Source of the DNA: CAVSKL01 sp963728475 [NCBI: Candidatus Eiseniibacteriota bacterium]
Lineage (GTDB): Bacteria; Eisenbacteria; RBG-16-71-46; JABDJR01
Assembly (NCBI GenBank): GCA_963728475.1
Contig: CAVSKL010000003.1
Coordinates: forward strand, 620,001 to 684,000
Direction: 5' to 3'
DNA: 64,000 nt
Shown: piece by piece, positions 1-64,000 of the stretch
Position numbering within the stretch: position 1 is the stretch's first letter
Layout: each line of letters starts with the position of its first letter
The notes under the pieces: model-generated
The model's database searches: none
Told to the model about the DNA's origin: nothing
The model's input: only the letters and a program-made list of their open reading frames with translations
Position numbers and translations under genes: made by a program

Positions 1-358
1 GCTTCTTGAGCGCGCTCCCGGAGGAGAAGAGGTCGCGCAGCGTCTCCTCTTCCTTCTTCTTCTGGGCCGAGAACCGGCGGAGCTCCTCGTCCACCCCGGC
101 CGCGGTCTCGCCGCGGGGGAGTTTCTCCAGGGCGAGGTGGTCGCGGATCTCGACCCGCGACTCGAACGGTCCCTTGAGCATCCGCACGATCCCCTCGCGC
201 TCGAGCGAGGCGGCCAGCACCCCGGCCCACTCGCGGGAGACCCCCACCAGGTCCGCCGCCTCCTCCACCGTGGGGGGACGGCCCTGGTTCCGCGCGGTGA
301 GGACGCGGACCGCCGCCACCAGGAGGTGGCCCTCGTTGTAGCCGGCGCGGACTTCCAT
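1..358 (-). CDS. Hypothetical protein with winged-helix-like region, 3' end cut by window edge
   Basis: About 119 residues are visible from the ATG at 358; the end lies beyond the left edge. A helical N-terminus is followed by 'TVEEAADLVGVSREW', a typical helix-turn-helix pattern, then 'GPFESRVEIRDHLALEKL', and a charged stretch starting 'AQKKKEEE'. This suggests a small DNA-binding or regulatory protein, but no family-specific motif is visible and I do not assign a function. The codon pattern (GC-rich third positions) and unbroken frame support a real gene. It is transcribed in the same direction as the amidohydrolase group and lies downstream of it, separated by a tandem repeat. Confidence 0.6.
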   Translation of the reverse strand, partial: MEVRAGYNEGHLLVAAVRVLTARNQGRPPTVEEAADLVGVSREWAGVLAASLEREGIVRMLKGPFESRVEIRDHLALEKLPRGETAAGVDEELRRFSAQKKKEEETLRDLFSSGSALKK

Positions 359-416
359 GGCCACGATTGTAGACCCGCAGGCGCGCCCGAGGAAGCGCCG
401 GGACGGCCCGGCCCCG

Positions 417-530
417 GAACCCGGGAGCGCCCGGCTCAGAACCCCGGGAGCGCCCGGCTCAGAACTCCGGGAGCGCCCGGCTCAGAGCCCCGGGAGCGCC
501 CGGGTCAGAACCCCAGGAGCGCCCGCGTGT
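417..530. repeat. 23-bp tandem repeat, about five copies
   Basis: Copies of GGGAGCGCCCGGCTCAGAAC plus three bases begin at 423, 446, 469, 492 and 515, an exact 23-base period. The fourth copy contains the stop codon of the amidohydrolase gene (TCA at 505-507 on the plus strand), and the same TCA recurs in each of the first four copies. The array therefore looks like repeated duplication of that gene's 3' end. Confidence 0.85.
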
Positions 531-1440
531 TCCCCCCCAGGATCCGCCCGCGGTCGGCGGCGGAGACCCCGGCCTCGTCCAGCGCCCGGGCCTGCTCCGC
601 AAACAGGTCCGCACGCCAGCCTCGGGGGAAGATGCTGGAGTCGGTGCCGAAGTGGATGCGCCCGGCCCCCACCACCTCCAGCGCCCGGCGGAACACGCCG
701 GCCAGGGTGAGCCGGCCCGGGTGGAGCCGCATCCAGGAGTTGCTGCTGGAGGTGTCCAGCGACACGTTGGGCCGCCCGGCGGCCAGCTCCAGGGTCTCCT
801 CGAAGTAACCGCCTCCGAAGTGGGGGATCACGAACCGGATCTCGGGATGGCGCCCGGCCGCATCCCGGAGCCGCGCCGGAGTGGCGAAGCCGATGTCGAA
901 GTCCGAAGGAAGCTCCAAGAGGTCCCGCACCTGCACCCGCAGCGTCCCCATGTGGGTGATGAGCGGGAGCCCCAAGCGCTCCACCGCGGCGTAGAAGGGC
1001 TCCACGAGCGCGCTCGAGAGGTCGTAGCGGTGCATGGCGGGGAAGAGAACCAGCCCCTTTACCCCGAAGCGCCCGGCCAGTTCCTCCACCCGCGCCACCG
1101 CATCGGCGGCGACGGGGTTCACCAGGCAGAAGGGCACCAAGCGTCCACCCGAGGCCTCGGCGCCGGCCGCGACCGAGCCCATCTCCTCCGGAAGACTGGC
1201 GAAGGTCACCATCCGCTCCACCCCGTGGCGGTCCATCTCGGCGGTCCAGCGGCGGGCGTGCTCCTCGGGCGAGCCGGAGGGGACCTCGATCCCGGCCGCG
1301 CGGAGCCGCGCGTAACCCGGTTCCACCTTTCCCCCGGAACCGGCGCTCGCGGCCAGGATCCGGAAGAAGTCGGGGCCGAAGAAGTGGGTGTGGACGTCGA
1401 ACACACCGCCGGGAGCCGTGGTCACGTCAGGAACCTCCAT
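505..1440 (-). CDS. Amidohydrolase 2 family metal-dependent hydrolase/decarboxylase
   Basis: 311 residues, the usual size for the ACMSD-like amidohydrolase 2 TIM-barrel family. The N-terminal metal motif is seen as 'FDVHTHFFG' (His17 and His19), followed by 'LITHMG' and 'FVIPHFGGG' His ligands and a C-terminal 'HFGTDSSIFPRGW' carrying the conserved Asp. Such enzymes hydrolyse or decarboxylate small acids in the cytoplasm; the substrate cannot be read from sequence. The start at 1440 overlaps the upstream TauE/SafE gene by 14 bases, suggesting co-transcription. Its last codons lie in the 23-bp repeat. Confidence 0.85.
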   Translation of the reverse strand: MEVPDVTTAPGGVFDVHTHFFGPDFFRILAASAGSGGKVEPGYARLRAAGIEVPSGSPEEHARRWTAEMDRHGVERMVTFASLPEEMGSVAAGAEASGGRLVPFCLVNPVAADAVARVEELAGRFGVKGLVLFPAMHRYDLSSALVEPFYAAVERLGLPLITHMGTLRVQVRDLLELPSDFDIGFATPARLRDAAGRHPEIRFVIPHFGGGYFEETLELAAGRPNVSLDTSSSNSWMRLHPGRLTLAGVFRRALEVVGAGRIHFGTDSSIFPRGWRADLFAEQARALDEAGVSAADRGRILGGNTRALLGF

Positions 1441-2218
1441 GGCCGAGCCAGCGGCCGATGAGCTTGGGAACCCCCATGAGTTCGGCCGCGGAGACCACGA
1501 CCGCCACCGCCAGCACCACCCGCACCAGCTTCTCGCCCTTCCGCACCGCCATGTGCGCGCCCAGCCATCCTCCCCAGGTGGTGCCGAGGGCGAGGGCCAG
1601 CCCCGGCACCAGGGCCACCTTGCCGTGGGCGATGAACAACGCCAGCGCCAGCACGCTGTAGACCAGGATCAGGAACACCTTGATCAGGTTCGCCCGCACC
1701 AGGTTCAGCCCCTGCATCCCCACCAGCACGGCCAGGTAGAAGAAGCCGACACCGGCCTGGAGGAACCCTCCGTAGATCCCGATCAGGAAGTACACGGGCC
1801 AGGTCCACCAGTGGAGCTTCACCCTCACCGGACCCTCGGGCGGCTGCGGCCGGGACCGGCGAAGCAGCGGCACCAGCATCACCACCAGGATGACGCCGAT
1901 CGCGCGCTTCATGATCGCCTCGTTCAGGTTCACCGCCAGCCGCACCCCGATGTAGGCGCCGGCCACCGAGGGGATCAGGAGCAGCATGGCTTCGCGGCCG
2001 AGCTTGAGCCCGTGGCGGCGGAAGCCCGCCATCGCCCCCATGTTCTGGAGCACGATGGCCACGCGGTTGGTGCCGTTGGCCACCGTGGGCGGGAGTCCGG
2101 CGAAGATGAGAAGCGGGAGGGTGATCAGCGATCCCCCGCCCGCCATGGTGTTGATGATGCCCGCCACCAGCCCGCCCGCGAAGATCGCCGCGAGCAGGAA
2201 GATGTTCAGTCCGCCCAT
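1427..2218 (-). CDS. TauE/SafE family sulfite/organosulfonate exporter-like membrane protein
   Basis: 263 residues with about eight hydrophobic segments. The N-terminal 'GGLVAGIINTMAGGGSL' and 'GTNRVAIVLQN' are typical of the TauE/SafE family, and the second half repeats the fold ('GIYGGFLQAGVGFFYL'). The family exports sulfite, sulfoacetate or related anions across the inner membrane, although many members are uncharacterised. It sits in a minus-strand run with a rhodanese and a MauE-like protein, which makes a sulfur role plausible. Start chosen at MGGLNIF because the hydrophobic first helix begins there. Confidence 0.85.
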   Translation of the reverse strand: MGGLNIFLLAAIFAGGLVAGIINTMAGGGSLITLPLLIFAGLPPTVANGTNRVAIVLQNMGAMAGFRRHGLKLGREAMLLLIPSVAGAYIGVRLAVNLNEAIMKRAIGVILVVMLVPLLRRSRPQPPEGPVRVKLHWWTWPVYFLIGIYGGFLQAGVGFFYLAVLVGMQGLNLVRANLIKVFLILVYSVLALALFIAHGKVALVPGLALALGTTWGGWLGAHMAVRKGEKLVRVVLAVAVVVSAAELMGVPKLIGRWLGHGGS

Positions 2219-2242
2219 CCCGCCCCCCCGTTCATCCGGCGC

Positions 2243-2698
2243 TTAGACTGCTTCCGCGTGCCGCGGGGCGGAGGCCGGCGCCCCCTCGACCCTGGGATAC
2301 CCCAGCCAGGCCAGGAGCAGGAACACCACGTCGCGCAGGAGCGCGGTCCAGCCGGTGCGGGTGGCGTCGGCGGTGCCGAAGCAGCCGCAGGCGATGTCCA
2401 GGTGGCGGACGATCGCGCTCAGGATGGCGAGCAGGAACACGGCGAGGAAGAACCCCAGGACCCAGGTCGCGCCCCGGGGAGCCAGGTTCAGGATCAGCGC
2501 GAGCCCGGCCACCAGTTCGATCCACGGGATCACCATCGCGAGCACGTTCTCGATCGCGATCGGGAGCAGGTGGTAGTTGTGGAGATCGGCGGCGAAGCCG
2601 GCCAGGTCTCCGATCTTGGCCAGCGACGCCCACACGAAGATGCCCCCCAGGATGAAGCGGGCGAGGTAGCGCCAACCCCAGCTCGGTCGTTCGATCAT
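2243..2698 (-). CDS. MauE/DoxX-like redox-associated membrane protein
   Basis: 151 residues from the ATG at 2698, which overlaps the stop of the upstream rhodanese gene in an ATGA arrangement. Four membrane helices are evident, starting 'YLARFILGGIFVWASLAKI', and the loop 'DIACGCFGTAD' carries the CGCFG cysteine pair typical of MauE-type proteins. MauE members help form disulfides or handle thiols in partner proteins at the cytoplasmic membrane. Overlap with a rhodanese suggests the two act together. An upstream in-frame ATG would add 42 residues inside the rhodanese gene and is less likely. Confidence 0.8.
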   Translation of the reverse strand: MIERPSWGWRYLARFILGGIFVWASLAKIGDLAGFAADLHNYHLLPIAIENVLAMVIPWIELVAGLALILNLAPRGATWVLGFFLAVFLLAILSAIVRHLDIACGCFGTADATRTGWTALLRDVVFLLLAWLGYPRVEGAPASAPRHAEAV

Positions 2699-3468
2699 GG
2701 ATTCGCTCCGGTGGCGGTGGGGTAGCCGGCGTCCGACCAGCCGGGATAGCCGTCGGTGAGGATGAGCACCCGCTTGTGGCCGACCTGCGTGATCACGGTG
2801 CCCAGGTCGAGCGAAAGCTCGCAATCTCCGCCGTCGCAGTAGACCAGGATCGGTCGCGGGTCCTTGGCCGTCTTCATGATCCAGTCGGGGTCGCCCGCCT
2901 TCTGATCGTAGGGCGCGTCCACCGCCCCCTGGATGTGGCCGTCGGCGTACTCGCCGGGGTCGCGGGCGTCCAGGACCAGGAGCCCGCCGCGGTCGTAGAA
3001 GGTCTTGGCCTTGGCCAGGGAGACGTTCCTGGGGAGGTCGGAGGCGGGGATGTCGGAGTAGAGATCCTTCCCCGCGGCCGGCGCCTTTCCCGCGTCCGGG
3101 GTGCCGGCCGCCGCCTTCCCCGCGGCCGCCGCGCCGGCCTCGTCAACGGTCTTCCCGGCCGCCGCCTTCCCCGCGGCCGGGGTGCCGGCCGCCGCCTTCT
3201 CCGGTTCGCTCTTCATGCCGGTCTGGGCCCCACCGGCGGCCGGGGAAGCGCCGGCGGCCTCGTCCGAGGCCTCGGGCGGGGTCTGGGAGGTGGAGGCGGG
3301 CGGCTCGACCGCGCCGGCCCCGGAATCGGCCGCGTCCAGGTCGACCGCGATCTTCGGCTCCGCCTTCCACGGGAGCGCGCGGGGGCGCACCAGGTTATAG
3401 CCCAGCCCCAGGATCAGGCCGAGGGCGATGATGACCAGGATGCTCTTCAGGGGGTTCATGGTATTCAT
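2695..3468 (-). CDS. Membrane-anchored rhodanese-domain protein
   Basis: 257 residues: an N-terminal membrane anchor (about residues 8-26), a long Ala/Gly/Lys/Pro-rich linker with repeated 'AAAGK' blocks (about 70-135), and a C-terminal rhodanese domain ('LVLDARDPGEYADGHIQGA', then active-site loop 'VYCDGGDCELS'). Rhodaneses carry sulfane sulfur on the active-site Cys; this one should face the periplasm. The gene overlaps the MauE-like gene and is upstream of a TauE/SafE exporter. A TAGAAT box at 3477-3482 (minus sense) sits 8 bases before the ATG at 3468, although a GAGG that could serve as ribosome site lies in the same gap. ATG 3459 is an alternative start. Confidence 0.82.
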   Translation of the reverse strand: MNTMNPLKSILVIIALGLILGLGYNLVRPRALPWKAEPKIAVDLDAADSGAGAVEPPASTSQTPPEASDEAAGASPAAGGAQTGMKSEPEKAAAGTPAAGKAAAGKTVDEAGAAAAGKAAAGTPDAGKAPAAGKDLYSDIPASDLPRNVSLAKAKTFYDRGGLLVLDARDPGEYADGHIQGAVDAPYDQKAGDPDWIMKTAKDPRPILVYCDGGDCELSLDLGTVITQVGHKRVLILTDGYPGWSDAGYPTATGANP

Positions 3469-3596
3469 GGTCCTCGATTCTAGCGGCTGGGAGCCGGATG
3501 AGAAACTGCTTGCGTGGCCCGGCGCGGGGGGGCCGCCGCCCTCGGGGGGTGCGGAGCGGCCGCCGCCGGCGAGCCGTGGCCGGCCGCTCAGTTGGG

Positions 3597-3602
3597 TATA
3601 AT
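3597..3602 (+). promoter_or_regulatory. TATAAT -10 box for the M14 peptidase gene
   Basis: A perfect TATAAT lies 7 bases before ATG 3610. No convincing -35 hexamer is seen at the usual distance. Transcription would start at or next to the initiation codon, so the message is probably leaderless. Confidence 0.55.
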
Positions 3603-3609
3603 GCGCGGG

Positions 3610-6186
3610 ATGAAGCTATTCCCCCCAATCTCCCGGCGGTTCCGGCCGGCGGGGTCCCGGGCCGCGGTCCGGGCGCCCGCCCTGCTCGCGGCCCTGGCCG
3701 CCCTGGCGGCGGTCCTCACCGCGGCCGCGCCGGTGCCGCCCCGGCCTCCGGATCCCTCGGTGGCCCCGGTCCGCCCCGGCCCCCTTCCTCTCTACGAGAT
3801 CGACCTCAGCCTTCCCGACGCCTGGGGCAGGTTCCTGGGGCTGGACCTGGATTTCCTCCAGGTGCGGCGGGGGTACCGGGCCACCGTGCTGGGGTGGCCG
3901 GGAACCAGGGAGGTCCTGGACGACGCCCTCCTCTGCTACACCGAGACCACCCCCGACTACGGCGCCATGCTGGCCCGCGGGAACCGGGTGCGCCCCCGCG
4001 CCGGGGTTCTCCGCGCCGCCTCGGGGTCCGGGGCGTGGAACGTGCCCCCCATCGGCCGGGGCTCCTTCGCCGGGTTCCGCTCGCTGGAGGAGGTCTACGC
4101 GCTCCTCGACTCGCTTGCCGCCACCGACCCCGCGCTGGTGACCGCGCTCGACACCATCGGAACGAGCGTGGCGGGGCGGCCGATCCTCGCCGTCGGGATC
4201 ACCGACCGGAGCCGCCCCCTGGGGACCCGCCCCGAGGCGCTCTTCACCTCGCTCACCCACGCCCGGGAGCCGGAGGGGATGGAGGCGGTGCTCTATTTCA
4301 TGGAGCGGCTCCTGGCGGGCTACGGCTCCGATCCGGTCCTCACCTATCTGGTTCAGAACCGCGAAATCTGGTTCGTGCCGGTGGTGAACCCCGACGGCTA
4401 CGGGCTCAACCAGGCCTACTGGGACTCGACCGGGAGCTACTACTTCTGGCGGAAGAATCTCCGCGACAACAACGGAAACGGCGTCTTCGACACCGGGGAC
4501 GGGGTGGATCTGAACCGCAACTTCGGGTACGAGTGGGGCTACGACGACCAGGGCTCCTCGTCCTTCACGGTGAGCGAGATCTATCGCGGCCCCTCGGCTT
4601 TCTCGGAGCCGGAGACGCGGGCGGTGCGCGACCTCTGCGACGGGCACGCCTTCCGCACCGTCGACAACGTCCACACCTTTTCCGAGGACGTGCTCTACCC
4701 CTGGAGTTACATCCCCGCCGACGCTCCCGATTCCCTCGCCCTCATCCGGCTCGCCGACGCCCGCGTCCGGGTCTCGCACTACGGCTACGGCCGCTCCGGA
4801 CAGCTTCTCTACCCGGTGAACGGCGACGCCAACGACTGGATGTACGGAGACACGGTGGACAAACCGCGCGCCCTGGCGTTCACCACCGAGGCCGGCAACG
4901 ACGACGACGGATTCTGGCCCGCCCCCGCGCGCATCCTCCCGGTGGCCGCGGAGAACCTGGAGAGCTTCCTCGCCCTGGCCTACGCCGCCGGGACCTATCT
5001 CCGCGCCGACAGCGTGCGGACGGCGGCCGGGAGCGGCATCGCCCGTCCCGGCGAGGTGTTTGGACTCGAGGTGCGCCTCCGCGACCTGGGGGCGGCCGGC
5101 GCCGCCTCCGCTCCGGTGACGGTGACCGCGGCCTCGGGGACGGCCGGCATGAGCGTGACGGCGGGCACCGCGGACTACCCCACGCTCGTGCCCGGACAGA
5201 GCGCGTGGCCGGCGGCGGGACCGGAGATCCGGGTGGCGGTGGACGGCGCAGTGGCGCCGGGAACCCTGGCGCGCCTCTCCCTGGAGATCGCCGACGCCGA
5301 GGGCTACGTCGGCCGGGACACCGTCTCGTTCCGGATCGGCGAGCCCACCGTGGTGTTCGCCGACAGCGCGAACGCCGGCCTCGCGAACTGGACGGCGTCC
5401 GGGGGGTGGGGGCTGGAGTCGGTGGGCGGAAACCAGGTCTTCTCCGATTCGCCGGGGGGCAATTACGCGCCGAACGCCGACGCCGTGCTGACGCTGAACC
5501 ACGGCCTGGACCTGAGCGGGGCGGCCGCCGCGGCGCTCCGGTACCGGGCCCGCTGGGACATCGAGGTGGGCTACGACTTCGGCCGGGTGGAGGCGAGCGC
5601 GGACTCCGGCGCCACCTGGACCGCTCTCGCCGGCACCCGCACCCGCCCCGGGCACGGGACCACCGGCGGCTACGCCGGCGGCACCCAGCCCGCGGGGGAG
5701 CCGGGCTACGACGGCGACCGCCGGTTCTGGGACGTGGAAGAGATGGATCTCTCCGCCTTCGCGGGAGCGCCCGACCTGCGGCTCCGCTTTGTCCTCACCA
5801 GCGACACCGGCCTGCAGCTCGAGGGGTGGAAGCTCGACGAGGTGACCGTGCTCGCCTACGCCCCTCCCTCCCCGCTGGCGGTGGCCGGGCCCGGGCCGGA
5901 GCCGCCGGCGGCGCCGCGGGTGGAGCGGGTGAACCCCAACCCGGTTCGCGGCCGGACCGAGATCACCTTCGACCTTCCCGCCGCGACGCCGGTGCGGCTG
6001 AGCGTGTTCGACGTGGCGGGGCGGCGGGTCCGGGTGCTCACCGAGGGATACGCCGGGGCGGGGGAGCGCCGGGTGGCGTGGGACGGGCGCGGGAGCGACG
6101 GCGTCCGGCTCCCCGCCGGCACCTACTTCGTGCGGCTCGACACCCCGCGCCGGTCGGCCTCGATCAAGCTCCTGCTCCTGCCGTAG
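3610..6186 (+). CDS. Secreted M14 zinc carboxypeptidase with FlgD-like C-terminal tail
   Basis: 858 residues from ATG 3610, chosen because a perfect -10 box ends 7 bases before it; ATG 3601 overlaps that box. A signal peptide is followed by the M14 domain: zinc ligands in 'HAREPE' (His217, Glu220) and 'VHTFSE' (His355), substrate-binding 'DLNRNFGYEWG', and the catalytic Glu427 in 'FTTEAGND'. The middle holds a jelly-roll-like region, and the last 85 residues ('NPNPVRGRTEITFDL', ending 'RSASIKLLLLP') form a FlgD Ig-like tail, common on secreted proteins in Eisenbacteria-like and FCB bacteria. The enzyme probably trims peptides outside the cell. Confidence 0.9.
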   Translation: MKLFPPISRRFRPAGSRAAVRAPALLAALAALAAVLTAAAPVPPRPPDPSVAPVRPGPLPLYEIDLSLPDAWGRFLGLDLDFLQVRRGYRATVLGWPGTREVLDDALLCYTETTPDYGAMLARGNRVRPRAGVLRAASGSGAWNVPPIGRGSFAGFRSLEEVYALLDSLAATDPALVTALDTIGTSVAGRPILAVGITDRSRPLGTRPEALFTSLTHAREPEGMEAVLYFMERLLAGYGSDPVLTYLVQNREIWFVPVVNPDGYGLNQAYWDSTGSYYFWRKNLRDNNGNGVFDTGDGVDLNRNFGYEWGYDDQGSSSFTVSEIYRGPSAFSEPETRAVRDLCDGHAFRTVDNVHTFSEDVLYPWSYIPADAPDSLALIRLADARVRVSHYGYGRSGQLLYPVNGDANDWMYGDTVDKPRALAFTTEAGNDDDGFWPAPARILPVAAENLESFLALAYAAGTYLRADSVRTAAGSGIARPGEVFGLEVRLRDLGAAGAASAPVTVTAASGTAGMSVTAGTADYPTLVPGQSAWPAAGPEIRVAVDGAVAPGTLARLSLEIADAEGYVGRDTVSFRIGEPTVVFADSANAGLANWTASGGWGLESVGGNQVFSDSPGGNYAPNADAVLTLNHGLDLSGAAAAALRYRARWDIEVGYDFGRVEASADSGATWTALAGTRTRPGHGTTGGYAGGTQPAGEPGYDGDRRFWDVEEMDLSAFAGAPDLRLRFVLTSDTGLQLEGWKLDEVTVLAYAPPSPLAVAGPGPEPPAAPRVERVNPNPVRGRTEITFDLPAATPVRLSVFDVAGRRVRVLTEGYAGAGERRVAWDGRGSDGVRLPAGTYFVRLDTPRRSASIKLLLLP

Positions 6187-6387
6187 CGGCTCGCCGCGAC
6201 ACGAATGCCGGACGGGGACAGTTCCTATCATTTTCTTGAGCGCACCCACCGGTTCTCGGTGCCGCCCGAGGATCCCCATGGATCGAAACGAGGTCCTGGA
6301 GTAAGACTCGGGTGAAGCGGGGGAGCCGCCACCAAATGGCGACCGTTTCCCCCGGGGGCCGCACGCCCGGCCGCTCTCCCGCGGAGC
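6187..6387. other. Gene-free stretch before the lipoprotein remnant
   Basis: Includes GGGGACAGTTCCTATCATTT at about 6214-6234, which resembles short end sequences seen beside some REP-type transposase genes, but no transposase or second copy is present. An ATG at 6336 opens a frame that does not match the lipoprotein fragment downstream. Confidence 0.4.
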
Positions 6388-6615
6388 ATTGTTCCGCTCC
6401 TCCTCGCGGCCCTCATCGCGCTCCTCTCCTCCTGCGGGCGGCGCGCGACCGATCCCGGCTCCCCGGAGTGTCTGGTCTTCCCCAGCTTGGTGCAGTTCGG
6501 GTGGGTCCGGGTCGGGGACAGCACCGAAGCCGGGTTCAAGGTCAAGAACATGGGAGCCGGCGTGCTGGAAGTGACCCCGCAGCTGGACTCCCCACGGCCA
6601 ACTGGGGGCTCGTGA
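6388..6615 (+). pseudogene. Remnant of a lipoprotein with SPD-2/Hydin-like domain
   Basis: The frame reads a hydrophobic run 'IVPLLLAALIALLSSC', a clear lipobox, then 'CLVFPSLVQFGWVRVGDST' and 'GFKVKNMGAGVLEVTPQL', and stops at 6613. This matches the start of the beta-helix lipoprotein at the right edge ('CLVEPDTLDFGRVEIDSM', 'FVVRNAGSAGE'). No ATG, GTG or TTG precedes the hydrophobic run in frame after the stop at 6313, and the domain is cut after about 50 residues. I read it as the decayed 5' end of a paralogue. Confidence 0.65.
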
Positions 6616-6638
6616 TGCGGGAGCCCGGGCCGGTCGGC

Positions 6639-6644
6639 TAGACT
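6639..6644 (+). promoter_or_regulatory. TAGACT -10-like box before the aldehyde dehydrogenase gene
   Basis: TAGACT lies 19 bases before ATG 6664, followed by GGGGGGAGGAGG as a strong ribosome site. No clear -35 box was found. The position would give a leader of roughly a dozen bases. Confidence 0.35.
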
Positions 6645-6663
6645 GGGGGGAGGAGGTTTCATC

Positions 6664-8097
6664 ATGCAATACGGGATGTTCGTGGACGGCGCCTTCACCG
6701 CCACCAAGGAATCGAAGACGGTCAAGAGCCCCTACGACCAGGAGCCGGTGGGGGAGATCGGGCGGGCCTCGGCCGCGGACGTGGAGCGCGCGATCGCGAG
6801 CGCGGTCCGCGCGGCCCCGGTCATGGCCGCGCTTCCCGCCTGGCGGCGGAGCGAGATCCTCCTCCGCGCCCGCGCCCACGTGGAGGCGCGCAAGGACATC
6901 TTCGCCCGCACGTTGATGGAGGAGGCGGGTAAGCCCATCCGCTACGCCCGCGCCGAAGTGGAGCGCTGCCTGGACACCCTCACCGACGCCGCCGACCTGG
7001 CGCGGACCCTCGGCGGGGAGATCCTCCCCCTGGACGCCTTCAAGCCCGGCGAAGGGCGGGTGGGGCTCCTGAAGCGCGTCCCCGCGGGGCCGGTGACCGC
7101 GATCAGCCCGTTCAACTTTCCCCTGAACCTGGTCGCCCACAAGCTCGCCCCCTCGGTGGCTTGCGGGTGCCCGGTGGTGCTGAAGCCCGCCTCGCAGACT
7201 CCGTTCTCGTCCATGCTCCTGGCCGAGGCGTTCGCGGAGGCGGGCCTGCCCCGCGGCGGGCTGGCTGTACTCTCCACCGACTCCGCCACCGCACGGCCCC
7301 TGGTCGAGGACGACCGGATGAAGGTGCTCACCTTCACCGGGAGCGCGGAGGTGGGCTGGGGGCTCAAGGCCCGCGCCGTCCGCAAACTGGTTGCCCTCGA
7401 GCTGGGCGGGAACGCCGCGGCGGTGGTGGAACGGGACGTGGATCCCGTCGCCGCCGCCCGCCGGATCGCTCCCGCCGCCTACGCCTACGCCGGCCAGTCC
7501 TGCATCAGCGTCCAGCGGGTGCTGGTGCATCGCGACGTCTACGACCGCTTCCGCGACGCCTTCGTGGAGGCCGCCCGGACCCGGGTCCCCACCGGCGACC
7601 CCGCCGATCCGGACGTGGTGGCGGGCCCCTTGATCACCCCCCAGGACGCCGACCGGATCCTGCAATGGTCGGCCGACGCGGAGCGGAAGGGGGCCCGGCG
7701 GCTCCTGGGTGGAGAGCGCGAGGGCTCGGTCCTGAGCCCGGTGGTGCTGGAGAACGTGGCCCACGACGCGGACATCTCCTGCAAGGAGGCGTTCGGGCCG
7801 GTGGCGCTCCTGGAACCCTTCGACGATTTCGAGGCCGCCCTGGCCGCGGTCAACGACAGCGTCTACGGCCTCCAGGCCGGGGTGTTCACGAACGACCTGC
7901 CCAAGGTGCTCCGGGCCTGGGACGTGCTGGAGGTGGGGGGGATCATCCACAACGACTACCCGACCTACCGCGTGGATCACATGCCCTACGGCGGGGTCAA
8001 GGAGAGCGGCCAGGGCCGGGAAGGCGCCCGCTACGCCATGGAACACCTGACCGAGCGGCGGCTCCTGGTCCTGAACCGGACGATCCCGGGGGCGTAG
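6664..8097 (+). CDS. NAD(P)-dependent aldehyde dehydrogenase
   Basis: 477 residues, standard length for the ALDH superfamily. The general base Glu246 is in 'ALELGGNAAAVV' and the catalytic Cys280 in 'YAGQSCISVQRV'; 'ISPFNFPLNLVAHKLAPS' and 'FTGSAEVGW' form the nucleotide-binding fold. It oxidises an aldehyde to the acid (or acylates) in the cytoplasm. Resemblance to the lactaldehyde/non-phosphorylating GAPDH branch is suggested by the overall pattern, but the substrate is not determined. A strong Shine-Dalgarno (GGAGGAGG) precedes the ATG. It appears to be a single-gene unit. Confidence 0.9.
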   Translation: MQYGMFVDGAFTATKESKTVKSPYDQEPVGEIGRASAADVERAIASAVRAAPVMAALPAWRRSEILLRARAHVEARKDIFARTLMEEAGKPIRYARAEVERCLDTLTDAADLARTLGGEILPLDAFKPGEGRVGLLKRVPAGPVTAISPFNFPLNLVAHKLAPSVACGCPVVLKPASQTPFSSMLLAEAFAEAGLPRGGLAVLSTDSATARPLVEDDRMKVLTFTGSAEVGWGLKARAVRKLVALELGGNAAAVVERDVDPVAAARRIAPAAYAYAGQSCISVQRVLVHRDVYDRFRDAFVEAARTRVPTGDPADPDVVAGPLITPQDADRILQWSADAERKGARRLLGGEREGSVLSPVVLENVAHDADISCKEAFGPVALLEPFDDFEAALAAVNDSVYGLQAGVFTNDLPKVLRAWDVLEVGGIIHNDYPTYRVDHMPYGGVKESGQGREGARYAMEHLTERRLLVLNRTIPGA

Positions 8098-8229
8098 CCG
8101 AGCCAGTGGGGCCGCCTCCCCGCTTCCGGCTTGACGAAACCCCACCGGGGCGGGGACATTCGTGGCCCTGTCGGACCCGTTTCCGTCCCCCGGCGCCGGA
8201 GGCAACCGGCCTTTCCAGGAGGAGCCCCG

Positions 8230-8904
8230 ATGGTCAGGTCCATCCTTCAGCTTTTCGGTAAGTCCCCGTTCGGCCCCGTCCAGAGCCACATGCGCAAGGT
8301 CCACGAGTGCGCCTCCCAGGTTCGGCCGCTGTTCGACGCGCTCATGGCCGGGGACCGCGAACGGATCGAGGCGATCTCCGCCGAGCTTTCGCGGCTCGAG
8401 CACGAGGCGGACGAGATCAAGAACGAGATCCGCGCCAATCTTCCCAAGAGCATCTTCCTCCCGGTGGACCGGCGGGATCTCCTGGATCTCCTCGGCGTTC
8501 AGGACGCCATCGCCGATCAGGCCGAGGACCTGGGGATTCTCCTCCGCATGCGCGAGCTGCGGATCCCCGGTCCGCTGCGGGTCCTCCTCCCCAAGCTGGT
8601 GGAGAGGTCCACGGTGGTGCCGGAGGAGGCCAACCGCCTGATCGAGGAGCTCGACGAGCTGGTCGAGGCCTCGTTCGCCGGCCCCCAGGCCGAGAAGGTG
8701 ATCAAGATCATCGACAACCTGGGGATCCTCGAGCACGAGTGCGACAAGGTGCAGTGGGAGTTCGCCCGCCAGGTGTTCCTGATCGAGAACGACCTCACCG
8801 CGGGGGAACTCTGGATGTGGCTCAAGCTGGGGAACAAGCTGGGCGACCTCGCCAACAGCGCGGAGAACGTGGGCAAGCGCCTGCATCTCATGCTCCACAA
8901 GTAA
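8230..8904 (+). CDS. DUF47 family (PhoU-like) phosphate transport accessory protein
   Basis: 224 residues, almost entirely helical, with 'HEADEIKNEIRANLPKSIFLPVDRRDLLDLL' type helices of which 'SIFLPVDRRDLLDLL' is the family hallmark. DUF47 proteins resemble PhoU and are normally encoded beside PiT transporters, regulating phosphate uptake. Here the PiT gene follows after 21 bases. ATG 8230 was chosen because AGGAGGAGCC sits at the right distance; an upstream ATG at 8131 gives an unlike N-terminus. Confidence 0.88.
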   Translation: MVRSILQLFGKSPFGPVQSHMRKVHECASQVRPLFDALMAGDRERIEAISAELSRLEHEADEIKNEIRANLPKSIFLPVDRRDLLDLLGVQDAIADQAEDLGILLRMRELRIPGPLRVLLPKLVERSTVVPEEANRLIEELDELVEASFAGPQAEKVIKIIDNLGILEHECDKVQWEFARQVFLIENDLTAGELWMWLKLGNKLGDLANSAENVGKRLHLMLHK

Positions 8905-8925
8905 GCTCGAACTTCAGGGGGCGGA

Positions 8926-10188
8926 ATGGGGTTCGAGCTGGTCATCGTGCTCATCGCGGCCGCGGCCGGGTTCTACATGGCGTGGAACATCGGCGCCAAC
9001 GACGTCGCCAACGCCATGGGCACCTCGGTGGGGTCCCACGCCCTCACCCTCCGCCAGGCGGTGGTGGTGGCCGGGATGTTCGAGCTGGCGGGGGCGATCC
9101 TGGTCGGGGCGCACGTCACCCAGACCGTGCAGAGCGGCATCGTCTCCCCCGAGGCCTTCGGCGCCGACCCCCATGCCTACATCTACGGCATGCTGGCCGC
9201 GCTCCTCGCCGCCGCGGTGTGGCTCCACCTCGCCACCCAGTTCGGCCTTCCCGTCTCCACCACCCACGCCATCGTGGGAGCGGTGGCCGGCTTCGGAATC
9301 GTGGCCGGCGGGTTCGGGGCGGTGAGCTGGGGGAAGATGGGTCAGATCGTCCTCTCCTGGTTCACGTCGCCGCTCCTGGGGGGGCTCCTCGGTTACCTGG
9401 TATTCCTCCTGGTGGGGCGGGCCATCCTCGATTCCGAATCCCCGGTCCGCCGGGCCCGTGTGCTCGCCCCCTGCTTCGTGTTCGTCACCGTGTTCATCGT
9501 CGCGCTCTCGATCCTGTTCAAGGGGCTGAAGAACCTGAACCTGAACCTGCCCCTGGGGCGCGCCTCGCTCCTGGCCGCCGGCGCCGGGCTGGCGGTGGCG
9601 CTGGTCTCGCTCGGACCCATGCTCCGTTACCTGCGGCAGCGCGAGCGGGCGGAGCTGGCCGACCAGTACCTGTTCGTGGAACGGATCTTCCGGTACCTGC
9701 AGATCATGACCGCGGCCTCGGTGGCCTTCGCGCACGGCTCCAACGACGTGGCCAACGCCGTCGGGCCCCTGGCCGGGATCGTCAACGTGGCCCGAGAAGG
9801 GCTCGTGGGCGGGAAGGCGCCGGTCCCGTTCTGGGCTCTCATGCTCGGCGGCGGGGGGATCGTGGTCGGGCTCGCCACCTGGGGCTACAAGGTGATCTAC
9901 ACCATCGGCTCCCGCATCACCGAGCTCACCCCCACCCGCGGGTTCAGCGCCGAACTCTCGGCCTCGGCCACCATTCTCATCGGTTCCCGGCTGGGAATGC
10001 CCATCTCCACCACCCACGTCCTGGTCGGCGCGGTGGTGGGGGTCGGTTTCGCCCGCGGGATGGCCGCGCTCAATCTGCGCATGCTGCGGGACATCGCGTA
10101 CTCGTGGCTCTTGACCGTCCCCTTCACCGCCGTCCTCACCGCCGGGCTCTACGAGGGGATCGTGCTGGCGCTCCGGGCGGCGGGCTGA
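8926..10188 (+). CDS. pit: PiT family inorganic phosphate transporter
   Basis: 420 residues with about ten membrane helices and the two inverted signatures of the family: 'GANDVANAMGTSVGS' near the N-terminus and 'HGSNDVANAVGPLAG' in the second half, plus two 'STTHA/STTHV' stretches. PiT carriers import phosphate, often as metal-phosphate, using the proton or sodium gradient. Coupled to the DUF47 gene just upstream, a common pairing. GGGGCGG provides a weak ribosome site. Confidence 0.93.
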   Translation: MGFELVIVLIAAAAGFYMAWNIGANDVANAMGTSVGSHALTLRQAVVVAGMFELAGAILVGAHVTQTVQSGIVSPEAFGADPHAYIYGMLAALLAAAVWLHLATQFGLPVSTTHAIVGAVAGFGIVAGGFGAVSWGKMGQIVLSWFTSPLLGGLLGYLVFLLVGRAILDSESPVRRARVLAPCFVFVTVFIVALSILFKGLKNLNLNLPLGRASLLAAGAGLAVALVSLGPMLRYLRQRERAELADQYLFVERIFRYLQIMTAASVAFAHGSNDVANAVGPLAGIVNVAREGLVGGKAPVPFWALMLGGGGIVVGLATWGYKVIYTIGSRITELTPTRGFSAELSASATILIGSRLGMPISTTHVLVGAVVGVGFARGMAALNLRMLRDIAYSWLLTVPFTAVLTAGLYEGIVLALRAAG

Positions 10189-10211
10189 TTCCGGGCCCCG
10201 CGGACCGGCGG

Positions 10212-11036
10212 TTAGCCCGCGACGCTCCGGTCGAGGAACTTCCGGCAGGCCGCCGCGGCCTCCTCCCGCGCGTCCCAGTGCACCCAGTGTCCCGACTCGG
10301 GGAAGACCGCCTGGTCCAGCCGGTGCGCGCGAAGGAAGAGCCTGGTCTCGGGGGGGGAACTCTTCCCCCCGAGCAGGTAGAGGCGGGGCTGGGGGAGCTC
10401 CCGGTACCGCCGGCCCAGCTCGGACCCGGAACTTTCCGCCACCAGAGCGTGGGAAGCGTCGAGGAATGCCTCCGCGTCGCTCCTTGAGAAACTCACCAGG
10501 TAGCGGAGCTTTCCCGCCTCGCCGCGCCCGCCCTCCTCCTCGTACCGCGCGACCACTGAGTTCCGCCAGCGGCCGTAGCGTCCGTCGTGCTCCGCCCGCA
10601 CCGCCTCGCGGCTCAGCGTGCAGTCGGGCGGGGTGAGGTTTCCCTCCAGGCTCAGGATCCCCAGGCAGCGGTTCGGCGCGGTCTCGGCCAGGTGTACGGC
10701 CACCGCGCCCCCCATGGAGTGCCCGACCACCACAAACCTCCGGATCCCCAGGGCGTCGGCGAGCGCCAGGGCCAGCGCCGCTTGCCCGGCCAGGGCGCGA
10801 TCGGTGCCGGGATGGCGCGGGCTCCGGCCGAATCCGGGGACGTCGGGGGCGAGCGCGCCGAAGGGTCGCAGGTCGGGGACGGAGAGGAACTCGGGGAAGG
10901 TGAGGTGCGAATCGCCGAGGCCGTGGAGGCAGAGAAGCGTGGGCTCGCGCCCCGCCCGCGCCGCATAGTGCACGGGGGACGCCCCCCCTTCCCAGGTGCC
11001 GGAGGAGAGACCCGCTCCGGCCAGGATCGCTTCCAT
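10212..11036 (-). CDS. Alpha/beta hydrolase
   Basis: 274 residues from ATG 11036. The fold shows the oxyanion strand 'LLCLHGLGDSHLTF', the nucleophile elbow 'VVGHSMGGAV' and a C-terminal 'ESGHWVHWD' carrying the catalytic His. It hydrolyses an ester, amide or similar bond; substrate unknown. The start at 11036 is preferred to the longer form because a TAGAAT -10 box (11080-11085) overlaps the upstream ATG at 11081. It converges with the PiT gene, only 23 bases away. Confidence 0.85.
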   Translation of the reverse strand: MEAILAGAGLSSGTWEGGASPVHYAARAGREPTLLCLHGLGDSHLTFPEFLSVPDLRPFGALAPDVPGFGRSPRHPGTDRALAGQAALALALADALGIRRFVVVGHSMGGAVAVHLAETAPNRCLGILSLEGNLTPPDCTLSREAVRAEHDGRYGRWRNSVVARYEEEGGRGEAGKLRYLVSFSRSDAEAFLDASHALVAESSGSELGRRYRELPQPRLYLLGGKSSPPETRLFLRAHRLDQAVFPESGHWVHWDAREEAAAACRKFLDRSVAG

Positions 11037-11079
11037 GCCGCGTCCGCCTTTCCGCGGGTGCGTCGCCCCGCTCCCACGC

Positions 11080-11085
11080 ATTCTA
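11080..11085 (-). promoter_or_regulatory. TAGAAT -10 box for the alpha/beta hydrolase gene
   Basis: Read on the minus strand, CTAGAATGCG contains TAGAAT about 43 bases upstream of ATG 11036. The box overlaps a possible upstream ATG, which argues against that start. No clear -35. Confidence 0.4.
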
Positions 11086-11196
11086 GCCCCGGGGGGGCGC
11101 CGCCCCAAGCCCCTCTTGGCCGCGGGGCGGCGGCCGGGTTAGGCTCACCGCCTTCCGGTCCGTAGGCTTCGGGTTCCCGCGCAGAGGAGTTCGACC

Positions 11197-12156
11197 GTGA
11201 ATTATCGTCGTCTGGGACGCTCCGGGCTCAAGGTCAGCGAGGTCTCGCTGGGATCGTGGCTCACCCTGGGGGGGACGGTGGACCAGCCCGCCACCGACCG
11301 GATCATCCACCGGGCGCTCGACCTGGGGATCAACTTCTTCGACACCGCCGACGTCTACAGCCAGGGCCAGGCGGAGACCGTGCTGGGGAAGGCGCTCAGG
11401 GACGTGCCCCGGCACGAGCTGGTGGTCGCAACCAAGGTCATGGGCCCGGTGTGGCCGGGGCCGATGGGGCGCGGGCTCTCCCGGAAACACGTGATGGACG
11501 CCGTGGATCGGAGCCTCGGGCGGCTGGGCATGGAGTACGTCGATCTCTACCAGGCCCACGCCTCCGACGACGACACTCCGCTCGAAGAAACGCTGTCCGC
11601 CTTCAACGACCTGGTCCGGCAGGGGAAGGTCCGCTATCTGGGGGTCTCCAATTTCACCGCCGAGCAGACGGTGGAGTGCATGCGGATCTGCGAGCGGAAC
11701 GGGTGGGAGCGGATCGTCTCGCACCAGCCCCCCTACAACCTGCTCGACCGCCGGGTGGAGCCCGGCCTCATTCCCCGCTGCCGGACCGAGGGAATCGGGC
11801 TCATCGTCTACAGCCCCCTCGCCCAGGGGGTCCTCACCGGCAAGTACCTCGGCGGGAAGACCCCCGAGGGATCACGGGCCACCACCGACGGCGCCAAGTT
11901 CATGGGGAAGTGGATGGAGGAGAAGGAGATGACCCGGGTGGAAACCCTGGTGAGGATCGCCGGACGGTTGGGAAAGAGCCCGGCCCAGGTCGCGGCGGCA
12001 TGGACGCTGCGGGATCCGGTGGTCGCCTCCGCCATCGTGGGCGCCTCCAGCGCCGGGCAGCTGGAGGAGAACGCCGGCGCCTCCGGCATCGTGCTCGATG
12101 CCAAGGACTTGACCGAGCTGGAGGAGGCGTTTCCTCTCTCCGGGATTCCACTGTAG
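11197..12156 (+). CDS. Aldo/keto reductase (potassium-channel-beta-like subgroup)
   Basis: 319 residues starting at a GTG with AGAGGAG upstream. The catalytic tetrad is visible: Asp and Tyr in 'FFDTADVYSQGQAE', Lys in 'VVATKVMG', His in 'YQAHASDDDTPLEETL'. 'RYLGVSNFTAEQ' and 'GIGLIVYSPLAQGVLTGKY' are typical of AKR TIM barrels. It reduces an aldehyde or ketone with NADPH in the cytoplasm; natural substrate unknown. It is divergent from the alpha/beta hydrolase gene. Confidence 0.9.
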   Translation: MNYRRLGRSGLKVSEVSLGSWLTLGGTVDQPATDRIIHRALDLGINFFDTADVYSQGQAETVLGKALRDVPRHELVVATKVMGPVWPGPMGRGLSRKHVMDAVDRSLGRLGMEYVDLYQAHASDDDTPLEETLSAFNDLVRQGKVRYLGVSNFTAEQTVECMRICERNGWERIVSHQPPYNLLDRRVEPGLIPRCRTEGIGLIVYSPLAQGVLTGKYLGGKTPEGSRATTDGAKFMGKWMEEKEMTRVETLVRIAGRLGKSPAQVAAAWTLRDPVVASAIVGASSAGQLEENAGASGIVLDAKDLTELEEAFPLSGIPL

Positions 12157-12239
12157 CCGCCCCTTGAAGGTCCGGTCCCGGCCGCCCGTTCCGCCGGTTC
12201 GAAATCCGTCGGAAGGCCTCACCTGATTATCGAGATCAA

Positions 12240-12269
12240 TTGACCCCAATTCGAGTCGTGCAGTAGTCT
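12240..12269 (+). promoter_or_regulatory. Promoter for the paired secreted proteins
   Basis: TTGACC (12240-12245) and TAGTCT (12264-12269) are separated by 18 bases. The spot is visibly richer in A/T than its surroundings. Transcription would begin near 12276, leaving a leader of about 117 bases before the first gene. Confidence 0.5.
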
Positions 12270-12392
12270 GATTCTCGTCGTCGGGGCTCGTTTCGAGTCA
12301 AGCCTTCCACAGCGCTCGCGGGGGTGGCCCGTCGCGGGCGCTTCCAATCCTCGATCCGCATCACAAGACGTGCGTTCGCCAAGGAGGTCCGC

Positions 12393-13058
12393 ATGAAGGC
12401 CTTGAGATACCGGGGAGCCGTTCTGGCCCTGGCCGCGACGGCGATTCTCGCCGTGGCTGCTTTCGCCAACGTGTATCTCCTCGATTTCACCGGGTACGAC
12501 TACTGGCAACCCAGCGGGTGTTACAACGCGGTCGGGTTCGTGCCGGCGGTGAACCCCGACTACCTGAGCTTCGACTACTCCACCAACCAGTACACGTTCA
12601 GCCTGCAGAACATGTGCGCCGCCTCGATCGACACCGTGAGCGGGTACATCGTCTACTCGTTCTCGAGCGGGACCTTCGACGTGTACTGCGACTCCCTGGC
12701 CGGCGGCACCGCCGCCGACTACGGAACCAACCCGCCCAACGCCACCGCCCCTTCGACCTTCGAGGACGGCGAGTGCGTGCTGGGAGGCGACATCACTTCC
12801 TTCAGCATCGTCTACGATCCCTCCACCGGGACCGGCGATCTGGACGGCATGATGTCGCTGAACCGCGGAACCCAGCTCTCCAGCATCCCCCCCGATCAGC
12901 GGACGGGATGGACCCTGGCCGCGGTCCGCGACGACACGCCGGAGTTGCCCGCCGGTTACCGGTGGCAGATCACCGGTCGCGTCTCGATCAACGAGCCCGT
13001 GCCTACCCGGCCCACCACCTGGGGTCACCTGAAGCAGCACTACACGGGAGGGGAATAG
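12393..13058 (+). CDS. Secreted protein of unknown function, first of a related pair
   Basis: 221 residues from ATG 12393, preceded by AAGGAGG. A signal peptide (hydrophobic 'GAVLALAATAILAVAAFA') is followed by a beta-rich, Tyr/Ser/Thr/Asp-rich domain with few charged residues and the segment 'FDVYCDSLAGGTAADYG'. The C-terminus reads 'PTRPTTWGHLKQHYTGGE'. The next gene shares the 'VYCDS..' motif, an 'STF.DG..L.G' motif and the same C-terminal 'PTTWGHLK', so the two are paralogues separated by only two bases. I recognise no named family. An extracellular or cell-surface location is expected. Confidence 0.8.
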   Translation: MKALRYRGAVLALAATAILAVAAFANVYLLDFTGYDYWQPSGCYNAVGFVPAVNPDYLSFDYSTNQYTFSLQNMCAASIDTVSGYIVYSFSSGTFDVYCDSLAGGTAADYGTNPPNATAPSTFEDGECVLGGDITSFSIVYDPSTGTGDLDGMMSLNRGTQLSSIPPDQRTGWTLAAVRDDTPELPAGYRWQITGRVSINEPVPTRPTTWGHLKQHYTGGE

Positions 13059-13060
13059 CC

Positions 13061-13759
13061 ATGAGGTTCAGCTACACCCGCTTCGCGATCATCACGCTCG
13101 TCGGCGCCCTGGCCCTTCCGGCCGGCGCGGCCCTGGCCCTCACCAACCCGGTCCTGGACCTCGGTGACGGATATGCGACCGAGGGGAGCCGGGCGCCCGG
13201 GGTCCGTACCTCGGTGGCCGGCGACACCCTGACCATCGTGGGCCACGTGATCCAGTTCAACGACCCGCTCCAGGATCTGGACGCCAACGACCCGAACGTC
13301 GAGTACACCTACATCCTGTCCGGGCTGGCGTCGGGGGGGTCCACCAGCGACGCTCTCTACTACAACACCAACTACGGCGGGGGATTCTTCCAGGTCTACT
13401 GCGACAGCTCCCTGAACGCGGACACCGCCGACCGGTCGACCTTCACCGACGGCACCCTCATCCTGGAAGGGACGTTCTCGGGCTTCGTGGCCAAGCTTCG
13501 CATCAGCCCCTCCAGCTGCGCGGGGAGCATCAACTCGGACCTCCAGTTCACCGGCGGGACCCTGTTCAGCCGGCTGAGCCAGAGCGGGGTCGGGTTCGCG
13601 GGCCTGCTCACCGGCGCCTACACCGCCTGCACCAGCGAGGTGCCGACCGCCCAGCAGAACCAGGGGTACTTCGGGCTGGCCAAGCCCAAGATCGACGTCA
13701 CCCCGCCCACGCCCACGGTGCCTACCACCTGGGGACATCTGAAGAACAGCTACGAGTAG
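13061..13759 (+). CDS. Secreted protein of unknown function, second of a related pair
   Basis: 232 residues, starting two bases after the preceding stop. The signal peptide ('FAIITLVGALALPAGAALA') leads to a beta-rich domain with 'FFQVYCDSSLNADTADRSTF' and ends 'PTVPTTWGHLKNSYE'. The shared C-terminal motif with its neighbour may be a sorting or anchoring tail. A perfect-stem terminator lies 22 bases after the stop, closing a two-gene transcript. No enzyme motif is visible. Confidence 0.8.
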   Translation: MRFSYTRFAIITLVGALALPAGAALALTNPVLDLGDGYATEGSRAPGVRTSVAGDTLTIVGHVIQFNDPLQDLDANDPNVEYTYILSGLASGGSTSDALYYNTNYGGGFFQVYCDSSLNADTADRSTFTDGTLILEGTFSGFVAKLRISPSSCAGSINSDLQFTGGTLFSRLSQSGVGFAGLLTGAYTACTSEVPTAQQNQGYFGLAKPKIDVTPPTPTVPTTWGHLKNSYE

Positions 13760-13781
13760 CACGCGGCGCCCATCGTGACCG

Positions 13782-13822
13782 GGCCTCCGGCGGGCAGCTC
13801 CCGCCGGAGGCCTTTTCATTTT
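13782..13822 (+). terminator. Strong intrinsic terminator after the secreted pair
   Basis: A perfect 13-bp stem, GGCCTCCGGCGGG (13782-13794) with CCCGCCGGAGGCC (13800-13812), five-base loop CAGCT, followed by TTTTCATTTTC. It is the only textbook terminator I see in the window. Confidence 0.9.
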
Positions 13823-13928
13823 CCGCCGCGCCGCCGGCGACCCCGCCTTCAGTTTTGCTCTGGCGTTTTTCTTGCCGCTCCTCCTATCATGCCGACGTCG
13901 GCCTCGGTCGGCGTCGAGGAGGAGCGGT

Positions 13929-14741
13929 GTGAGCTCGAGCCCCCGTCGATCTTCGGAAGCGATAAAATCGGAAGTCCGGGCCGCCCTGGACGCGTGGCCC
14001 GGCGCGGTCGCCCGCCGGAGACTGCTCGCGTTGTGCAAGGGTGAGGATCTGGACCGCCTGAACCTGGTCGGCTACGCCCTGGCCCGGTGCGGTAGCCCGC
14101 GCCGTGCCGCCTCGGATGAATTCCTGGCCGCGTTCCAGGACGACCGCCGGTACGCCGTGCGCACCGTGGTCCTCTACGCCCGCGCCTACCTCCACGACAC
14201 CGATCCCCGCGCGTTTGTGCGCGAGATGGGGCGGGTGGCCTCGCTTCCCGGCCGGCGCCCCTGGATCCCGATCATGGAGGAGCTCTACTGGATGTGGTCG
14301 CGGGCACCCCGCGACATGTTCCGGCTCATGTCCCCCTGGTTCGCCCACCGCGACCCCCGCCGCCGGTGGGTGGCGCTCCATGGCCTGGAGATCCCCGCCC
14401 GCCGGGACCCGCGCGCCGTGCTGAAGGTGCTCCGGAGTTTCCGCGGGGAGCGCAACGCCCGCGTACGCCGGCTCCTCGGCCACGTGCTCGGTCAGTGTCT
14501 CTACCCACGGCACCCCGACCATTCCCTGGAGGAGATGTCCCGATGGCTGAGCGACCACGCGGCGGCGGCGCCGGCGCTGGTGCGCCGGGCCGAACAGCAG
14601 GTCGGGATCTGGTTCGACTCGGGGCGGGGGAGCGACCGGCAGCGGCGGCGGCTGCTCCGGGTGAGCCGCGACTACGCCGAGAGCCCCCAGCCCGCGGTGC
14701 GCGCCCACGCCCGGAGATTGATGCGCGTCCTGGAGGGGTGA
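13929..14741 (+). CDS. HEAT-repeat-like protein, possibly related to DNA alkylation repair fold
   Basis: 270 residues from a GTG at 13929 with GAGGAGGAGCG upstream. The protein is almost wholly helical, Arg-rich, with repeating two-helix units such as 'DPRRRWVALHGLEIPARRDP' and 'NARVRRLLGHVLGQCL'. This pattern resembles HEAT or AlkD-type repeats that wrap DNA or proteins, but no diagnostic AlkD residues can be confirmed by eye. A TATCAT box (13885-13890) could be its -10. The gene stands alone between a terminator and korA. Confidence 0.65.
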   Translation: MSSSPRRSSEAIKSEVRAALDAWPGAVARRRLLALCKGEDLDRLNLVGYALARCGSPRRAASDEFLAAFQDDRRYAVRTVVLYARAYLHDTDPRAFVREMGRVASLPGRRPWIPIMEELYWMWSRAPRDMFRLMSPWFAHRDPRRRWVALHGLEIPARRDPRAVLKVLRSFRGERNARVRRLLGHVLGQCLYPRHPDHSLEEMSRWLSDHAAAAPALVRRAEQQVGIWFDSGRGSDRQRRRLLRVSRDYAESPQPAVRAHARRLMRVLEG

Positions 14742-14856
14742 CCCCCCGACGGCCTCCCGGGCCTGTGATAACATACCCGGTCGGTCGTCGATGGGGCTGC
14801 GGGCCGCTCCGCGGGCTCGCACTGGCCTCCCCGCGTATCCCCGGCGGAAAACGGCG

Positions 14857-14862
14857 CATACT
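14857..14862 (+). promoter_or_regulatory. CATACT -10-like box directly before korA
   Basis: CATACT ends six bases before ATG 14869, the spacing expected if transcription starts at the initiation codon. Another candidate, GATAAC, lies near 14767. Confidence 0.3.
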
Positions 14863-14868
14863 GGAGCC

Positions 14869-16731
14869 ATGGATTCCAAGACCCTAGAAAAAGAACGCGT
14901 TCGCCTGGACGACGTGGTGATCCGCTTCGCCGGGGACTCCGGCGACGGCATGCAGCTCACCGGAACCCAGTTCTCCACCACCACCGCGGTGGCCGGAAAC
15001 GACCTGGCCACCCTCCCGGACTTCCCGGCCGAGATCCGCGCCCCCGCGGGGACGCTCCCGGGGGTGTCGGGTTTCCAGATCCGGTTCTCCAGCCACGACA
15101 TCCACACCCCCGGCGCCGAGCCGGACGTGCTGGTGGCCATGAACCCGGCCGCGTTGCGGCTGAACGTGAAGGATCTGAGGCCCAACGGCATCCTCATCAT
15201 CAACACCGACGCCTTCACCCAGCGGAACCTGGAGCGGGTGGGCTACGACGCCAACCCCATCGAGGACCACACCCTGGACGCCTACCGGGTGATCCCGGTC
15301 CCGCTCACCGACCTCACCCGCAAATCGCTCGACGCCACCGGGCTCACCCCCAAGGAGAAGGACCGCTGCAAGAACTTCTTCGCCCTGGGGATCATGTACT
15401 GGCTCTACAACCGCTCGCCGGAGATCACGGTCAAGTGGGTGGAAAGCCGGTTCAAGGCCCGTCCCGACCTGGTGGAGGCGAATCTCCTGGCGCTCAAGGG
15501 GGGGATGGAATACGCGGGAGCGGTCCAGCTCTTCCAGTCCACCTACGAGGTGCCGCCGGCGGTCATGCCCCCCGGGCGCTACCGCAGCATCAACGGTAAC
15601 GGCGCCCTGGCCCTGGGTCTGATCTGCGCCGCCCGCAAAGCCGGGCTGACCCTGTTCCAGGGGTCGTATCCCATCACTCCGGCCAGCGACGTGCTCCATG
15701 AACTCTCGCGCTACAAGAACTACGGGGTGGTCACCTTCCAGGCCGAGGACGAGATCGCCGCGGTCACCGCGGCCATCGGCGCCGCCTTCGCCGGGGCGCT
15801 GGGGCTCACCACCACCAGCGGCCCCGGGATGGCGCTGAAGGGCGAGGCCCTGGGGCTGGCGGTGATGACCGAGCTGCCGCTGGTGGTGGTCGACATCCAG
15901 CGCGGCGGCCCCAGCACCGGGCTCCCCACCAAGCCGGAGCAGGCCGATCTGCTGCAGGCGATGTTCGGCCGGCACTCCGAGTCGCCGCTCCCGGTCCTGG
16001 CCGCGGCCACGGTGGGGGACTGCTTCTGGATGGCGTTCGAGGCCGCCCGCATCGCGCTCAAGTACATGACTCCGGTGATCCTGCTGACCGACGGCTATCT
16101 GGCCAACGGCGCGGAGCCGTTCCGGATCCCCGCGGTGGAGGACCTGCCCGAGGTCCCGGTCCAGTTCGCGGCCTCGGACAACGGCGCCGAGTTCATGCCC
16201 TACCGCCGGAATCCGGATACCCTGGCCCGGCCCTGGGCCCGCCCGGGGACCCCGGGGTTGGAGCACCGGATCGGCGGCCTGGAGAAGGCCGAGGTCACCG
16301 GCAACGTCTCCTACGATCCCGAGAACCACGAGAAGATGATCCACCTCCGGGCGGAGAAGGTCGCGAGGGTGACCGCGGAGATCGCCCCCCTCGAGATCTA
16401 CGGGGCTGGGAAGGGGGACGTCCTGGTGGTCGGATGGGGTAGCACTTACGGAGCCATCCGCGGAGCCATGGAGGAGTGCCTGGCCAAGGGAGTATCGGTG
16501 GGCCACGTCCATCTGCGCCACCTCAATCCCCTGGCCGCGGACCTGGGCGAGATCATGAAGCGCTACCGCCGGGTCCTGGTGCCGGAGATGAACACCGGGC
16601 AGCTCTCCATGCTGATCCGGGCCCGGTACCTGGTGGACACGGTGGGATTGAACAAGATCCAGGGACGCCCGTTCGCGGTAACCGAGATCGTCGAGAGCAT
16701 CGAGTCCCTGGCCCGGGAGGCAAAGTCATGA
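14869..16731 (+). CDS. korA: 2-oxoacid:ferredoxin oxidoreductase, alpha (fused gamma-alpha) subunit
   Basis: 620 residues. The N-terminal gamma domain starts 'VVIRFAGDSGDGMQLTG'; the alpha domain follows from about residue 240 with 'QGSYPITPASDVLHELS', 'FQAEDEIAAVTAAIGAAFAG' and 'DIQRGGPSTGLPTK', the typical KorA pyrimidine-binding region. With KorB it oxidatively decarboxylates a 2-oxoacid (2-oxoglutarate most often for this layout) to acyl-CoA, CO2 and reduced ferredoxin. Its stop overlaps korB (ATGA). Whether the substrate is 2-oxoglutarate or another 2-oxoacid is not certain. Confidence 0.93.
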   Translation: MDSKTLEKERVRLDDVVIRFAGDSGDGMQLTGTQFSTTTAVAGNDLATLPDFPAEIRAPAGTLPGVSGFQIRFSSHDIHTPGAEPDVLVAMNPAALRLNVKDLRPNGILIINTDAFTQRNLERVGYDANPIEDHTLDAYRVIPVPLTDLTRKSLDATGLTPKEKDRCKNFFALGIMYWLYNRSPEITVKWVESRFKARPDLVEANLLALKGGMEYAGAVQLFQSTYEVPPAVMPPGRYRSINGNGALALGLICAARKAGLTLFQGSYPITPASDVLHELSRYKNYGVVTFQAEDEIAAVTAAIGAAFAGALGLTTTSGPGMALKGEALGLAVMTELPLVVVDIQRGGPSTGLPTKPEQADLLQAMFGRHSESPLPVLAAATVGDCFWMAFEAARIALKYMTPVILLTDGYLANGAEPFRIPAVEDLPEVPVQFAASDNGAEFMPYRRNPDTLARPWARPGTPGLEHRIGGLEKAEVTGNVSYDPENHEKMIHLRAEKVARVTAEIAPLEIYGAGKGDVLVVGWGSTYGAIRGAMEECLAKGVSVGHVHLRHLNPLAADLGEIMKRYRRVLVPEMNTGQLSMLIRARYLVDTVGLNKIQGRPFAVTEIVESIESLAREAKS

Positions 16732-17768
16732 GCACCACCACCGATCCCGGCGTGCCCGCGGGCGCGCCCCTCACCAAGAAGGACTTCCAGACCGACCAGG
16801 AGGTGCGGTGGTGCCCGGGCTGCGGGGACTACGCCATCCTGAACGCGGTCCAGACCGTGTTCTCGCAGCTGGGGATGGCCAAGGAGAACTTCGTGGTGGT
16901 CTCGGGGATCGGCTGCTCCAGCCGTTTCCCGTACTACATGAACACCTACGGCTTCCACACCATCCACGGGCGGGCCCCCGCGGTGGCCACCGGGATCAAG
17001 ATCGCCAACCCCGCGCTCGACGTGTGGGTGGTGACCGGGGACGGGGACGCGCTGTCCATCGGGGGAAACCACCTCATCCACGCCATGCGCCGCAACGTCG
17101 GGCTGAAGATCCTCATGTTCAACAACCGGATCTACGGGTTGACCAAGGGGCAGTACTCGCCCACCTCGGAGATGGGCAAGCGGACCAAGTCCACCCCGTT
17201 CGGGTCGGTCGACCGCCCGCTCAATCCCCTGAGCCTCGCGCTGGGCGCCGAGGCCACCTTCGTGGCCCGGTCGGTGGACGTCTACCAGAAGCACCTGATG
17301 GAGGTGCTCAAGGCCGCCGCCTCCCACCAGGGGACCGCGTTCGTGGAGATCTACCAGAACTGCAACATCTTCAACGACAAGGCGTTCGAGAACTTCACCG
17401 AGCGCGCGGTCAGGAGCGACACCAACCTGGAGATGGAGCACGGCAAGCCGCTCCGCTTCGGGGCCGAGGGCGACAAGGGCCTGCGCTGGACGGGCGCGGG
17501 CTACGAGGTGGTGCGCCTCGGGGACGGCGTCTCCGAGTCCGACCTGGCCGTTCACGACGCGCATGCCGCCGAGCCCGTCCACGCCTTCGCCATGAGCCGC
17601 CTCCAGCCCCCCCACTTCCCGGTGCCTTTGGGGATCTTCCGCGACGTGCAGGTGCCGTCGCTCGAGACCAACATCTGGGACCAGGTGAAGCGGGTGCGGA
17701 CCGAGCGCGGCGAGGGCGACCTGGCCGCCCTTCTGGGGGCCGGGGAAACCTGGGAGGTGAAAGCCTGA
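16728..17768 (+). CDS. korB: 2-oxoacid:ferredoxin oxidoreductase, beta subunit
   Basis: 346 residues, starting at the ATGA overlap with korA. 'RWCPGCGDY' (Cys29 and Cys32) provides iron-sulfur ligands, 'GDGDALSIGGNH' binds thiamine diphosphate/Mg, and 'NNRIYGLTKGQYSPTS' is the standard beta-subunit signature. The pair links carbon metabolism to ferredoxin; a separate ferredoxin (59368) and an ADP-forming acyl-CoA synthetase (56325) in the window could use its products. Confidence 0.95.
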   Translation: MSTTTDPGVPAGAPLTKKDFQTDQEVRWCPGCGDYAILNAVQTVFSQLGMAKENFVVVSGIGCSSRFPYYMNTYGFHTIHGRAPAVATGIKIANPALDVWVVTGDGDALSIGGNHLIHAMRRNVGLKILMFNNRIYGLTKGQYSPTSEMGKRTKSTPFGSVDRPLNPLSLALGAEATFVARSVDVYQKHLMEVLKAAASHQGTAFVEIYQNCNIFNDKAFENFTERAVRSDTNLEMEHGKPLRFGAEGDKGLRWTGAGYEVVRLGDGVSESDLAVHDAHAAEPVHAFAMSRLQPPHFPVPLGIFRDVQVPSLETNIWDQVKRVRTERGEGDLAALLGAGETWEVKA

Positions 17769-19747
17769 GTTCCGCCGAACCGCGACCGCTTCGCTTCGAG
17801 GATCTCTTCAACCATCGCCGGGCTTCGCGCCCCCGGGTTTCCCCCGACGGGCACTACGTGGTATTCACCGCGTTCCAACCCGACCCCGGCGCGGACCGGA
17901 ACGTCTCCCATCTCTACCGGGTGCCGGTGCGGGGGGGGGAGGAGGTCCAGCTCACCCGGCACGGGACCTCGAACGGCGAGCACGCGTTCTCGCCGGACGG
18001 CAAGTGGATCGCGTTCGTCTCCAACCGGAGCGAGACCCAGCAGATCTGGGTAATGCCCACCGACGGAGGGGAGGCGCGGCAGGTGACGCGCTTGAAGCTC
18101 GGTGCCCACCGGCCGGTGTGGTTCCCGGACGGGACGCGGTTGGCGGTGATCTCGCAGGTCTATCGCGACACTTCCGACCCCGGGGAGATCGAGCGCCGGG
18201 AGGAGGAGCGGGAGAAGGAGAAGCCCGCCTACCGGGTGATCGACGGGCTTATGTTCCGGCACTGGGACGCCTGGACCGACGACAAGATCGAGCACCTGTT
18301 CACGGTGGAGGTCGCGACCGGGGACGCCCGGGACCTCACCCCCGGCCCCTACCCCGTGCCGCCGTGGGCGCTGGGAGGCGATCCCGACTTCGCGGTGTCG
18401 CCGGACGGGAACGAAGTCGTTTACGCCTGCCTCCGCGACGACGCCCAGGCGCTCTCCACCTCGGTGGCGCTGTGGACGGTGCCCGCCGGGGGAGGTACCC
18501 CCCACCGGATCAATCCCTGGGACGGCGCCGCCGCCCACCCGGTCTATTCGCCCGAGGGCGGACGGATCGCCTACTGCGCCATGCGCCGGGCCGGCTACGA
18601 GGCCGACAAGCGCGAGCTCCTGGTCTACGACCGCAAGACCGGCAAGACCGCCGAGGCCGCCCCTGGGTTCGACCGTTCCGCCGGCCCCCCGGTCTGGTCC
18701 CCGGACGGAAGGCGCCTCTTCTTCGCGGCCCAGGACCGCGGCACCACCGGTATCTACGCGGTGGACGCCGCCGGCGGCGAGCCCGCGGCCCTCACCGGAG
18801 GGGCCACCGACCACGATCCCGCGGTGACCCCCGACGGGGAGTGGCTGGTGTTCGGCCGGGAGACGCTCTGCGCGCCGCCGGAGATCTACCGGGCTTCCAC
18901 CGGGGCCGGCGCCGAGGCCTCGGCGCTGACCGCGCTGAACGCCGAGGCCCTCTCCGGGATCGCGATGAACGAGGCCGAGGAATTCTGGTACGAGGGGGCG
19001 AAGGGGGCCAAGGTGCAGGGGTTCCTGCTCAAGCCTCCGGGGTTCGAGGCGGGAAAGAAGTACCCGGTGGTGTTCATGATCCACGGCGGGCCGCAGGGGA
19101 TGTTCGGGCTCGACTTCCACGAGCGGTGGAACGCCCAGCTCTTCGCCGCCCCCGGCTACGTGGCGGTGATGATCAACCCGCGGGGAAGCACCGGCTACGG
19201 GCAGGCCTTCACCGACGCCATCCGGGGCGAGTGGGGGGGCACGTGCTACGAGGACCTGATGAAGGGCTTCGACCACGTGCTGGAGACGTACCCCTTCTGC
19301 GACCGCGAGCGCACCGCCGCCGCCGGCGCCAGCTTCGGCGGGTTCATGGTGAACTGGATCGCCGGCCACACCGGCCGCTTCCGCTGCCTGGTGAGCCACG
19401 ACGGCATCTTCAACAACGAGATGATGGACTACGCCACCGACGAGCTCTGGTTCTCGGAGTGGGAGTTCGGGGGGGCGCCGTGGGAGGCGCCCGAGGAGTA
19501 CCGCAAGTACTCGCCGCACCTCCACGTCCCCGACATGAAGACCCCGGTCCTGGTGATCCAGGGCGAGCAGGACTTCCGCTGCCCCGCCAGCGAGGGGCTG
19601 GACTTCTTCACCGCGCTCCAGCGGCGCGGGGTGCCCTCGCGGCTCCTCTACTTCGCCGACGAGGGGCACTGGGTGCTCAAACCCAAGAACCGCAGGGTGT
19701 GGTGGGAGACGGTGATGGGGTGGCTCGCGCGATACCTGAAGGACTAG
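17765..19747 (+). CDS. S9 family prolyl-oligopeptidase-like peptidase
   Basis: About 660 residues if it starts at the CTG (17765-17767) that overlaps the korB stop; no ATG, GTG or TTG lies near the apparent N-terminus, so the start is uncertain. The first part is a beta-propeller with repeated 'SPDG' blades ('RVSPDGHYVVFTAF', 'FSPDGKWIAFVSN'). The C-terminal hydrolase has catalytic Ser523 ('GASFGGFMVNW'), Asp603 ('GEQDFRCP') and His635 ('DEGHWV'). It cleaves short peptides, probably in the cytoplasm, as no signal peptide is seen. Overlap with korB suggests the same transcript. Confidence 0.88.
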   Translation: MSSAEPRPLRFEDLFNHRRASRPRVSPDGHYVVFTAFQPDPGADRNVSHLYRVPVRGGEEVQLTRHGTSNGEHAFSPDGKWIAFVSNRSETQQIWVMPTDGGEARQVTRLKLGAHRPVWFPDGTRLAVISQVYRDTSDPGEIERREEEREKEKPAYRVIDGLMFRHWDAWTDDKIEHLFTVEVATGDARDLTPGPYPVPPWALGGDPDFAVSPDGNEVVYACLRDDAQALSTSVALWTVPAGGGTPHRINPWDGAAAHPVYSPEGGRIAYCAMRRAGYEADKRELLVYDRKTGKTAEAAPGFDRSAGPPVWSPDGRRLFFAAQDRGTTGIYAVDAAGGEPAALTGGATDHDPAVTPDGEWLVFGRETLCAPPEIYRASTGAGAEASALTALNAEALSGIAMNEAEEFWYEGAKGAKVQGFLLKPPGFEAGKKYPVVFMIHGGPQGMFGLDFHERWNAQLFAAPGYVAVMINPRGSTGYGQAFTDAIRGEWGGTCYEDLMKGFDHVLETYPFCDRERTAAAGASFGGFMVNWIAGHTGRFRCLVSHDGIFNNEMMDYATDELWFSEWEFGGAPWEAPEEYRKYSPHLHVPDMKTPVLVIQGEQDFRCPASEGLDFFTALQRRGVPSRLLYFADEGHWVLKPKNRRVWWETVMGWLARYLKD

Positions 19748-19765
19748 CGGTCCAATTCGGATCAA

Positions 19766-19805
19766 CGGGCGCGCCGGCTTCCACCCCGGCGCGCCCGGAT
19801 TTCCT
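19766..19805 (+). terminator. Hairpin between convergent genes, likely terminator
   Basis: Perfect 12-bp stem CGGGCGCGCCGG (19766-19777) with CCGGCGCGCCCG (19786-19797), eight-base loop, then GATTTCC. The T run is short, so efficiency is unclear. It lies between the S9 peptidase and the opposing lipoprotein gene. Confidence 0.5.
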
Positions 19806-19835
19806 GCCCGCCGCCCGGAGGCGCGGCGCCCCCCG

Positions 19836-22001
19836 CTACGGCCCCGTTTCCTCCCGGAACCAGTCGATCGACCGGTTGAACACCGTTTGCGCCCCCGTCT
19901 TCTCGAAGTAGTACATCGGGAATCCGAACCACTGCACCGCGCCCTGGGTGCGGGCGGGATCCGGGTTGTGCCAGCGGAGGGCGTCCAGGCGGCCCTCATA
20001 GGGTGACGAGCGCCCGATCGTCGGGCCGTAGGCGGCGGAGACGTAGAGCGAGTCGAGCACCCCGCGGAACCCGTCGGAGAGGTGGGCGGAAGCGTCGATC
20101 AGCCCGAAGATCGCGTCGCAGAACGGGATTCCATGCCGGAACGGGCTCACCTTGGTGGTGTCGATCCGCATGGCCGGGTAGACCGGGGGCTGGTTCCGGC
20201 GATAGTCGCCCACGGGGTAGGGGAACGGGTTGACCGCCACCAGGTTGTTGTTCTGGTTCGCTTCCTTGTCGTTGCGGACGTCGTCGGTGTAGAGCTTCAA
20301 ATACTGCCAGGCGAAGCTCCCCGGGGAGACCGAGAGCGGATAGTTGAGGTTGACGTAGGACCCGCCCGGCACTTCCGGGAGCATGGTGGGCACGGTGTAG
20401 GTCCCGGAGATCCAGGCCTGCCCCCCCGCGCCGAGGTAGGCGTCCAGCTGCCGGTTGACCGAGGCGGCCTGGTAGAGGCCGGCCCCACCGCCGGAAGCGG
20501 CGCCGGCCACGTCCCAGATCTGGAGCCGGTAGCGGCCCATCTCGGCCAGGGACGGCGGCGCCGGGGTCTGGGAGAGCCGGTCGTCGGGGCCGTAGGTCTC
20601 GTAGGCGAAGTACTGGTTCGCCGGGAACCGGCCCGAGTCGTCGAACAGGCTCTTCCAGAAGGCGTCGTTCTCGCTGTCGCGCGGATAGGTGGCGTTGTAG
20701 TTGTCGTCGACCAGGAGCGCCGGCCGGTCCATGGGGACGTCCACCGGGTTCAGGACCAGGACCACGGCGGCCACGGTCCCGTAGGTGTCCCGGACCTGGA
20801 CGCTCACGGTCTGGATCCCGATTGCCTCCAGGGTGATCGGCGGAAGCGCGAAGTTCGTGGTCCAGGCGGAGAACCCCGGCCCGTTCTCCGGGTCGGCGAG
20901 GTTCAGCCCCCAGCGGAGCGCGTCGCACGCGCCCCCGTAGTCCTCCGCGCTGCAGGAGACGTTCAGGTGGAGCGTGATCCCGGACGGGAGGTTGAAGTCC
21001 CGGGTGGTCACCGCGCCGCTCGACGTCACGGTGGGGATCTCCGCCGCCGCCACCGTGATCCTTGGAATCCCGCCTCCGGCGGTCGAGGCGAACTTGACCG
21101 CGTTCCGGCCGAAGGTGAGGAAAGGCTCCACCGCTCCCGCCTCGTCCACCGCACGCACGCCGAAGAGGTAGCCGCGGCCCGCCCGCAGCGGCAGGTCCAG
21201 CTTCAATTCCGGTCCCGGGACGTAGGTCCAGGCTGAGTCGCCGCCCGAGAAGAGGAGCTGGGGGGTGTCGATCTGGATCACGGGGATGGGGCCGAGGGTG
21301 GAGAGATCCAGGAGCCGCACCTCGTATCCCACCGGCAGTCCGGTGGACCCGTCCGGATCGACGCCGTCGGCCCGGACGTGGAGGGTGTCCCCAAGGGTGA
21401 ATAGGTCGGTGCCTCCGGAGAGATCGGGTGAGCGAAGGGTCGCCCGCGGAGCCACCGTGGTCGCGTTGAATGCCACGTGCGCGGGATCCCCGGCCAGCCC
21501 CTCGCCGTCCACCGCACGCACGTACACCGCATGGAGACCCGAGAACCGGCCCAGGGGCCGCTTCAACGATCCCACCATCTCGGAGTCGGGGTTCGGGGTC
21601 GCGAACTCCAGGGTCTCGTTGAAGTCGACGGTGTGGATCCAGTCGAAGGACGCCCCGCCCTCCTTGGTCACCCGGGTGGTGTCGGGCTCGCCCCCGGTGC
21701 CGGGGATGTCCATTTCCGAGATCCCCTGCCCCCCGCGGGCGATCTCGTCCTCGGTGAAGGCCGCCGGCGGGTCCACCGCGACCTCGAAGTGGTCCACCCG
21801 GCCGTCCGGGTCGTTGGCCGACCAGTCGAAGCGGATCCGGTAGGAGACCGTCCCGCCTTCGATTGGGCCCCCGGTCAACTTCACCACCGGGGGCTGGTTG
21901 GGAAGCGCCCGCCCTTCCTTGGGCGAACAGCCTCCGCCCAACGCAGCCGCCGCCCCCCCCAGCGCCGCGAGTCCGAACCACAGCCAATTCGTTCCTCTCA
22001 T
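19836..22001 (-). CDS. Large surface lipoprotein with Ig/cadherin-like segments, unknown function
   Basis: 721 residues from ATG 22001. The signal peptide ends in a lipobox at Cys25 ('AALGGGCSPK'). The body begins 'NQPPVVKLTGGP' with 'DWSANDPDGRVDHFEVAVD', a pattern of extracellular Ig-like modules, then a second module with 'DLFTLGDTLHVRADGVDPDG', and a C-terminal part starting 'PALLVDDNYNATYPRDSEND' that resembles a glutamine-amidotransferase-like or ThuA-like 'pretty-print' domain seen in similar lipoproteins, though I cannot confirm it. No catalytic motif is evident. The start overlaps the stop of a short upstream ORF. Confidence 0.8.
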   Translation of the reverse strand: MRGTNWLWFGLAALGGAAAALGGGCSPKEGRALPNQPPVVKLTGGPIEGGTVSYRIRFDWSANDPDGRVDHFEVAVDPPAAFTEDEIARGGQGISEMDIPGTGGEPDTTRVTKEGGASFDWIHTVDFNETLEFATPNPDSEMVGSLKRPLGRFSGLHAVYVRAVDGEGLAGDPAHVAFNATTVAPRATLRSPDLSGGTDLFTLGDTLHVRADGVDPDGSTGLPVGYEVRLLDLSTLGPIPVIQIDTPQLLFSGGDSAWTYVPGPELKLDLPLRAGRGYLFGVRAVDEAGAVEPFLTFGRNAVKFASTAGGGIPRITVAAAEIPTVTSSGAVTTRDFNLPSGITLHLNVSCSAEDYGGACDALRWGLNLADPENGPGFSAWTTNFALPPITLEAIGIQTVSVQVRDTYGTVAAVVLVLNPVDVPMDRPALLVDDNYNATYPRDSENDAFWKSLFDDSGRFPANQYFAYETYGPDDRLSQTPAPPSLAEMGRYRLQIWDVAGAASGGGAGLYQAASVNRQLDAYLGAGGQAWISGTYTVPTMLPEVPGGSYVNLNYPLSVSPGSFAWQYLKLYTDDVRNDKEANQNNNLVAVNPFPYPVGDYRRNQPPVYPAMRIDTTKVSPFRHGIPFCDAIFGLIDASAHLSDGFRGVLDSLYVSAAYGPTIGRSSPYEGRLDALRWHNPDPARTQGAVQWFGFPMYYFEKTGAQTVFNRSIDWFREETGP

Positions 22002-22270
22002 GCCGTTCTCCCCCCGGCAAGCCCTCGCCGGAGACACCCGCCCGTCCGCACCTGCAGGGTGTCTCCCATGGTGAAAAGGGAAGCCCCCGGACCCGACGGC
22101 GGCCGGAGGTCCGTGGTGGGCGCCACGGTGCTGGCGGTCGAGGCGGCCTGCGCGGGGCCGCCGGCCGGCAGAGCGGCCGCTCCGAGAATGGAGAGAGACC
22201 GTAAACGCGCCCTTGGGGGAAAGAGCTCGGCCGCGGATGCGGCGAGACGGGCCGGACTGCGGTGAGTCAA
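21998..22270 (-). CDS. Short coupled ORF: signal-peptide-like start plus a copy of the lipoprotein's domain junction
   Basis: 90 residues, with a signal-peptide-like N-terminus ('SLSILGAAALPAGGPAQA') and then 'APTTDLRPPSGPGASLFTMG'. The latter aligns with residues 180-210 of the downstream lipoprotein ('APRATLRSPDLSGGTDLFTL'), including the following GDTL-V motif. Its TGA overlaps the lipoprotein ATG, so translation could be coupled. It may be the truncated 5' end of a duplicated lipoprotein gene or a small secreted peptide; I favour a remnant. Confidence 0.45.
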   Translation of the reverse strand: MTHRSPARLAASAAELFPPRARLRSLSILGAAALPAGGPAQAASTASTVAPTTDLRPPSGPGASLFTMGDTLQVRTGGCLRRGLAGGRTA

Positions 22271-22373
22271 TTTCGGGTACTCCAGGCACCCGTCGAGGGG
22301 GATCCGCCTGCACTATAGCGCCGCGCCGGGTGGCGGGTCAATCTGTCCCCCGGGGCCCCTGCCCCCCCCGGGA

Positions 22374-23387
22374 TCACTCCACCGGGAAGTCCTCGTCGTC
22401 GGGCCCCTGCACCACCACGTGGGTTCCGTGCTCCCAGTAGCCGGGATCCAGGTCGGCCTGGGGTAGCTCGTCCCACCGGAGGCGCCGGGAGACCAGGGTA
22501 TCGGCGTTGACGGTGCCGAGCCGGAGCGCCTGGAACGCGTCCCGGAGATCCTGCGATTCGAACCCGCTCACCCCGTGGATGCGAAGCTCATTCCGTTGCA
22601 CCCGCGCCCCGGGAAGCGCGAACAGGAAGTTCGACGAGAACGGCGCCCCCACCACCATGGTCCCGCGCCGGGCCATGACCTGGAACGCCTCGTGGGCGAG
22701 CGACGCGTCGGGGGAGAGCGCCAGCACCGCGTCGGGCCCGGCGCCGCCGGTCTCCTGGAGAATGGCGTCCCGGAGCGGCTCCTCGGGTACGCGGATCACG
22801 CGGGTGGCGCCGCTCCACTCCGCGCGCTGGCGCAGCGTGGCCGAGGCATCGGCCGCGTAGACCCCGCGGATCCCCTGGTGCCGGGCCAGCCGGATGGCCA
22901 CCTGGCCCACCAGCCCCAGCCCCAGCACCAGCAGCGTGCGCGCGTGGTCCGAGCGGGCTTCGCGGAGGATGCGGGCGGCGAAGGCGGCGGCGGGGAGCAG
23001 GGTGGCCCCTTCGGCGTCGATCTGCCCCGGAAGCTTGACCAGCGCCTCCCGCAACGCGGGATCGTCGGGGATCGACAGGTAGGTGCTCAGACCGGGCAGG
23101 GGATCGGTGGAGGCAGGGCGGGGGAGAAGGATCGCGCGATCCAGCGCATTCCACCCCGAGACCCCGTCGCCGGCCGCGGCCACCTCCAGGATCGGCACCC
23201 CCGGCGGGGTACGGTTGACGTAGAGGTTGGGCGCCACGTCGTCGGGGCCGACTCCGGCGGCGAGGAGCCGGAACACCACCTCGCCCGGGCCGGGGCGCTC
23301 GAGCGCGGATTCCTCGATCCGGAACCGTCCGCCCCGCTCCAGCACCGCCCGCCGCACCCGCTCCGGCAGGGGGATGAACTCGCGCAT
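22374..23387 (-). CDS. MDR-type NAD(P)-binding dehydrogenase without zinc ligands
   Basis: 337 residues. The Rossmann motif 'VLGLGLVGQVAIRLARHQG' and 'YAADASATLRQRAEWSGATRVI' match the medium-chain dehydrogenase family. The usual GHE catalytic zinc region and the four structural-zinc cysteines are missing, so it may be a non-zinc reductase or act on an unusual substrate. It follows the PEPCK-like gene in the same direction after 78 bases, and GGGAGCGG serves as ribosome site. Confidence 0.75.
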   Translation of the reverse strand: MREFIPLPERVRRAVLERGGRFRIEESALERPGPGEVVFRLLAAGVGPDDVAPNLYVNRTPPGVPILEVAAAGDGVSGWNALDRAILLPRPASTDPLPGLSTYLSIPDDPALREALVKLPGQIDAEGATLLPAAAFAARILREARSDHARTLLVLGLGLVGQVAIRLARHQGIRGVYAADASATLRQRAEWSGATRVIRVPEEPLRDAILQETGGAGPDAVLALSPDASLAHEAFQVMARRGTMVVGAPFSSNFLFALPGARVQRNELRIHGVSGFESQDLRDAFQALRLGTVNADTLVSRRLRWDELPQADLDPGYWEHGTHVVVQGPDDEDFPVE

Positions 23388-23465
23388 TCCGCTCCCGTTT
23401 TCCGGCCGCCGCCCGGCGGCCCCCGCGGCCTCGCACCCCGGGCGCCCGGCGGCCCGGCGGTCTCG

Positions 23466-24836
23466 CTACCCGAGCCCCTCGATCAGGTCCCGGTCCAGAT
23501 CCTCGAACGTCTTCAGGTGCTCCACCCGCTCGCGCCGGAGCCGCTGCACCAGCCGCTCGTACTCGTCGAGCCGGTCCTGGGACTGGTAGAGCCGGCGCGG
23601 ACGGAGGATCGCCTCGTCCTCGCCCTCGATCCCCGGGACCGATTCCGCGACCTCGTACCCGAAGTCGGGATCGTGGGTCCAGTGGATGGTCCCTTCCGCG
23701 ATCGCCTTCACGATGGCGCCGGTGTGGGGGATGCGGATCTTGCGGGACCGTTCGTCGTCCTCGCCGCCCCCCACCCGGCCGGTATTGAGAAGGTAGACCA
23801 CCAGGTCCGATCCGGCCAAGAGCCCCTTCATCCGGTTCCCCTGCTGGGCGTGGCGGAGGGGGAAGAAGGGGTTGGTGCCGGGCACCCGCAGGGACTTCCC
23901 GGCCTCCTCCTTTCCGCCGGCGCTGGTCCCCTGGGTCTCGCCGAGCATGAAGAAGGCGGCGGCCTGGGCCCCGTGGAGCCGGGCCGCCGCAGGGATGATG
24001 TTCTCGTTCCGGTTCAGGATGAGGAGGATGTCGGCCCGGCCCAGGTCGCGGGCGTCGGCGGCCCCCTTCACCCTGGACATGGGGAAAGTGGCGCGTCCGT
24101 TCCCGGTGTAGGAGGTGTCGAAGAAATCGACCTCGCCGGCATCGTCCTGGGAGACGGTGGTGCCGGAGAGGCCGATGATGAGCGCCACCTTGCCGTCCTC
24201 CCCCACCGGGATCACCTTGCACCCAGCGTGGAGCGCCAGCCCGCCCCGGTCGTAGACGATCTTGTTCCACATCCGGAGCCCGCCCTTCTTGGACTCCCCG
24301 AAGTAGTCGGAGTTGAGCACGCGGGTGATCCCGCTCTCCAGGTCCACTGCGATCACCCGGTCGTCGGGATAGCCGGGGGCGGTCAGGTTGGGGGTGTAGA
24401 TCACAGTGAGCCGGGGCTCGAAGTCCTCGTCCATGACCGACGGGTCCTCGGTGTAGTAGAGCTGGCGCTGCATGGCCGCGATGTTCGCGTTCCGCGATTC
24501 GACGATGAGCCTGGCCGGCACCCGGAAGGTGCGGTCGTTGCCGATGAAGCCGTTCACCACCACCATCTCCCGCTCGGCGATGTAGGCGTCCCGGCGGCGG
24601 GCGATCTCCCCGAAGTCCGCCCGGGACATGGTCTGGTCGGAGTGCTCGCGGGGCCGGTCGGTGGCGATGTAGGTGCTTCCCTTGCTCCGGGCGGTGACCC
24701 GGGTGCGCACGTTCAGGTTTCCGAACCGGGTGGGGCGCGCGTTGGCCATGCGCTCGACCAGTTCGCGGAGCTCGCCGGCAGAGGGGTTCAGCACGACGCT
24801 GCGGGGACGGACGGGAAGATGGATGACGCTTTTCAT
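23466..24836 (-). CDS. PEP-carboxykinase (ATP)-like protein with deleted P-loop residues
   Basis: 456 residues. The family is shown by 'YFGESKKGGLRMWNKIVYDR' (compare the GEMKKG region of ATP-PEPCK), by 'RIPHTGAIVKAIAEGTI', and by a C-terminal 'VYLLNTGRVGGGE'. Where active enzymes have GLSGTGKTTLS, this protein has 'GLSGTTVSQDD' (residues 222-232): the Gly-Lys pair is gone, and the following metal-binding DDEHGW segment is not recognisable. It is likely not an ordinary ATP-PEPCK. A canonical GTP-PEPCK is encoded elsewhere in the window. GAGGAGC precedes the ATG. Function unknown. Confidence 0.8.
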   Translation of the reverse strand: MKSVIHLPVRPRSVVLNPSAGELRELVERMANARPTRFGNLNVRTRVTARSKGSTYIATDRPREHSDQTMSRADFGEIARRRDAYIAEREMVVVNGFIGNDRTFRVPARLIVESRNANIAAMQRQLYYTEDPSVMDEDFEPRLTVIYTPNLTAPGYPDDRVIAVDLESGITRVLNSDYFGESKKGGLRMWNKIVYDRGGLALHAGCKVIPVGEDGKVALIIGLSGTTVSQDDAGEVDFFDTSYTGNGRATFPMSRVKGAADARDLGRADILLILNRNENIIPAAARLHGAQAAAFFMLGETQGTSAGGKEEAGKSLRVPGTNPFFPLRHAQQGNRMKGLLAGSDLVVYLLNTGRVGGGEDDERSRKIRIPHTGAIVKAIAEGTIHWTHDPDFGYEVAESVPGIEGEDEAILRPRRLYQSQDRLDEYERLVQRLRRERVEHLKTFEDLDRDLIEGLG

Positions 24837-25090
24837 GATTGCTTGCTCCTCGGGAATCCGGTTCTTGAATCCTTCATGGGCCCGGGCGCGGCGAGACCGG
24901 GTCTCCGCGCGGCGGGGCGAACGGGGGAACGGTGATTACTCGACGAGTCCCTCCGAACCATTCATGGTATCGGGTGGAGCGCGGGCCTGCAACCCGAGCC
25001 GCACCCGGCTCCGCCTCGCGCCGCTTGATCCACCTGGGCGTTTGCGTCATGCTTGCCTTCCTGAATGTTTGTGGTGAAAGGAGCTGCACC

Positions 25091-25522
25091 GTGACGCTGC
25101 GCAAGAGCGAGGACCGGACCGGCCGCCGCCCGTCCGCCGTCGAGGGAAGGACCTGGGGATACCTGGGAGGCAACGTCGCGTTGCAGGTGCCGGACGTCTC
25201 CGCCGCCGTCCGCTATTACGAGAAGAGCTTCGGCTTCGACGTGGTGGAGATCTCCGACCAGAACCGCTACGCGGCCCTCCGCGCGGGCAAGTTCAGCTTC
25301 GATCTGGTGGACGAACACGGGGCGGGAACGCGGGCGGTGGGGCGTCCCGGCGAAGGGGTGGCCATGTACGTGTTCGTGGACGACGTGGCCGACCAGCTGG
25401 CGCGGATGGAGCGCTCCGGGGTTCCCATCCTCACCCGGGTGAACCGCCGGACCGCCGGAGTGGAGGAGTTCTCGGTGCGCGACGAGTACGGCCTGCTCTG
25501 GATCTTCACCCAGGCAACCTGA
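25091..25522 (+). CDS. VOC family (glyoxalase/bleomycin-resistance-like) protein
   Basis: 143 residues from a GTG at 25091 that has AAAGGAGC nine bases upstream; longer starts give a non-homologous N-terminus. The fold shows the two beta-alpha-beta-beta-beta units: 'NVALQVPDVSAAVRYYEKSF' and 'AMYVFVDDVADQLARMERSG', ending 'VRDEYGLLWIFTQAT'. Members bind a metal and act on small molecules; no substrate can be named. Its stop codon abuts the PduO stop on the other strand (TGATCA). Confidence 0.82.
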   Translation: MTLRKSEDRTGRRPSAVEGRTWGYLGGNVALQVPDVSAAVRYYEKSFGFDVVEISDQNRYAALRAGKFSFDLVDEHGAGTRAVGRPGEGVAMYVFVDDVADQLARMERSGVPILTRVNRRTAGVEEFSVRDEYGLLWIFTQAT

Positions 25523-26104
25523 TCAGGCGGTCGCCCCCGGAGGCCGCTCCGGCCGCCACACCGGCTCCGCGCGGCCCGCGCGGCGGTTGACCGCGCGCGC
25601 CATCACGAACAACAGGTCCGAGAGCCGGTTCAGGTAGGCCAGTCCCGCGTCCGGAAGCGGGAGGGTCTCGCCGTCCCGGGCCGCCACCACCCGCCGCTCC
25701 GCCCGCCGGCACACCGCCCGCGCCACGTGGAGGACCGCCGCGTCCTCGGTCCCGCCGGGAAGGATGAACGAGTCGAGCGGGACGAGCTCCGACTCCAGCG
25801 CGTCGATCGTCCGCTCCAGCTCCCCGGTGCGCTCCCCGGAGAGGGGAGGGAGCACCGTGCGCGCCTTGCCCGCGTCGGCGGGGGTGGCGAGATGGGCGCC
25901 CAGGTCGAAGAGCGCCGCCTGCACCCGCTCCACGATCGCGGCGAGATCGGCCTCGCCGGTGCGGCTCACGAACCAGCCCAGGTAGGCGTTGAGTTCGTCG
26001 AGGTCCCCGTAGGCCTCCAGCCGGCGATGGTCCTTCATCACCTTGTGTCCGCCGAAGAGGGAGGTCCGCCCCCGGTCGCCCGTTTTCGTGTAGATCTTGA
26101 CCAC
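25523..26104 (-). CDS. PduO-type cob(I)alamin adenosyltransferase
   Basis: 193 residues from a GTG at 26104, preceded by AAAGGAC. The N-terminus 'IYTKTGDRGRTSLFGG' is the ATP-binding signature, and 'CRRAERRVVAARDGE' and 'YLNRLSDLLFVMARAVNRR' are conserved in the family. It transfers the adenosyl group from ATP to cob(I)alamin, making coenzyme B12. The GTG start avoids overlap with the RNase HII gene, which a longer start at 26197 would create. Confidence 0.92.
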   Translation of the reverse strand: MVKIYTKTGDRGRTSLFGGHKVMKDHRRLEAYGDLDELNAYLGWFVSRTGEADLAAIVERVQAALFDLGAHLATPADAGKARTVLPPLSGERTGELERTIDALESELVPLDSFILPGGTEDAAVLHVARAVCRRAERRVVAARDGETLPLPDAGLAYLNRLSDLLFVMARAVNRRAGRAEPVWRPERPPGATA

Positions 26105-26181
26105 GTTCCCGTCCTTTGCCGAAGCGCCCGCATCGCCGGCCGGCGTCACCGATCGCGCTTGTTCGAGCCCGGCGCCGCCAT

Positions 26182-26187
26182 TAGGAT
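26182..26187 (+). promoter_or_regulatory. TAGGAT -10-like box for rnhB
   Basis: TAGGAT lies eight bases before ATG 26196 and there is no Shine-Dalgarno between, fitting a leaderless message. Confidence 0.4.
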
Positions 26188-26195
26188 GATGCGCC

Positions 26196-26924
26196 ATGGC
26201 GGGTGAGGCAAGGAAGAAGACGGCGGGCCGGAAGCGTGTGATGCCCGCGGTGTGGCGGCTTCGCCGGAGCGAGAAGCCGTACCGGGAACGCGGGGTCCGG
26301 CTCCTGGCCGGGGTGGACGAGGTTGGGGTGGGCCCCCTGGCCGGCCCGGTGGTGGCGGCGGCGGTGATCATGCCCGCCGGGAGCGCCATCCGCGGGGTGG
26401 ACGACTCCAAGAAGGTGTTGAAGCGCGCCGATCGCGAACGTCTGGCCGGAGAGATCCGCTCCGAGGCCCTGGCGATCGGGATCGGGGTGGCCCGCCCCCG
26501 CGAGATCGACCGCATCAACGTCTACTACGCCACCCTCAACGCCATGGCCCGGGCGGTGCGCCGGCTCGACCCCGCCCCCGAGTTCCTCCTGGTGGACGCC
26601 CGCAAGGTGCCCGGCATCACCGTGCCCCAGGAAGCGCACGTGAAGGGGGACGCCCGCTTCTACCAGATCGCCTGCGCCAGCCTGGTGGCCAAGTCCTTCC
26701 GCGACACCCTCATGGTCCGCATGAACGAGCGCTACCCGGGCTACGGCTTCGACCGCCACGTGGGCTACCGAACCCCGCAACACCTGGAGGCGCTCCGCCG
26801 GCTCGGCCCCTGCTGGATCCACCGCCGGCATTACGTGGACGTGGCGGAGACTCTCCAGGGGGACCTGGCCGGGCTCTGGGGCCTCGCGGCGGAGGCGGCC
26901 GCCCTGGAAGAGGAGGGGGCCTAG
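26196..26924 (+). CDS. rnhB: Ribonuclease HII
   Basis: 242 residues. 'LLAGVDEVGVGPLAGPVVAA' carries the catalytic Asp41/Glu42 (the usual DEAGRG reads DEVGVG), 'LLVDARKVPG' supplies a further Asp, and 'HVKGDARFYQIACASLVAK' and 'YGFDRHVGYRTPQH' are family-typical. It removes RNA from RNA:DNA hybrids, including single misincorporated ribonucleotides. The Arg-to-Val change in the GRG motif, which in known enzymes contacts the substrate backbone, is unusual. A short 30-residue extension precedes the domain. Confidence 0.92.
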   Translation: MAGEARKKTAGRKRVMPAVWRLRRSEKPYRERGVRLLAGVDEVGVGPLAGPVVAAAVIMPAGSAIRGVDDSKKVLKRADRERLAGEIRSEALAIGIGVARPREIDRINVYYATLNAMARAVRRLDPAPEFLLVDARKVPGITVPQEAHVKGDARFYQIACASLVAKSFRDTLMVRMNERYPGYGFDRHVGYRTPQHLEALRRLGPCWIHRRHYVDVAETLQGDLAGLWGLAAEAAALEEEGA

Positions 26925-27015
26925 CGGCCGGTCGACATGCCGGTCCCGGTCGAGCCGCCGGCCCGGTGGGCGGCGGCGCTCCGGCCGCGGCCGGACCGCC
27001 GTCCCGGACGGAGGG

Positions 27016-27792
27016 CTAGAACGCGGTCACGTGGAAGCCGGCGTCCACGAACAGGGTGGTGCCGGTGATCCCACTCCCCATCTCGCTCAGGAGAAACAGC
27101 GCCGCCGCTCCCACCTCGGCCTGGGTCACGTTCCGGTGGAGCGGGGTGCGGGCCTCGTAGATCTTGAGGATGTCGGTGAACCCGGCCACCCCGCGGGCGG
27201 AGACGGTGTTGACCGGTCCGGCGGAGATCGCGTTCACCCGGATCCCCTCGGGACCCAGGTCGTAGGCGAGCTGGCGCACCGCCTGCTCCAGGGCCGCCTT
27301 GGCCGTCCCCATCACGTTGTAGTTGGGCACCGCGCGCTCCGCCGCGATGTAGCTGAGCGCGACCATCGAGCCCTGCCGGTCCTTCATCAGCGGCGCGGCC
27401 AGCCGGGCCATCGGCACCAGGGAATACGCCGAGACCTCGAGCGCGATGCGGAAGCCCTCCCGGGTGGTGTCTCGGAACGCTCCCTCAAGTTCCTCCTTGG
27501 GGGCGAAGGCCACGCTGTGGACCAGGTAGTCCAGGTGCCCGAACTCGCGCTTCACCTCGTCGAAGGCGGCCTCGAGTCGGTCGTCGCGGGTCACGTCGCA
27601 CTCCAGGAGCAGGCGGCCGGGCATCTCGGCGGTGAGCTTGTCCACCCCGTCCCGGAAGCGCTCGCCCTGGTAGGCGAAGGCGAGCCGGCAGCCGGCCCGG
27701 TCGAGGTGCTCGGCGATCCCCAGGGCGAGGCTCCGCTTGTTGGCCACTCCGAAGACGATGCCGGTCTTGCCGGCGAGATCGAGCGTGAACAT
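27016..27792 (-). CDS. fabI: Enoyl-[acyl-carrier-protein] reductase (NADH)
   Basis: 258 residues, the normal FabI length. 'GIVFGVANKRSLALGIA' is the divergent SDR cofactor motif and 'VPNYNVMGTAKAALE' contains the Tyr-x6-Lys catalytic pair. It performs the last reduction of fatty-acid elongation, so it also supplies acyl chains for the lipids made by the 45-50 kb cluster. GGAGGACC gives a good ribosome site. It is divergent from the cyclophilin gene. Confidence 0.95.
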   Translation of the reverse strand: MFTLDLAGKTGIVFGVANKRSLALGIAEHLDRAGCRLAFAYQGERFRDGVDKLTAEMPGRLLLECDVTRDDRLEAAFDEVKREFGHLDYLVHSVAFAPKEELEGAFRDTTREGFRIALEVSAYSLVPMARLAAPLMKDRQGSMVALSYIAAERAVPNYNVMGTAKAALEQAVRQLAYDLGPEGIRVNAISAGPVNTVSARGVAGFTDILKIYEARTPLHRNVTQAEVGAAALFLLSEMGSGITGTTLFVDAGFHVTAF

Positions 27793-27901
27793 GGGGGTGG
27801 GTCCTCCTGTGGAATCAGGCGGGGATTCTCCACGATGACACCGGCGGCGTCAAATCCGCAGGCGGCCCCGGGGCCGCGGTTGCCCCCCGGGGCGCCGCCC
27901 G

Positions 27902-27907
27902 TAGAAT
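27902..27907 (+). promoter_or_regulatory. TAGAAT -10-like box upstream of the cyclophilin gene
   Basis: TAGAAT at 27902-27907, 70 bases before the ATG; no clear -35. Confidence 0.35.
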
Positions 27908-27976
27908 CCGGGGGTTCACGGCGCCGGAGGGGCGCCCGGATTTTCGGACACGGGGCAGCGGAAGGGAGACGGATCG

Positions 27977-28684
27977 ATGCGATATCTCTTGATCACGATG
28001 CTGGCGGGAGCGCTCGCCCTCCTTGCCGGTTGCGGCGGGGGGCAGAAGCAAGGGGGAGAGCAGGCGGCGCCGGCGGGGAGCGTCCAGGAGAACGGAGGCG
28101 CTGCCTCCGACACTTCCGCCCGGGCCGCCGGGGCCGGAGAGGAGAGCGCGAAGATGAGTCCGATCGTGGAGCGGTCGATGAAGAAGGACCCGGGGCCGGC
28201 CGACGAGGTGGCGGTGTTGAAGACGAACATGGGGACCGTCACCCTCCGCTTCTTCCCCGAGCAGGCCCCGCTGGCGGTGGCCAACTTCAAGGGCCTGGCC
28301 GCCAAGGGTTACTACAACGGCGTCACCTTCCACCGGGTGATCAAGGGGTTCATGATCCAGGCCGGCGATCCCACCGGGACCGGCGCCGGGGGAGAGAGCC
28401 TCTGGGGCGGCACCTTCAAGACCGAGAACGCGCCCGGCCTCCGGTTCGACCACGCCGGGGTGCTGGGGATGGCCCGCAAGCCGACCCCCGACACCAACTC
28501 CAGCCAGTTCTTCATCACCGTGGCCCCCCAGCCCAGCCTGGACGGCAAGTACACCGTGTTCGGCGAGGTGGAGACGGGGATGGACGTGGTGAACGCCATC
28601 GCCGCCGTGCCCACCGACAGCCACGACCGGCCCCAGAGCCCGGTCACCATCGAGAGCGTGACCATCGAGACGGAGAACAAGTAG
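27977..28684 (+). CDS. Cyclophilin-type peptidyl-prolyl isomerase lipoprotein
   Basis: 235 residues. A lipobox at Cys19 ('LALLAGCGGG') is followed by a Gly/Ala/Glu-rich linker and the cyclophilin domain: 'YYNGVTFHRVIKGFMIQAGD' and 'NSSQFFITVAPQPSLDGKYT'. It isomerises prolyl bonds, probably helping proteins fold in the periplasm while tethered to a membrane. Residues lining the active site (Arg in FHRV, Gln in SSQFFI) are present. The histone-deacetylase-like gene follows about 96 bases later. Confidence 0.92.
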   Translation: MRYLLITMLAGALALLAGCGGGQKQGGEQAAPAGSVQENGGAASDTSARAAGAGEESAKMSPIVERSMKKDPGPADEVAVLKTNMGTVTLRFFPEQAPLAVANFKGLAAKGYYNGVTFHRVIKGFMIQAGDPTGTGAGGESLWGGTFKTENAPGLRFDHAGVLGMARKPTPDTNSSQFFITVAPQPSLDGKYTVFGEVETGMDVVNAIAAVPTDSHDRPQSPVTIESVTIETENK

Positions 28685-28695
28685 CGGTCTCCCGC

Positions 28696-28718
28696 GCCGG
28701 GGCGGGTTCCGCCCCGGC
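28696..28718 (+). terminator. GC-rich hairpin after the cyclophilin gene
   Basis: GCCGGGGCGG (28696-28705) pairs perfectly with CCGCCCCGGC (28709-28718) around a three-base loop. No T run follows, so it may only slow or protect the transcript. Confidence 0.3.
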
Positions 28719-28780
28719 CCCCTTCCGGGGGCGCCCGCGGCGCCCACCCGACCCCGTGGAGAACCGAGAACGCCATCGCC

Positions 28781-29698
28781 ATGAGCCCGGCCGCCTTCGT
28801 TCACAGCCCCGCCTACGACGCGGACATCGGCCCCCACGTCTTCCCCACCGGCAAGTACCGCCGGGTGCGGGAACGGCTGGCGGGGATGGGGCTCCCCCCG
28901 GAGGCGTTCACCGAGCCGGTTCCCCGCGACCGGGAGATCCTGCGGCTGGTCCATGACCCCGGTTACCTGGAGGAGTTCTTCGGGCTCCGCTTCTCCTACC
29001 GCACGGTGGGTTCGGAACTGCCTTTGAACGAGGAGGTGACCCGCTGGTTCGAAACCGCGGTGTGGGGGACGGTGACCGCGGTGGAGGCGGCGCTGGCCCG
29101 GGGGGCGGCGCTCCACGTGGGGGGCGGCTTCCACCACGCCTTCGCGGATCACGCCGAGGGGTTCTGCTACCTGAACGACGTGGCGGTGGCGGCCAGGTGG
29201 GTGCTGGCGGAGGACGGCGGCGCCTCCCGGGTGAGCGTGGTGGACCTGGACGTGCACCAGGGAAACGGCACCGCGCGCATCTTCGCCGGCGACGACCGGG
29301 TCTTCACCTTCTCCATGCACCAGGAGAACAACTATCCGGTCAAGGAGCGAAGCGACCTCGACCTCGGGCTCCCCGACCGGATCGGGGACGACGAGTACCT
29401 GGCGGCGCTCGACGGCGGGCTCCGGACCGCCGTCGCCGACCGGCGGCCGGACCTGGTGTTCTACGTGGCCGGCGCCGACCCCTTCCGCTACGACCAGCTC
29501 GGCGGGCTCGATCTCAGCCGCGAGGGGCTGGCCGAGCGCGACCGCCGGGTATTCCGGGCCTGCCGGGATGCGGGGTCGCGGGTGGCGGTGCTCCTGGCCG
29601 GGGGCTACGCCTCCCGTCTCGAGGACACGGTGGAGATCCACCTCGCCACCGCCCGGGCCATGCTCGAGTTCTGGCCGTGGGAGCCCCCGGAGGCCTGA
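28781..29698 (+). CDS. Histone-deacetylase superfamily protein (AcuC/acetylpolyamine amidohydrolase-like)
   Basis: 305 residues. 'GGGFHHAFADHAEGFCYLND' contains the tandem catalytic His pair, 'VVDLDVHQGNGTARIF' the zinc-binding Asp and His, and 'YVAGADPFRYDQLGGL' the third zinc Asp. In bacteria these enzymes remove acetyl groups from small molecules or proteins; the target here is unknown. It is in the same direction as the cyclophilin and LemA genes. Confidence 0.9.
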   Translation: MSPAAFVHSPAYDADIGPHVFPTGKYRRVRERLAGMGLPPEAFTEPVPRDREILRLVHDPGYLEEFFGLRFSYRTVGSELPLNEEVTRWFETAVWGTVTAVEAALARGAALHVGGGFHHAFADHAEGFCYLNDVAVAARWVLAEDGGASRVSVVDLDVHQGNGTARIFAGDDRVFTFSMHQENNYPVKERSDLDLGLPDRIGDDEYLAALDGGLRTAVADRRPDLVFYVAGADPFRYDQLGGLDLSREGLAERDRRVFRACRDAGSRVAVLLAGGYASRLEDTVEIHLATARAMLEFWPWEPPEA

Positions 29699-29838
29699 CC
29701 GTCCCCGCAACCCCCGGCCGCCGGTCTGCGTAGTTCCCGATGCCCCTTGCCGGGGGGGCGCGCTTGGGTCACTCTCCACCGGAACGGAACCGGACCGGGG
29801 AGGCAGGCCCGCCCCGGCGAGGGGCCAAGGAGGTACGG

Positions 29839-30393
29839 ATGCTCATATTTCTCGCCTTCATCGTCATCGTGGCGCTGGTGGTCCTCTGGGTGGTGGGGAT
29901 GTACAACGGGCTGGTGCGCCTGCGCCAGCAGGTGAAGAACGCCTGGAGCCAGATCGACGTCCAGCTCAAGCGCCGCTACGACCTCATCCCGAATCTGGTG
30001 GAAACGGTCAAGGGATATGCCGCCCACGAGAAGGAGACGTTCGAGCGGGTGGTCCAGGCGCGCAACGCCGCCGTCGCCGCCACCGGAGTCCAGGCCCAGG
30101 CGCAGGCCGAAAACGTGCTCACCGGCGCGCTCCGGCAGCTCTTCGCGGTGGCCGAGGCGTACCCGGATCTCAAGGCCAACCAGAACTTCCTGGCCCTCCA
30201 GGAGGAACTCTCCACCACCGAGAACCGGATCTCCTTCGCGCGCCAGCACTACAACGACATCACCGCCACCTACAACACCCGGATCCAGTCGGTCCCTACC
30301 AACATCCTGGCCGGGATGTTCGGGTTCACCGCCGAGCCGTTCTTCCAGATCGACGATGCGGCCCAGCGCGAAGCGCCGAAGGTGCAGTTCTAA
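29839..30393 (+). CDS. LemA family protein
   Basis: 184 residues from ATG 29839, with AAGGAGG upstream. One N-terminal membrane helix (residues 2-21) is followed by a helical bundle with the family motif 'RRYDLIPNLVETVKGY' and 'NRISFARQHYNDITATYN'. LemA proteins occur next to M48 HtpX-like proteases, as here, and are thought to assist membrane proteostasis, but their biochemical role is not settled. Confidence 0.93.
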   Translation: MLIFLAFIVIVALVVLWVVGMYNGLVRLRQQVKNAWSQIDVQLKRRYDLIPNLVETVKGYAAHEKETFERVVQARNAAVAATGVQAQAQAENVLTGALRQLFAVAEAYPDLKANQNFLALQEELSTTENRISFARQHYNDITATYNTRIQSVPTNILAGMFGFTAEPFFQIDDAAQREAPKVQF

Positions 30394-30423
30394 CCGGCCC
30401 GGCGGCCAGGAACGAGGCGGGCG

Positions 30424-31380
30424 GTGCCGGCCACCTTCTACGACCTCATCGCGGCCAACCGGCGGAAGTCGGCGTGGCTGGTGTTCGGGTTCGTGCTCCT
30501 GTTCGGGGTCACCGCGTACGTGTTCGCGCTCTACCTGGGCGGCGACGATCCGCGCTCGGGGATCGTGCCCGCGGCGATCGCGGTGCTGGCGGCGGTGGGG
30601 GTGGCGGCCGCCAGCTGGTACGGGGGTTCGAGCGCGATCCTGGGGATGAGCGGGGCCCGCGAGATCCGCAAGGAGGACGATCCCCAGCTCTGGAACGTGG
30701 TGGAGGAGCTGTCGATCGCGGGCGGGCTCCCCATGCCGCGGGTCTACGTCATCGACGACACCGCGCTCAACGCCTTCGCCACCGGGCGGGACCCGCATCA
30801 CGCCTCGGTGGCCATCACCCGGGGCCTCCGGGAGAAGCTCACCCGCCCCGAACTCCAGGGGGTGCTCGCCCACGAGCTCAGCCACGTCCGCAACTACGAT
30901 ACCCGTTTCGCCATGCTGCTCGCGGTCATGGTGGGGTTCCTGGTGCTGGCCGCGGACCTCTTCCGGAGGTGGATGTGGTGGGGGGGGGGCCGGCGGCGCT
31001 CGCGCCGGGACCGAAGCGGCGGGGGAGGCGGGGCGGCGATCATCGCGGTGGCCGCCATCCTGCTCTCGATCGTGGCCCCGATCCTGGCCAAGCTCATCCA
31101 GCTCGCCGCCTCGCGCCAGCGCGAGTACCTGGCCGACGCCTCGGGAGTGGAGCTCACCCGCTACCCGGAAGGGCTGGCCTCGGCGCTCGAGAAGCTCGGC
31201 CAGGACAAGGAGGTGCTGGAGGTGGCGAACCGCGCCACCCAGCACCTCTATATCGTGAACCCGTTCAAGTCGTTCGAGAAACGGGCCCAGGGGCTTCTCT
31301 CCACCCACCCGCCGCTCGAGGACCGTATCCGCCGCCTGCGGGCCCTGGAAGGGAGCGGGCCCCGGGAGCCGGAGGCGTGA
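30424..31380 (+). CDS. M48 family membrane metalloprotease (HtpX-like)
   Basis: 318 residues from a GTG. Two N-terminal membrane helices, the zinc motif 'LAHELSHVRNYD' (His150, Glu151, His154), two more hydrophobic segments (the second near 'AIIAVAAILLSIVAPILA'), and the third ligand in 'REYLADASGVEL'. It should degrade damaged membrane proteins. The gene follows lemA by 30 bases and overlaps the next gene by four bases (GTGA), so the three are probably one operon. Confidence 0.92.
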   Translation: MPATFYDLIAANRRKSAWLVFGFVLLFGVTAYVFALYLGGDDPRSGIVPAAIAVLAAVGVAAASWYGGSSAILGMSGAREIRKEDDPQLWNVVEELSIAGGLPMPRVYVIDDTALNAFATGRDPHHASVAITRGLREKLTRPELQGVLAHELSHVRNYDTRFAMLLAVMVGFLVLAADLFRRWMWWGGGRRRSRRDRSGGGGGAAIIAVAAILLSIVAPILAKLIQLAASRQREYLADASGVELTRYPEGLASALEKLGQDKEVLEVANRATQHLYIVNPFKSFEKRAQGLLSTHPPLEDRIRRLRALEGSGPREPEA

Positions 31381-31757
31381 GCCCGTCGAAGGTGCCGCCG
31401 GAGGAGCTTCGCGCCTCCTACCGCCTCCCCGAGACCGACGAGGAACTCCTGGCCGAGTGCGTGGTGACCGCGTTCAAGTCCTCGGGGCCGGGGGGGCAGC
31501 ACAAGAACACCACGCTCTCCTCGGTGCGGCTGCATCACCTTCCGAGCGGGATCGTCACCATCGGGCGGCGGGAGCGCTCGCAGCGGCGGAACCTCACCGA
31601 CGCCCTTGCCCGGCTCCGGGAGAAGCTGGCCGCCGCGCTCACCCCCCCCCGGAAGCGCAAGCGCACCCGGGTCCCCCGGTCGGCCAGGGAAAAGCGGCTG
31701 GCCGAGAAGCGCCGCCGCTCCGAACGGAAGCGCAACCGATCCGGCGGCTGGGACTGA
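31377..31757 (+). CDS. Release-factor-like (RF-1 domain) protein, ArfB-type
   Basis: 126 residues starting at the GTG that overlaps the protease stop. It has the GGQ motif (residues 39-41, 'SSGPGGQHKNTT') and a long basic C-terminal tail ('RKRKRTRVPRSAREKRL'), but lacks the codon-recognition domains of RF1/RF2. That layout matches ArfB/ICT1-type peptidyl-tRNA hydrolases, which free stalled ribosomes. 'ERSQRRNLTDALARL' is typical of the domain. Co-location with LemA and an M48 protease suggests a stress or quality-control operon. Confidence 0.85.
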   Translation: MSPSKVPPEELRASYRLPETDEELLAECVVTAFKSSGPGGQHKNTTLSSVRLHHLPSGIVTIGRRERSQRRNLTDALARLREKLAAALTPPRKRKRTRVPRSAREKRLAEKRRRSERKRNRSGGWD

Positions 31758-31935
31758 TCCCGGCCGGCCGCCGGCCGGCGGCGGGCAGCGCCTCGGGCCC
31801 GGCCGGCGGGTGCGGCAGGTTCCGCGGGCCGGTGGCCGGGCGGGAAACCCCGGCCCCGGTCGACGGGCGTGGAGGGCACTAGGCGCGTCGCGCCCCTCTC
31901 CGATAGGCTCTCCGGCATCCTGAAAGGAGGGCCGG

Positions 31936-33717
31936 GTGCCGTTCCTACCGCTCTTCCTCATCCTGGCCGGGGCGTTCCTGTTGCTGGTCACCGGCCGCGT
32001 TCATCCCGACGGGGTGGGGCTGGCGGTGATCGTCGCGCTCATTCTCACCGGGAGCGCGAGTCCCGCCGAGGCGTTCGCCGGGTTCAGCCACCCGGCCACC
32101 CTCACCGTGGCCGCGGTGTTGATCATGAGCGCGGGGGTGCAGCGGACGGGGGTGGCCGACGGCCTCGCCCTCTGGCTCCGCCGCCACGCCTGGCAGTCGG
32201 AGGGGCGGCTCCTCCGGCTCCAGTCGGTGGTGGTGGCGGGGGTGAGCGCGTTCGTGAGCAACACCGCCACCATGGCGGTGTTCCTTCCGGTGACCCTCTC
32301 GGTCTCGCGGGACCGGAACTTCTCCCCCAGCAAGTTCCTCATCCCGCTCTCGTTCGCCTCGATCCTGGGCGGCATGTGCACCGCCATCGGCACCTCCACC
32401 AACATCGTGGTGGCGAGCATGGCCGCCGAGCGGGGGATGGCCCCCTTCCGCATGTTCGAGTTCCTCCCGGTGGGGGCGATCCTGGCGGTGACCGGGCTCC
32501 TCTACCTCACCACGGTGGGGCGCCGGCTCGTGCCCGCGCGCCGCCCGGCGGAGGATCTCTCCACCGCCTACCAGCTCCGCAAGTACCTGACCGAGGTCGA
32601 GATCGCCCCCCGCTCCCAGTTGGCCGGGCTGACCCTGGAGGCGGCCCGCCTCTCCGAGCTTTACGACCTGGACGTGCTGGAGATCCACCGCGGCCCGGGC
32701 CGGTTCGCGCCGCAGCCTCGGACCGAACTCCTGGAGCGCGACGTGTTGCTGGTGCGCGCTCCCGTCGCCGGCATCCAGCGCATCCAGGGGACCCAGGGGA
32801 TCCGGCTCCGGAGCGAGGTGAAGCTGGAGGCGGGGGACCTGGTGACCGGGGGAATGGTCCTGGCGGAGGCGGTGGTGCCGCCCGGTTCGCCGCTCGACGG
32901 GCGGTCGCTCAAGCAGTCGGCGTTCCGGAACCGCTACGGGGTGACCGCGCTCGCCCTCTACCACCACCGCGAGAACATCCGGGAGCGGGTGGGGCGGATC
33001 CCCATCCGGATCGGCGACGTGCTCCTCCTCTACGGCCCCAAGACGCGGCTGCGCGAGCTGGCCATGAGCACCGAGGTGCTGAGCGTGGTTCAGTTCTTGC
33101 CTCCGCGGCCCCGCCGGAAGCTGGCCCGGGTCTCGCTCCTGGTGGTGGCGCTCACGGTGATGGTGGCGGCCACCGGACTTCTGAGCCTGGTGAAGGCGGT
33201 GGTGGGGGGCGCGGCGCTCATGGTGCTCTCGGGCTGCCTGAGCCTGCGCGAGACCTACCGGGCGGTGGACCGCCGCACCGTCTTCCTCATCGCGGGCATG
33301 ATCTCGCTGGGGCTGGCCATGGAACGGGCGGGAGCGGCGCAGCGCCTGGCCCGCCTGTTCATGGAACGCGGGGCCGGGCTGGGGCCGGTGGGGCTCTTGG
33401 CCGCCACCTTCGTGACCACGGTGCTGGTGACCGAATTCATCAGCAACAACGCCTGCGCGGTGATCATGACCCCCATCGCCATCGCCGCCGCCCGCGACTT
33501 CGGGCTGGACCCCCGGCCCTTCGTGCTGGCGGTGGCCTACGGCGCCTCGGCGTCGTTCCTCACCCCGTTCGGGTACCAGACCAACATGTTCGTCTACGGC
33601 CCCGGCGGGTACCGGTTCACCGACTTCGCCCGGGTGGGGCTCCCGCTCACCCTCCTCGCCCTGGTGGTGGTGTTGGTGTTCATTCCCGTCTTCTTCCCCC
33701 TGGTGGCGGCGCAGTGA
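31936..33717 (+). CDS. SLC13/DASS family anion permease with TrkA-C domains
   Basis: 593 residues from a GTG, with AAAGGAGG upstream. About eleven membrane helices are split by two cytoplasmic TrkA-C (RCK-C) domains around residues 210-375. 'SNTATMAVFLPV' and 'STNIVVASM' in the first half and 'FISNNACAVIMTPIA' in the second are the sodium/substrate hairpin motifs. Such carriers move sulfate, dicarboxylates or similar anions; the substrate is undetermined. A TAGGCT box (about 31904) could be its -10. Confidence 0.88.
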   Translation: MPFLPLFLILAGAFLLLVTGRVHPDGVGLAVIVALILTGSASPAEAFAGFSHPATLTVAAVLIMSAGVQRTGVADGLALWLRRHAWQSEGRLLRLQSVVVAGVSAFVSNTATMAVFLPVTLSVSRDRNFSPSKFLIPLSFASILGGMCTAIGTSTNIVVASMAAERGMAPFRMFEFLPVGAILAVTGLLYLTTVGRRLVPARRPAEDLSTAYQLRKYLTEVEIAPRSQLAGLTLEAARLSELYDLDVLEIHRGPGRFAPQPRTELLERDVLLVRAPVAGIQRIQGTQGIRLRSEVKLEAGDLVTGGMVLAEAVVPPGSPLDGRSLKQSAFRNRYGVTALALYHHRENIRERVGRIPIRIGDVLLLYGPKTRLRELAMSTEVLSVVQFLPPRPRRKLARVSLLVVALTVMVAATGLLSLVKAVVGGAALMVLSGCLSLRETYRAVDRRTVFLIAGMISLGLAMERAGAAQRLARLFMERGAGLGPVGLLAATFVTTVLVTEFISNNACAVIMTPIAIAAARDFGLDPRPFVLAVAYGASASFLTPFGYQTNMFVYGPGGYRFTDFARVGLPLTLLALVVVLVFIPVFFPLVAAQ

Positions 33718-33783
33718 CCGGCCGCGCGGTGGCCCGCCGGACCGGCCGCGTTTCCCCGGGTGAACAACCGGGCCGCCAGCAAG

Positions 33784-33789
33784 TATCCT
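33784..33789 (+). promoter_or_regulatory. TATCCT -10-like box for the dapE gene
   Basis: TATCCT ends seven bases before ATG 33797 with no Shine-Dalgarno between, another leaderless-type start. Confidence 0.4.
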
Positions 33790-33796
33790 CTTCGCC

Positions 33797-34900
33797 ATGG
33801 CCGTGAACCCCTCCGAACGCCTGGGCCGGCTGGCCCTGGACCTGGTCCGCATCGCGAGCCCCAGCGGCGAGGAGCGCGAGATCGCGCTCTTCGTCGAGCG
33901 CTTTCTGGGTGGGCGCGCGGCGGCCGGGTTCGTCCGCCGCCACGGGAACGCGGTGGTGGCGGGCCTGGGGTTCGACCCCGAGGCCTCGGAGGGAGCCCCG
34001 CGGGAGCCCGAGATCATCCTGGCCGGCCACCTCGACACCGTCCCTCTGAACGGCCACCCCGAGCCGGAGCTGGCCGACGGGATGCTCGCGGGGCTGGGCT
34101 CCACCGACATGAAGGGGGCGCTGGCGGTGATGCTGGCGGTGGCCGAGGACCTGGCCGCGGCGCCGGGGAAGCACGTCCCGGTGGGCTTCGTGTTCTACGA
34201 CTGCGAGGAAGTGGCCTACGAGCGTAACGGGCTCCGGAAGGTGTTCGCGGTGGAGCCGTGGACGGCCCGGGCCGGGTTCGCGCTCCTCATGGAGCCGACC
34301 GGGAACGTGGTCGAGCTGGGCTGCCTGGGAACCCTTCACGCCCGGGTCACCTTCCACGGCACCGCCGCCCACAGCGCGCGGCCCTGGACCGGGGAGAACG
34401 CCATCCACAAGGCGGGGCCCTTCCTGGCCCGGCTCGGGGGAGCGACCCCCCGCGAGGTCACCGACGGGCCCGCCACCTTCCGCGAGGTGGTGACCGCCAC
34501 CCTGGCCGAGGGGGGGAGCGCCCGGAACGTGGTGCCGGACCGCTTCACCTTGAACGTGAACCTGCGCTTCGCCCCCGACCGCTCGCCGGAAGAGGCCGAA
34601 GCTTACGTCCGCTCGATCCTACCCAACGGGGTCTCGGTGGAGATCGCCGACCTGGCCCCCGCCGCCCCCGCCCGCACCGAGAGTCCGTGGGTGCGGCGGC
34701 TGGTGAAGGAGGAGCGCCTGCCCGCCCGGGCCAAGCAGGCCTGGACCGACGTGGCCCAGTTCGCGCTCCGGGGGGTGCCTGCGGCCAACCTGGGGCCGGG
34801 AGTGCCGGAGCTGGCCCACAAGCGCGACGAATCGGTGCCGGTCGAGAACCTGGTGCGCGCCCACGAGATCCTCGGCCGGCTGCTGCGGAGAACGGCGTGA
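33797..34900 (+). CDS. dapE: Succinyl-diaminopimelate desuccinylase (M20 peptidase family)
   Basis: 367 residues. Metal ligands are visible in 'AGHLDTVPLNG', 'GSTDMKGALAVM', 'DCEEVAYERNGL' and 'LMEPTGN', and the C-terminal His in 'PELAHKRDESV'. M20 enzymes are broad, but the dapC and dapD genes that follow make the desuccinylase role, removing succinate from N-succinyl-LL-diaminopimelate, the best reading. Its GTGA overlap with dapC implies co-translation. Confidence 0.88.
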   Translation: MAVNPSERLGRLALDLVRIASPSGEEREIALFVERFLGGRAAAGFVRRHGNAVVAGLGFDPEASEGAPREPEIILAGHLDTVPLNGHPEPELADGMLAGLGSTDMKGALAVMLAVAEDLAAAPGKHVPVGFVFYDCEEVAYERNGLRKVFAVEPWTARAGFALLMEPTGNVVELGCLGTLHARVTFHGTAAHSARPWTGENAIHKAGPFLARLGGATPREVTDGPATFREVVTATLAEGGSARNVVPDRFTLNVNLRFAPDRSPEEAEAYVRSILPNGVSVEIADLAPAAPARTESPWVRRLVKEERLPARAKQAWTDVAQFALRGVPAANLGPGVPELAHKRDESVPVENLVRAHEILGRLLRRTA

Positions 34901-36057
34901 CCGGGCCGTCGCTCCCGCTCAGCCCGTACCTTCGCGGGCTTCCCCCCTATCCCTTCGCGCGGCTCGACGAATTGCGCGCCGGGGTGGAGGCGCGCGGGGT
35001 GCGGGTGGTGGACCTGGGGATGGGCGATCCCCGCGAACCGACCCCGGAGTTCGTGAAGCGGGCGCTGGCCGACGCGATCCCGGTCCGCTCCACCTACCCG
35101 CGGGCGGTGGGGATCGCCGCGCTCCGCGAGGCGGCCTCGGGCTGGATGCGCCGGCGGTTCGGGGTGGCGGTGGACCCCGCCACCGAGGTGCTCCCGGTGA
35201 ACGGGAGCAAGGAGGCCATCTTCACCCTGCCGCTGGCAGTGGTGGATCCGGTCCAGCGGCCGCTGGTGCTCACCCCCGACCCGGCCTATCCGGTCTACGA
35301 CCTGGGCACCCGGGCCGCCGGGGGAGTGACCCGTCCGATGCCGCTCCTCGAGAAGAACGGGTTTCTTCCGGATCTCGCCGCGATCCCGGAGTCGGACTGG
35401 CGGCGGGCGTCGATCCTCTGGATCAACTACCCCAACAATCCCACCGGAGCGGTCGCTCCGCGCGAGTTCTTCCGGGACGCCGCGCGCCGGGCGCGCGAGC
35501 ACGGCGTGCTGCTGGTGAGCGACGAGGCCTACGCCGAGATCTACTACCGCGATCCACCCGGTTCGGCGCTGGAAGAGGGGACGGGGAACCTGCTCGCGAT
35601 CCACACCCTTTCCAAGCGCTCGGGCATGGCCGGGTTCCGGAGCGGGTTCATGGCCGGGGACTCGCGGCTCATCGCCGCGCTCAAGCGCTTCCGCCCCGGG
35701 TTGGGGGTGGCGACCCCGGAGTTCATCCAGTCCGCGGCCCGCGCGGCCTGGGACGACGATGCCCACGTGGCCGCGATCCGCGAGCGGTTCCGGGCGCGGA
35801 TGGAGGCGGCGGTGGCGGGCCTCCGCCGGCTCGGCTTCGCGGTGGAACCGCCCCCGGCCGCGTTCTATCTCTGGTTCCGGGTCCCGTCCGGATTCACCTC
35901 GGAGTCGTTCGCGGCGCGGGCGATGGAGGCCGGGGTGGTGATGCTCCCGGGAAACGCGCTCGGCCCCTCCGGCGAGGGGTACGTGCGGCTCTCGCTCACC
36001 GTGGAGCTCGAGGAGATCGAAGAGGCCCTGGCCCGGCTGGGGCGGATCTCCGTATAG
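34897..36057 (+). CDS. dapC: Class I/II aminotransferase, probable succinyldiaminopimelate transaminase
   Basis: 386 residues from the GTG overlapping dapE. PLP-fold landmarks are 'GDPREPTPEFV', 'WINYPNNPTGAVAPREFF', 'LVSDEAYAEIYY', the PLP lysine in 'IHTLSKRSGMAGFRSG', and the C-terminal Arg in 'YVRLSLTV'. Position between dapE and dapD supports transamination of N-succinyl-2-amino-6-oxopimelate using glutamate. Other aminotransferase activities cannot be excluded from sequence. Confidence 0.85.
   Translation: MTGPSLPLSPYLRGLPPYPFARLDELRAGVEARGVRVVDLGMGDPREPTPEFVKRALADAIPVRSTYPRAVGIAALREAASGWMRRRFGVAVDPATEVLPVNGSKEAIFTLPLAVVDPVQRPLVLTPDPAYPVYDLGTRAAGGVTRPMPLLEKNGFLPDLAAIPESDWRRASILWINYPNNPTGAVAPREFFRDAARRAREHGVLLVSDEAYAEIYYRDPPGSALEEGTGNLLAIHTLSKRSGMAGFRSGFMAGDSRLIAALKRFRPGLGVATPEFIQSAARAAWDDDAHVAAIRERFRARMEAAVAGLRRLGFAVEPPPAAFYLWFRVPSGFTSESFAARAMEAGVVMLPGNALGPSGEGYVRLSLTVELEEIEEALARLGRISV
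36052..36057 (+). promoter_or_regulatory. TATAGT -10-like box before dapD
   Basis: TATAGT overlaps the end of dapC, 87 bases before the dapD ATG. It may give dapD an extra promoter. Confidence 0.35.
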
Positions 36058-36144
36058 TGGCCGCTCGCCGGCGCGCGGGCGGGACCGCGCCCTGGCCGCG
36101 GCCGCCGCTCCCGATCCCGGATTGAGCTCGAACGGAGGCATCCC

Positions 36145-36975
36145 ATGAATCCCACCGACTGGACCGAGGCCTCGGACGTCATCCACCGCGCGTGGGAGGA
36201 TCCGGCGCGGCGCTCCGACCCCGAAACCGTGCTCGCGGTGGATCGCGCGGTGGAGGGGCTCGACCGGGGCGAGATCCGGGTGGCGGAAAAGCGCGACGGC
36301 GAGTGGGTGGTGAACGGATGGGTGAAGGAGGCGGTGCTCCTCTACTTCGTGCATCGCAAGGTGGTGACGATCGAGCACGATCCGTTCGAGTACCGGGACA
36401 AGCTTCCGCTGAAGCACGGGTTCGAGGCGGCGGGGGTGCGGGTGGTGCCGCCGGCCACCGTGCGCTACGGCGCGTTCGTGGAGCGGGACGCGGTGCTGAT
36501 GCCGTCCTACGTGAACATCGGGGCCTACGTCGGAGCCGGGACCATGGTGGACACCTGGGCCACCGTCGGCTCCTGCGCGCAGGTCGGCCGCGGCGTGCAC
36601 CTTTCCGGGGGCGTGGGGCTCGGCGGGGTGCTGGAGCCGGTGCAGGCGGCGCCGGTGGTGATCGAGGACGGCGCGTTCATCGGGTCGCGGTGCATCGTGG
36701 TGGAGGGGGTGCGGGTGGAGGAGGAGGCGGTGCTGGGCGCGGGGGTGGTGCTCACCGCGTCCACCGCGGTGGTGGACGTGACCGGGCCCCAGCCGGTGGA
36801 GTACCGCGGGCGCGTCCCCGCGCGCTCGGTGGTCATCCCGGGCACGCGGCCCAAGACCTTCCCCGCCGGGACCTGGTCCATCCCCTGCGCGCTCATCATC
36901 GGCCGCCGGAAGGCCGCCACCGACCGCAAGACGTCCCTGAACGAGGTCTTGCGCGACTACGGCATTCCCACCTGA
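36145..36975 (+). CDS. dapD: Tetrahydrodipicolinate N-succinyltransferase
   Basis: 276 residues, matching the family. A helical N-terminus ('VVNGWVKEAVLLYF') precedes a left-handed beta-helix of hexapeptide repeats ('AYVGAGTMVDTWATVGS', 'GVHLSGGVGLGGVLEP', 'VVIEDGAFIGSR'), then 'GTWSIPCALIIGRRK'. It succinylates tetrahydrodipicolinate in lysine and peptidoglycan precursor synthesis. CGGAGG is the ribosome site. The stop overlaps the next gene's ATG (TGATG). Confidence 0.95.
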   Translation: MNPTDWTEASDVIHRAWEDPARRSDPETVLAVDRAVEGLDRGEIRVAEKRDGEWVVNGWVKEAVLLYFVHRKVVTIEHDPFEYRDKLPLKHGFEAAGVRVVPPATVRYGAFVERDAVLMPSYVNIGAYVGAGTMVDTWATVGSCAQVGRGVHLSGGVGLGGVLEPVQAAPVVIEDGAFIGSRCIVVEGVRVEEEAVLGAGVVLTASTAVVDVTGPQPVEYRGRVPARSVVIPGTRPKTFPAGTWSIPCALIIGRRKAATDRKTSLNEVLRDYGIPT

Positions 36976-37943
36976 TGGCCCACGAAATCCTCCTGGTCGC
37001 GGTGGGGCTGGCGCTTCTGGCCGGGGGCGGCGAGGTCCTGGTTCGCGGCGCGGTGGGGCTGGCCTTGCGCCTGCGGGTGACCCCCGCGGTGATCGGCCTC
37101 ACCGTGGTCTCGGCCGGGACCTCCATGCCCGAGCTGGTGGTGAGCACGGTGGCCTCGGTCCGCGGCCGCGCCGACGTCGCGGTGGGAAACGTGATCGGCT
37201 CCAACATCTTCAACGTCGGCCTGGTGCTGGGGGTATGCGCGCTCTTGGTGTCGCTCCCGGTGGCGTGGAACACCATCCGGATCGAGTGGCCGTTCCTGGT
37301 GGCGGCGAGCCTGGCCGCGATCGCGTTCATGGCCGGCGGCCTGATCTCCCGGGCGGAGGGCGCGGTCCTGGTGTTCGCGCTGGCCGGATTCACCTGGTTC
37401 ATGGTGCGCCTGGCCCGCCGCGACGTGGAGCGCGCCGAGGCCCGGGCGGACGCCCTCGGCCGCGGGGCGGCGCGGGCCCCCCACCCCGGGATCTGGAGCC
37501 GGAGCGCCCTGGTCCTGGCCGGGCTGGCGGCCTTGTTCTTCGGAGGCGAACTCATCGTGGACGGGGCCACCGGGCTCGCCCTGGGGCTCGGGATCTCGGA
37601 CCGGGTGGTGGGCCTCACCGTGGTGGCGATGGGAACCAGCCTGCCGGAGCTGGCGAGTTCGTTGATCGCGGCCCTGCGCGGCCAGACCGAGGTCGCGGTG
37701 GGGAACGTGATCGGCTCCTGCGTGTTCAACCTGCTCGGGATCTTCGGGGTGGCCGCGCTCGCGCACCCCTTGCCCGTGGACCCGCGGTTCCTGGCCGGCG
37801 ACGTCTGGTGGATGCTGGCCTTCGCGGTGGTGGTGGGGCCGCTCGTCTTTCGCGACCGGCGGGTGGGGCGGTGGGACGGGGTGGTGCTCCTGGCGCTCTT
37901 CGCCGGCTACATGGTGACGGTCTTCCGCGGGGCCGGGGGGTAG
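36975..37943 (+). CDS. Calcium/cation:sodium or proton antiporter (CaCA family)
   Basis: 322 residues, about ten membrane helices with two alpha repeats: 'VVSAGTSMPELVVSTVASV' followed by 'VAVGNVIGSNIFNVGL', and 'VVAMGTSLPELASSLIAAL' followed by 'VAVGNVIGSCVFNLLG'. The acidic residues in the two PELV/PELA motifs bind the ion. The family includes YrbG-type exchangers. It is translationally coupled to dapD, though no functional link is evident. Confidence 0.92.
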   Translation: MAHEILLVAVGLALLAGGGEVLVRGAVGLALRLRVTPAVIGLTVVSAGTSMPELVVSTVASVRGRADVAVGNVIGSNIFNVGLVLGVCALLVSLPVAWNTIRIEWPFLVAASLAAIAFMAGGLISRAEGAVLVFALAGFTWFMVRLARRDVERAEARADALGRGAARAPHPGIWSRSALVLAGLAALFFGGELIVDGATGLALGLGISDRVVGLTVVAMGTSLPELASSLIAALRGQTEVAVGNVIGSCVFNLLGIFGVAALAHPLPVDPRFLAGDVWWMLAFAVVVGPLVFRDRRVGRWDGVVLLALFAGYMVTVFRGAGG

Positions 37944-37974
37944 ACGCGCCCGCGGAGCCTGCCGGGAGGACGCG

Positions 37975-38745
37975 ATGGCTCGATCCAGGCCCATCCTGAT
38001 CCCCACCCGCCACGGCGGGGTGAGCGCGACGTGGGATCTCCCGGCGGGCGCCGCCGGATCCTCCGGGGCCGCCGTGAAACGGGCGCCGGCACCCGGGGCC
38101 GCCGTGAGAGCGGCGCTGGCTCTGGCTCATGGGGCCGGGGTCGCCCGCGACCATCCTGCCCTGGACCGCCTGGCGCGGGCGTTGGCGGAGGACGGTTTTG
38201 CGGTCCTCCGGTTCAACTTCCCCTACACCGAGGCCGGCCGGAAAGCCCCCGACCGGGAGCCGGTCCTCACCGCGGTGTGGGCGGACGTGTGGGCCTGGTC
38301 CGGATCCGCCGCCGCGCGCGTGGGCGGCCCGGGCCTGCCGCGGTTCGCGGGCGGCCGCTCCATGGGGGGCCGGATGGCCTCGGTCCTGGCCGCGCGGCCG
38401 CCGGAGGAGCGAGAGGGGTTCGACCCCGCGGGATTGATCTTCTTCGCGTACCCTCTCCACCCCGCCGGACGCGAGGACGCGCTCCGGGTGGAGCATCTGG
38501 CCAGGATCGAATCGCCGATGTTGTTCCTCTCCGGAGACCGCGATCCCCTGGCTCGGATAGACCTGCTTCGTCGAGAGGTGCGGCGGCTGGGCCGGCGCGC
38601 CCGGTTGCACGTGCTGCGGGGCGCCGACCACGGGTACGAGGTGCTCAAGCGGAGCGGCCGGGACGCCGGCGCGGTCGCCGCCGAGGCCTCCGCCGCCGCC
38701 GCCCGGTGGCGCGACGACGATCTGGCGCGGGGCGGGCGGAGTTGA
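37975..38745 (+). CDS. Alpha/beta hydrolase of the KANL3/Tex30-like group
   Basis: 256 residues. 'ALALAHGAGVARDHPALDRL' is the oxyanion-region strand, 'FAGGRSMGGRMASVLA' the nucleophile elbow, 'LFLSGDRDPLA' the acid and 'LRGADHGYEV' the His. The catalytic set is therefore complete. There is no signal peptide. The region around residues 25-45 is a Gly/Ala-rich insert partly repeating 'GAAVK/GAAVR'. Substrate unknown. Confidence 0.82.
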   Translation: MARSRPILIPTRHGGVSATWDLPAGAAGSSGAAVKRAPAPGAAVRAALALAHGAGVARDHPALDRLARALAEDGFAVLRFNFPYTEAGRKAPDREPVLTAVWADVWAWSGSAAARVGGPGLPRFAGGRSMGGRMASVLAARPPEEREGFDPAGLIFFAYPLHPAGREDALRVEHLARIESPMLFLSGDRDPLARIDLLRREVRRLGRRARLHVLRGADHGYEVLKRSGRDAGAVAAEASAAAARWRDDDLARGGRS

Positions 38746-38799
38746 GATGATCCGGGAGCGGTTGGGCGCTTCGGCCCGTCGCGGAGGGAGCGTTCAGTG

Positions 38800-39387
38800 A
38801 TGGCCAAGGCGATCGGGATGCGCGAGCTTCGGCCCGGGGAGCCGGGCTATCCCGAGCGCGCGCTCGAGATCCCCGGGCGTCCACGGGTGTTGCGCGTGGC
38901 GGGGGACCGGCGGCTTCTGGCCGCGGGTCCCGCGCTGGCCGTGGTCGGCACCCGCGCCCCCACCGAGGTGATCGAACGCGACACCCGGCGGGTGGTGGAG
39001 GTGGCCGCGGAGTTCGCCATGGTAATCCTGAGCGGGATCTCGCCGGGAGTGGACGCCGCCGCCCACGAGGCGGCGCTGGCGGTGGGGCTCAAGACCCTGG
39101 CCGTGCCCGGGTGCGGACTGGGGACGCTCCTTGCCTCGGACCGGGGGGATCTGGCCCGACGGATCGTGGACGCGGGGGGGCTGCTGGTGAGCCCGTTTCC
39201 TTCCGACGCCCCCGAAACCATGGATCGCCGCTGGTGGCGGAATCGGCTGATCGCAGCGCTCTGCCACGGCCTGGTGGTGGTGGCGAGCGAACCCGAGGGG
39301 GGCGCGTGGGAGGCGCACCGCTGGGCAGGCCGCCTGGAGCGCCGGCTCATCGAGCCCGGGATCGGATCCGGGGCGGGCGCCGAGTAG
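38800..39387 (+). CDS. Short DprA/Smf-like Rossmann protein
   Basis: 195 residues from ATG 38800 (GTG 38797 is equally possible; GGAGGGAG precedes both). 'LAVVGTRAPTEVIERDT' and 'ILSGISPGVDAAAHEAAL' match the DNA-binding Rossmann core of DprA, and 'WWRNRLIAALCHGLVVVA' its conserved RNR-IA segment. Standard DprA is about 360 residues and has extra N- and C-terminal domains; both are absent here. It may be a minimal single-strand-DNA/RecA-loading protein or a SLOG-type relative. Confidence 0.75.
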   Translation: MAKAIGMRELRPGEPGYPERALEIPGRPRVLRVAGDRRLLAAGPALAVVGTRAPTEVIERDTRRVVEVAAEFAMVILSGISPGVDAAAHEAALAVGLKTLAVPGCGLGTLLASDRGDLARRIVDAGGLLVSPFPSDAPETMDRRWWRNRLIAALCHGLVVVASEPEGGAWEAHRWAGRLERRLIEPGIGSGAGAE

Positions 39388-39566
39388 GGGGGCTCCGGCC
39401 GCGGTGGCGGGGGCCGGAGGGGGAACGCGGGTTGGTGGGCCCGGGCGGGCTGGCGGGCGCGGGCGCGGGTCGGCGGGCGCAGGTTAGTGCGGGCGCGGGT
39501 CGGCGGGCGCACCCGGCGGGTCCGGGGGCGCGGGCCTTGACGGCGGTCCGGCTCGGAGTCCTCGGT
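39388..39566. repeat. Intergenic GC-rich direct repeats
   Basis: GCGGGCGCGGGTCGGCGGGC occurs around 39459 and 39487, amid (C/G)-only DNA with GGGC-rich words. No gene is seen. Confidence 0.5.
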
Positions 39567-39869
39567 TCACTCCTCGACGGTGTAGATCTCCCGGTGGCTT
39601 CCGCGGGCGAGAGGGATGAACCGCGGATACCAGGCCCGCCACGCGGAGTCGGCCATGAGTTCCCGCGTGTCCTTCTCGAACGCGGCCAGGGACTCGTGGG
39701 TGGTCTCCACCACGAGGGTGTATGCGGGACCGGTGACGTCGGTGAGAAGCCGCATCTCCCAGCGGCCGCTCGTCGCCTTGCGCGCCTCCGCGGCGCCGGT
39801 CTTCCAGAGAGCCACCGCTTCCTTGGCTTTGCCGAACTCCAGTTGGAACACATTGCGGACGACGATCAT
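39567..39869 (-). CDS. Small NIPSNAP/ABM-like dimeric alpha-beta barrel protein
   Basis: 100 residues. 'MIVVRNVFQLEFGKAKEA' as first strand and helix, 'WEMRLLTDVTGPAYTLVVET' as central strands, and 'SLAAFEKDTRELMAD' as the second helix give the ferredoxin-like plait seen in NIPSNAP and ABM-type proteins. No catalytic residue can be named. CGAGGAGG precedes the ATG. It stands alone facing repeat-rich DNA. Confidence 0.65.
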   Translation of the reverse strand: MIVVRNVFQLEFGKAKEAVALWKTGAAEARKATSGRWEMRLLTDVTGPAYTLVVETTHESLAAFEKDTRELMADSAWRAWYPRFIPLARGSHREIYTVEE

Positions 39870-40177
39870 GAGGGCCTCCTCGGGATGGGGGGGTGGACAA
39901 CGGGGGACGGGGACTCTCGAAGGGTACGGCCAACCCCTCCGAAGCTACACCCGCACGATCATGCGGGGCCGGGAATTGGCCGGCGGGGCCGCCCGACGGG
40001 AACTTTGCGCGATACAGACACCACGAACCGGGCGAGCCCGACTCGCCCCGGGAGCATGCTACGGGGGCAGTGCGAACCGGCGAGCTCCAGCCCGTCGCGC
40101 TCCACGCGCATCTAATGGAAGCTGCGCGGACCGGGCGGAACCGGGAGGCCGGTGCCTCCGGTGACCGCGAACGAATC

Positions 40178-40191
40178 GGGACCCGGGTCCC
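40178..40191. repeat. Palindrome core GGGACCCGGGTCCC, copy 1
   Basis: Perfect 14-base palindrome followed by TA. Longer or shorter copies recur at 41766, 53653 and 53774. Confidence 0.8.
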
Positions 40192-40207
40192 TATCTGAAC
40201 CGGCGCC

Positions 40208-40418
40208 GGAGCCGCGGTGTCCTGCTGCGCCGGGGGCGGACGGCTCAGGCGCGCCGGCGCCGGAGCCACAGTGTCCTGCTGCGCCGGATCCGGAGCCGCG
40301 GTGTCCCGCCGCGCCGGGGGCGGACGGCTCAGGCGCGCCGGCGCCGGAGCCACAGTGTCCTGCTGCGCCGGATCCGGAGCCGCGGTGTCCCGCCGCGCCG
40401 GGGGCGGACGGCTCAGGC
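40208..40418. repeat. 84-bp composite tandem repeat, about 2.5 copies
   Basis: GGAGCCGCGGTGTCC begins at 40208, 40292 and 40376, an exact 84-base period. Each unit is made of a 54-base part (with GGGGGCGGACGGCTCAGGCG) and a 30-base part (GGAGCCACAGTGTCCTGCTG). 84 is divisible by three, so frames stay open through it. Confidence 0.85.
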
Positions 40419-40669
40419 CGGACCGGCAACCGGGGCCCGACCGGAACTTCGCGTGCGGAATCGCCACGAACCGGGTGAGGTCCCCCCCTGGCGATGCGCC
40501 GGGGCGCGTGTCGCGGCAACTGCACGAACCGGACGTGCCCCGGCAGAAGGGGCGGTGCGTGCGACGCGAACTGCGCGAACCGAAGGCCGGCTTGATGCTG
40601 CCGGTCCACTCGCGAAGCGCGCGCAAACGATAACGTGCCGATATTTTCGAGAATTCCGTAGCTTTCCTG

Positions 40670-40698
40670 TTGACCCACTCCTCGCCATGGCGTACTAT
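40670..40698 (+). promoter_or_regulatory. Promoter for the DUF222-HNH gene
   Basis: TTGACC (40670-40675), 17-base spacer, TACTAT (40693-40698), inside the most A/T-rich stretch of the region. Transcription would start near 40705, 100 bases before the gene. Confidence 0.65.
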
Positions 40699-40804
40699 GC
40701 ATCTGTTGCCCACCCACCGGCTTCCCTGAAACACCGTGAACCGTCGCGCCCGCGCGCGGTGGCACGTGTGCGGGTCCCCGCCTGACCCGGATTGGAGAAG
40801 CCAC

Positions 40805-42466
40805 ATGCCTGCATTCGAGCCCGGACTTTCCGCGGCGGAGGCCGACGCCGCCCTGAGGGAGTCCATTCGCGAATTCCGCAGAGTCGAAGGCCACCTCGTT
40901 CTCTGGTTCGACGACATGTTTCGCCGCCGCGCCTTCCAGGACCTCGGATTCGGTTCCATCTACGCCTACGCCGCCGGCCGGCTCGGCTTTTCACGGGCGA
41001 AGACCGGCCAGCTCGTTCGATTGAGCCGGGTCCTCGACGGCCTGCCGGCGTTGCGCGGGGCGCTGGCCCAGGGCGACCTCACCTGGACGAAGGCCAGGGT
41101 GATCGCTCGAGTCGCGCTGCCTTCCACCGAGGCGGCGTGGATCCGGATAGCGAAGACCGCCGGCCGGAGGGAACTGGAGCTCCGCGCGCGGGCGGCGCGG
41201 ACCGGGGCCCGCCGCGCACGGTCGTCCCAGACCGGGCTGACGCTGGCGGGCCACCCGGCGCCCACGACCGATTTCCCGGGGGTTCGCGCCCACGGAGCGG
41301 GATCGGGATCGCCGCCCCCCCTCCGCGGCGACTCGTCGGTTGGGGAGGGCGAGGTCCCGGTGCATGCGCGCCGGGAGGCTGGGTCCGGTACGGCTCGTTG
41401 TGCGGGCGCGTCCGCCCCGGGCCGGGGCTCGGGAACGTCTCGCGAAGGCCGAGATCCGGGCGCGGCCGATCCCTCCGCCGCGCCGGACGTCTCCGGCGAC
41501 ATCACGACCGACCTGAGCCCGCTCGACGTGGAGGTTCCGGTCCAGGTGAGCCTCCGCTTCACTCCGGAGCAGTACGCCCGCTTCGAGGCCCTCCTGGAAG
41601 CCGCCCGGAAGCGGGGTATCCACGGCTCCCGCGAGGAACTGGTGCTGGGTGGGATGGAGGCGGCGATTTCAATGTCGAGGGAAATGGAAACCTCAGCCGG
41701 TCACCTTGCCGGTGGCGCGGGTGGAAACGCCTCTACGCAGGCGGGCCCCGAGCGGGGATCGGGGATAGGGACCCGGGTCCCTACCGGCGGCGGGCCGGTC
41801 GAGCGGGCTGGGACCGGAGCCCCATGGGCAGGGGAGTCGGCTCCCGGCCCGGCGGGGAAGTCCGGGCGGAACCGGCGGGCCACGGTCGGCGGGCCGTCGG
41901 GAACAATGCCGCCGGCCTTGCCGGCGGCCGAGGCTCCGCCCGTTGATCGGAGAGCGCTTGCGCCCTTCTACCAGGTGGTGGTCAGTCAATGCGACACCTG
42001 CGGCCGGGGCCGTGTAGTCACGGGTCGCGGTGATCGCGCGCTGAGTACCGCGACTCTCAAGGCGGTGCTTTGCGACGCCCGGGTCCACCGGAAGGGGGAG
42101 CGCAACCGGGCCACGATTCCGCCCTCGGTGCGGTCGGCGGTGCTGGAGCGGGACGGATTCCGGTGCCGCCTCCCGGGCTGCCGCCGAACCCGCTTCCTTC
42201 AGATCCATCACGTTGTCCCCCGCGAGGCTGGAGGCGACAACCGGGTCGAAAACCTCGTCGCCCTCTGTTCAGGCTGCCACCACGCGCTTCATCGCGGGGG
42301 GGATCTGAGGCTCGCGTCGCTTCTCAAGGCGCGCGGAGGGCGCGGTGGGCGCGGGGGCGAACGCAGGCGTGGCGGTGGAGTCGGGGACGAAGGGAATGGG
42401 CAAGGCAGCGCGCCGTCCGCCGGAGGTCCCGCCCACAAGCAGGAGGAAGCCGCTACGGCGGGTTGA
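40805..42466 (+). CDS. DUF222-like N-terminus with C-terminal HNH endonuclease domain
   Basis: 553 residues from ATG 40805, with GGAGAAG upstream. The N-terminal ~130 residues ('AYAAGRLGFSRAKTGQLV', 'GDLTWTKARVIARV') match the helical DUF222 type. Two long Gly/Pro/Ser/Arg-rich linkers (about 140-235 and 295-390) flank a conserved strip ('VEVPVQVSLRFTPEQYARF'). The C-terminus carries the HNH nuclease: 'CRLPGCRR', 'QIHHVVPREAGGDNRVEN' and 'CSGCHHALH'. The second linker contains the palindrome at 41766. This class is multi-copy in some actinobacteria and possibly mobile. Cellular role unknown. Confidence 0.85.
   Translation: MPAFEPGLSAAEADAALRESIREFRRVEGHLVLWFDDMFRRRAFQDLGFGSIYAYAAGRLGFSRAKTGQLVRLSRVLDGLPALRGALAQGDLTWTKARVIARVALPSTEAAWIRIAKTAGRRELELRARAARTGARRARSSQTGLTLAGHPAPTTDFPGVRAHGAGSGSPPPLRGDSSVGEGEVPVHARREAGSGTARCAGASAPGRGSGTSREGRDPGAADPSAAPDVSGDITTDLSPLDVEVPVQVSLRFTPEQYARFEALLEAARKRGIHGSREELVLGGMEAAISMSREMETSAGHLAGGAGGNASTQAGPERGSGIGTRVPTGGGPVERAGTGAPWAGESAPGPAGKSGRNRRATVGGPSGTMPPALPAAEAPPVDRRALAPFYQVVVSQCDTCGRGRVVTGRGDRALSTATLKAVLCDARVHRKGERNRATIPPSVRSAVLERDGFRCRLPGCRRTRFLQIHHVVPREAGGDNRVENLVALCSGCHHALHRGGDLRLASLLKARGGRGGRGGERRRGGGVGDEGNGQGSAPSAGGPAHKQEEAATAG
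41766..41783. repeat. Palindrome TAGGGACCCGGGTCCCTA, copy 2 (inside the HNH gene)
   Basis: Perfect 18-base palindrome lying in the low-complexity linker, where it encodes part of 'GIGTRVPT'. Confidence 0.85.
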
Positions 42467-42830
42467 TCGATCGGAGGCGTGCTCGGGTGGAATGGCGGAG
42501 GGGTCGCCGGCTCCGGGCTCGGAATCCGGAGCGCCGCTTCTCCGTTCGCGTCATCCGCGGGCGGGGCGGGGTGCGCCCCGGCCGGCCCGTTCCCTCGGGG
42601 CGGCGGCGAAGGGGAGGTGGGCCGGCCGCGCATCGGCGGCGCTCCCCGGCATCCGGCGCTCCCGGCATCCGGCGCTCCAGCGTCCGGCGCTCCCCGGCAT
42701 CCGGCGCTCCAGCGTCCGGCGCTCCGGCATCCGGCACCTCCGGCGCTCCCGGCATCCGGCACCTCCGGCGCTCCCGGCATCCGGCGCGGCCGCGCTCGAC
42801 CGCGAGCGGGTCTGGTATTCCAACGGGCGC
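42467..42830. other. 364-base gene-free stretch between the HNH and E1 genes
   Basis: The left part has no recognisable feature. The right part, about 42640-42797, is an irregular array of 15-18 base units built on GGCATCCGGCGCTCC and CAGCGTCCGGCGCTCC (roughly nine copies). No terminator with a T run is seen for either convergent gene. Confidence 0.7.
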
Positions 42831-44939
42831 CTAGTACCCGGCCAGTTCCCTGAGGTCGGCCGCGATGCGCTCGGCGCTGGGGAGGATGACCTCTTCCAGG
42901 TTCGGGGCGTAGGCCACGGGGACGTCCATCCCCGCGTGCCGTCGGACCGGTGCGTCGAGGTATTCGAACAGGTTCTCGCCGATCCAGGCCGCGATCTCGG
43001 CTCCGTAGCCCCAGGTGCGGTTGTCCTCGTAGGCCACCATCGCCTTGGCCGTCTTCTTCACGCTGGCGGAGACCGTCTCCTTGTCCCACGGCGAGAGCGA
43101 GCGGAGGTCGATCACCTCCACCGACAGGCCCTCCTTCTCCAGTTCCTTGGCCGCCATCTCGGCCCGGCGCACGATCGCCCCGTAGGTGACCACGGTCACG
43201 TCGGTCCCCTCGCGGGTTACCCGCGCCTTGCCGAACGGGATCATGTAGTCCGGCCCCGGCTTGGCCCCCTTGGCGTAGGGCTGGCGGTAGAGGTGCTTGT
43301 GCTCCAGGAACAGGACCGGGTCGTCGGAGCGGATCGCGGTGCGCAACAGGCCGTTCGCATCCAGCGCGTTGGACGGCATCACCACCCGGAGCCCGGGGCT
43401 GTGGGTGAACAGCACCTCGCCCGACTGGCTGTGGTAGACCGCGCCTCCCCCCAGGTAGCCCCCGATCGGCACCCGGATCACCACCGGGCACTTCCAGTGG
43501 CCGCCGCTCCGCCACCGCATCATCGCCAATTCGTTTCTAATCTGGTGGAACGCGGGCCAGATGTAGTCGAAGAACTGGATCTCCACCACCGGCTTGATCC
43601 CCCGGGTGGCCATCCCGATCGCCCGGCCCACGATGTTGGCCTCGGCGAGAGGGGAGTTGAACACCCGGTCCGACCCGAAGCGGCGCTGAAGCCCCGAGGT
43701 CGCCTTGAACACCCCGCCCTTCCCCTTCACCACCGGCAACGCCTCTTCCTTGGTGGCGTCGGCCACGTCCTCTCCGAACACCACGATCCGGGGATCGCGC
43801 TCCAGCTCGTCGTGGAGGCAGAGATTGATCAGCTCCACCACCGAGACCTCGTCCCCGCCCGGTTCGGGGTCGGTGTCGAACTCCGGGGAGGTGGGATCCA
43901 CCTCCTCGGAGTAGAGGTGCGCCTGGACCGAACCCGGCGCCGGCTTTCCGGCCTCGGTGGCGGTGTCGACCGCCGCCGAGATCTGCTCGTCGACCGCGGC
44001 GTGCAAAGCATCCAGCTTGGCCTTGGTCAGCACCCCGTCGTCCAGGAGCATCTTCTGGAACCTCACGATGCAGTCCCGCGCCTCCTCCTCGGCCAGCTCC
44101 TCAGGGGTCCGGTAAGCGCGATGGTCGTCCGACATGGAGTGGCTGTAGGGACGGGTGACGTGGGCATGGGCCAGGGCGGGACCCTTCCGCTCGCGGCAGT
44201 GGGAGATCAGGCGATCCAGGGCCCGGTATGACTCCACCGGATCGGTGCCGTCGAATTCCTCGATCAGGAGCCCCTCGAATCCGGAGAGCGCCTTGCTGAT
44301 GCTGCCGCCCGGCGTCTGGACCCCGACTGGTACGCTGATCGCGTAACCGTTGTCCTCAACCATGAACAGCACCGGGAGCCGGTTCACGCAGGCGGCGGAG
44401 GCCGCCTCCCAGAACTCGCCTTCGCTGGTGGCGCCGTCCCCGATCGACACGTAGACCACCTCGTCCTCCTGGAAGCGGGGCTTGCCGGGGAGGTCGGGAT
44501 GGCGGGCGAAGAAGAGGCCCGCCTCGGCGCAGCCCACCGCCTGCAGGCACTGGGTGCCGGTCGGACTCGACTGGGAGACGATGTTGTACTTGGCGTGACC
44601 CCAGTGGCTGGGCATCTGGCGGCCCGCGCTGGCCGGGTCGTCGACCGCCCCCACCCCTTCCAGGAGCATCTCCCGGGGAGAGACGCCCAGCTCCAGGCAC
44701 AGCGCCCGGTCGCGGTAGTACGGGTAGAACCAGTCGTAGCCGGGGCGGAGCAGCATCCCGGCGGCGGTGAGCGCGGCCTCGTGGCCGGCCCCGCTGATCT
44801 GGAAATAGTACTGGTTCCGCCGCTTCAGCCGGATTTCGGCGTCGTCCATGCGCCGGGACAGGACCATGTTCCGGTAGATCCCGATCAACTGGTCCTGATC
44901 CAGGGCGCGTTCGCCGGACTTCTGATCTCTCACGGCCAT
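42831..44939 (-). CDS. Fused alpha-beta E1 component of a 2-oxoacid dehydrogenase complex
   Basis: 702 residues. The first ~340 are the alpha subunit: thiamine motif '[15 protein letters not shown]' to 'VEDNGYAIS', and the phosphorylation-loop region '[14 protein letters not shown]'. From about 380 the beta subunit follows ('[12 protein letters not shown]', '[15 protein letters not shown]', '[16 protein letters not shown]'). Such fusions decarboxylate branched-chain 2-oxoacids or pyruvate and pass the acyl group to a lipoyl E2. No E2 or E3 gene is nearby. The start at 44939 is preferred; a longer frame to 45077 would overlap the likely promoter. Confidence 0.92.
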
Positions 44940-45075
44940 GACGCTTGAATCTCCTGCTCTGAGTCGATGAATCGAAGGCGAGACGGCGCTGCCGCGGCCG
45001 GCTGCCGGCGCGAGGACGGCGCATGCATGACAAGCGGGCGGGGCGGGAGGCCGCGGCTCCCGGTAAGCCCGATCC

Positions 45076-45105
45076 ATTCTACTAGATTCCCCGGTCCCAA
45101 GCCAA
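45076..45105 (-). promoter_or_regulatory. Promoter for the E1 gene
   Basis: Minus strand reads TTGGCT (45105-45100), 18-base spacer, TAGAAT (45081-45076). The leader to ATG 44939 would be about 130 bases. Confidence 0.45.
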
Positions 45106-45216
45106 CCGGTTGCGCGCGTTGACGGTACGGCATCCCACCAAGGTCCCGGGCCCCGGATCGGGGGGGGAATCGAGGTCGGAGCCGCGAGACCGGGGGCTGG
45201 GGGCCGTGTCGGCGGG

Positions 45217-45312
45217 GCTGAGGCGGAACTGAGGTGGAACTGAGGCGGAGCCGAGGCGGAACTGAGGAACTGAGGCGGAGCCGGGGCGGAGCCGGGCCGG
45301 AACCGGGGTGGA
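45217..45312. repeat. Short degenerate tandem repeat GAGGCGGA(A/G)C(T/C)
   Basis: Seven or so copies of an 11-12 base unit in tandem, with later copies drifting to GGGGCGGAGCC. Confidence 0.75.
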
Positions 45313-45488
45313 GCGGAGCCCGAGTCGGAGCCCCCCGCCGGGGTCCCGATTCCCGGCCGGGAAAACGGTTGGCTTGCCCGCGGCTTCCGGTTACCCTAGG
45401 CCCCGTCTTTTTGGCCGGGTGGCCGGGTGGCCGGTCGGCGCCTCGCGCCCGCGCTGGCTTCGGCCTTGTACCTCCTATCGAGGGCACG

Positions 45489-46721
45489 ATGGAGTCAAAA
45501 CCGATCTCGTCCCCCGTCCCCGAGGCGGCGGCACACGCTGACATCTTCCGCAAGGCCTACACGTTCACGCGGGCTCGTGAGGTCAAGGAAGCGGGCTTCT
45601 ACCCGTACTTCATTCCCATCAGCGCGTCCGCCGCCAATGAAGTGACGGTGGACGGCCACCGGCTGGTGATGGCCGGCTCCAACAACTACCTGGGGTACAC
45701 CCACGACCCGCGGGTGATGGAGGCGGCGGCCCAGGCCGCCCGCAAGTACGGCACCGGCTGCACCGGGAGCCGTTTCCTGAACGGCACCCTGGATATCCAC
45801 GAGAAGCTCGAGGCGGACCTCGCCGAGTTCAACCACAAGGAAGCGTCCCTGGTGTTCAGCACCGGCTTCCAGACCAACCTCGGCACCATCTCCAGCCTGG
45901 TCGGACGCGACGACGTGGTGGTCACCGACAAGCTCGACCACGCCAGCATCGTGGACGGTTGCCGGCTCTCCTTCGGCGAGACCCGCCGTTTCCGCCACAA
46001 CGACATGAAGGACCTGGAAGCGGTCCTGAGCGCCATCGATTCCCGCCGGGGACGGATGGTGGTGGTGGACGGCGTGTTCTCCATGGAGGGGGACCTCGCC
46101 CCGCTCCCCGAGCTGGTTGCCGCCTGCCGCCGCCACGGGGCCCGGCTCCTGGTGGACGAGGCCCACGCGGTCGGGGTGATGGGCAGGTCCGGGATCGGGT
46201 CCGCCGAGGAGAAGGGCGTCCTCGACGAGGTTGACCTCCTGGTCGGCACCTTCTCGAAGTCGTTCGCCTCCATCGGCGGCTACGTGGCCGGCGAGGAGGC
46301 GGTGATCAACTACATGAAGCACCACGCCCGGAGCCTCATCTTCAGCGCCAGCATGCCCCCCTACGCGGTGGCCACGGTGCAGAAGTGTCTCGAGCTCATG
46401 AGACAGGAGCCGGAACGGCGGGACCGGGTGAAGGAGATCGGCCGGCGCATGCGGGACGAATTCCGCCGCATGGGTTTCGACACCGGCGACTCCGAGACTC
46501 CCATCGTGCCGGTGGTGATCGGGGCGATGGAACGCACCTTCATGTTCTGGAAACGGCTCTATGAGGAGGGCGTCTTCACCAACCCCGTGGTCGCGCCCGC
46601 GGTTCCCGAGTCTTCGAGCCGCATCCGCACCTCCTACATGGCGACCCACACCGACGAGAACCTGGAGACGATCCTCGCCGCCTTCAAGAAGGTGGGTCGG
46701 GAGCTGGGCATCATCTCCTAG
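45489..46721 (+). CDS. spt: Serine palmitoyltransferase-like alpha-oxoamine synthase
   Basis: 410 residues. 'MAGSNNYLGYTHDPRVMEAA', 'KYGTGCTGSRFLNGTLDIHE', 'LVDEAHAVGVMG' and the PLP lysine Lys257 in 'GTFSKSFASIGGY' define the alpha-oxoamine synthase family. The N-terminal 'EVKEAGFYPYFIPIS' is characteristic of the bacterial serine palmitoyltransferase branch rather than BioF or Kbl. It would condense serine with a fatty acyl thioester to 3-ketosphinganine in the cytoplasm. The following three genes fit ceramide formation and head-group attachment, which strengthens the call. A role as a different acyl-CoA:amino-acid synthase remains possible. Confidence 0.85.
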   Translation: MESKPISSPVPEAAAHADIFRKAYTFTRAREVKEAGFYPYFIPISASAANEVTVDGHRLVMAGSNNYLGYTHDPRVMEAAAQAARKYGTGCTGSRFLNGTLDIHEKLEADLAEFNHKEASLVFSTGFQTNLGTISSLVGRDDVVVTDKLDHASIVDGCRLSFGETRRFRHNDMKDLEAVLSAIDSRRGRMVVVDGVFSMEGDLAPLPELVAACRRHGARLLVDEAHAVGVMGRSGIGSAEEKGVLDEVDLLVGTFSKSFASIGGYVAGEEAVINYMKHHARSLIFSASMPPYAVATVQKCLELMRQEPERRDRVKEIGRRMRDEFRRMGFDTGDSETPIVPVVIGAMERTFMFWKRLYEEGVFTNPVVAPAVPESSSRIRTSYMATHTDENLETILAAFKKVGRELGIIS

Positions 46722-46783
46722 GGATCCGCCGGGCCGCCGGCCCCGGCTCCCGGGGGGATCTTCCGGCGTGGCGGCGGGTTCAG

Positions 46784-46789
46784 TACTTT
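46784..46789 (+). promoter_or_regulatory. TACTTT -10-like box before the ceramide synthase candidate
   Basis: TACTTT with TTCCGG 17 bases upstream (46761-46766). Weak match; the 85-base gap after spt leaves room for an internal promoter. Confidence 0.25.
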
Positions 46790-46806
46790 AGCCGGAGTCA
46801 GGACAC

Positions 46807-47934
46807 ATGCCGCTCACCGTGGAGCCGGTCCGGACCGGCAAGGACGTGCACGCTTTCGTCGTCTACCCGTGGTCGTTGTACCGCGATGATCCTCACTGGA
46901 TCCCCCCCCTCATCGGCGACGTGAAGGCGCTTCTCGACCCCGGCAAGAACCCTTTCTTCGAGCACGGCGAGATGCAGGCCTACCTTGCCCGGCGGGACGG
47001 GCGGATCGTAGGCCGGATCGCCGCCGTCCGGAACCGCGCCCACGAGGAATTTCAGCAGGAGGCGGTGGGATTCTTCGGTTTCTACGAGTCCGAGAACGAG
47101 CCCGCGGTGGCCTCGGCGCTCCTGGACGCCGCCCGGGGATGGCTGCGGGAACGCGGGCTCCCGGTCATGCGCGGCCCCGCCAACCCCACCTCCAACGACG
47201 AGTACGGAATGCTGGTCCAGGGTTTCGATACCCCGCCCATGGTGATGATGCCGCACGCCCGGCCGTACTACGACGCGCTCATGACCGGCGCGGGCCTGGA
47301 GAAGGAAAAGGACCTCCTCGCCTACATCTACGAGGACTCGGCGCGGGCCGTCCCCGAACGCCTGGAGCGGGGGGCGGCGCTGGCCGAGAAGCGGAATCCC
47401 GGGGTCGTCGTGCGGCCGCTCGAGAAGAAGCACTTCGACCGGGACGTGGGCGCGTTCCGCACGGTGTACAACCAGGCCTGGGAGCGGAACTGGGGCTTCG
47501 TCCCCATGACCGCCCACGAGATCGACCACATGGCCAAGCAGCTGAAACCGGTGGTGGACCCGGGCCTGGTCCTGATCGCGGAGAAGAACGGGCAACCGGT
47601 GGGGTTCGCCCTGGGGCTGCCCGACCTCAACCAGGCCATGAAGAAGGCCAACGGCCGGCTTTTTCCCCTGGGGCTGGTCAAGGTGCTGCTGGCGGCGCGG
47701 AATCTGGACCGGGCGCGGATCCTGGTCCTGGGGGTGATCAAGGAGTACCGGAAGACCGGGATCGACGTCCTCCTCTACCGCGACCTCTTCCGTTACGGGT
47801 TGAAGAAGGGGTACCGGGTGGGGGAGTTCTCCTGGATCCTGGAGGACAACATGGCCATCCGGACCCCCCTCGAGAATTTCGGGGCGCGGGTGTACAAGGT
47901 CTACCGGGTGTATCACGGGCCGACCGGGAAGTAG
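46807..47934 (+). CDS. GNAT-fold acyltransferase, bacterial ceramide synthase candidate (bCerS-like)
   Basis: 375 residues, no signal peptide. The start 'FVVYPWSLYRDDPHWIPPL' and the central 'RGPANPTSNDEYGMLVQGFD' are typical of a large GNAT-like family widely found beside bacterial spt genes; the C-terminal half holds 'NWGFVPMTAHEIDHMAKQL' and 'FSWILEDNMAIR'. In Caulobacter a protein of this general type acylates the sphingoid base (bCerS). Here it follows spt by 85 bases and precedes an epimerase-type reductase by 16, so acylation of 3-ketosphinganine or sphinganine is the best inference. Substrate and activity are untested. Confidence 0.72.
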   Translation: MPLTVEPVRTGKDVHAFVVYPWSLYRDDPHWIPPLIGDVKALLDPGKNPFFEHGEMQAYLARRDGRIVGRIAAVRNRAHEEFQQEAVGFFGFYESENEPAVASALLDAARGWLRERGLPVMRGPANPTSNDEYGMLVQGFDTPPMVMMPHARPYYDALMTGAGLEKEKDLLAYIYEDSARAVPERLERGAALAEKRNPGVVVRPLEKKHFDRDVGAFRTVYNQAWERNWGFVPMTAHEIDHMAKQLKPVVDPGLVLIAEKNGQPVGFALGLPDLNQAMKKANGRLFPLGLVKVLLAARNLDRARILVLGVIKEYRKTGIDVLLYRDLFRYGLKKGYRVGEFSWILEDNMAIRTPLENFGARVYKVYRVYHGPTGK

Positions 47935-47950
47935 GCGGGCGCGGAGCGAC

Positions 47951-48934
47951 ATGGCCAGGGCGCTGGTAACGGGGGCCAACGGGTTCGTGGGGAGCCATCT
48001 CGCGGAGCTCCTGCTCGAGCGGGGGTGGGAGGTTCGCTGCCTGGCCCGCAAGTCCTCACCGGTGCGCTGGCTGCCCCGTTCCGGGGTGGAGATCGCCTGG
48101 GGCGAGGTCACCGATCCCGGAAGCCTCCCCGCCGCGCTCCGGAACGTGGACGTGGTGTTCCACCTGGCCGGGGTCGTGCGCGCGCCCGACGAGGCCGCCT
48201 ACCTCCGCGTCAACGCGCAAGGGACCCGGAACCTGGCCCGCGCGGCGGCGGCGGCGGAGACCCCTCCCCGGCGGATCCTCTTGATGAGCAGCCTGGCCGC
48301 GGTGGGGCCGACCACCCGCGATCATCCCCGCCGCGAGGACGATCCCCCCGATCCGCAGGGCGGCTACGGCCGGAGCAAGCTCCGGGCGGAAGCGGCCCTG
48401 GCCGAGGCGGCGGGGGGCGTGCCCTGGACGGTGGTGCGCCCCGGCGCGGTCTACGGGCCCCGCGACGACGCGTTCCTTCTCCTCGCCAAGCTGGTCCGGC
48501 GCGGATGGTTTCCGCAGGTCGGCCGGGAGCCGCAGCCGGTGCAGATCGTCCATGTCCGCGATGCGGCCGAGGGCTCGCTGGCCGCGGCGGAGTCGCCGCG
48601 TTCGGTGGGCCGGGTCTACCATCTCGCCCATCCCGAGCCCGCCACCTGGGAGTCGCTGGGCCGGATCATGGCCGCGCGGCTCGGCCGGCCGGTGCGCCGC
48701 CTCCCCGTCCCGCGGTGGGCGGTGGGCTTGCTCGCCCGCGGCTCGAGCCTGCTTTCGAGCGCCACCGGGCGGGCCAACCATCTTCCCGGGGACCGGCTGC
48801 GGGGGCTCCTGGTTCCGGCCTGGACCTGCGACGTTTCGCGGCTCCGGGAGGAGGTCGGCTTCACCGCCGGGATCGACGCCGGGGCCGGGGTGCCGGCCAC
48901 GGTGGACTGGTATCGCGAGGTGGGCTGGCTATGA
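47951..48934 (+). CDS. NAD-dependent epimerase/dehydratase family reductase, ceramide reductase candidate (CerR-like)
   Basis: 327 residues. The extended-SDR cofactor motif is 'VTGANGFVGSHL' (Gly8, Gly11, Gly14), and 'YGRSK' supplies Tyr139 and Lys143. 'VDVVFHLAGVVRAPDE' and 'VVRPGAVYGPRDDAF' are family-typical. In Caulobacter and Bacteroides an enzyme of this family reduces the 3-keto group during ceramide synthesis; location between the acyltransferase and the PAP2 gene supports the same job. It shares an ATGA overlap with the next gene. A sugar or steroid substrate cannot be excluded by sequence alone. Confidence 0.75.
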   Translation: MARALVTGANGFVGSHLAELLLERGWEVRCLARKSSPVRWLPRSGVEIAWGEVTDPGSLPAALRNVDVVFHLAGVVRAPDEAAYLRVNAQGTRNLARAAAAAETPPRRILLMSSLAAVGPTTRDHPRREDDPPDPQGGYGRSKLRAEAALAEAAGGVPWTVVRPGAVYGPRDDAFLLLAKLVRRGWFPQVGREPQPVQIVHVRDAAEGSLAAAESPRSVGRVYHLAHPEPATWESLGRIMAARLGRPVRRLPVPRWAVGLLARGSSLLSSATGRANHLPGDRLRGLLVPAWTCDVSRLREEVGFTAGIDAGAGVPATVDWYREVGWL

Positions 48935-49899
48935 GGCGCGGCGAGCGGGGAAGGGGGAAGCCCGCCGAAAAACCTCCGGCCGCGACGGGCGGGATCGCGA
49001 ACCCCACCGCCTTCCGACCGGTGGATCTCTACACCCTCGCGTACCTAGCCTTCGGCCTGGCGCTCCTCCTCCTCTTCCCCGGCCGCGTGCCCCATCCCTA
49101 CCGGCTGGCCGCCTACCATGCCGCGGGAATGGCCGCGCTGATCGCCGCGCGGCGCCTCGGGCTGGGACGCGCCCGGCTCGGGACGATCCTCCTCGACTTC
49201 TATCCCCTTCCCCTGTTCGCGGCCCTCTACACCGAGGTCGCGGTCCTGAACCGGCTCCTGCACCGGGGGGTCTTCCTGGACGCCGGCATCCAGCGGGTGG
49301 AGGCGTTCCTGTTCCGGAGCCAGCCCGCCCGCGACCTTCACCTCATGGTCCCCTGGCGGCCGCTCGGCGAGTACCTGCACCTGGGTTACTTTTCCTATTA
49401 CTTCCTTCTCCCCGGACTCGCCTTTACCCTCTGGTTCCGCCGCTCCCGGGAGGCGTACCACACCGCGGTGGCCTGCGTGGGCCTGGCTTTCTACGTCTGC
49501 TTCGGGTTCTTCATCGCCATGCCGGTGGCCGGACCGTATTACGCGTTCCTTCACAGCGACCCCGACAAGGTGGGGTATCTCCTCCCTCACCTGGTGCGGT
49601 GGCTCCTGAGCCGGGGCTCCTCGATCGGGGCGGCCTTCCCCTCCAGCCACGTGGCGGTGTCGGTGACGATCTGGATCATGGCCATGCGCTACCACCGGCG
49701 GTTGGCGACGGTCTACGCGTTCCTGGTGCCGGCGCTGGCCCTGGGCGCGATCTACGGCGGGTATCACTACGCCACCGACGTCACCGCCGGGGCGATCCTG
49801 GCGGTGCTGGTGGGGACCTTGGGGCACCGCGCCACCCTCGCGCTCTACCGGCGCGCGGCCACCGGCTCCGGGTTGAGCGCGGCCCGCCGAGGGAGTTGA
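48931..49899 (+). CDS. PAP2-superfamily membrane phosphatase/phosphotransferase, possible phosphoceramide synthase
   Basis: 322 residues, about six membrane helices after a charged N-terminus. Motif C2 is 'GAAFPSSHVAVSV' (His240) and motif C3 'GGYHYATDVTAG' (His279, Asp283), the catalytic pair of the PAP2_3 group that includes inositol-phosphorylceramide synthases. The overlap with the reductase gene and the cluster order suggest it adds or removes a phospho-head-group on ceramide at the membrane. It could equally be a general lipid phosphatase. The last codons and stop lie in a 23-bp repeat. Confidence 0.8.
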   Translation: MRRGERGRGKPAEKPPAATGGIANPTAFRPVDLYTLAYLAFGLALLLLFPGRVPHPYRLAAYHAAGMAALIAARRLGLGRARLGTILLDFYPLPLFAALYTEVAVLNRLLHRGVFLDAGIQRVEAFLFRSQPARDLHLMVPWRPLGEYLHLGYFSYYFLLPGLAFTLWFRRSREAYHTAVACVGLAFYVCFGFFIAMPVAGPYYAFLHSDPDKVGYLLPHLVRWLLSRGSSIGAAFPSSHVAVSVTIWIMAMRYHRRLATVYAFLVPALALGAIYGGYHYATDVTAGAILAVLVGTLGHRATLALYRRAATGSGLSAARRGS

Positions 49900-49934
49900 G
49901 GGAGGTCCGCCGAGGGAGTTGAGCGCGGCCCGCC
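49875..49934. repeat. 23-bp tandem repeat spanning the PAP2 stop codon
   Basis: Units begin at 49875, 49898 and 49921 (GAGCGCGGCCCGCCGAGGGA plus GTT, with one changed part in the second). The stop TGA (49897-49899) sits at the junction of units and is recreated at the next one. Confidence 0.8.
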
Positions 49935-49975
49935 GGCCGATTCCCGCGGCGGGCGCGCGGCGAGCCCGGCCCGGT

Positions 49976-51409
49976 TCAGCCCCCGGAGACGACCAGGAGC
50001 CTCGCCGCCTCGGCCTCCAGCTTCTCGGAATCCACCTGCTCGGCGGAGTAGCGAATGAGAAGCCGGTCCTGATTGCGTTCGAAGGCCACGTCCTCCACCC
50101 CACGGATGCGCAACAGGTGCTTGACCAGGACCCTGCGAACGTCGGCCGAGGCCCCGTGGGTGGAAAGTTCGAGCACGGTCAGCTCTTCCGGGTCCTCGAA
50201 GCGGGTGGCGATGATGACCCAGACGAGCGACGAGCCGGCGAGGATCCAGTAGAGGGCCTCGACGTTCCGCTCCAGGAAGATCCCGGAGATGAGCCCGCCC
50301 ACGAACGCGCCGCTGAACTGGCTCATGTTGAAGATGCCGGCGGCGGTTCCCCGGTTGGCCTGCTGGCAGGTCCTGGTCAACAACGCGGGGAACAGCGGTT
50401 CCAGAAGGGCGAAAGCGATGATGAAGAGGAAGAGCCCGAGCACCAGCGCCGCCGTCCCCACCCCGGGCTCGTGGACGCTGGCAGGAACGGTGAGCGCGAT
50501 CACCGCCAGGGCCGCGGCCAGGAGCGCCTTGCCGGCCAGCGCCACCCTCTTGCCGGTCCCGGCGCGCTGGCCGAAGCGGGGGCCCAGGAGCATGACCGAG
50601 AACCCCACGGTGAGAAGCGGCAGGAAGAGCCGCCACTGGTGGCCGGGGGGGATGAAGTCGTTGAGGAGGAAGGGGACGGTCACGAAGAGGGCGGTGAGCG
50701 CCATGTGGAGGTTGAACGCTCCGGCGTCCAGCCGCAGGAGCTGCCGGTTGGTCAGCACCTCGAACAGGTGCTCCCCGGAGTACTCCAGCTCGTCGTGATG
50801 GGAGATCCGGGGCGGATCGGGCACCTTCCACCAGAGCCAGGGCACCGCGGCCACGGTGAGTCCGGCGGTGACCCAGAAGAGCGCCGGCACCCCCAACGTC
50901 TCGGCGGCGGACGGCCCGGCCAGGAGCCCCACCGCGAAGGAGCCGCCGATCGAGATCCCCACCATGGCCATGGCCCGGGTCCGGACCTGGTCCCGGGTCA
51001 GGTCGGCGAGCATGGCCACCACCACCGAGGCGATGGCCCCCATGCCCTGGATCAGGCGCCCGGCCACCATGACCAGCGCGCTGTCGGCCTGGGCGCAGAC
51101 CACCGAGCCCAGGGCAAAGAGGAGGAGCCCGACGGTGAGGACCGGTTTCCGCCCCCACCGGTCGCTCCAGGTTCCGAAGGGGACCTGGAACACGGTCTGG
51201 GTGAGGCCGTAGACCCCCACCGACAACCCGACCAGGAGCGAGGTGCTTCCGGCCAGACCCTTCACGTAGGGGGTCAATACCGGCAGCACCAGGTAGAAGC
51301 CGAGCATGCGTAGGGTGAGGAGGGCGGTCAACCCGCCCACCACCTCCCGTTCCCCCGGGGTGAAAGCCATTGGATCGATCCGGGGGGACCGGGGTTCGGA
51401 ACCATTCAT
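49976..51409 (-). CDS. MFS transporter with C-terminal ferredoxin-like domain (YajR-like)
   Basis: 477 residues from ATG 51409, chosen because TAACCT ends eight bases before it. Twelve membrane helices; motif A reads 'FGTWSDRWGRKPVL' between helices 2 and 3. The last ~60 residues ('VRRVLVKHLLRIRGVEDVAF', 'LLIRYSAEQVDSEKLEAE') form a ferredoxin-like domain, as in E. coli YajR. The transported compound is unknown. It converges on the PAP2 gene and diverges from sufS. Confidence 0.9.
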   Translation of the reverse strand: MNGSEPRSPRIDPMAFTPGEREVVGGLTALLTLRMLGFYLVLPVLTPYVKGLAGSTSLLVGLSVGVYGLTQTVFQVPFGTWSDRWGRKPVLTVGLLLFALGSVVCAQADSALVMVAGRLIQGMGAIASVVVAMLADLTRDQVRTRAMAMVGISIGGSFAVGLLAGPSAAETLGVPALFWVTAGLTVAAVPWLWWKVPDPPRISHHDELEYSGEHLFEVLTNRQLLRLDAGAFNLHMALTALFVTVPFLLNDFIPPGHQWRLFLPLLTVGFSVMLLGPRFGQRAGTGKRVALAGKALLAAALAVIALTVPASVHEPGVGTAALVLGLFLFIIAFALLEPLFPALLTRTCQQANRGTAAGIFNMSQFSGAFVGGLISGIFLERNVEALYWILAGSSLVWVIIATRFEDPEELTVLELSTHGASADVRRVLVKHLLRIRGVEDVAFERNQDRLLIRYSAEQVDSEKLEAEAARLLVVSGG

Positions 51410-51417
51410 GGACAAGT

Positions 51418-51423
51418 AGGTTA
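51418..51423 (-). promoter_or_regulatory. TAACCT -10-like box for the MFS gene
   Basis: Minus strand TTAACCTACTTGTCC then ATG 51409: eight bases between box and start, with no Shine-Dalgarno. Confidence 0.4.
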
Positions 51424-51569
51424 AGGGCCCCGTTCCCCCCCGGCCACCGCAAAAGGGGCTGGCCGGGGGGGCAGGCGCAGAGATGACAATTGTTGTCGTC
51501 TTTAAGAACGCGTTATGCTCGGGACGGGTTCCTGCACGAAGTAGGGTCGGCTCCATCCGCCGGCCGGGA

Positions 51570-51575
51570 GATAAT
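51570..51575 (+). promoter_or_regulatory. GATAAT -10-like box for sufS
   Basis: GATAAT ends six bases before ATG 51582. TTGTCG near 51494 is too far to be its -35. Confidence 0.4.
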
Positions 51576-51581
51576 GTGCCC

Positions 51582-52817
51582 ATGTTCGATCTGGAAACCG
51601 TCCGCGCCGATTTTCCCGCCCTGGCCCAGTCCGTGCGGGGCAAGCCCCTGGTCTATCTGGACAACGCCGCCACCACCCAGAAGCCCCGGCCGGTTCTGGA
51701 CGCCCTCCGCGACTTCTACGAGACCAAGAACTCCAACGTTCACCGGGGGGTGCACACGCTTGCGGAACGGGCCACCGAGGCGTTCGAGGCGGCCCGGGTC
51801 AAGGTCGCCCGGTTCGTGGGAGCGCCGTCTCCCCTGGAACTGGTGTGGACGCGCGGGACGACCGAGGCGGTGAACCTGGTCGCCTACTCCTGGGCGCGGC
51901 GGACGCTCCGTCCCGGAGACGAGATCCTCCTCACCTCCATGGAGCATCACTCGAACCTGGTCCCGTGGCAGATCGCGGCCAAGGAGACCGGAGCCCGACT
52001 CCGCTACATCCCTATCCGCGAGGACTTTACCCTTGATCTCTCGAAATTGGATGAGCTTCTTACCGGGCGGACCCGCCTGGTGGCGGTGACCCAGATGTCC
52101 AACGTGCTCGGCACCGTGAACCCGGTGCGCGAGATCGCGGCCCGCGCCCACGCCGTCGGCGCGCGGGTGCTGGTGGACGGAGCGCAGTCGGTGCCTCACA
52201 TGCCGGTGGACGTCAAGGACCTCGACTGCGACTTCCTCGCCTTCAGCGGGCACAAGATGCTCGGCCCCACCGGAATCGGCGCCCTCTACGGCAAGATGGA
52301 GCTTCTGCTCGAGATGGGTCCCTTTCAGGGGGGAGGGGAGATGATCAACGAGGTGGGGCTCGAGAGCTCCACCTACAAGGACCCGCCCCACAAGTTCGAG
52401 GCGGGCACCCCCGACATCGCGGGCGCGGTGGGGATGGGGGCGGCGGTGGACTACCTGAGCGGTCTCGGGATGGAGGCGGTGCGCACCCACGAGGAGGCGG
52501 TGACCGCCTACGCCCTGGAGTCGCTGGCCCGGCTGGACGGGGTCCACGTGCAGGGCCCGTCCAGCGGCCGCGGGGGCGCGGTCTCGTTCTCGGTGGACGG
52601 GATCCATCCGCACGACCTGGCCACCATCGTGGATTCGGAGGGGGTGGCGATCCGCGCCGGGCATCACTGTGCGCAGCCGCTCATGCGTTGGCTGAAGGTC
52701 ACCGCCACCGCGCGGGCCTCGTTCTACCTCTACAACACCCGGACCGAGGTGGACGTGCTCGTCCGCGCCATCGGGAAGGCTCAGAGCATCTTCGGCAAGG
52801 CGCGGCAGCCGGCCTGA
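51582..52817 (+). CDS. sufS: SufS-type cysteine desulfurase
   Basis: 411 residues. 'YLDNAATTQKPRPVLDAL' opens the fold, 'SMEHHSNLVPWQ' and 'FLAFSGHKMLGPTGIG' (PLP Lys) define the SufS/CsdA group, and 'IRAGHHCAQPLM' holds the active Cys. It releases sulfane sulfur from cysteine for iron-sulfur cluster assembly, matching the many Fe-S enzymes nearby (KorAB, ferredoxin, MutY). No sufE, sufU or sufBCD gene is adjacent. Confidence 0.95.
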   Translation: MFDLETVRADFPALAQSVRGKPLVYLDNAATTQKPRPVLDALRDFYETKNSNVHRGVHTLAERATEAFEAARVKVARFVGAPSPLELVWTRGTTEAVNLVAYSWARRTLRPGDEILLTSMEHHSNLVPWQIAAKETGARLRYIPIREDFTLDLSKLDELLTGRTRLVAVTQMSNVLGTVNPVREIAARAHAVGARVLVDGAQSVPHMPVDVKDLDCDFLAFSGHKMLGPTGIGALYGKMELLLEMGPFQGGGEMINEVGLESSTYKDPPHKFEAGTPDIAGAVGMGAAVDYLSGLGMEAVRTHEEAVTAYALESLARLDGVHVQGPSSGRGGAVSFSVDGIHPHDLATIVDSEGVAIRAGHHCAQPLMRWLKVTATARASFYLYNTRTEVDVLVRAIGKAQSIFGKARQPA

Positions 52818-52860
52818 GCCGGCCCTCGAGCGCCGCGCATCCCACCCGGGGGCCCGGGGC

Positions 52861-52993
52861 GGTCACGCCCGGTCCAGCGCGCTCCCACCCGGTTGGTCGC
52901 GCCCTGTCCGGCGGGCGGTCACGCCCGGTCCAGCGCGCTCCTACCCGGTTGGTCACGCCCTGTCCGGCGGGCGGTCACGCCCGGTCCAGCGCC
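52861..52993. repeat. 56-bp tandem repeat extending from the DUF302 gene's 3' end
   Basis: GGTCACGCCCGGTCCAGCG begins at 52861, 52917 and 52973, exact 56-base spacing. The last copy contains the stop codon and final codons of the DUF302 gene (TCA at 52975-52977). Confidence 0.85.
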
Positions 52994-53376
52994 CGCCGGA
53001 GCCGCTCCCGGGCGTCCTTCATGAACGGCCGGAAGACCTCGGGGTTCGGGATCACCCGGATCATCGCCTCGGGGTCCATGATCGCGATCACCGCGTCTCC
53101 GCCGTCGTCCTCCGTCACCACCACGTTGCAGGGGAGGAGGAGTCCGATCGCCGGGTCCGCGGTCAGGGCCGCGTGGGCGAGTTGGGGGTTGCAGGCCCCC
53201 AGGATGACGTACTTGCGGAAGTCCCGGTCGAGCTTCTTCCTGAGGGTTGCCTTGACGTCGATCTCGGTGAGGATGCCGAAGCCCTCGACCTTGAGCGCGG
53301 CCTCGATCCGCTCCCGCGCGGTCTCGAAGGAAACGCCCTTCAGCACTCGGGTCATGGCATAGTCCACGTTCATCAT
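52975..53376 (-). CDS. DUF302 domain protein
   Basis: 133 residues from ATG 53376 (a second ATG follows directly). 'FETARERIEAALKVEGFGIL' and 'YVILGACNPQLAHAALTADP' plus 'LLLPCNVVVTEDD' are the DUF302 pattern, a small dimeric fold of unclear biochemical role. GGGAGAAGAAG lies upstream. The gene terminates in a 56-bp repeat. Confidence 0.88.
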   Translation of the reverse strand: MMNVDYAMTRVLKGVSFETARERIEAALKVEGFGILTEIDVKATLRKKLDRDFRKYVILGACNPQLAHAALTADPAIGLLLPCNVVVTEDDGGDAVIAIMDPEAMIRVIPNPEVFRPFMKDARERLRRALDRA

Positions 53377-53520
53377 CGTTCTTCTTCTCCCTGGTCCGCG
53401 GCGCCGGTAGGAGGCGTGTCGCATTGCCGGTAGGTGGGTTGTCGCATTCCACCGTATCACCGGAGGGACGCGCGGGGGCGCGGGAGGTCACGGCCCGGCC
53501 CCGGCCCGCGCGGGCCTGTG

Positions 53521-53562
53521 CGCGGGCTTCCGCGCGGGCTTCCGCGCGGGCTTCCGCGCGGG
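53521..53562. repeat. 12-bp tandem repeat CGCGGGCTTCCG
   Basis: Three perfect copies in a row plus a partial fourth. Confidence 0.85.
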
Positions 53563-53652
53563 CGCGGGAAGTCCCGGCGGTCCCGGGTTCTCCCCGGGCG
53601 GTCGCTCTCCCGGTTCCCCCGGGACGACCGGGTCCCCTCGCGGTTGTCCGCA

Positions 53653-53670
53653 TAGGGACCCGGGTCCCTA
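53653..53670. repeat. Palindrome TAGGGACCCGGGTCCCTA, copy 3
   Basis: Perfect 18-base palindrome at the left end of an 82-base duplicated block; a shortened copy (GGACCCGGGTCC, 53774-53785) begins the second block. Confidence 0.85.
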
Positions 53671-53855
53671 CCCGGTGGCCGTCATCGACGGCACCGGACC
53701 CGCGGCTGGGCCCGTCCGCGCCGCCCGCGCCCCGGGAGGCGAGTTGCCATGGTTCCGGCTCTGGATCAGACACGGACCCGGGTCCCTACCCGGTGGCCGT
53801 CATCGACGGCACCGGACCCGCGGCTGGGCCCGTCCGCGCCGCCCGCGCCCCGGGA
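53656..53855. repeat. 82-bp direct duplication, offset 118 bases
   Basis: 53656-53737 recurs at 53774-53855, base for base as read by eye. Each begins in the palindrome and runs through CCCGGTGGCCGTCATCGACG. A 36-base unique segment separates them. Confidence 0.85.
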
Positions 53856-54062
53856 ATCGTCGGGAAACGACGCGCCGCTCCCCGGCCACGGTTGTTTCCC
53901 CGGACCGGGGGCACGGCCCCGGCCCGGCAACTCACCACCCCCGCCGTAAGTGTCCGCAAACGGATGACGGGCCGCAGCCGCCTTGTTACCCTTCATGGTT
54001 CCGTGCGGCGCCCGGCGGTTCCGAGCGCCGTCCGGAAGCCGTGAAAGGGGACCGCTTCCGCC

Positions 54063-54578
54063 ATGAAATCGCCGATCGGAATGCCGCTCCGGGCCGTGAT
54101 TCCCGCCGCCGTGATCCTGGCCTGGGCCCTGGCCGCCTGCGGAGGCGGGCACAAGGCCAAGGCGCCGGAGGACGACGCCGCCGCCACCGACCCCGCCATG
54201 ATGGAAGCGCGCAGCGACTATCGCTTCTACTGCGCCGCCTGCCACGGGAACGACGGGCGCGGGGCCAAGAACCTGTTCCCGCCGCTCCGCGGCTCCCGGT
54301 GGTTGAACGGGGATCCCGCGGTCCCCATCCGGGTGGTGCTCCACGGACTCTCCGGAGCGATCACGGTGGAGGGGGGGGAGTTCATGAACCAGATGCCGCC
54401 CCTGGGCGCGCGGCTCCCCGACGCCAAGATCGCCGAGATCCTCACCTACGTGCGGGCATCGTGGGGCAACACCGGCGGCCCGGTGACCGCGGAAATGGTG
54501 AAAGAGGTTCGGGACGGCACCCAGGACCGGAACCGCCCCTTCTCGCCGGAAGACCTGAAGAACCTCAGCTCCCAGTAA
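54063..54578 (+). CDS. Lipoprotein c-type cytochrome
   Basis: 171 residues. Lipobox Cys26 ('WALAACGGG'), haem site CAACH (Cys57, Cys60, His61) and the sixth ligand in 'FMNQMPPLG' (Met111 best placed). Small class I cytochromes of this kind carry electrons at the outer face of the cytoplasmic membrane, often to an oxidase. No oxidase subunit is adjacent. Its 3' end overlaps mutY on the other strand by 14 bases. Confidence 0.92.
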   Translation: MKSPIGMPLRAVIPAAVILAWALAACGGGHKAKAPEDDAAATDPAMMEARSDYRFYCAACHGNDGRGAKNLFPPLRGSRWLNGDPAVPIRVVLHGLSGAITVEGGEFMNQMPPLGARLPDAKIAEILTYVRASWGNTGGPVTAEMVKEVRDGTQDRNRPFSPEDLKNLSSQ

Positions 54579-55662
54579 GGCGTTCCACCGCGGACAGGAT
54601 CTTGGCGGTCATCGAGGAGATCGGGTACGACCCGACCGAGGCCCCGTCCACCCACGTCCGCTGCCCCCCCGCCGCCCGGGGCGGCCGCCGCGCGCGCACC
54701 GCGAAGGCCCGGACGGTGATCCGGCGATAGGTGATGCTGTGGCGGGCGCGGGCCAGCTCGCCTTCCACCGAGAAGCCGTGCGCCAGGACCGAGACCAGGT
54801 GCCCGGAGAGCGCTTCCCGCGGGTCGTCACCGGGGGGAACGTCCACCCCCGGAAATTCCCAGGTCCCGTCGAGGAGCCTGGGGTCGCGGCGCAGCACCAG
54901 GAGCACCCGCCCGTGGTGGCGGATCACCGCCAGCGCCCGTTCCACCGCCACCGTCTCCCGGGCCTTGTCGCGCCGGGGCCAGCCCTCGGGCTCGCCCACG
55001 GCCCGGGCCCGGCAGGTCTCGCGCCAGGGACACTCCCCGCAGCGGGGGGCGTGGGGGAGGCAGACGGTGGCCCCCAGCTCCATCATCGCCTGGTTCCAGT
55101 CGCCGGGCCGCGCCGGCTCCAGCAGCCGGTCGGCCAGATCCCACAGCGCGCGCCGGACGGGGGCGCGGTCGGTGGAGGGCTCGAGCGCGATCAACCGCGC
55201 CAGCACCCGGATCACGTTCCCGTCCAGCACCGCCCGCGGGATGCCGTGGACGATGCTCCCCAGGGCGGCGGCGGTGTAGTCGCCCACCCCGGGAAGCGCG
55301 CGCAGGCTCCCGAGGTCGGCGGGGAGCCGCCCCCCGTGCTCGCTCACGACCGCCCGTGCCGCCGCCTGGAGGTTCCGGGCCCGCCGGTAGTAACCCAGGC
55401 CGGACCAGGCCGCCCGCACCTCGTCTTCCGGGGCCTCGGCCAGATGCGAGAGGGTGGGGAACCGCGAGAGGAACCGCTCGAAATAGGGAAGCACGGTGGC
55501 CACCTGCGTCTGCTGCAGCATGAACTCCGAGACCAGGACCCGGTAGGGCTCGGGCCGGTCCCGCCAGGGAAGGGAGCGGCGGTGGCGGTCGTACCAGGCC
55601 AGCAGCGCGCGGCGGAGCGCGGCGGCCCCGGGCGGATTGGGGATGGGGAGGGGTTCCAGCAT
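54565..55662 (-). CDS. mutY: A/G-specific adenine glycosylase
   Basis: 365 residues from ATG 55662. 'VSEFMLQQTQVATVLPYFER' , the helix-hairpin-helix 'LPGVGDYTAAALGS' with catalytic Asp in 'VLDGNVIRVLARL', and the [4Fe-4S] cysteines in 'CLPHAPRCGECPWRETC' identify MutY. The C-terminal NUDIX-like domain ('RDPRLLDGTWEFPGVDV') recognises 8-oxoguanine. It removes adenine mispaired with 8-oxoG. A longer start at 55704 is possible. Confidence 0.95.
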   Translation of the reverse strand: MLEPLPIPNPPGAAALRRALLAWYDRHRRSLPWRDRPEPYRVLVSEFMLQQTQVATVLPYFERFLSRFPTLSHLAEAPEDEVRAAWSGLGYYRRARNLQAAARAVVSEHGGRLPADLGSLRALPGVGDYTAAALGSIVHGIPRAVLDGNVIRVLARLIALEPSTDRAPVRRALWDLADRLLEPARPGDWNQAMMELGATVCLPHAPRCGECPWRETCRARAVGEPEGWPRRDKARETVAVERALAVIRHHGRVLLVLRRDPRLLDGTWEFPGVDVPPGDDPREALSGHLVSVLAHGFSVEGELARARHSITYRRITVRAFAVRARRPPRAAGGQRTWVDGASVGSYPISSMTAKILSAVERLTGS

Positions 55663-55785
55663 CGGGGAAGTGTCGGCGATGGCGCGGGCCGGGGCAAGCG
55701 GCAACCCCGTCCGGCAGGCCCCGGAACCCGGTATGCCGTTTGATTGAATTGGCTTTTCACGGTCGGCGGGGCCTGGCCCGGGCTC

Positions 55786-55791
55786 TATACT
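55786..55791 (+). promoter_or_regulatory. TATACT -10 box for the universal stress gene
   Basis: TATACT 66 bases before ATG 55857. No good -35; a sigma factor tolerant of this may be used. Confidence 0.4.
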
Positions 55792-55856
55792 GGGTCTCGA
55801 TATCCGGTATGCGTCCGCTGCCTTCAGGCTCCAACCGCGAAGGAAGGAGGGGCGTT

Positions 55857-56321
55857 ATGGCTCGGAAGTTCATGAAAATCGTGGCTCCGACCGACTTCTC
55901 GGAGACCTCGCGCGAAGCGGTGCGTTACGCCATGGACCTGGTCGCCCCCGGAGGGACGATCCTGGTCTGTCACGTGGTGGACGACGTGCAGCTCACCTAC
56001 GGGTACGTGGGGGTGGCGGTCCCTCCCCCGGAGCTGGACCGCCGGGTGACCGACGAGGCGCAGCGTGAGCTGGCCGATTTCGTGCCGGCACCGGTCCCCG
56101 AGGGGGTGACGGTGGAGCAGAAGGTGCTCCACGGCTCCCCCTACCTGGGGATCGTGAAGATGGCGAAGGATCGAAAGGCGGACCTGATCGTGATGGGAAC
56201 CCACGGGCGCACCGGTCTCAAGCACATGCTCCTGGGGAGCGTGGCCGAGAAGGTGGTGCGGCGAGCCCCCTGTCCGGTGCTGGTGGTGCACCAGCCCGAC
56301 GGGGAATTCGAGACCGCCTGA
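55857..56321 (+). CDS. Universal stress protein (UspA family, ATP-binding type)
   Basis: 154 residues. 'IVAPTDFSETSREAVRYAMD' is the first strand and helix, and 'MGTHGRTGLKHMLLGSVAEK' the G-x2-G-x9-G-S ATP-binding signature. AAGGAAGGAGGGG is the ribosome site. It precedes the acyl-CoA synthetase gene by three bases, suggesting co-transcription. Role: stress resistance, details unknown. Confidence 0.93.
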   Translation: MARKFMKIVAPTDFSETSREAVRYAMDLVAPGGTILVCHVVDDVQLTYGYVGVAVPPPELDRRVTDEAQRELADFVPAPVPEGVTVEQKVLHGSPYLGIVKMAKDRKADLIVMGTHGRTGLKHMLLGSVAEKVVRRAPCPVLVVHQPDGEFETA

Positions 56322-56324
56322 CCC

Positions 56325-58493
56325 GTGGACGTCCAGGCCGACCACGTCGAACCCCCGGCCGGGTTCCGCCCCCCCGAGGTGGACCTCTCCGGGCTCCTCC
56401 GGCCGCGTTCGGTGGCGGTGATCGGGGCCTCGACCCGCCGCGGCACCATCGGAGGGGAGATCTTCCGAAACCTCCTCGCCACCGGCTTTAACGGCCCCGT
56501 CTACCCGGTGAACCCCAAGGCGGACTCCGTCCAGTCGGTCAAGGCCTTCCCCCGGGTGGGCGACATCCCGGACGAGGTGGACCTGGCGGTGGTGGTGGTG
56601 CCGGCGCGGCTGGTGCTCCCGGTGGTGGAGGAATGCGCCGGGAAGGGGGTGCGCGGGGTGGTGGTCATCTCCGCCGGGTTCAAGGAGACCGGCGAGGAAG
56701 GGGCCGTATTGGAGGCGCAGCTCAAGCGCCTGGTCCGCGACCGTGGGATGCGCATGGTGGGCCCGAACTGCCTGGGGGTCTTGACCACCGATCCGGACGT
56801 GCGCCTCGACGCGACCTTCGCCCCCACCTATCCGCCCGAGGGCACGGTGGCCATCGCCAGCCAGAGCGGAGCCCTCGGGGTGGCGATCCTCGACTACACC
56901 CGCGAGTACAACATCGGGGTGAGCGAGTTCGTCTCCATGGGGAACAAGACCGATCTTTCCGGTAACGACCTCGTCCAGTGGTGGGACCGCGACCCGCGCA
57001 CCCGGGTCATCCTTCTCTACCTGGAGTCGTTCGGAAACCCGCGCAAGTTCACCCGCCTGGCCCGCGAGATCACCCGCCGTAAGCCGATCGTGGCGGTCAA
57101 GAGCGGCCGGTCCCGCCGCGGCGCCGGCGCCGCCACCAGCCACACCGGCGCCCTGGCCGGGGCCGACGTGGCGGTGGACGCGCTCATGGCCCAGACCGGG
57201 GTGATCCGGGTGGACACGGTGGACGAACTCTTCGACATGGCCGCGTTCCTGGCCAACCAGCCCGTGCCCACCGGCCGCCGGGTGGCCATCCTCACCAACG
57301 CCGGAGGGCCGGGCATCCTGGCCACCGACGCCTGCGAGGCCTACGGGCTCATCATCCCCGACCTGGACCCCGCCACCACCGCGGGGTTCGGCGAATTCCT
57401 CCCCCCCGAGGCCAGCGTGAAGAACCCGGTGGACATGATCGCCTCCGCCACCGCCCGGAGCTTTGAGCGGGGGACGCGCCTCCTCCTCGAGGACCCCAAC
57501 GTGGACGCGGTGATCGTGCTCTTTGTGCCCCCCATCATCACCGAGCCCAAGGAAGTGGGGCAGGCGATCGTGGCCGGAGCGGAGGGGACGAAGAAGCCGG
57601 TCCTCTCCTGTTTCCTGGGCCGGCACGGGGTGCCGGAAGGGCTGCGGTCGCTGAAGCGCGGCCACATCCCGAGCTACGCCTTTCCCGAGAGCGCGGTGCG
57701 GGTGCTCTCCCGCGCCGTCCGCTACGGGGAATGGCTGGAGCGGCCGGAGGGGAGGGAACGCGCCTTTGCCGACTTGGACGCCGCCGCCGCCCGACGCGCG
57801 CTGGAGTCCGCGCGCTCCCGCCTCGACGGCTCGGCGGGATGGCTGAGCCCGCCGGAGGTGGGCGCGGTTCTCGGCGCCTACGGGATCCGGGTTCCCGAGG
57901 CCCGGCCGGCCCGCGACGGGAAGGAAGCGGTGGCGGCGGCGCGGGAGCTGGGCTTCCCGGTGGTGGTCAAGCTCTTCTCCCACAACCTCGCCCACAAGAC
58001 CGATGTGGGCGGGGTGCGCCTGGACCTGCGCACCGAGGAGGAGGTCCTGCGGGCAACCGCGGAGATCCGGAGCGCGCTCGAGGCGCGCGGCCTGGCCCAC
58101 GAACTCGAGGGGTTCACGGTGCAACCCCTGGTCAAGGAGGGGGTCGAGATCATCGTGGGGGTCACCCAGGATCCCAAGTTCGGCCCCCTGGTGGCGTTCG
58201 GGCTGGGCGGCGTGCACGTGGAGCTGATGAAGGACGTGGCCTTCCGGCTCCATCCCCTCACCGACCGCGACGCCGCCGAGATGGTGCGGGCGGTGAAGGG
58301 CTATCCGCTTCTCGACGGGTATCGCGGCGCGCCCCGGGCCGACGTGCCCGCGGTGGAGGAGGTGCTCCTGCGCGTGTCGGCGATGCTGCGCGACCTGCCC
58401 GAGATCGCGGAGATGGACCTGAACCCGGTCAAGGTGCTGCAGGCGGGCCACGGCTGCCTCACCGTGGATGCCCGGATCCGGCTGGGGGAGTGA
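56325..58493 (+). CDS. ADP-forming acyl-CoA synthetase, fused alpha-beta
   Basis: 722 residues from a GTG. The CoA-binding Rossmann part comes first ('VAVIGASTRRGTIGGEIFRN'), then the ligase-CoA region ('IASQSGALGVAIL') with the catalytic His in 'ATSHTGALAGAD', and a C-terminal ATP-grasp domain ('VVVKLFSHNLAHKTDVGGV' and 'EMDLNPVKVL'). The enzyme converts acyl-CoA, ADP and phosphate to the acid, CoA and ATP. With KorAB this gives substrate-level ATP from 2-oxoacids. Which acyl group is used is not shown. Confidence 0.92.
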   Translation: MDVQADHVEPPAGFRPPEVDLSGLLRPRSVAVIGASTRRGTIGGEIFRNLLATGFNGPVYPVNPKADSVQSVKAFPRVGDIPDEVDLAVVVVPARLVLPVVEECAGKGVRGVVVISAGFKETGEEGAVLEAQLKRLVRDRGMRMVGPNCLGVLTTDPDVRLDATFAPTYPPEGTVAIASQSGALGVAILDYTREYNIGVSEFVSMGNKTDLSGNDLVQWWDRDPRTRVILLYLESFGNPRKFTRLAREITRRKPIVAVKSGRSRRGAGAATSHTGALAGADVAVDALMAQTGVIRVDTVDELFDMAAFLANQPVPTGRRVAILTNAGGPGILATDACEAYGLIIPDLDPATTAGFGEFLPPEASVKNPVDMIASATARSFERGTRLLLEDPNVDAVIVLFVPPIITEPKEVGQAIVAGAEGTKKPVLSCFLGRHGVPEGLRSLKRGHIPSYAFPESAVRVLSRAVRYGEWLERPEGRERAFADLDAAAARRALESARSRLDGSAGWLSPPEVGAVLGAYGIRVPEARPARDGKEAVAAARELGFPVVVKLFSHNLAHKTDVGGVRLDLRTEEEVLRATAEIRSALEARGLAHELEGFTVQPLVKEGVEIIVGVTQDPKFGPLVAFGLGGVHVELMKDVAFRLHPLTDRDAAEMVRAVKGYPLLDGYRGAPRADVPAVEEVLLRVSAMLRDLPEIAEMDLNPVKVLQAGHGCLTVDARIRLGE

Positions 58494-58563
58494 CGCGATT
58501 GTTGTCGATTTCGCAACGCGTTGCCGCATGGTTACTTAGGTCCGGAGACCGAGGCCCCGCCGC

Positions 58564-58592
58564 TTGTCTCGGAACGCCGGGAGGGCTAGCCT
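58564..58592 (+). promoter_or_regulatory. Promoter for the chalcone-isomerase-like gene
   Basis: TTGTCT (58564-58569), 17-base spacer, TAGCCT (58587-58592). The leader to ATG 58653 is about 54 bases, with GGAGG near the start. Confidence 0.45.
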
Positions 58593-58652
58593 TGTCCCGG
58601 GGGGCGGCGAACGGGGCGTCCCGGTCCGAACGGGAAACCTGGAGGTAGGGGA

Positions 58653-59336
58653 ATGAAATCGACCATGGCATTGCTCCTCGCCACCGCCTGCGCGGCCTCG
58701 GCCGTCCCCTCCCCGGCGCGGGCCCGGCAGGGCGGCGCGCCTCCCCCCCAGGTGCTGAACGTCACCTCGGCCGGGGAGACCTTCCCGGGCACCGGCACCG
58801 ACGACTCCTTTCCCCGGCGGATCCGCGTCGCCGCGCGGGGCGAGTCGTGGATCCTGGACGCGCTGGGCTCGGGAATGCGGAAGAAGCTGATCATCAAGGT
58901 CTACGAAGGGGTCGCCTACGCCGACACCTCCGCCGGCCTGGGAGCGGATCCCTTCGCGGCGCTCATCGACGGCGACTTTCCCAAACGGATCCTCATGCAC
59001 TTCGTGCACGACGTCGACTCGGGCAAGATCCGCGGCGCGTTCGAGGAGGGATTCGACAAGACCGCGCCCGAGGCCGGACGCACCCCGGAGCTGAAGGCCG
59101 ACCTGGCGAAGTTCCTGGACTATTTCCAGGGTGAGGGAGTGAAGGACGGGGACGACATCGACTTCATCTGGATGCCGGGGATGGGGCTCTACACCGTGAT
59201 CGCCCGGAGCCCCAAGCCCCCCATCGACGACCCCGCGCTGGCCCGGGCCCTGTGGGGAATCTGGTTCGGCGCGGACCCGGTCAACGACGGCCTCAAGCGC
59301 GACCTGGTGCGCTTCGTGACCGGTCCGCAGAAGTAG
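58653..59336 (+). CDS. Secreted chalcone-isomerase-like protein
   Basis: 227 residues with a signal peptide ('ALLLATACAASAVPSPARA'). The body shows the chalcone-isomerase-like (CHI_3) pattern: 'GSGMRKKLIIKVYEGVAYAD', 'FPKRILMHFVHDVDSGKIRG' and 'DIDFIWMPGMGLYTVI', ending 'ALARALWGIWFGADPVNDGL'. Bacterial members are mostly uncharacterised and may bind fatty acids or isomerise small molecules. Expected in the periplasm. Confidence 0.85.
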   Translation: MKSTMALLLATACAASAVPSPARARQGGAPPPQVLNVTSAGETFPGTGTDDSFPRRIRVAARGESWILDALGSGMRKKLIIKVYEGVAYADTSAGLGADPFAALIDGDFPKRILMHFVHDVDSGKIRGAFEEGFDKTAPEAGRTPELKADLAKFLDYFQGEGVKDGDDIDFIWMPGMGLYTVIARSPKPPIDDPALARALWGIWFGADPVNDGLKRDLVRFVTGPQK

Positions 59337-59367
59337 GAACAAGGGGAAGGGACGGGAGGAGGAAGAA

Positions 59368-59658
59368 TTGGCGACCACCATCACTGAGGAATGCATCGGC
59401 TGCGGGGCGTGCGAGCCCGCGTGTCCCAATCAGGCGATCGCCCCCGGCGACGACGCCTACGTCATCGACCCCGGGCTCTGCACCGAGTGCGTGGGATTCC
59501 ACGACGAGGAGCAGTGCCAGGCGGTCTGTCCGGTGGAGTGCTGCCTCCCCGATCCGGCGCGCCCGGAGACGGAGGAAGCGCTCCTGGAGCGCGCCCGGCG
59601 GCTCCATCCGGAGGTCGAGTTCGGCCCCGATTTCCCCAGCCGGTTCCGGAAGGTTTGA
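59368..59658 (+). CDS. 2[4Fe-4S] ferredoxin (YfhL-like)
   Basis: 96 residues from a TTG at 59368 with GGAGGAGG upstream. Cluster ligands: 'CIGCGACEPACPNQAI' and 'CTECVGFHDEEQCQAVCP'; the eight-residue insertion in the second motif is the YfhL/Alvin type, which has an extended C-terminal helix. A likely electron carrier for the KorAB oxidoreductase. It follows the chalcone-isomerase-like gene by 31 bases. Confidence 0.93.
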   Translation: MATTITEECIGCGACEPACPNQAIAPGDDAYVIDPGLCTECVGFHDEEQCQAVCPVECCLPDPARPETEEALLERARRLHPEVEFGPDFPSRFRKV

Positions 59659-59784
59659 GCCGGTGGAGGGGCCTCTGACGAGGAGAGTAGACGAGGAGCG
59701 CGCCGGAGGGCGGCGCGCGAACCACCCAGAACCGCCCCCGTCGATGCCGCGCGTGAACACGAGGGGATTGGAGGATAGAGGAGC

Positions 59785-61530
59785 ATGAACGCCGATCTGG
59801 AACAATGGGTTGCGGAGTGTGAACGCCTGGCCGGGCCCGATCGGGTGGTGTGGCTCGACGGCTCCCGGGAGGAGCACGAGCGTCTGATGGCGCAGGCGGT
59901 GGAAGAGAAGGTCTTCCACCCCATGAACCCGAAGACCTTTCCGAACTGCTTCCTGCACCGGAGCGATCCCACCGACGTCGCCCGCACCGAGAGCCTCACC
60001 TTCATCTGCAGCCGGAAGAAGGAGGACGCCGGCCCCACCAACAACTGGATGTCGCCGGCCGAGGCCAAGGACAAGGCGCGGCCGCTCTACCAGGGCTGCA
60101 TGAAGGGCCGGACCATGTACGTGATCCCCTACGTGATGGGCCCGCTGGGCTCACCCATCAGCAAGGTGGGGATCGAGCTCACCGACAGCCTCTACGTGGT
60201 GGAGAGCATGCGGATCATGACCCGGATGGGGAAGGCCGCCCTGGAACAGCTCGGCGATTCCACCGACTACTGCAAGGGCTTCCACTCCATGGGCGACCTC
60301 TCGCCCGAGCACCGGCTCATCCTGCACTTCCCCGAAGAGCGGCTCATCTGGTCGATCGGCTCGGGCTACGGCGGGAACGCGCTCCTGGGCAAGAAGTGCT
60401 ACGCGCTCCGCATCGCCAGCGTGATGGCCCGCGACCAGGGCTGGTTCGCCGAGCACATGCTGATCTCCGGGGTGCAGAGCCCCGACGGCGAGATCAAGTA
60501 CGTCGCCGCCGCCTTCCCCAGCGCCTGCGGGAAGACCAACCTGGCCATGCTGGTGCCGCCGGAGTCCATGCCCGGATGGAAGATCTGGACGGTGGGGGAC
60601 GACATCGCCTGGATGAAGTTCGGCCCCGACGGCCGGCTCTGGGCCATCAATCCCGAGAACGGGTTCTTCGGGGTGGCGCCGGGGACCAGCATGAAGACCA
60701 ACCCCAACGCCATGAAGACCATGCAGCGGAACTCCTTCTTCACCAACGTGGGGTTGACCGCCGACGGCGAGCCGTGGTGGGAGGGGATCGGCTATCCGGC
60801 GCCGGAGGAAGGGCTCATCGACTGGCTGGGGCGGCCGTGGAAGCCGGGGAGCCCGGACAAGGCCGCTCATCCCAACTCCCGCTTCACCGCCCCCGCGGGA
60901 CAGTGCCCGTCCATCTCGGACCGGTGGGAGGCTCCGGAGGGAGTGCCGATCTCGGCCATCATCTTCGGCGGCCGCCGGGCCCGGGTGGCGCCGCTCGTCT
61001 ACCAGTCCTTCGACTGGGACCACGGCGTGTTCGTGGGGGCGAGCGCGGCCTCGGAGACCACCGCCGCCGCCACCGGCAAGGTGGGCGTGGTGCGCCGCGA
61101 CCCGATGGCCATGCTTCCCTTCTGCGGCTACAACATGGCCGATTACTGGGGCCACTGGTTCGAGATGGGCACCAAGAGCGGGAAGATGCCGAAGATCTTC
61201 CACGTGAACTGGTTCCGCACCGGGGAAAACGGCGAGTTCCTGTGGCCGGGCTTTGGCGAGAACGTCCGCGTGCTCAAGTGGATCCTCGAGCGCACCGCGG
61301 GGAAGGGAGGGGCGGTGGAGACCCCCATCGGCCACGTGCCCACCCCCGGCTCGCTCGACATGCAGGGGCTGAACGTTCCCGCGGCGACCATGGAGTCGCT
61401 CCTCTCGGTGGACCGGGCGGAGTGGAAGGAGGAACTCACCGGCATGCGCGAGTTCTTCGCCCGCTTCGGGGACGCGCTCCCCGCCCGGATGTCGAAGCAG
61501 GTGGACGAGCTCGAGAAGCGGCTGGGCTAA
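59785..61530 (+). CDS. pckG: Phosphoenolpyruvate carboxykinase (GTP)
   Basis: 581 residues, close to the family's ~600. The P-loop with its reactive cysteine is 'AAFPSACGKTNLAMLVPP'; 'VGDDIAWMKFGPDG' supplies the metal-binding acids, and 'GFFGVAPGTS' and 'MLPFCGYNMADYW' are family hallmarks. It converts oxaloacetate and GTP to PEP, the gluconeogenic exit from the TCA cycle. This intact enzyme contrasts with the altered ATP-type homologue at 23466. Confidence 0.97.
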   Translation: MNADLEQWVAECERLAGPDRVVWLDGSREEHERLMAQAVEEKVFHPMNPKTFPNCFLHRSDPTDVARTESLTFICSRKKEDAGPTNNWMSPAEAKDKARPLYQGCMKGRTMYVIPYVMGPLGSPISKVGIELTDSLYVVESMRIMTRMGKAALEQLGDSTDYCKGFHSMGDLSPEHRLILHFPEERLIWSIGSGYGGNALLGKKCYALRIASVMARDQGWFAEHMLISGVQSPDGEIKYVAAAFPSACGKTNLAMLVPPESMPGWKIWTVGDDIAWMKFGPDGRLWAINPENGFFGVAPGTSMKTNPNAMKTMQRNSFFTNVGLTADGEPWWEGIGYPAPEEGLIDWLGRPWKPGSPDKAAHPNSRFTAPAGQCPSISDRWEAPEGVPISAIIFGGRRARVAPLVYQSFDWDHGVFVGASAASETTAAATGKVGVVRRDPMAMLPFCGYNMADYWGHWFEMGTKSGKMPKIFHVNWFRTGENGEFLWPGFGENVRVLKWILERTAGKGGAVETPIGHVPTPGSLDMQGLNVPAATMESLLSVDRAEWKEELTGMREFFARFGDALPARMSKQVDELEKRLG

Positions 61531-61531
61531 A

Positions 61532-62101
61532 GTGTCCGGTCCGCCACCGGTCGATCGCGGCGGGGCGCCCCCGGGGGCGCCCCGCTTCGTCTTCCGCCCC
61601 CTGGCGGGGAGCGACCTGCCGCTCCTGGCCGAATGGCGCGGCCGGCCGCACTTGGCGGAGTGGGGGGGCGCGGGCGCTTCCCCGGAAGCGATCCGCGAGG
61701 AGTACCTGCCCGCCGCGCCCGGTCCCGCGGGCGCCCGGCCGTTCCTGGCGTTCCTCGACGGCCGGCCGGTCGGCTACATCCAGGTCTACGACGCCTCGGC
61801 GGGGGATCCGGCGTGGTGGCCGGACCACCCCGGGCCCGGCGTCCGCGGCATCGACCAGTTCCTGGCCGACCCCGCGCGGCTCGGGCGGGGGCTGGGGACG
61901 GCGATGGTGCGGCAGTTCGCGGCGCAGGTGTTCGAGGATCCGCGGGTGACCGAGATCCGCCTCGATCCCCGGACGGAGAACCTCCGGGCCGTACGCTGCT
62001 ACCGGAAGGCGGGCTTCCGCGAGGTGGGTCCGATCGTCACCCCCGACGGTCCGGCGGTGCTCATGGTGCTCGACCGCGCCGCGTTCGAAGGGCCGGGTTA
62101 G
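61532..62101 (+). CDS. GNAT acetyltransferase (AAC(6')-like)
   Basis: 189 residues from a GTG one base after the pckG stop. 'RFVFRPLAGSDLPLLAEW', 'FLDGRPVGYIQVYDA', the acetyl-CoA motif 'LGRGLGTAMVRQF' and 'NLRAVRCYRKAGFREVG' match the aminoglycoside 6'-acetyltransferase-like GNAT branch. In an environmental chromosome it may have another amine substrate. No resistance context is visible. Confidence 0.85.
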   Translation: MSGPPPVDRGGAPPGAPRFVFRPLAGSDLPLLAEWRGRPHLAEWGGAGASPEAIREEYLPAAPGPAGARPFLAFLDGRPVGYIQVYDASAGDPAWWPDHPGPGVRGIDQFLADPARLGRGLGTAMVRQFAAQVFEDPRVTEIRLDPRTENLRAVRCYRKAGFREVGPIVTPDGPAVLMVLDRAAFEGPG

Positions 62102-62283
62102 GTTAGGGACCGCGTCGTTGGGGCGGCGACCTGCAAGTCTCTCGCCGCGTGGCGCCGAAGGGATGCCGAAAGACGAGGCAAAGGCCCGCGCAGATGCGGC
62201 AGTTCCGACACAGGTGCGCCAAGCTTGGAAGGCACCTGCCGCGCGCGGTGTGCCGAGCCCCTCGGCGTGTTTCCGAATTGTCC

Positions 62284-62312
62284 TTGAATCAGGTCGCCCA
62301 AGGGACTATAAG
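62284..62312 (+). promoter_or_regulatory. Strong promoter upstream of the beta-helix lipoprotein
   Basis: TTGAAT (62284-62289), 17-base spacer, TATAAG (62307-62312), a close match to the housekeeping consensus. Transcription would begin near 62319, far upstream of the lipobox. Confidence 0.6.
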
Positions 62313-62318
62313 TGAGGG

Positions 62319-62790
62319 CGTTACGTTGCGCCGCCGGGGGGCGAACTCACCCACATCTGAGCCCTCCCTCAACTTGGAGACCACCTCGCCGCGGCCGCCG
62401 TCGGTTGGCACACTCGGGAAAGAAGGTCGCATGCGTTCCTTTTCCCGCGTGCGACGGAGCGGACGAACGGGCTTTCCCCCTCCCTGGCTCGTCACCGCCG
62501 CCGCATCTTGTTGCAGGCTGGGACAGACCTTGCGACCGGTCTCCCGCATGCCGGCGGGCATGGTCGGAGCCGCTCTCGGGGAGCGGTGCGGCCCTGAGCG
62601 CCTGCGGCGCGGGCCGGGGTCCCACCGCCGCTCTTGCAGCCCTGGCGCGGAGCGACGCCTCCGCCGTTCCCCTTCCGGCGCTTCAGGGAGTGGGGCCTCC
62701 CGATTCTCCGAGGAGTCGCGCGCTCGGCGGACAGGCGCCCCCGACGCACGCCCGGCGCAGGTTCCGGTAGCGCGACTTCTCAACCTATTT
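62319..62790 (+). other. Long transcribed leader with several hairpins, or undefined 5' part of the lipoprotein gene
   Basis: Hairpins: GTCGCATGCG/CGCGTGCGAC (62427-62436 with 62447-62456), CATGCC/GGCATG (about 62548-62563) and CCGCTC/GAGCGG (about 62570-62586). The lipoprotein frame remains open through here with ATGs at 62431, 62548 and 62560, but the encoded Arg-rich sequence does not look like protein. No known RNA family was recognised. Confidence 0.4.
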
Positions 62791-64000
62791 GGCGTAGGGA
62801 TATTCCTCGTTCTGGGCGCTTCATCCTGTGGACGGGGAGCGACCAAGCCGGGCAAGCCTCTCTGCCTGGTCGAGCCCGATACCCTGGACTTCGGCCGGGT
62901 GGAGATCGACAGCATGGAGATCCGGACGTTTGTCGTGCGGAACGCGGGAAGCGCCGGGGAGCCGGTCTCGGTTTCGCTGGGCTGCCCGCCTTTCGAGCTC
63001 CTGGAGGGAGGGGGGGACACCACCCTCGCCCCCGGTGAGTCCTTGGCGGTTCGGGTGGAGTTTGCACCCAGGGAGCGGGACTCGGTGCGGTGCGTGGTGG
63101 ACCTGGGGAGCATCTCCTGTGGCGGGGTGGCGCTCATCGCCAATGCCTCCCGCACCTGGCGCGTTCGACCGGACGGGACCGGCGACGCGCCCACCGTGCA
63201 GGCGGGGATCGACAGCTCGGAGGACGGTGACGTGGTGCTGGTGGGTCCGGGAACGTACTACGAGAACATCAACCTTCGGGGGAAGGCGATTCACCTCCTG
63301 GGGGAGAAGGGGCCGGAGGTGACGGTGCTGGATGGGAGCCGGGAGGACTCCACGGTGGTCATGTGTGATTCCGGGGAAGGCCAAAACACGGTCATTGAGG
63401 GGTTTACGATCACGGGTGGAAGGGGGTGGACTCCGCCGTGGGATGCCTCATCCAGGTTGGGAGGGGGGGTTGTCTGCTTTGACTCTACTCCGATCATCCG
63501 CAGCAATGTGATCCGGAACAACGAAGCTCTGGACGGACCATCCGGTGGGAACTCGAGAGGAGGGGCGATAGGCGTCGGAACCTCCGGCTCGTTCCCGCCG
63601 GTCGTGATCGAGGACAACGTGATCGCGGACAACTACTGCTCGCGAAACAGTGGCGGAATCAACATCGCCGGTCCCTGCATCATCCAGGACAACGTGATCC
63701 GGGGGAACTCGACGGGGACTGGGGACGGCGGTGGCCTGTACCTGCTCGGAGACGTTGGGAGGGTCATCATCCGACGGAACCTGATCGTTGAAAACTACGC
63801 CGCGGACCACGGGGGCGGTATCTACATCGGTACGTTTCTGGCCTCAGCCGACATGACGGAGATTTCCAAGAACGTCATTCTGCGCAATACCGCCATGGGA
63901 AGAGACGGCGGAGCCGATTGTTCCGGCGCCGGGATCTGGATCGGAGGAGGGGCACTTACAACCCAGAACACGATTGCATTCAACCATGCTGAAAACTTGG
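62560..64000 (+). CDS. Beta-helix lipoprotein with N-terminal SPD-2/Hydin-like segment, 3' end cut by window
   Basis: The start is uncertain: in-frame ATGs lie at 62431, 62548 and 62560, all too far from the hydrophobic run 'LLNLFGVGIFLVLGASSC' whose lipobox Cys is encoded at 62827. After it come 'CLVEPDTLDFGRVEIDSM' and 'TTLAPGESLAVRVEFAP', an Ig-like SPD-2/Hydin module, then 'PDGTGDAPTVQAGIDSSEDG' and 'VLVGPGTYYENINLRGKAIH', which open a right-handed parallel beta-helix with repeated 'I.DN.I..N' turns to the window end. Likely surface-exposed, perhaps polysaccharide-binding. Base composition is less GC-rich than its neighbours. A decayed relative lies at 6388. Confidence 0.75.
   Translation, partial: MVGAALGERCGPERLRRGPGSHRRSCSPGAERRLRRSPSGASGSGASRFSEESRARRTGAPDARPAQVPVARLLNLFGVGIFLVLGASSCGRGATKPGKPLCLVEPDTLDFGRVEIDSMEIRTFVVRNAGSAGEPVSVSLGCPPFELLEGGGDTTLAPGESLAVRVEFAPRERDSVRCVVDLGSISCGGVALIANASRTWRVRPDGTGDAPTVQAGIDSSEDGDVVLVGPGTYYENINLRGKAIHLLGEKGPEVTVLDGSREDSTVVMCDSGEGQNTVIEGFTITGGRGWTPPWDASSRLGGGVVCFDSTPIIRSNVIRNNEALDGPSGGNSRGGAIGVGTSGSFPPVVIEDNVIADNYCSRNSGGINIAGPCIIQDNVIRGNSTGTGDGGGLYLLGDVGRVIIRRNLIVENYAADHGGGIYIGTFLASADMTEISKNVILRNTAMGRDGGADCSGAGIWIGGGALTTQNTIAFNHAENL

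What the first reader, a model, noticed from the sequence alone, without database searches (positions are those of the whole stretch)
45489..49899. Compact candidate sphingolipid (ceramide) gene cluster in a probable candidate-phylum bacterium
Four co-directional genes, the last three tightly packed, encode an SPT-type alpha-oxoamine synthase (Lys257), a large GNAT-like protein of the type seen as bacterial ceramide synthase, an extended-SDR reductase, and a PAP2_3-type membrane enzyme (His240, His279, Asp283). Order and spacing (85, 16, overlap) match a full route: serine plus acyl thioester, N-acylation, keto reduction, head-group phosphotransfer. The first three correspond to Spt, bCerS and CerR defined in Caulobacter. 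The added PAP2 gene, if an inositol- or other phosphoceramide synthase, would complete a phosphosphingolipid pathway in one operon-like block. The assignments of bCerS, CerR and PAP2 functions are inference.
Basis: partly seen in the sequence, partly recalled or inferred. Interest (0 to 1): 0.85.

Follow-up and report, generated by a model that had tools for sequence, protein, structure and literature searches.

The report
Four-gene bacterial sphingolipid-making operon
An uncultured bacterium carries four neighbouring genes that very probably make ceramide and then attach a phosphate-linked head group to it, and the same block is common in another bacterial phylum, Gemmatimonadota.

Summary
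In detail: four co-directional genes at 45489-49899 with the stated residues and spacing. The pathway reading holds for the first three. The SPT groups with Sphingobacterium SPT and Caulobacter Spt (100/99) apart from BioF, Kbl and HemA. The GNAT protein is a full-length homologue (38-40%) of the GNAT encoded near spt and cerR in Caulobacter. The SDR falls in one clade with Caulobacter CerR (SH-aLRT 97). The block is not a one-off: SPT-GNAT-SDR-PAP2 recurs in 24 of 40 Gemmatimonadota loci read and in 3 of 32 loci from another phylum; 8 of 8 Cloacimonadota loci keep GNAT-PAP2 as a pair. The PAP2 profile and AlphaFold model match Aur1 (inositol phosphorylceramide synthase) best, nearly over the whole chain, with the His-His-Asp triad aligned, so the fourth gene is most likely a phosphosphingolipid synthase. 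The head group is open: three genomes with the full block lack myo-inositol-phosphate synthase, which argues against inositol as the general answer. The three-gene core is known; its repeated union with an Aur1-like gene was not found in the open-access papers searched. Nothing was tested biochemically.

The parts
45489..46721 (+). spt: serine palmitoyltransferase-type alpha-oxoamine synthase, 410 aa; Lys257 (PLP), with His151, Asp223, His226 and Arg380 aligned to identical residues of the SPT in PDB 3a2b (roles of the residues recalled)
46807..47934 (+). bcerS: GNAT-fold N-acyltransferase of the bacterial ceramide synthase family, 375 aa
47951..48934 (+). cerR: extended SDR (oxidised-ceramide or 3-ketosphinganine reductase), 327 aa
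48931..49899 (+). Aur1-like PAP2_3 membrane protein, probable phosphosphingolipid synthase, 322 aa; H240, H279, D283 align with Aur1 H255, H294, D298; start may be 49021

Best explanation
A four-gene operon for phosphosphingolipid synthesis. Spt condenses serine with an acyl thioester to 3-ketosphinganine; bCerS adds the amide-linked acyl chain; CerR reduces the ketone; the Aur1-like PAP2 enzyme then moves a phospho-head group from a glycerophospholipid to ceramide by a His-His-Asp mechanism, releasing diacylglycerol. The family assignments of the first three are shown by phylogeny, homology and synteny; their reactions are carried over from studied relatives. The PAP2 step is inferred from fold, catalytic residues and conserved gene linkage. 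That the four genes are one transcript is inferred from spacing. The head group is unknown.
For: SPT: best NCBIfam model is serine palmitoyltransferase (512.8 bits; bioF 402.8); best PDB match SPT 3a2b/8guh, 403 bits, against 231 for cysteate acyltransferase 28eh; grouped with that SPT and Caulobacter Spt at 100/99, apart from BioF, Kbl and HemA. GNAT: 50-51% to five Gemmatimonadota MAGs, 38-40% to Caulobacterales, over nearly the full length. SDR: one clade with Caulobacter CerR, SH-aLRT 97. Same-strand SPT-GNAT-SDR-PAP2: 24 of 40 Gemmatimonadota loci, 3 of 32 loci from the phylum of G003, 5 of 80 first-scan loci, plus the window; GNAT-PAP2 in 8 of 8 Cloacimonadota loci. PAP2: profile best hit Aur1 9vj3, E 1.3e-7, next non-Aur1 YodM 1.8e-4; model pLDDT 83.2, pTM 0.84; the two Aur1 entries are the only Foldseek hits at E<=0.001; Z 19.5 over 261 residues against 16.0 over 162 for LpxE; H240/H279/D283 fall on Aur1 H255/H294/D298.
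Against: The SPT does not reach a curated SPT cut-off (512.8 of 640), nor does the SDR any model's; the GNAT matches no NCBIfam model; the PAP2 scores 19.7 against 480 for the phosphoinositol dihydroceramide synthase model. SMSr, a ceramide phosphotransferase, ranks low in the fold list (Z 11.3), so fold rank alone does not prove phosphotransfer. No relative of the Caulobacter carrier protein was found in the window's frames by a single-sequence search, which may miss a distant one. The CerR clade was tested against 11 outgroup SDRs with a quick tree; the nearest named model, HpnA (131 bits, cut-off 367.65), was not in the tree. Many relatives of the GNAT lie alone: 48 of 80, 17 of 32 and 6 of 40 loci show no SPT, SDR or PAP2 within 4.5 kb, some because contigs end or, as in Caulobacter, spt is further off. 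The window's own genome is not held.
Confidence: 0.8

Rival explanations
1. The first three genes make ceramide, but the PAP2 protein is a lipid phosphatase (for example clearing phosphatidic acid or ceramide-1-phosphate), so the end product is free or otherwise decorated ceramide.
For: The PAP2 superfamily is mostly phosphatases (recalled); LpxE, YodM and PgpB are also structural matches. The PAP2 gene is not fixed: 14 of 40 Gemmatimonadota loci lack it on the same strand as the GNAT, 10 of them having none of this type within 4.5 kb.
Against: Aur1 matches over 254-261 residues, the phosphatases over about 160-190. The phosphatase C3 arginine and C1 KX6RP motif (motifs recalled) are missing from the block's PAP2s, while a second PAP2 on the opposite strand in several Gemmatimonadota loci has the C3 arginine and forms a separate group at 99.
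Confidence: 0.2
2. The PAP2 protein is an inositol phosphorylceramide synthase in the strict sense, so the product is inositol phosphoceramide.
For: Closest solved relative is Aur1. Myo-inositol-phosphate synthase is in 138 of 150 Gemmatimonadota and in 39 of the 40 whose loci I read; the one without it, G188, also has no PAP2 in its block. In L002 two CDP-alcohol phosphatidyltransferases on the opposite strand lie within 4 kb of the block; the best NCBIfam model of both is archaetidylinositol phosphate synthase, below cut-off (61.1 and 52.6 of 180). Similar genes lie beside L189, L194, L195, L196.
Against: The synthase is near universal in Gemmatimonadota, so its presence says little. G038, G065 and G122, which carry the full block, have none (0 of 3; the block of G122 is on a 4.52 Mb contig), and only 3 of 8 Cloacimonadota with GNAT-PAP2 have it. 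No CDP-alcohol transferase motif (motif recalled) in the window. Uptake of inositol is not excluded.
Confidence: 0.25
3. The SPT uses another amino acid (cysteate, alanine, glycine), so the block makes sulfonolipids or 1-deoxyceramides.
For: Family members differ in amino-acid substrate (recalled); 1-deoxyceramides are reported from the Black Sea (PMC11334938, passages read).
Against: SPT 3a2b 403 bits against cysteate acyltransferase 28eh 231 bits. No cysteate acyltransferase was put in the tree, and alanine or glycine use was not testable.
Confidence: 0.1

Closest known systems
Caulobacter spt / bcerS (cerS, CC_1154) / cerR (CC_1164)
   Same: Same three protein families; the window proteins are 41%, 39% and 33% identical to those of the C. 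vibrioides OR37 locus L076.
   Different: In L076 the GNAT gene lies about 6 kb from spt, and an ACP and an acyl-ACP synthetase take part in C. crescentus (PMC11324152, passages). In the window the GNAT gene sits between spt and cerR, and no relative of the carrier protein was found.
Aur1, inositol phosphorylceramide synthase of yeast
   Same: Fold over 261 residues, Z 19.5; catalytic His-His-Asp aligned.
   Different: 16-17% identity over the structural alignment; a Kei1-like partner was not looked for; head group unknown.
Bacteroides BT_1522 PI-dihydroceramide synthase and its cluster
   Same: Aur1-related enzyme acting on dihydroceramide (PMC9246714, passages read).
   Different: Only 19.7 bits against a cut-off of 480 for the matching NCBIfam model; BT_1522 sits with inositol genes, here the gene sits with spt, bcerS and cerR.

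Membership tests
Serine palmitoyltransferase | Branches with known SPTs, not with BioF, Kbl or HemA | tested here: met
   100/99 split, 39 rows; BioF and HemA rows have long branches
Serine palmitoyltransferase | PLP lysine and other active-site residues of SPT 3a2b conserved | tested here: met
   H151, D223, H226, K257, R380 aligned with identical residues; their roles are recalled
Serine palmitoyltransferase | Reaches an NCBIfam equivalog cut-off | tested here: not met
   512.8 of 640, 417.4 of 500, 327.4 of 670 for the three SPT models; these models carry clade names (CFB, BetaP, AlphaP)
Bacterial ceramide synthase (bCerS) | Full-length homology to the GNAT gene of the Caulobacter sphingolipid locus | tested here: met
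   38-40% to Caulobacter and other Caulobacterales; compared with OR37 and others, not with CC_1154 itself
Bacterial ceramide synthase (bCerS) | Genomes with the gene also carry SPT | tested here: met
   Of 19 genomes picked whose locus showed no adjacent SPT, 15 have one elsewhere (SPT profile over 520 bits); not so G009, G023, G003 and the 1.4 Mb G328, which shows a 126-aa piece at 48%
Bacterial ceramide synthase (bCerS) | N-acylates a long-chain base | not testable with these tools
   needs an assay
CerR | Same clade as Caulobacter CerR, apart from other extended SDRs | tested here: met
   35-row clade, SH-aLRT 97, against 6 E. coli and 5 other SDRs, quick tree; HpnA not included
CerR | Periplasmic location | not tested
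   no localisation test made
Aur1-type phosphosphingolipid synthase | Aur1 fold with aligned His-His-Asp | tested here: met
Inositol phosphorylceramide synthase | Inositol supply in the genomes that carry it | tested here: inconclusive
   MIPS in 138 of 150 Gemmatimonadota, absent in G038, G065, G122; window's genome not held
Inositol phosphorylceramide synthase (NF052609) | Reaches the curated cut-off | tested here: not met
   19.7 of 480 bits; 0 of 23 genomes over cut-off, 6 of 23 with weak matches

The most novel reading that the evidence does not exclude
A long-kept four-gene operon in Gemmatimonadota and other phyla holds a complete bacterial route from serine to a phosphosphingolipid, ending in a new Aur1-like bacterial enzyme family whose head group is not inositol in at least some lineages (for example ethanolamine).
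Probability: 0.4. Interest if true: 0.65.

Novelty: new variant of a known kind. Interest (0 to 1): 0.5.

Why it matters
It gives a four-gene test set for bacterial phosphosphingolipid synthesis and predicts sphingolipids in many Gemmatimonadota. It points to an Aur1-like enzyme in bacteria outside Bacteroides. [quoted passage not shown] for bCerS the loci seen here speak for rearrangement.

Tried and rejected
BioF, Kbl or HemA identity for the first gene: rejected by the tree. Sulfonolipid enzyme: less likely by PDB scores. Inositol as general head group: weakened by missing MIPS in three block-carrying genomes; the MIPS test within Gemmatimonadota was uninformative because 138 of 150 genomes have it. 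The NF052609 search of 23 genomes and 14 control genomes gave nothing over cut-off, so no Bacteroides reference sequence came from it.

Placing the window: its GTP-type PEPCK matched in 6 of 25 genomes, five over nearly full length at 58-61% (two deltaproteobacteria among them, one Desulfobacteraceae, one Calditrichaeota, one unnamed bacterium) and G003 in two pieces; none of the six Gemmatimonadota among the 25 had it. The ferredoxin-oxidoreductase-type protein matched in 19 of 42 genomes, best a Zixiibacteriota (59%), a deltaproteobacterium (56%) and two Gemmatimonadota (56%, and 57% over half). No phylum could be fixed. No tRNA and no Rfam family at gathering score in the window. Promoter and terminator scans of 44900-50200 found nothing on the + strand. 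SMSr and human LPP1 rank below Aur1, but a low rank does not exclude kinship.

Papers: passages read in PMC11334938, PMC11087976, PMC9246714, PMC11324152; for all others only the search listing. The founding Caulobacter paper (10.1038/s41589-021-00948-7) is not held. Absence in print rests on searches of an open-access library only.

Full report
What is there. The fused E1 dehydrogenase gene upstream and the MFS gene downstream lie on the other strand, so the block stands alone.

SPT. The best NCBIfam model is serine palmitoyltransferase SerpalmtaseCFB (512.8 bits; cut-off 640 not reached), ahead of bioF at 402.8. The best PDB match is SPT 3a2b/8guh (from Sphingobacterium, recalled). In a 39-row tree of chosen sequences the window protein groups with that SPT and Caulobacter Spt at 100/99, apart from E. 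coli BioF and Kbl and from bioF-, kbl- and hemA-type paralogues of some of the same genomes. The BioF and HemA rows have long branches, and within the SPT side the window's place is unresolved.

GNAT. It matches only Acetyltransf_1 in Pfam and nothing in NCBIfam. A scan of genome contigs gave 121 confirmed relatives, 80 kept. Several Caulobacter loci hold a 39-40% relative about 6-7 kb from spt, with cerR just beyond, in line with the gene order published for C. crescentus. Of 19 genomes picked because the locus showed no adjacent SPT, 15 carry an SPT elsewhere; in the seven Nitrosomonadaceae a CerR-type SDR lies beside it.

SDR. In a quick 47-row tree it sits in a 35-row clade with Caulobacter CerR and the other block SDRs (SH-aLRT 97), outside E. 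coli GalE, RfaD, RfbB, RfbD, Fcl and Gmd and five other SDRs. Deep forks among the outgroups are weak, and HpnA, the closest named model, also best for Caulobacter CerR (67 bits), was not included.

PAP2. The profile of 18 PAP2s of this type matches Aur1 best (E 1.3e-7), then YodM (1.8e-4). The AlphaFold model (pLDDT 83.2, pTM 0.84) finds the two Aur1 entries as its only Foldseek hits at E<=0.001, with Z 19.5 and 19.4 over 261 and 254 residues; the next, LpxE, has 16.0 over 162, SMSr 11.3 over 201. The catalytic columns coincide with Aur1 H255, H294 and D298. The C3 arginine and C1 motif of PAP2 phosphatases (recalled) are missing here, but the arginine is present in a separate PAP2 upstream of spt in several Gemmatimonadota loci, which forms its own group at 99.

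Distribution. GNAT hits at E<=0.001: 84 of 150 Gemmatimonadota genomes and 43 of 149 from the phylum of G003; the weakest hits in both lists may be other GNATs. I read 40 loci of the 84 Gemmatimonadota genomes, chosen by me among hits at E<=3.2e-66: 24 have SPT-GNAT-SDR-PAP2 on one strand within 4.5 kb, one SDR-SPT-GNAT-PAP2, one GNAT-SDR-PAP2 near a contig end, 3 SPT-GNAT-SDR, and 11 others, of which 6 GNAT alone and 4 with the PAP2 on the other strand. Of 32 loci from the phylum of G003 (32 of its 43 genomes with a hit), 3 have the full order, 17 GNAT alone. Of the first 80 loci 5 have the full order and 48 GNAT alone, Caulobacter among these because spt lies beyond 4.5 kb; all 8 Cloacimonadota loci have GNAT-PAP2 (in L008 the GNAT frame is broken in two), with SPT elsewhere in 7 of 8 genomes.

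Head group. Myo-inositol-phosphate synthase (PF01658) is in 138 of 150 Gemmatimonadota, in 39 of the 40 whose loci I read, in 20 of 31 GNAT-bearing genomes from the phylum of G003 and in 3 of 8 Cloacimonadota; it is missing from G038, G065 and G122, which carry the whole block. So inositol is possible in Gemmatimonadota but is not a general answer. Inositol taken up from outside, and gaps in incomplete genomes, are not excluded.

Compared with print. The three-gene core is known (PMC11087976, PMC11324152, passages read), and Spt-like genes are reported in 38 Black Sea phyla (PMC11334938, passages read). The main text of PMC11334938 has no word beginning with PAP2, inositol or Gemmatimonad. Bacteroides BT_1522 is the known bacterial Aur1 relative (PMC9246714, passages). 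No paper found joins an Aur1-like gene to spt-bcerS-cerR (searches; open-access library only). [quoted passage not shown] the blocks here are an exception, as far as gene order can show it.

Noticed in passing
L007-L011, L014, L015, L055: Cloacimonadota keep a bCerS relative directly followed by the Aur1-like PAP2 gene, away from SPT; a published survey saw no bCerS near SPT in this phylum and suggested rearrangement or replacement.
   Followed up: partly
L002:13019-16996 (and beside L189, L194, L195, L196): Two CDP-alcohol phosphatidyltransferases, with a flippase-like protein and a Gfo/Idh oxidoreductase between them in L002, converge on the block in some Gemmatimonadota.
   Followed up: partly
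L001, L002, L005, L006, L186, L188, L194-L196, L200, upstream of spt: A second PAP2 protein, of phosphatase type, on the opposite strand.
   Followed up: partly
23466-24794 and 59845-61530: Both an ATP-type PEPCK-like protein (partial model match) and a GTP-type PEPCK in one window.
   Followed up: no
40206-40418, 42637-42787, 45211-45314, 52857-52992: G+C-rich tandem repeats, one of them just upstream of spt.
   Followed up: no
42831-45077: A 748-aa fused dehydrogenase E1 alpha-beta gene, divergent from spt.
   Followed up: no
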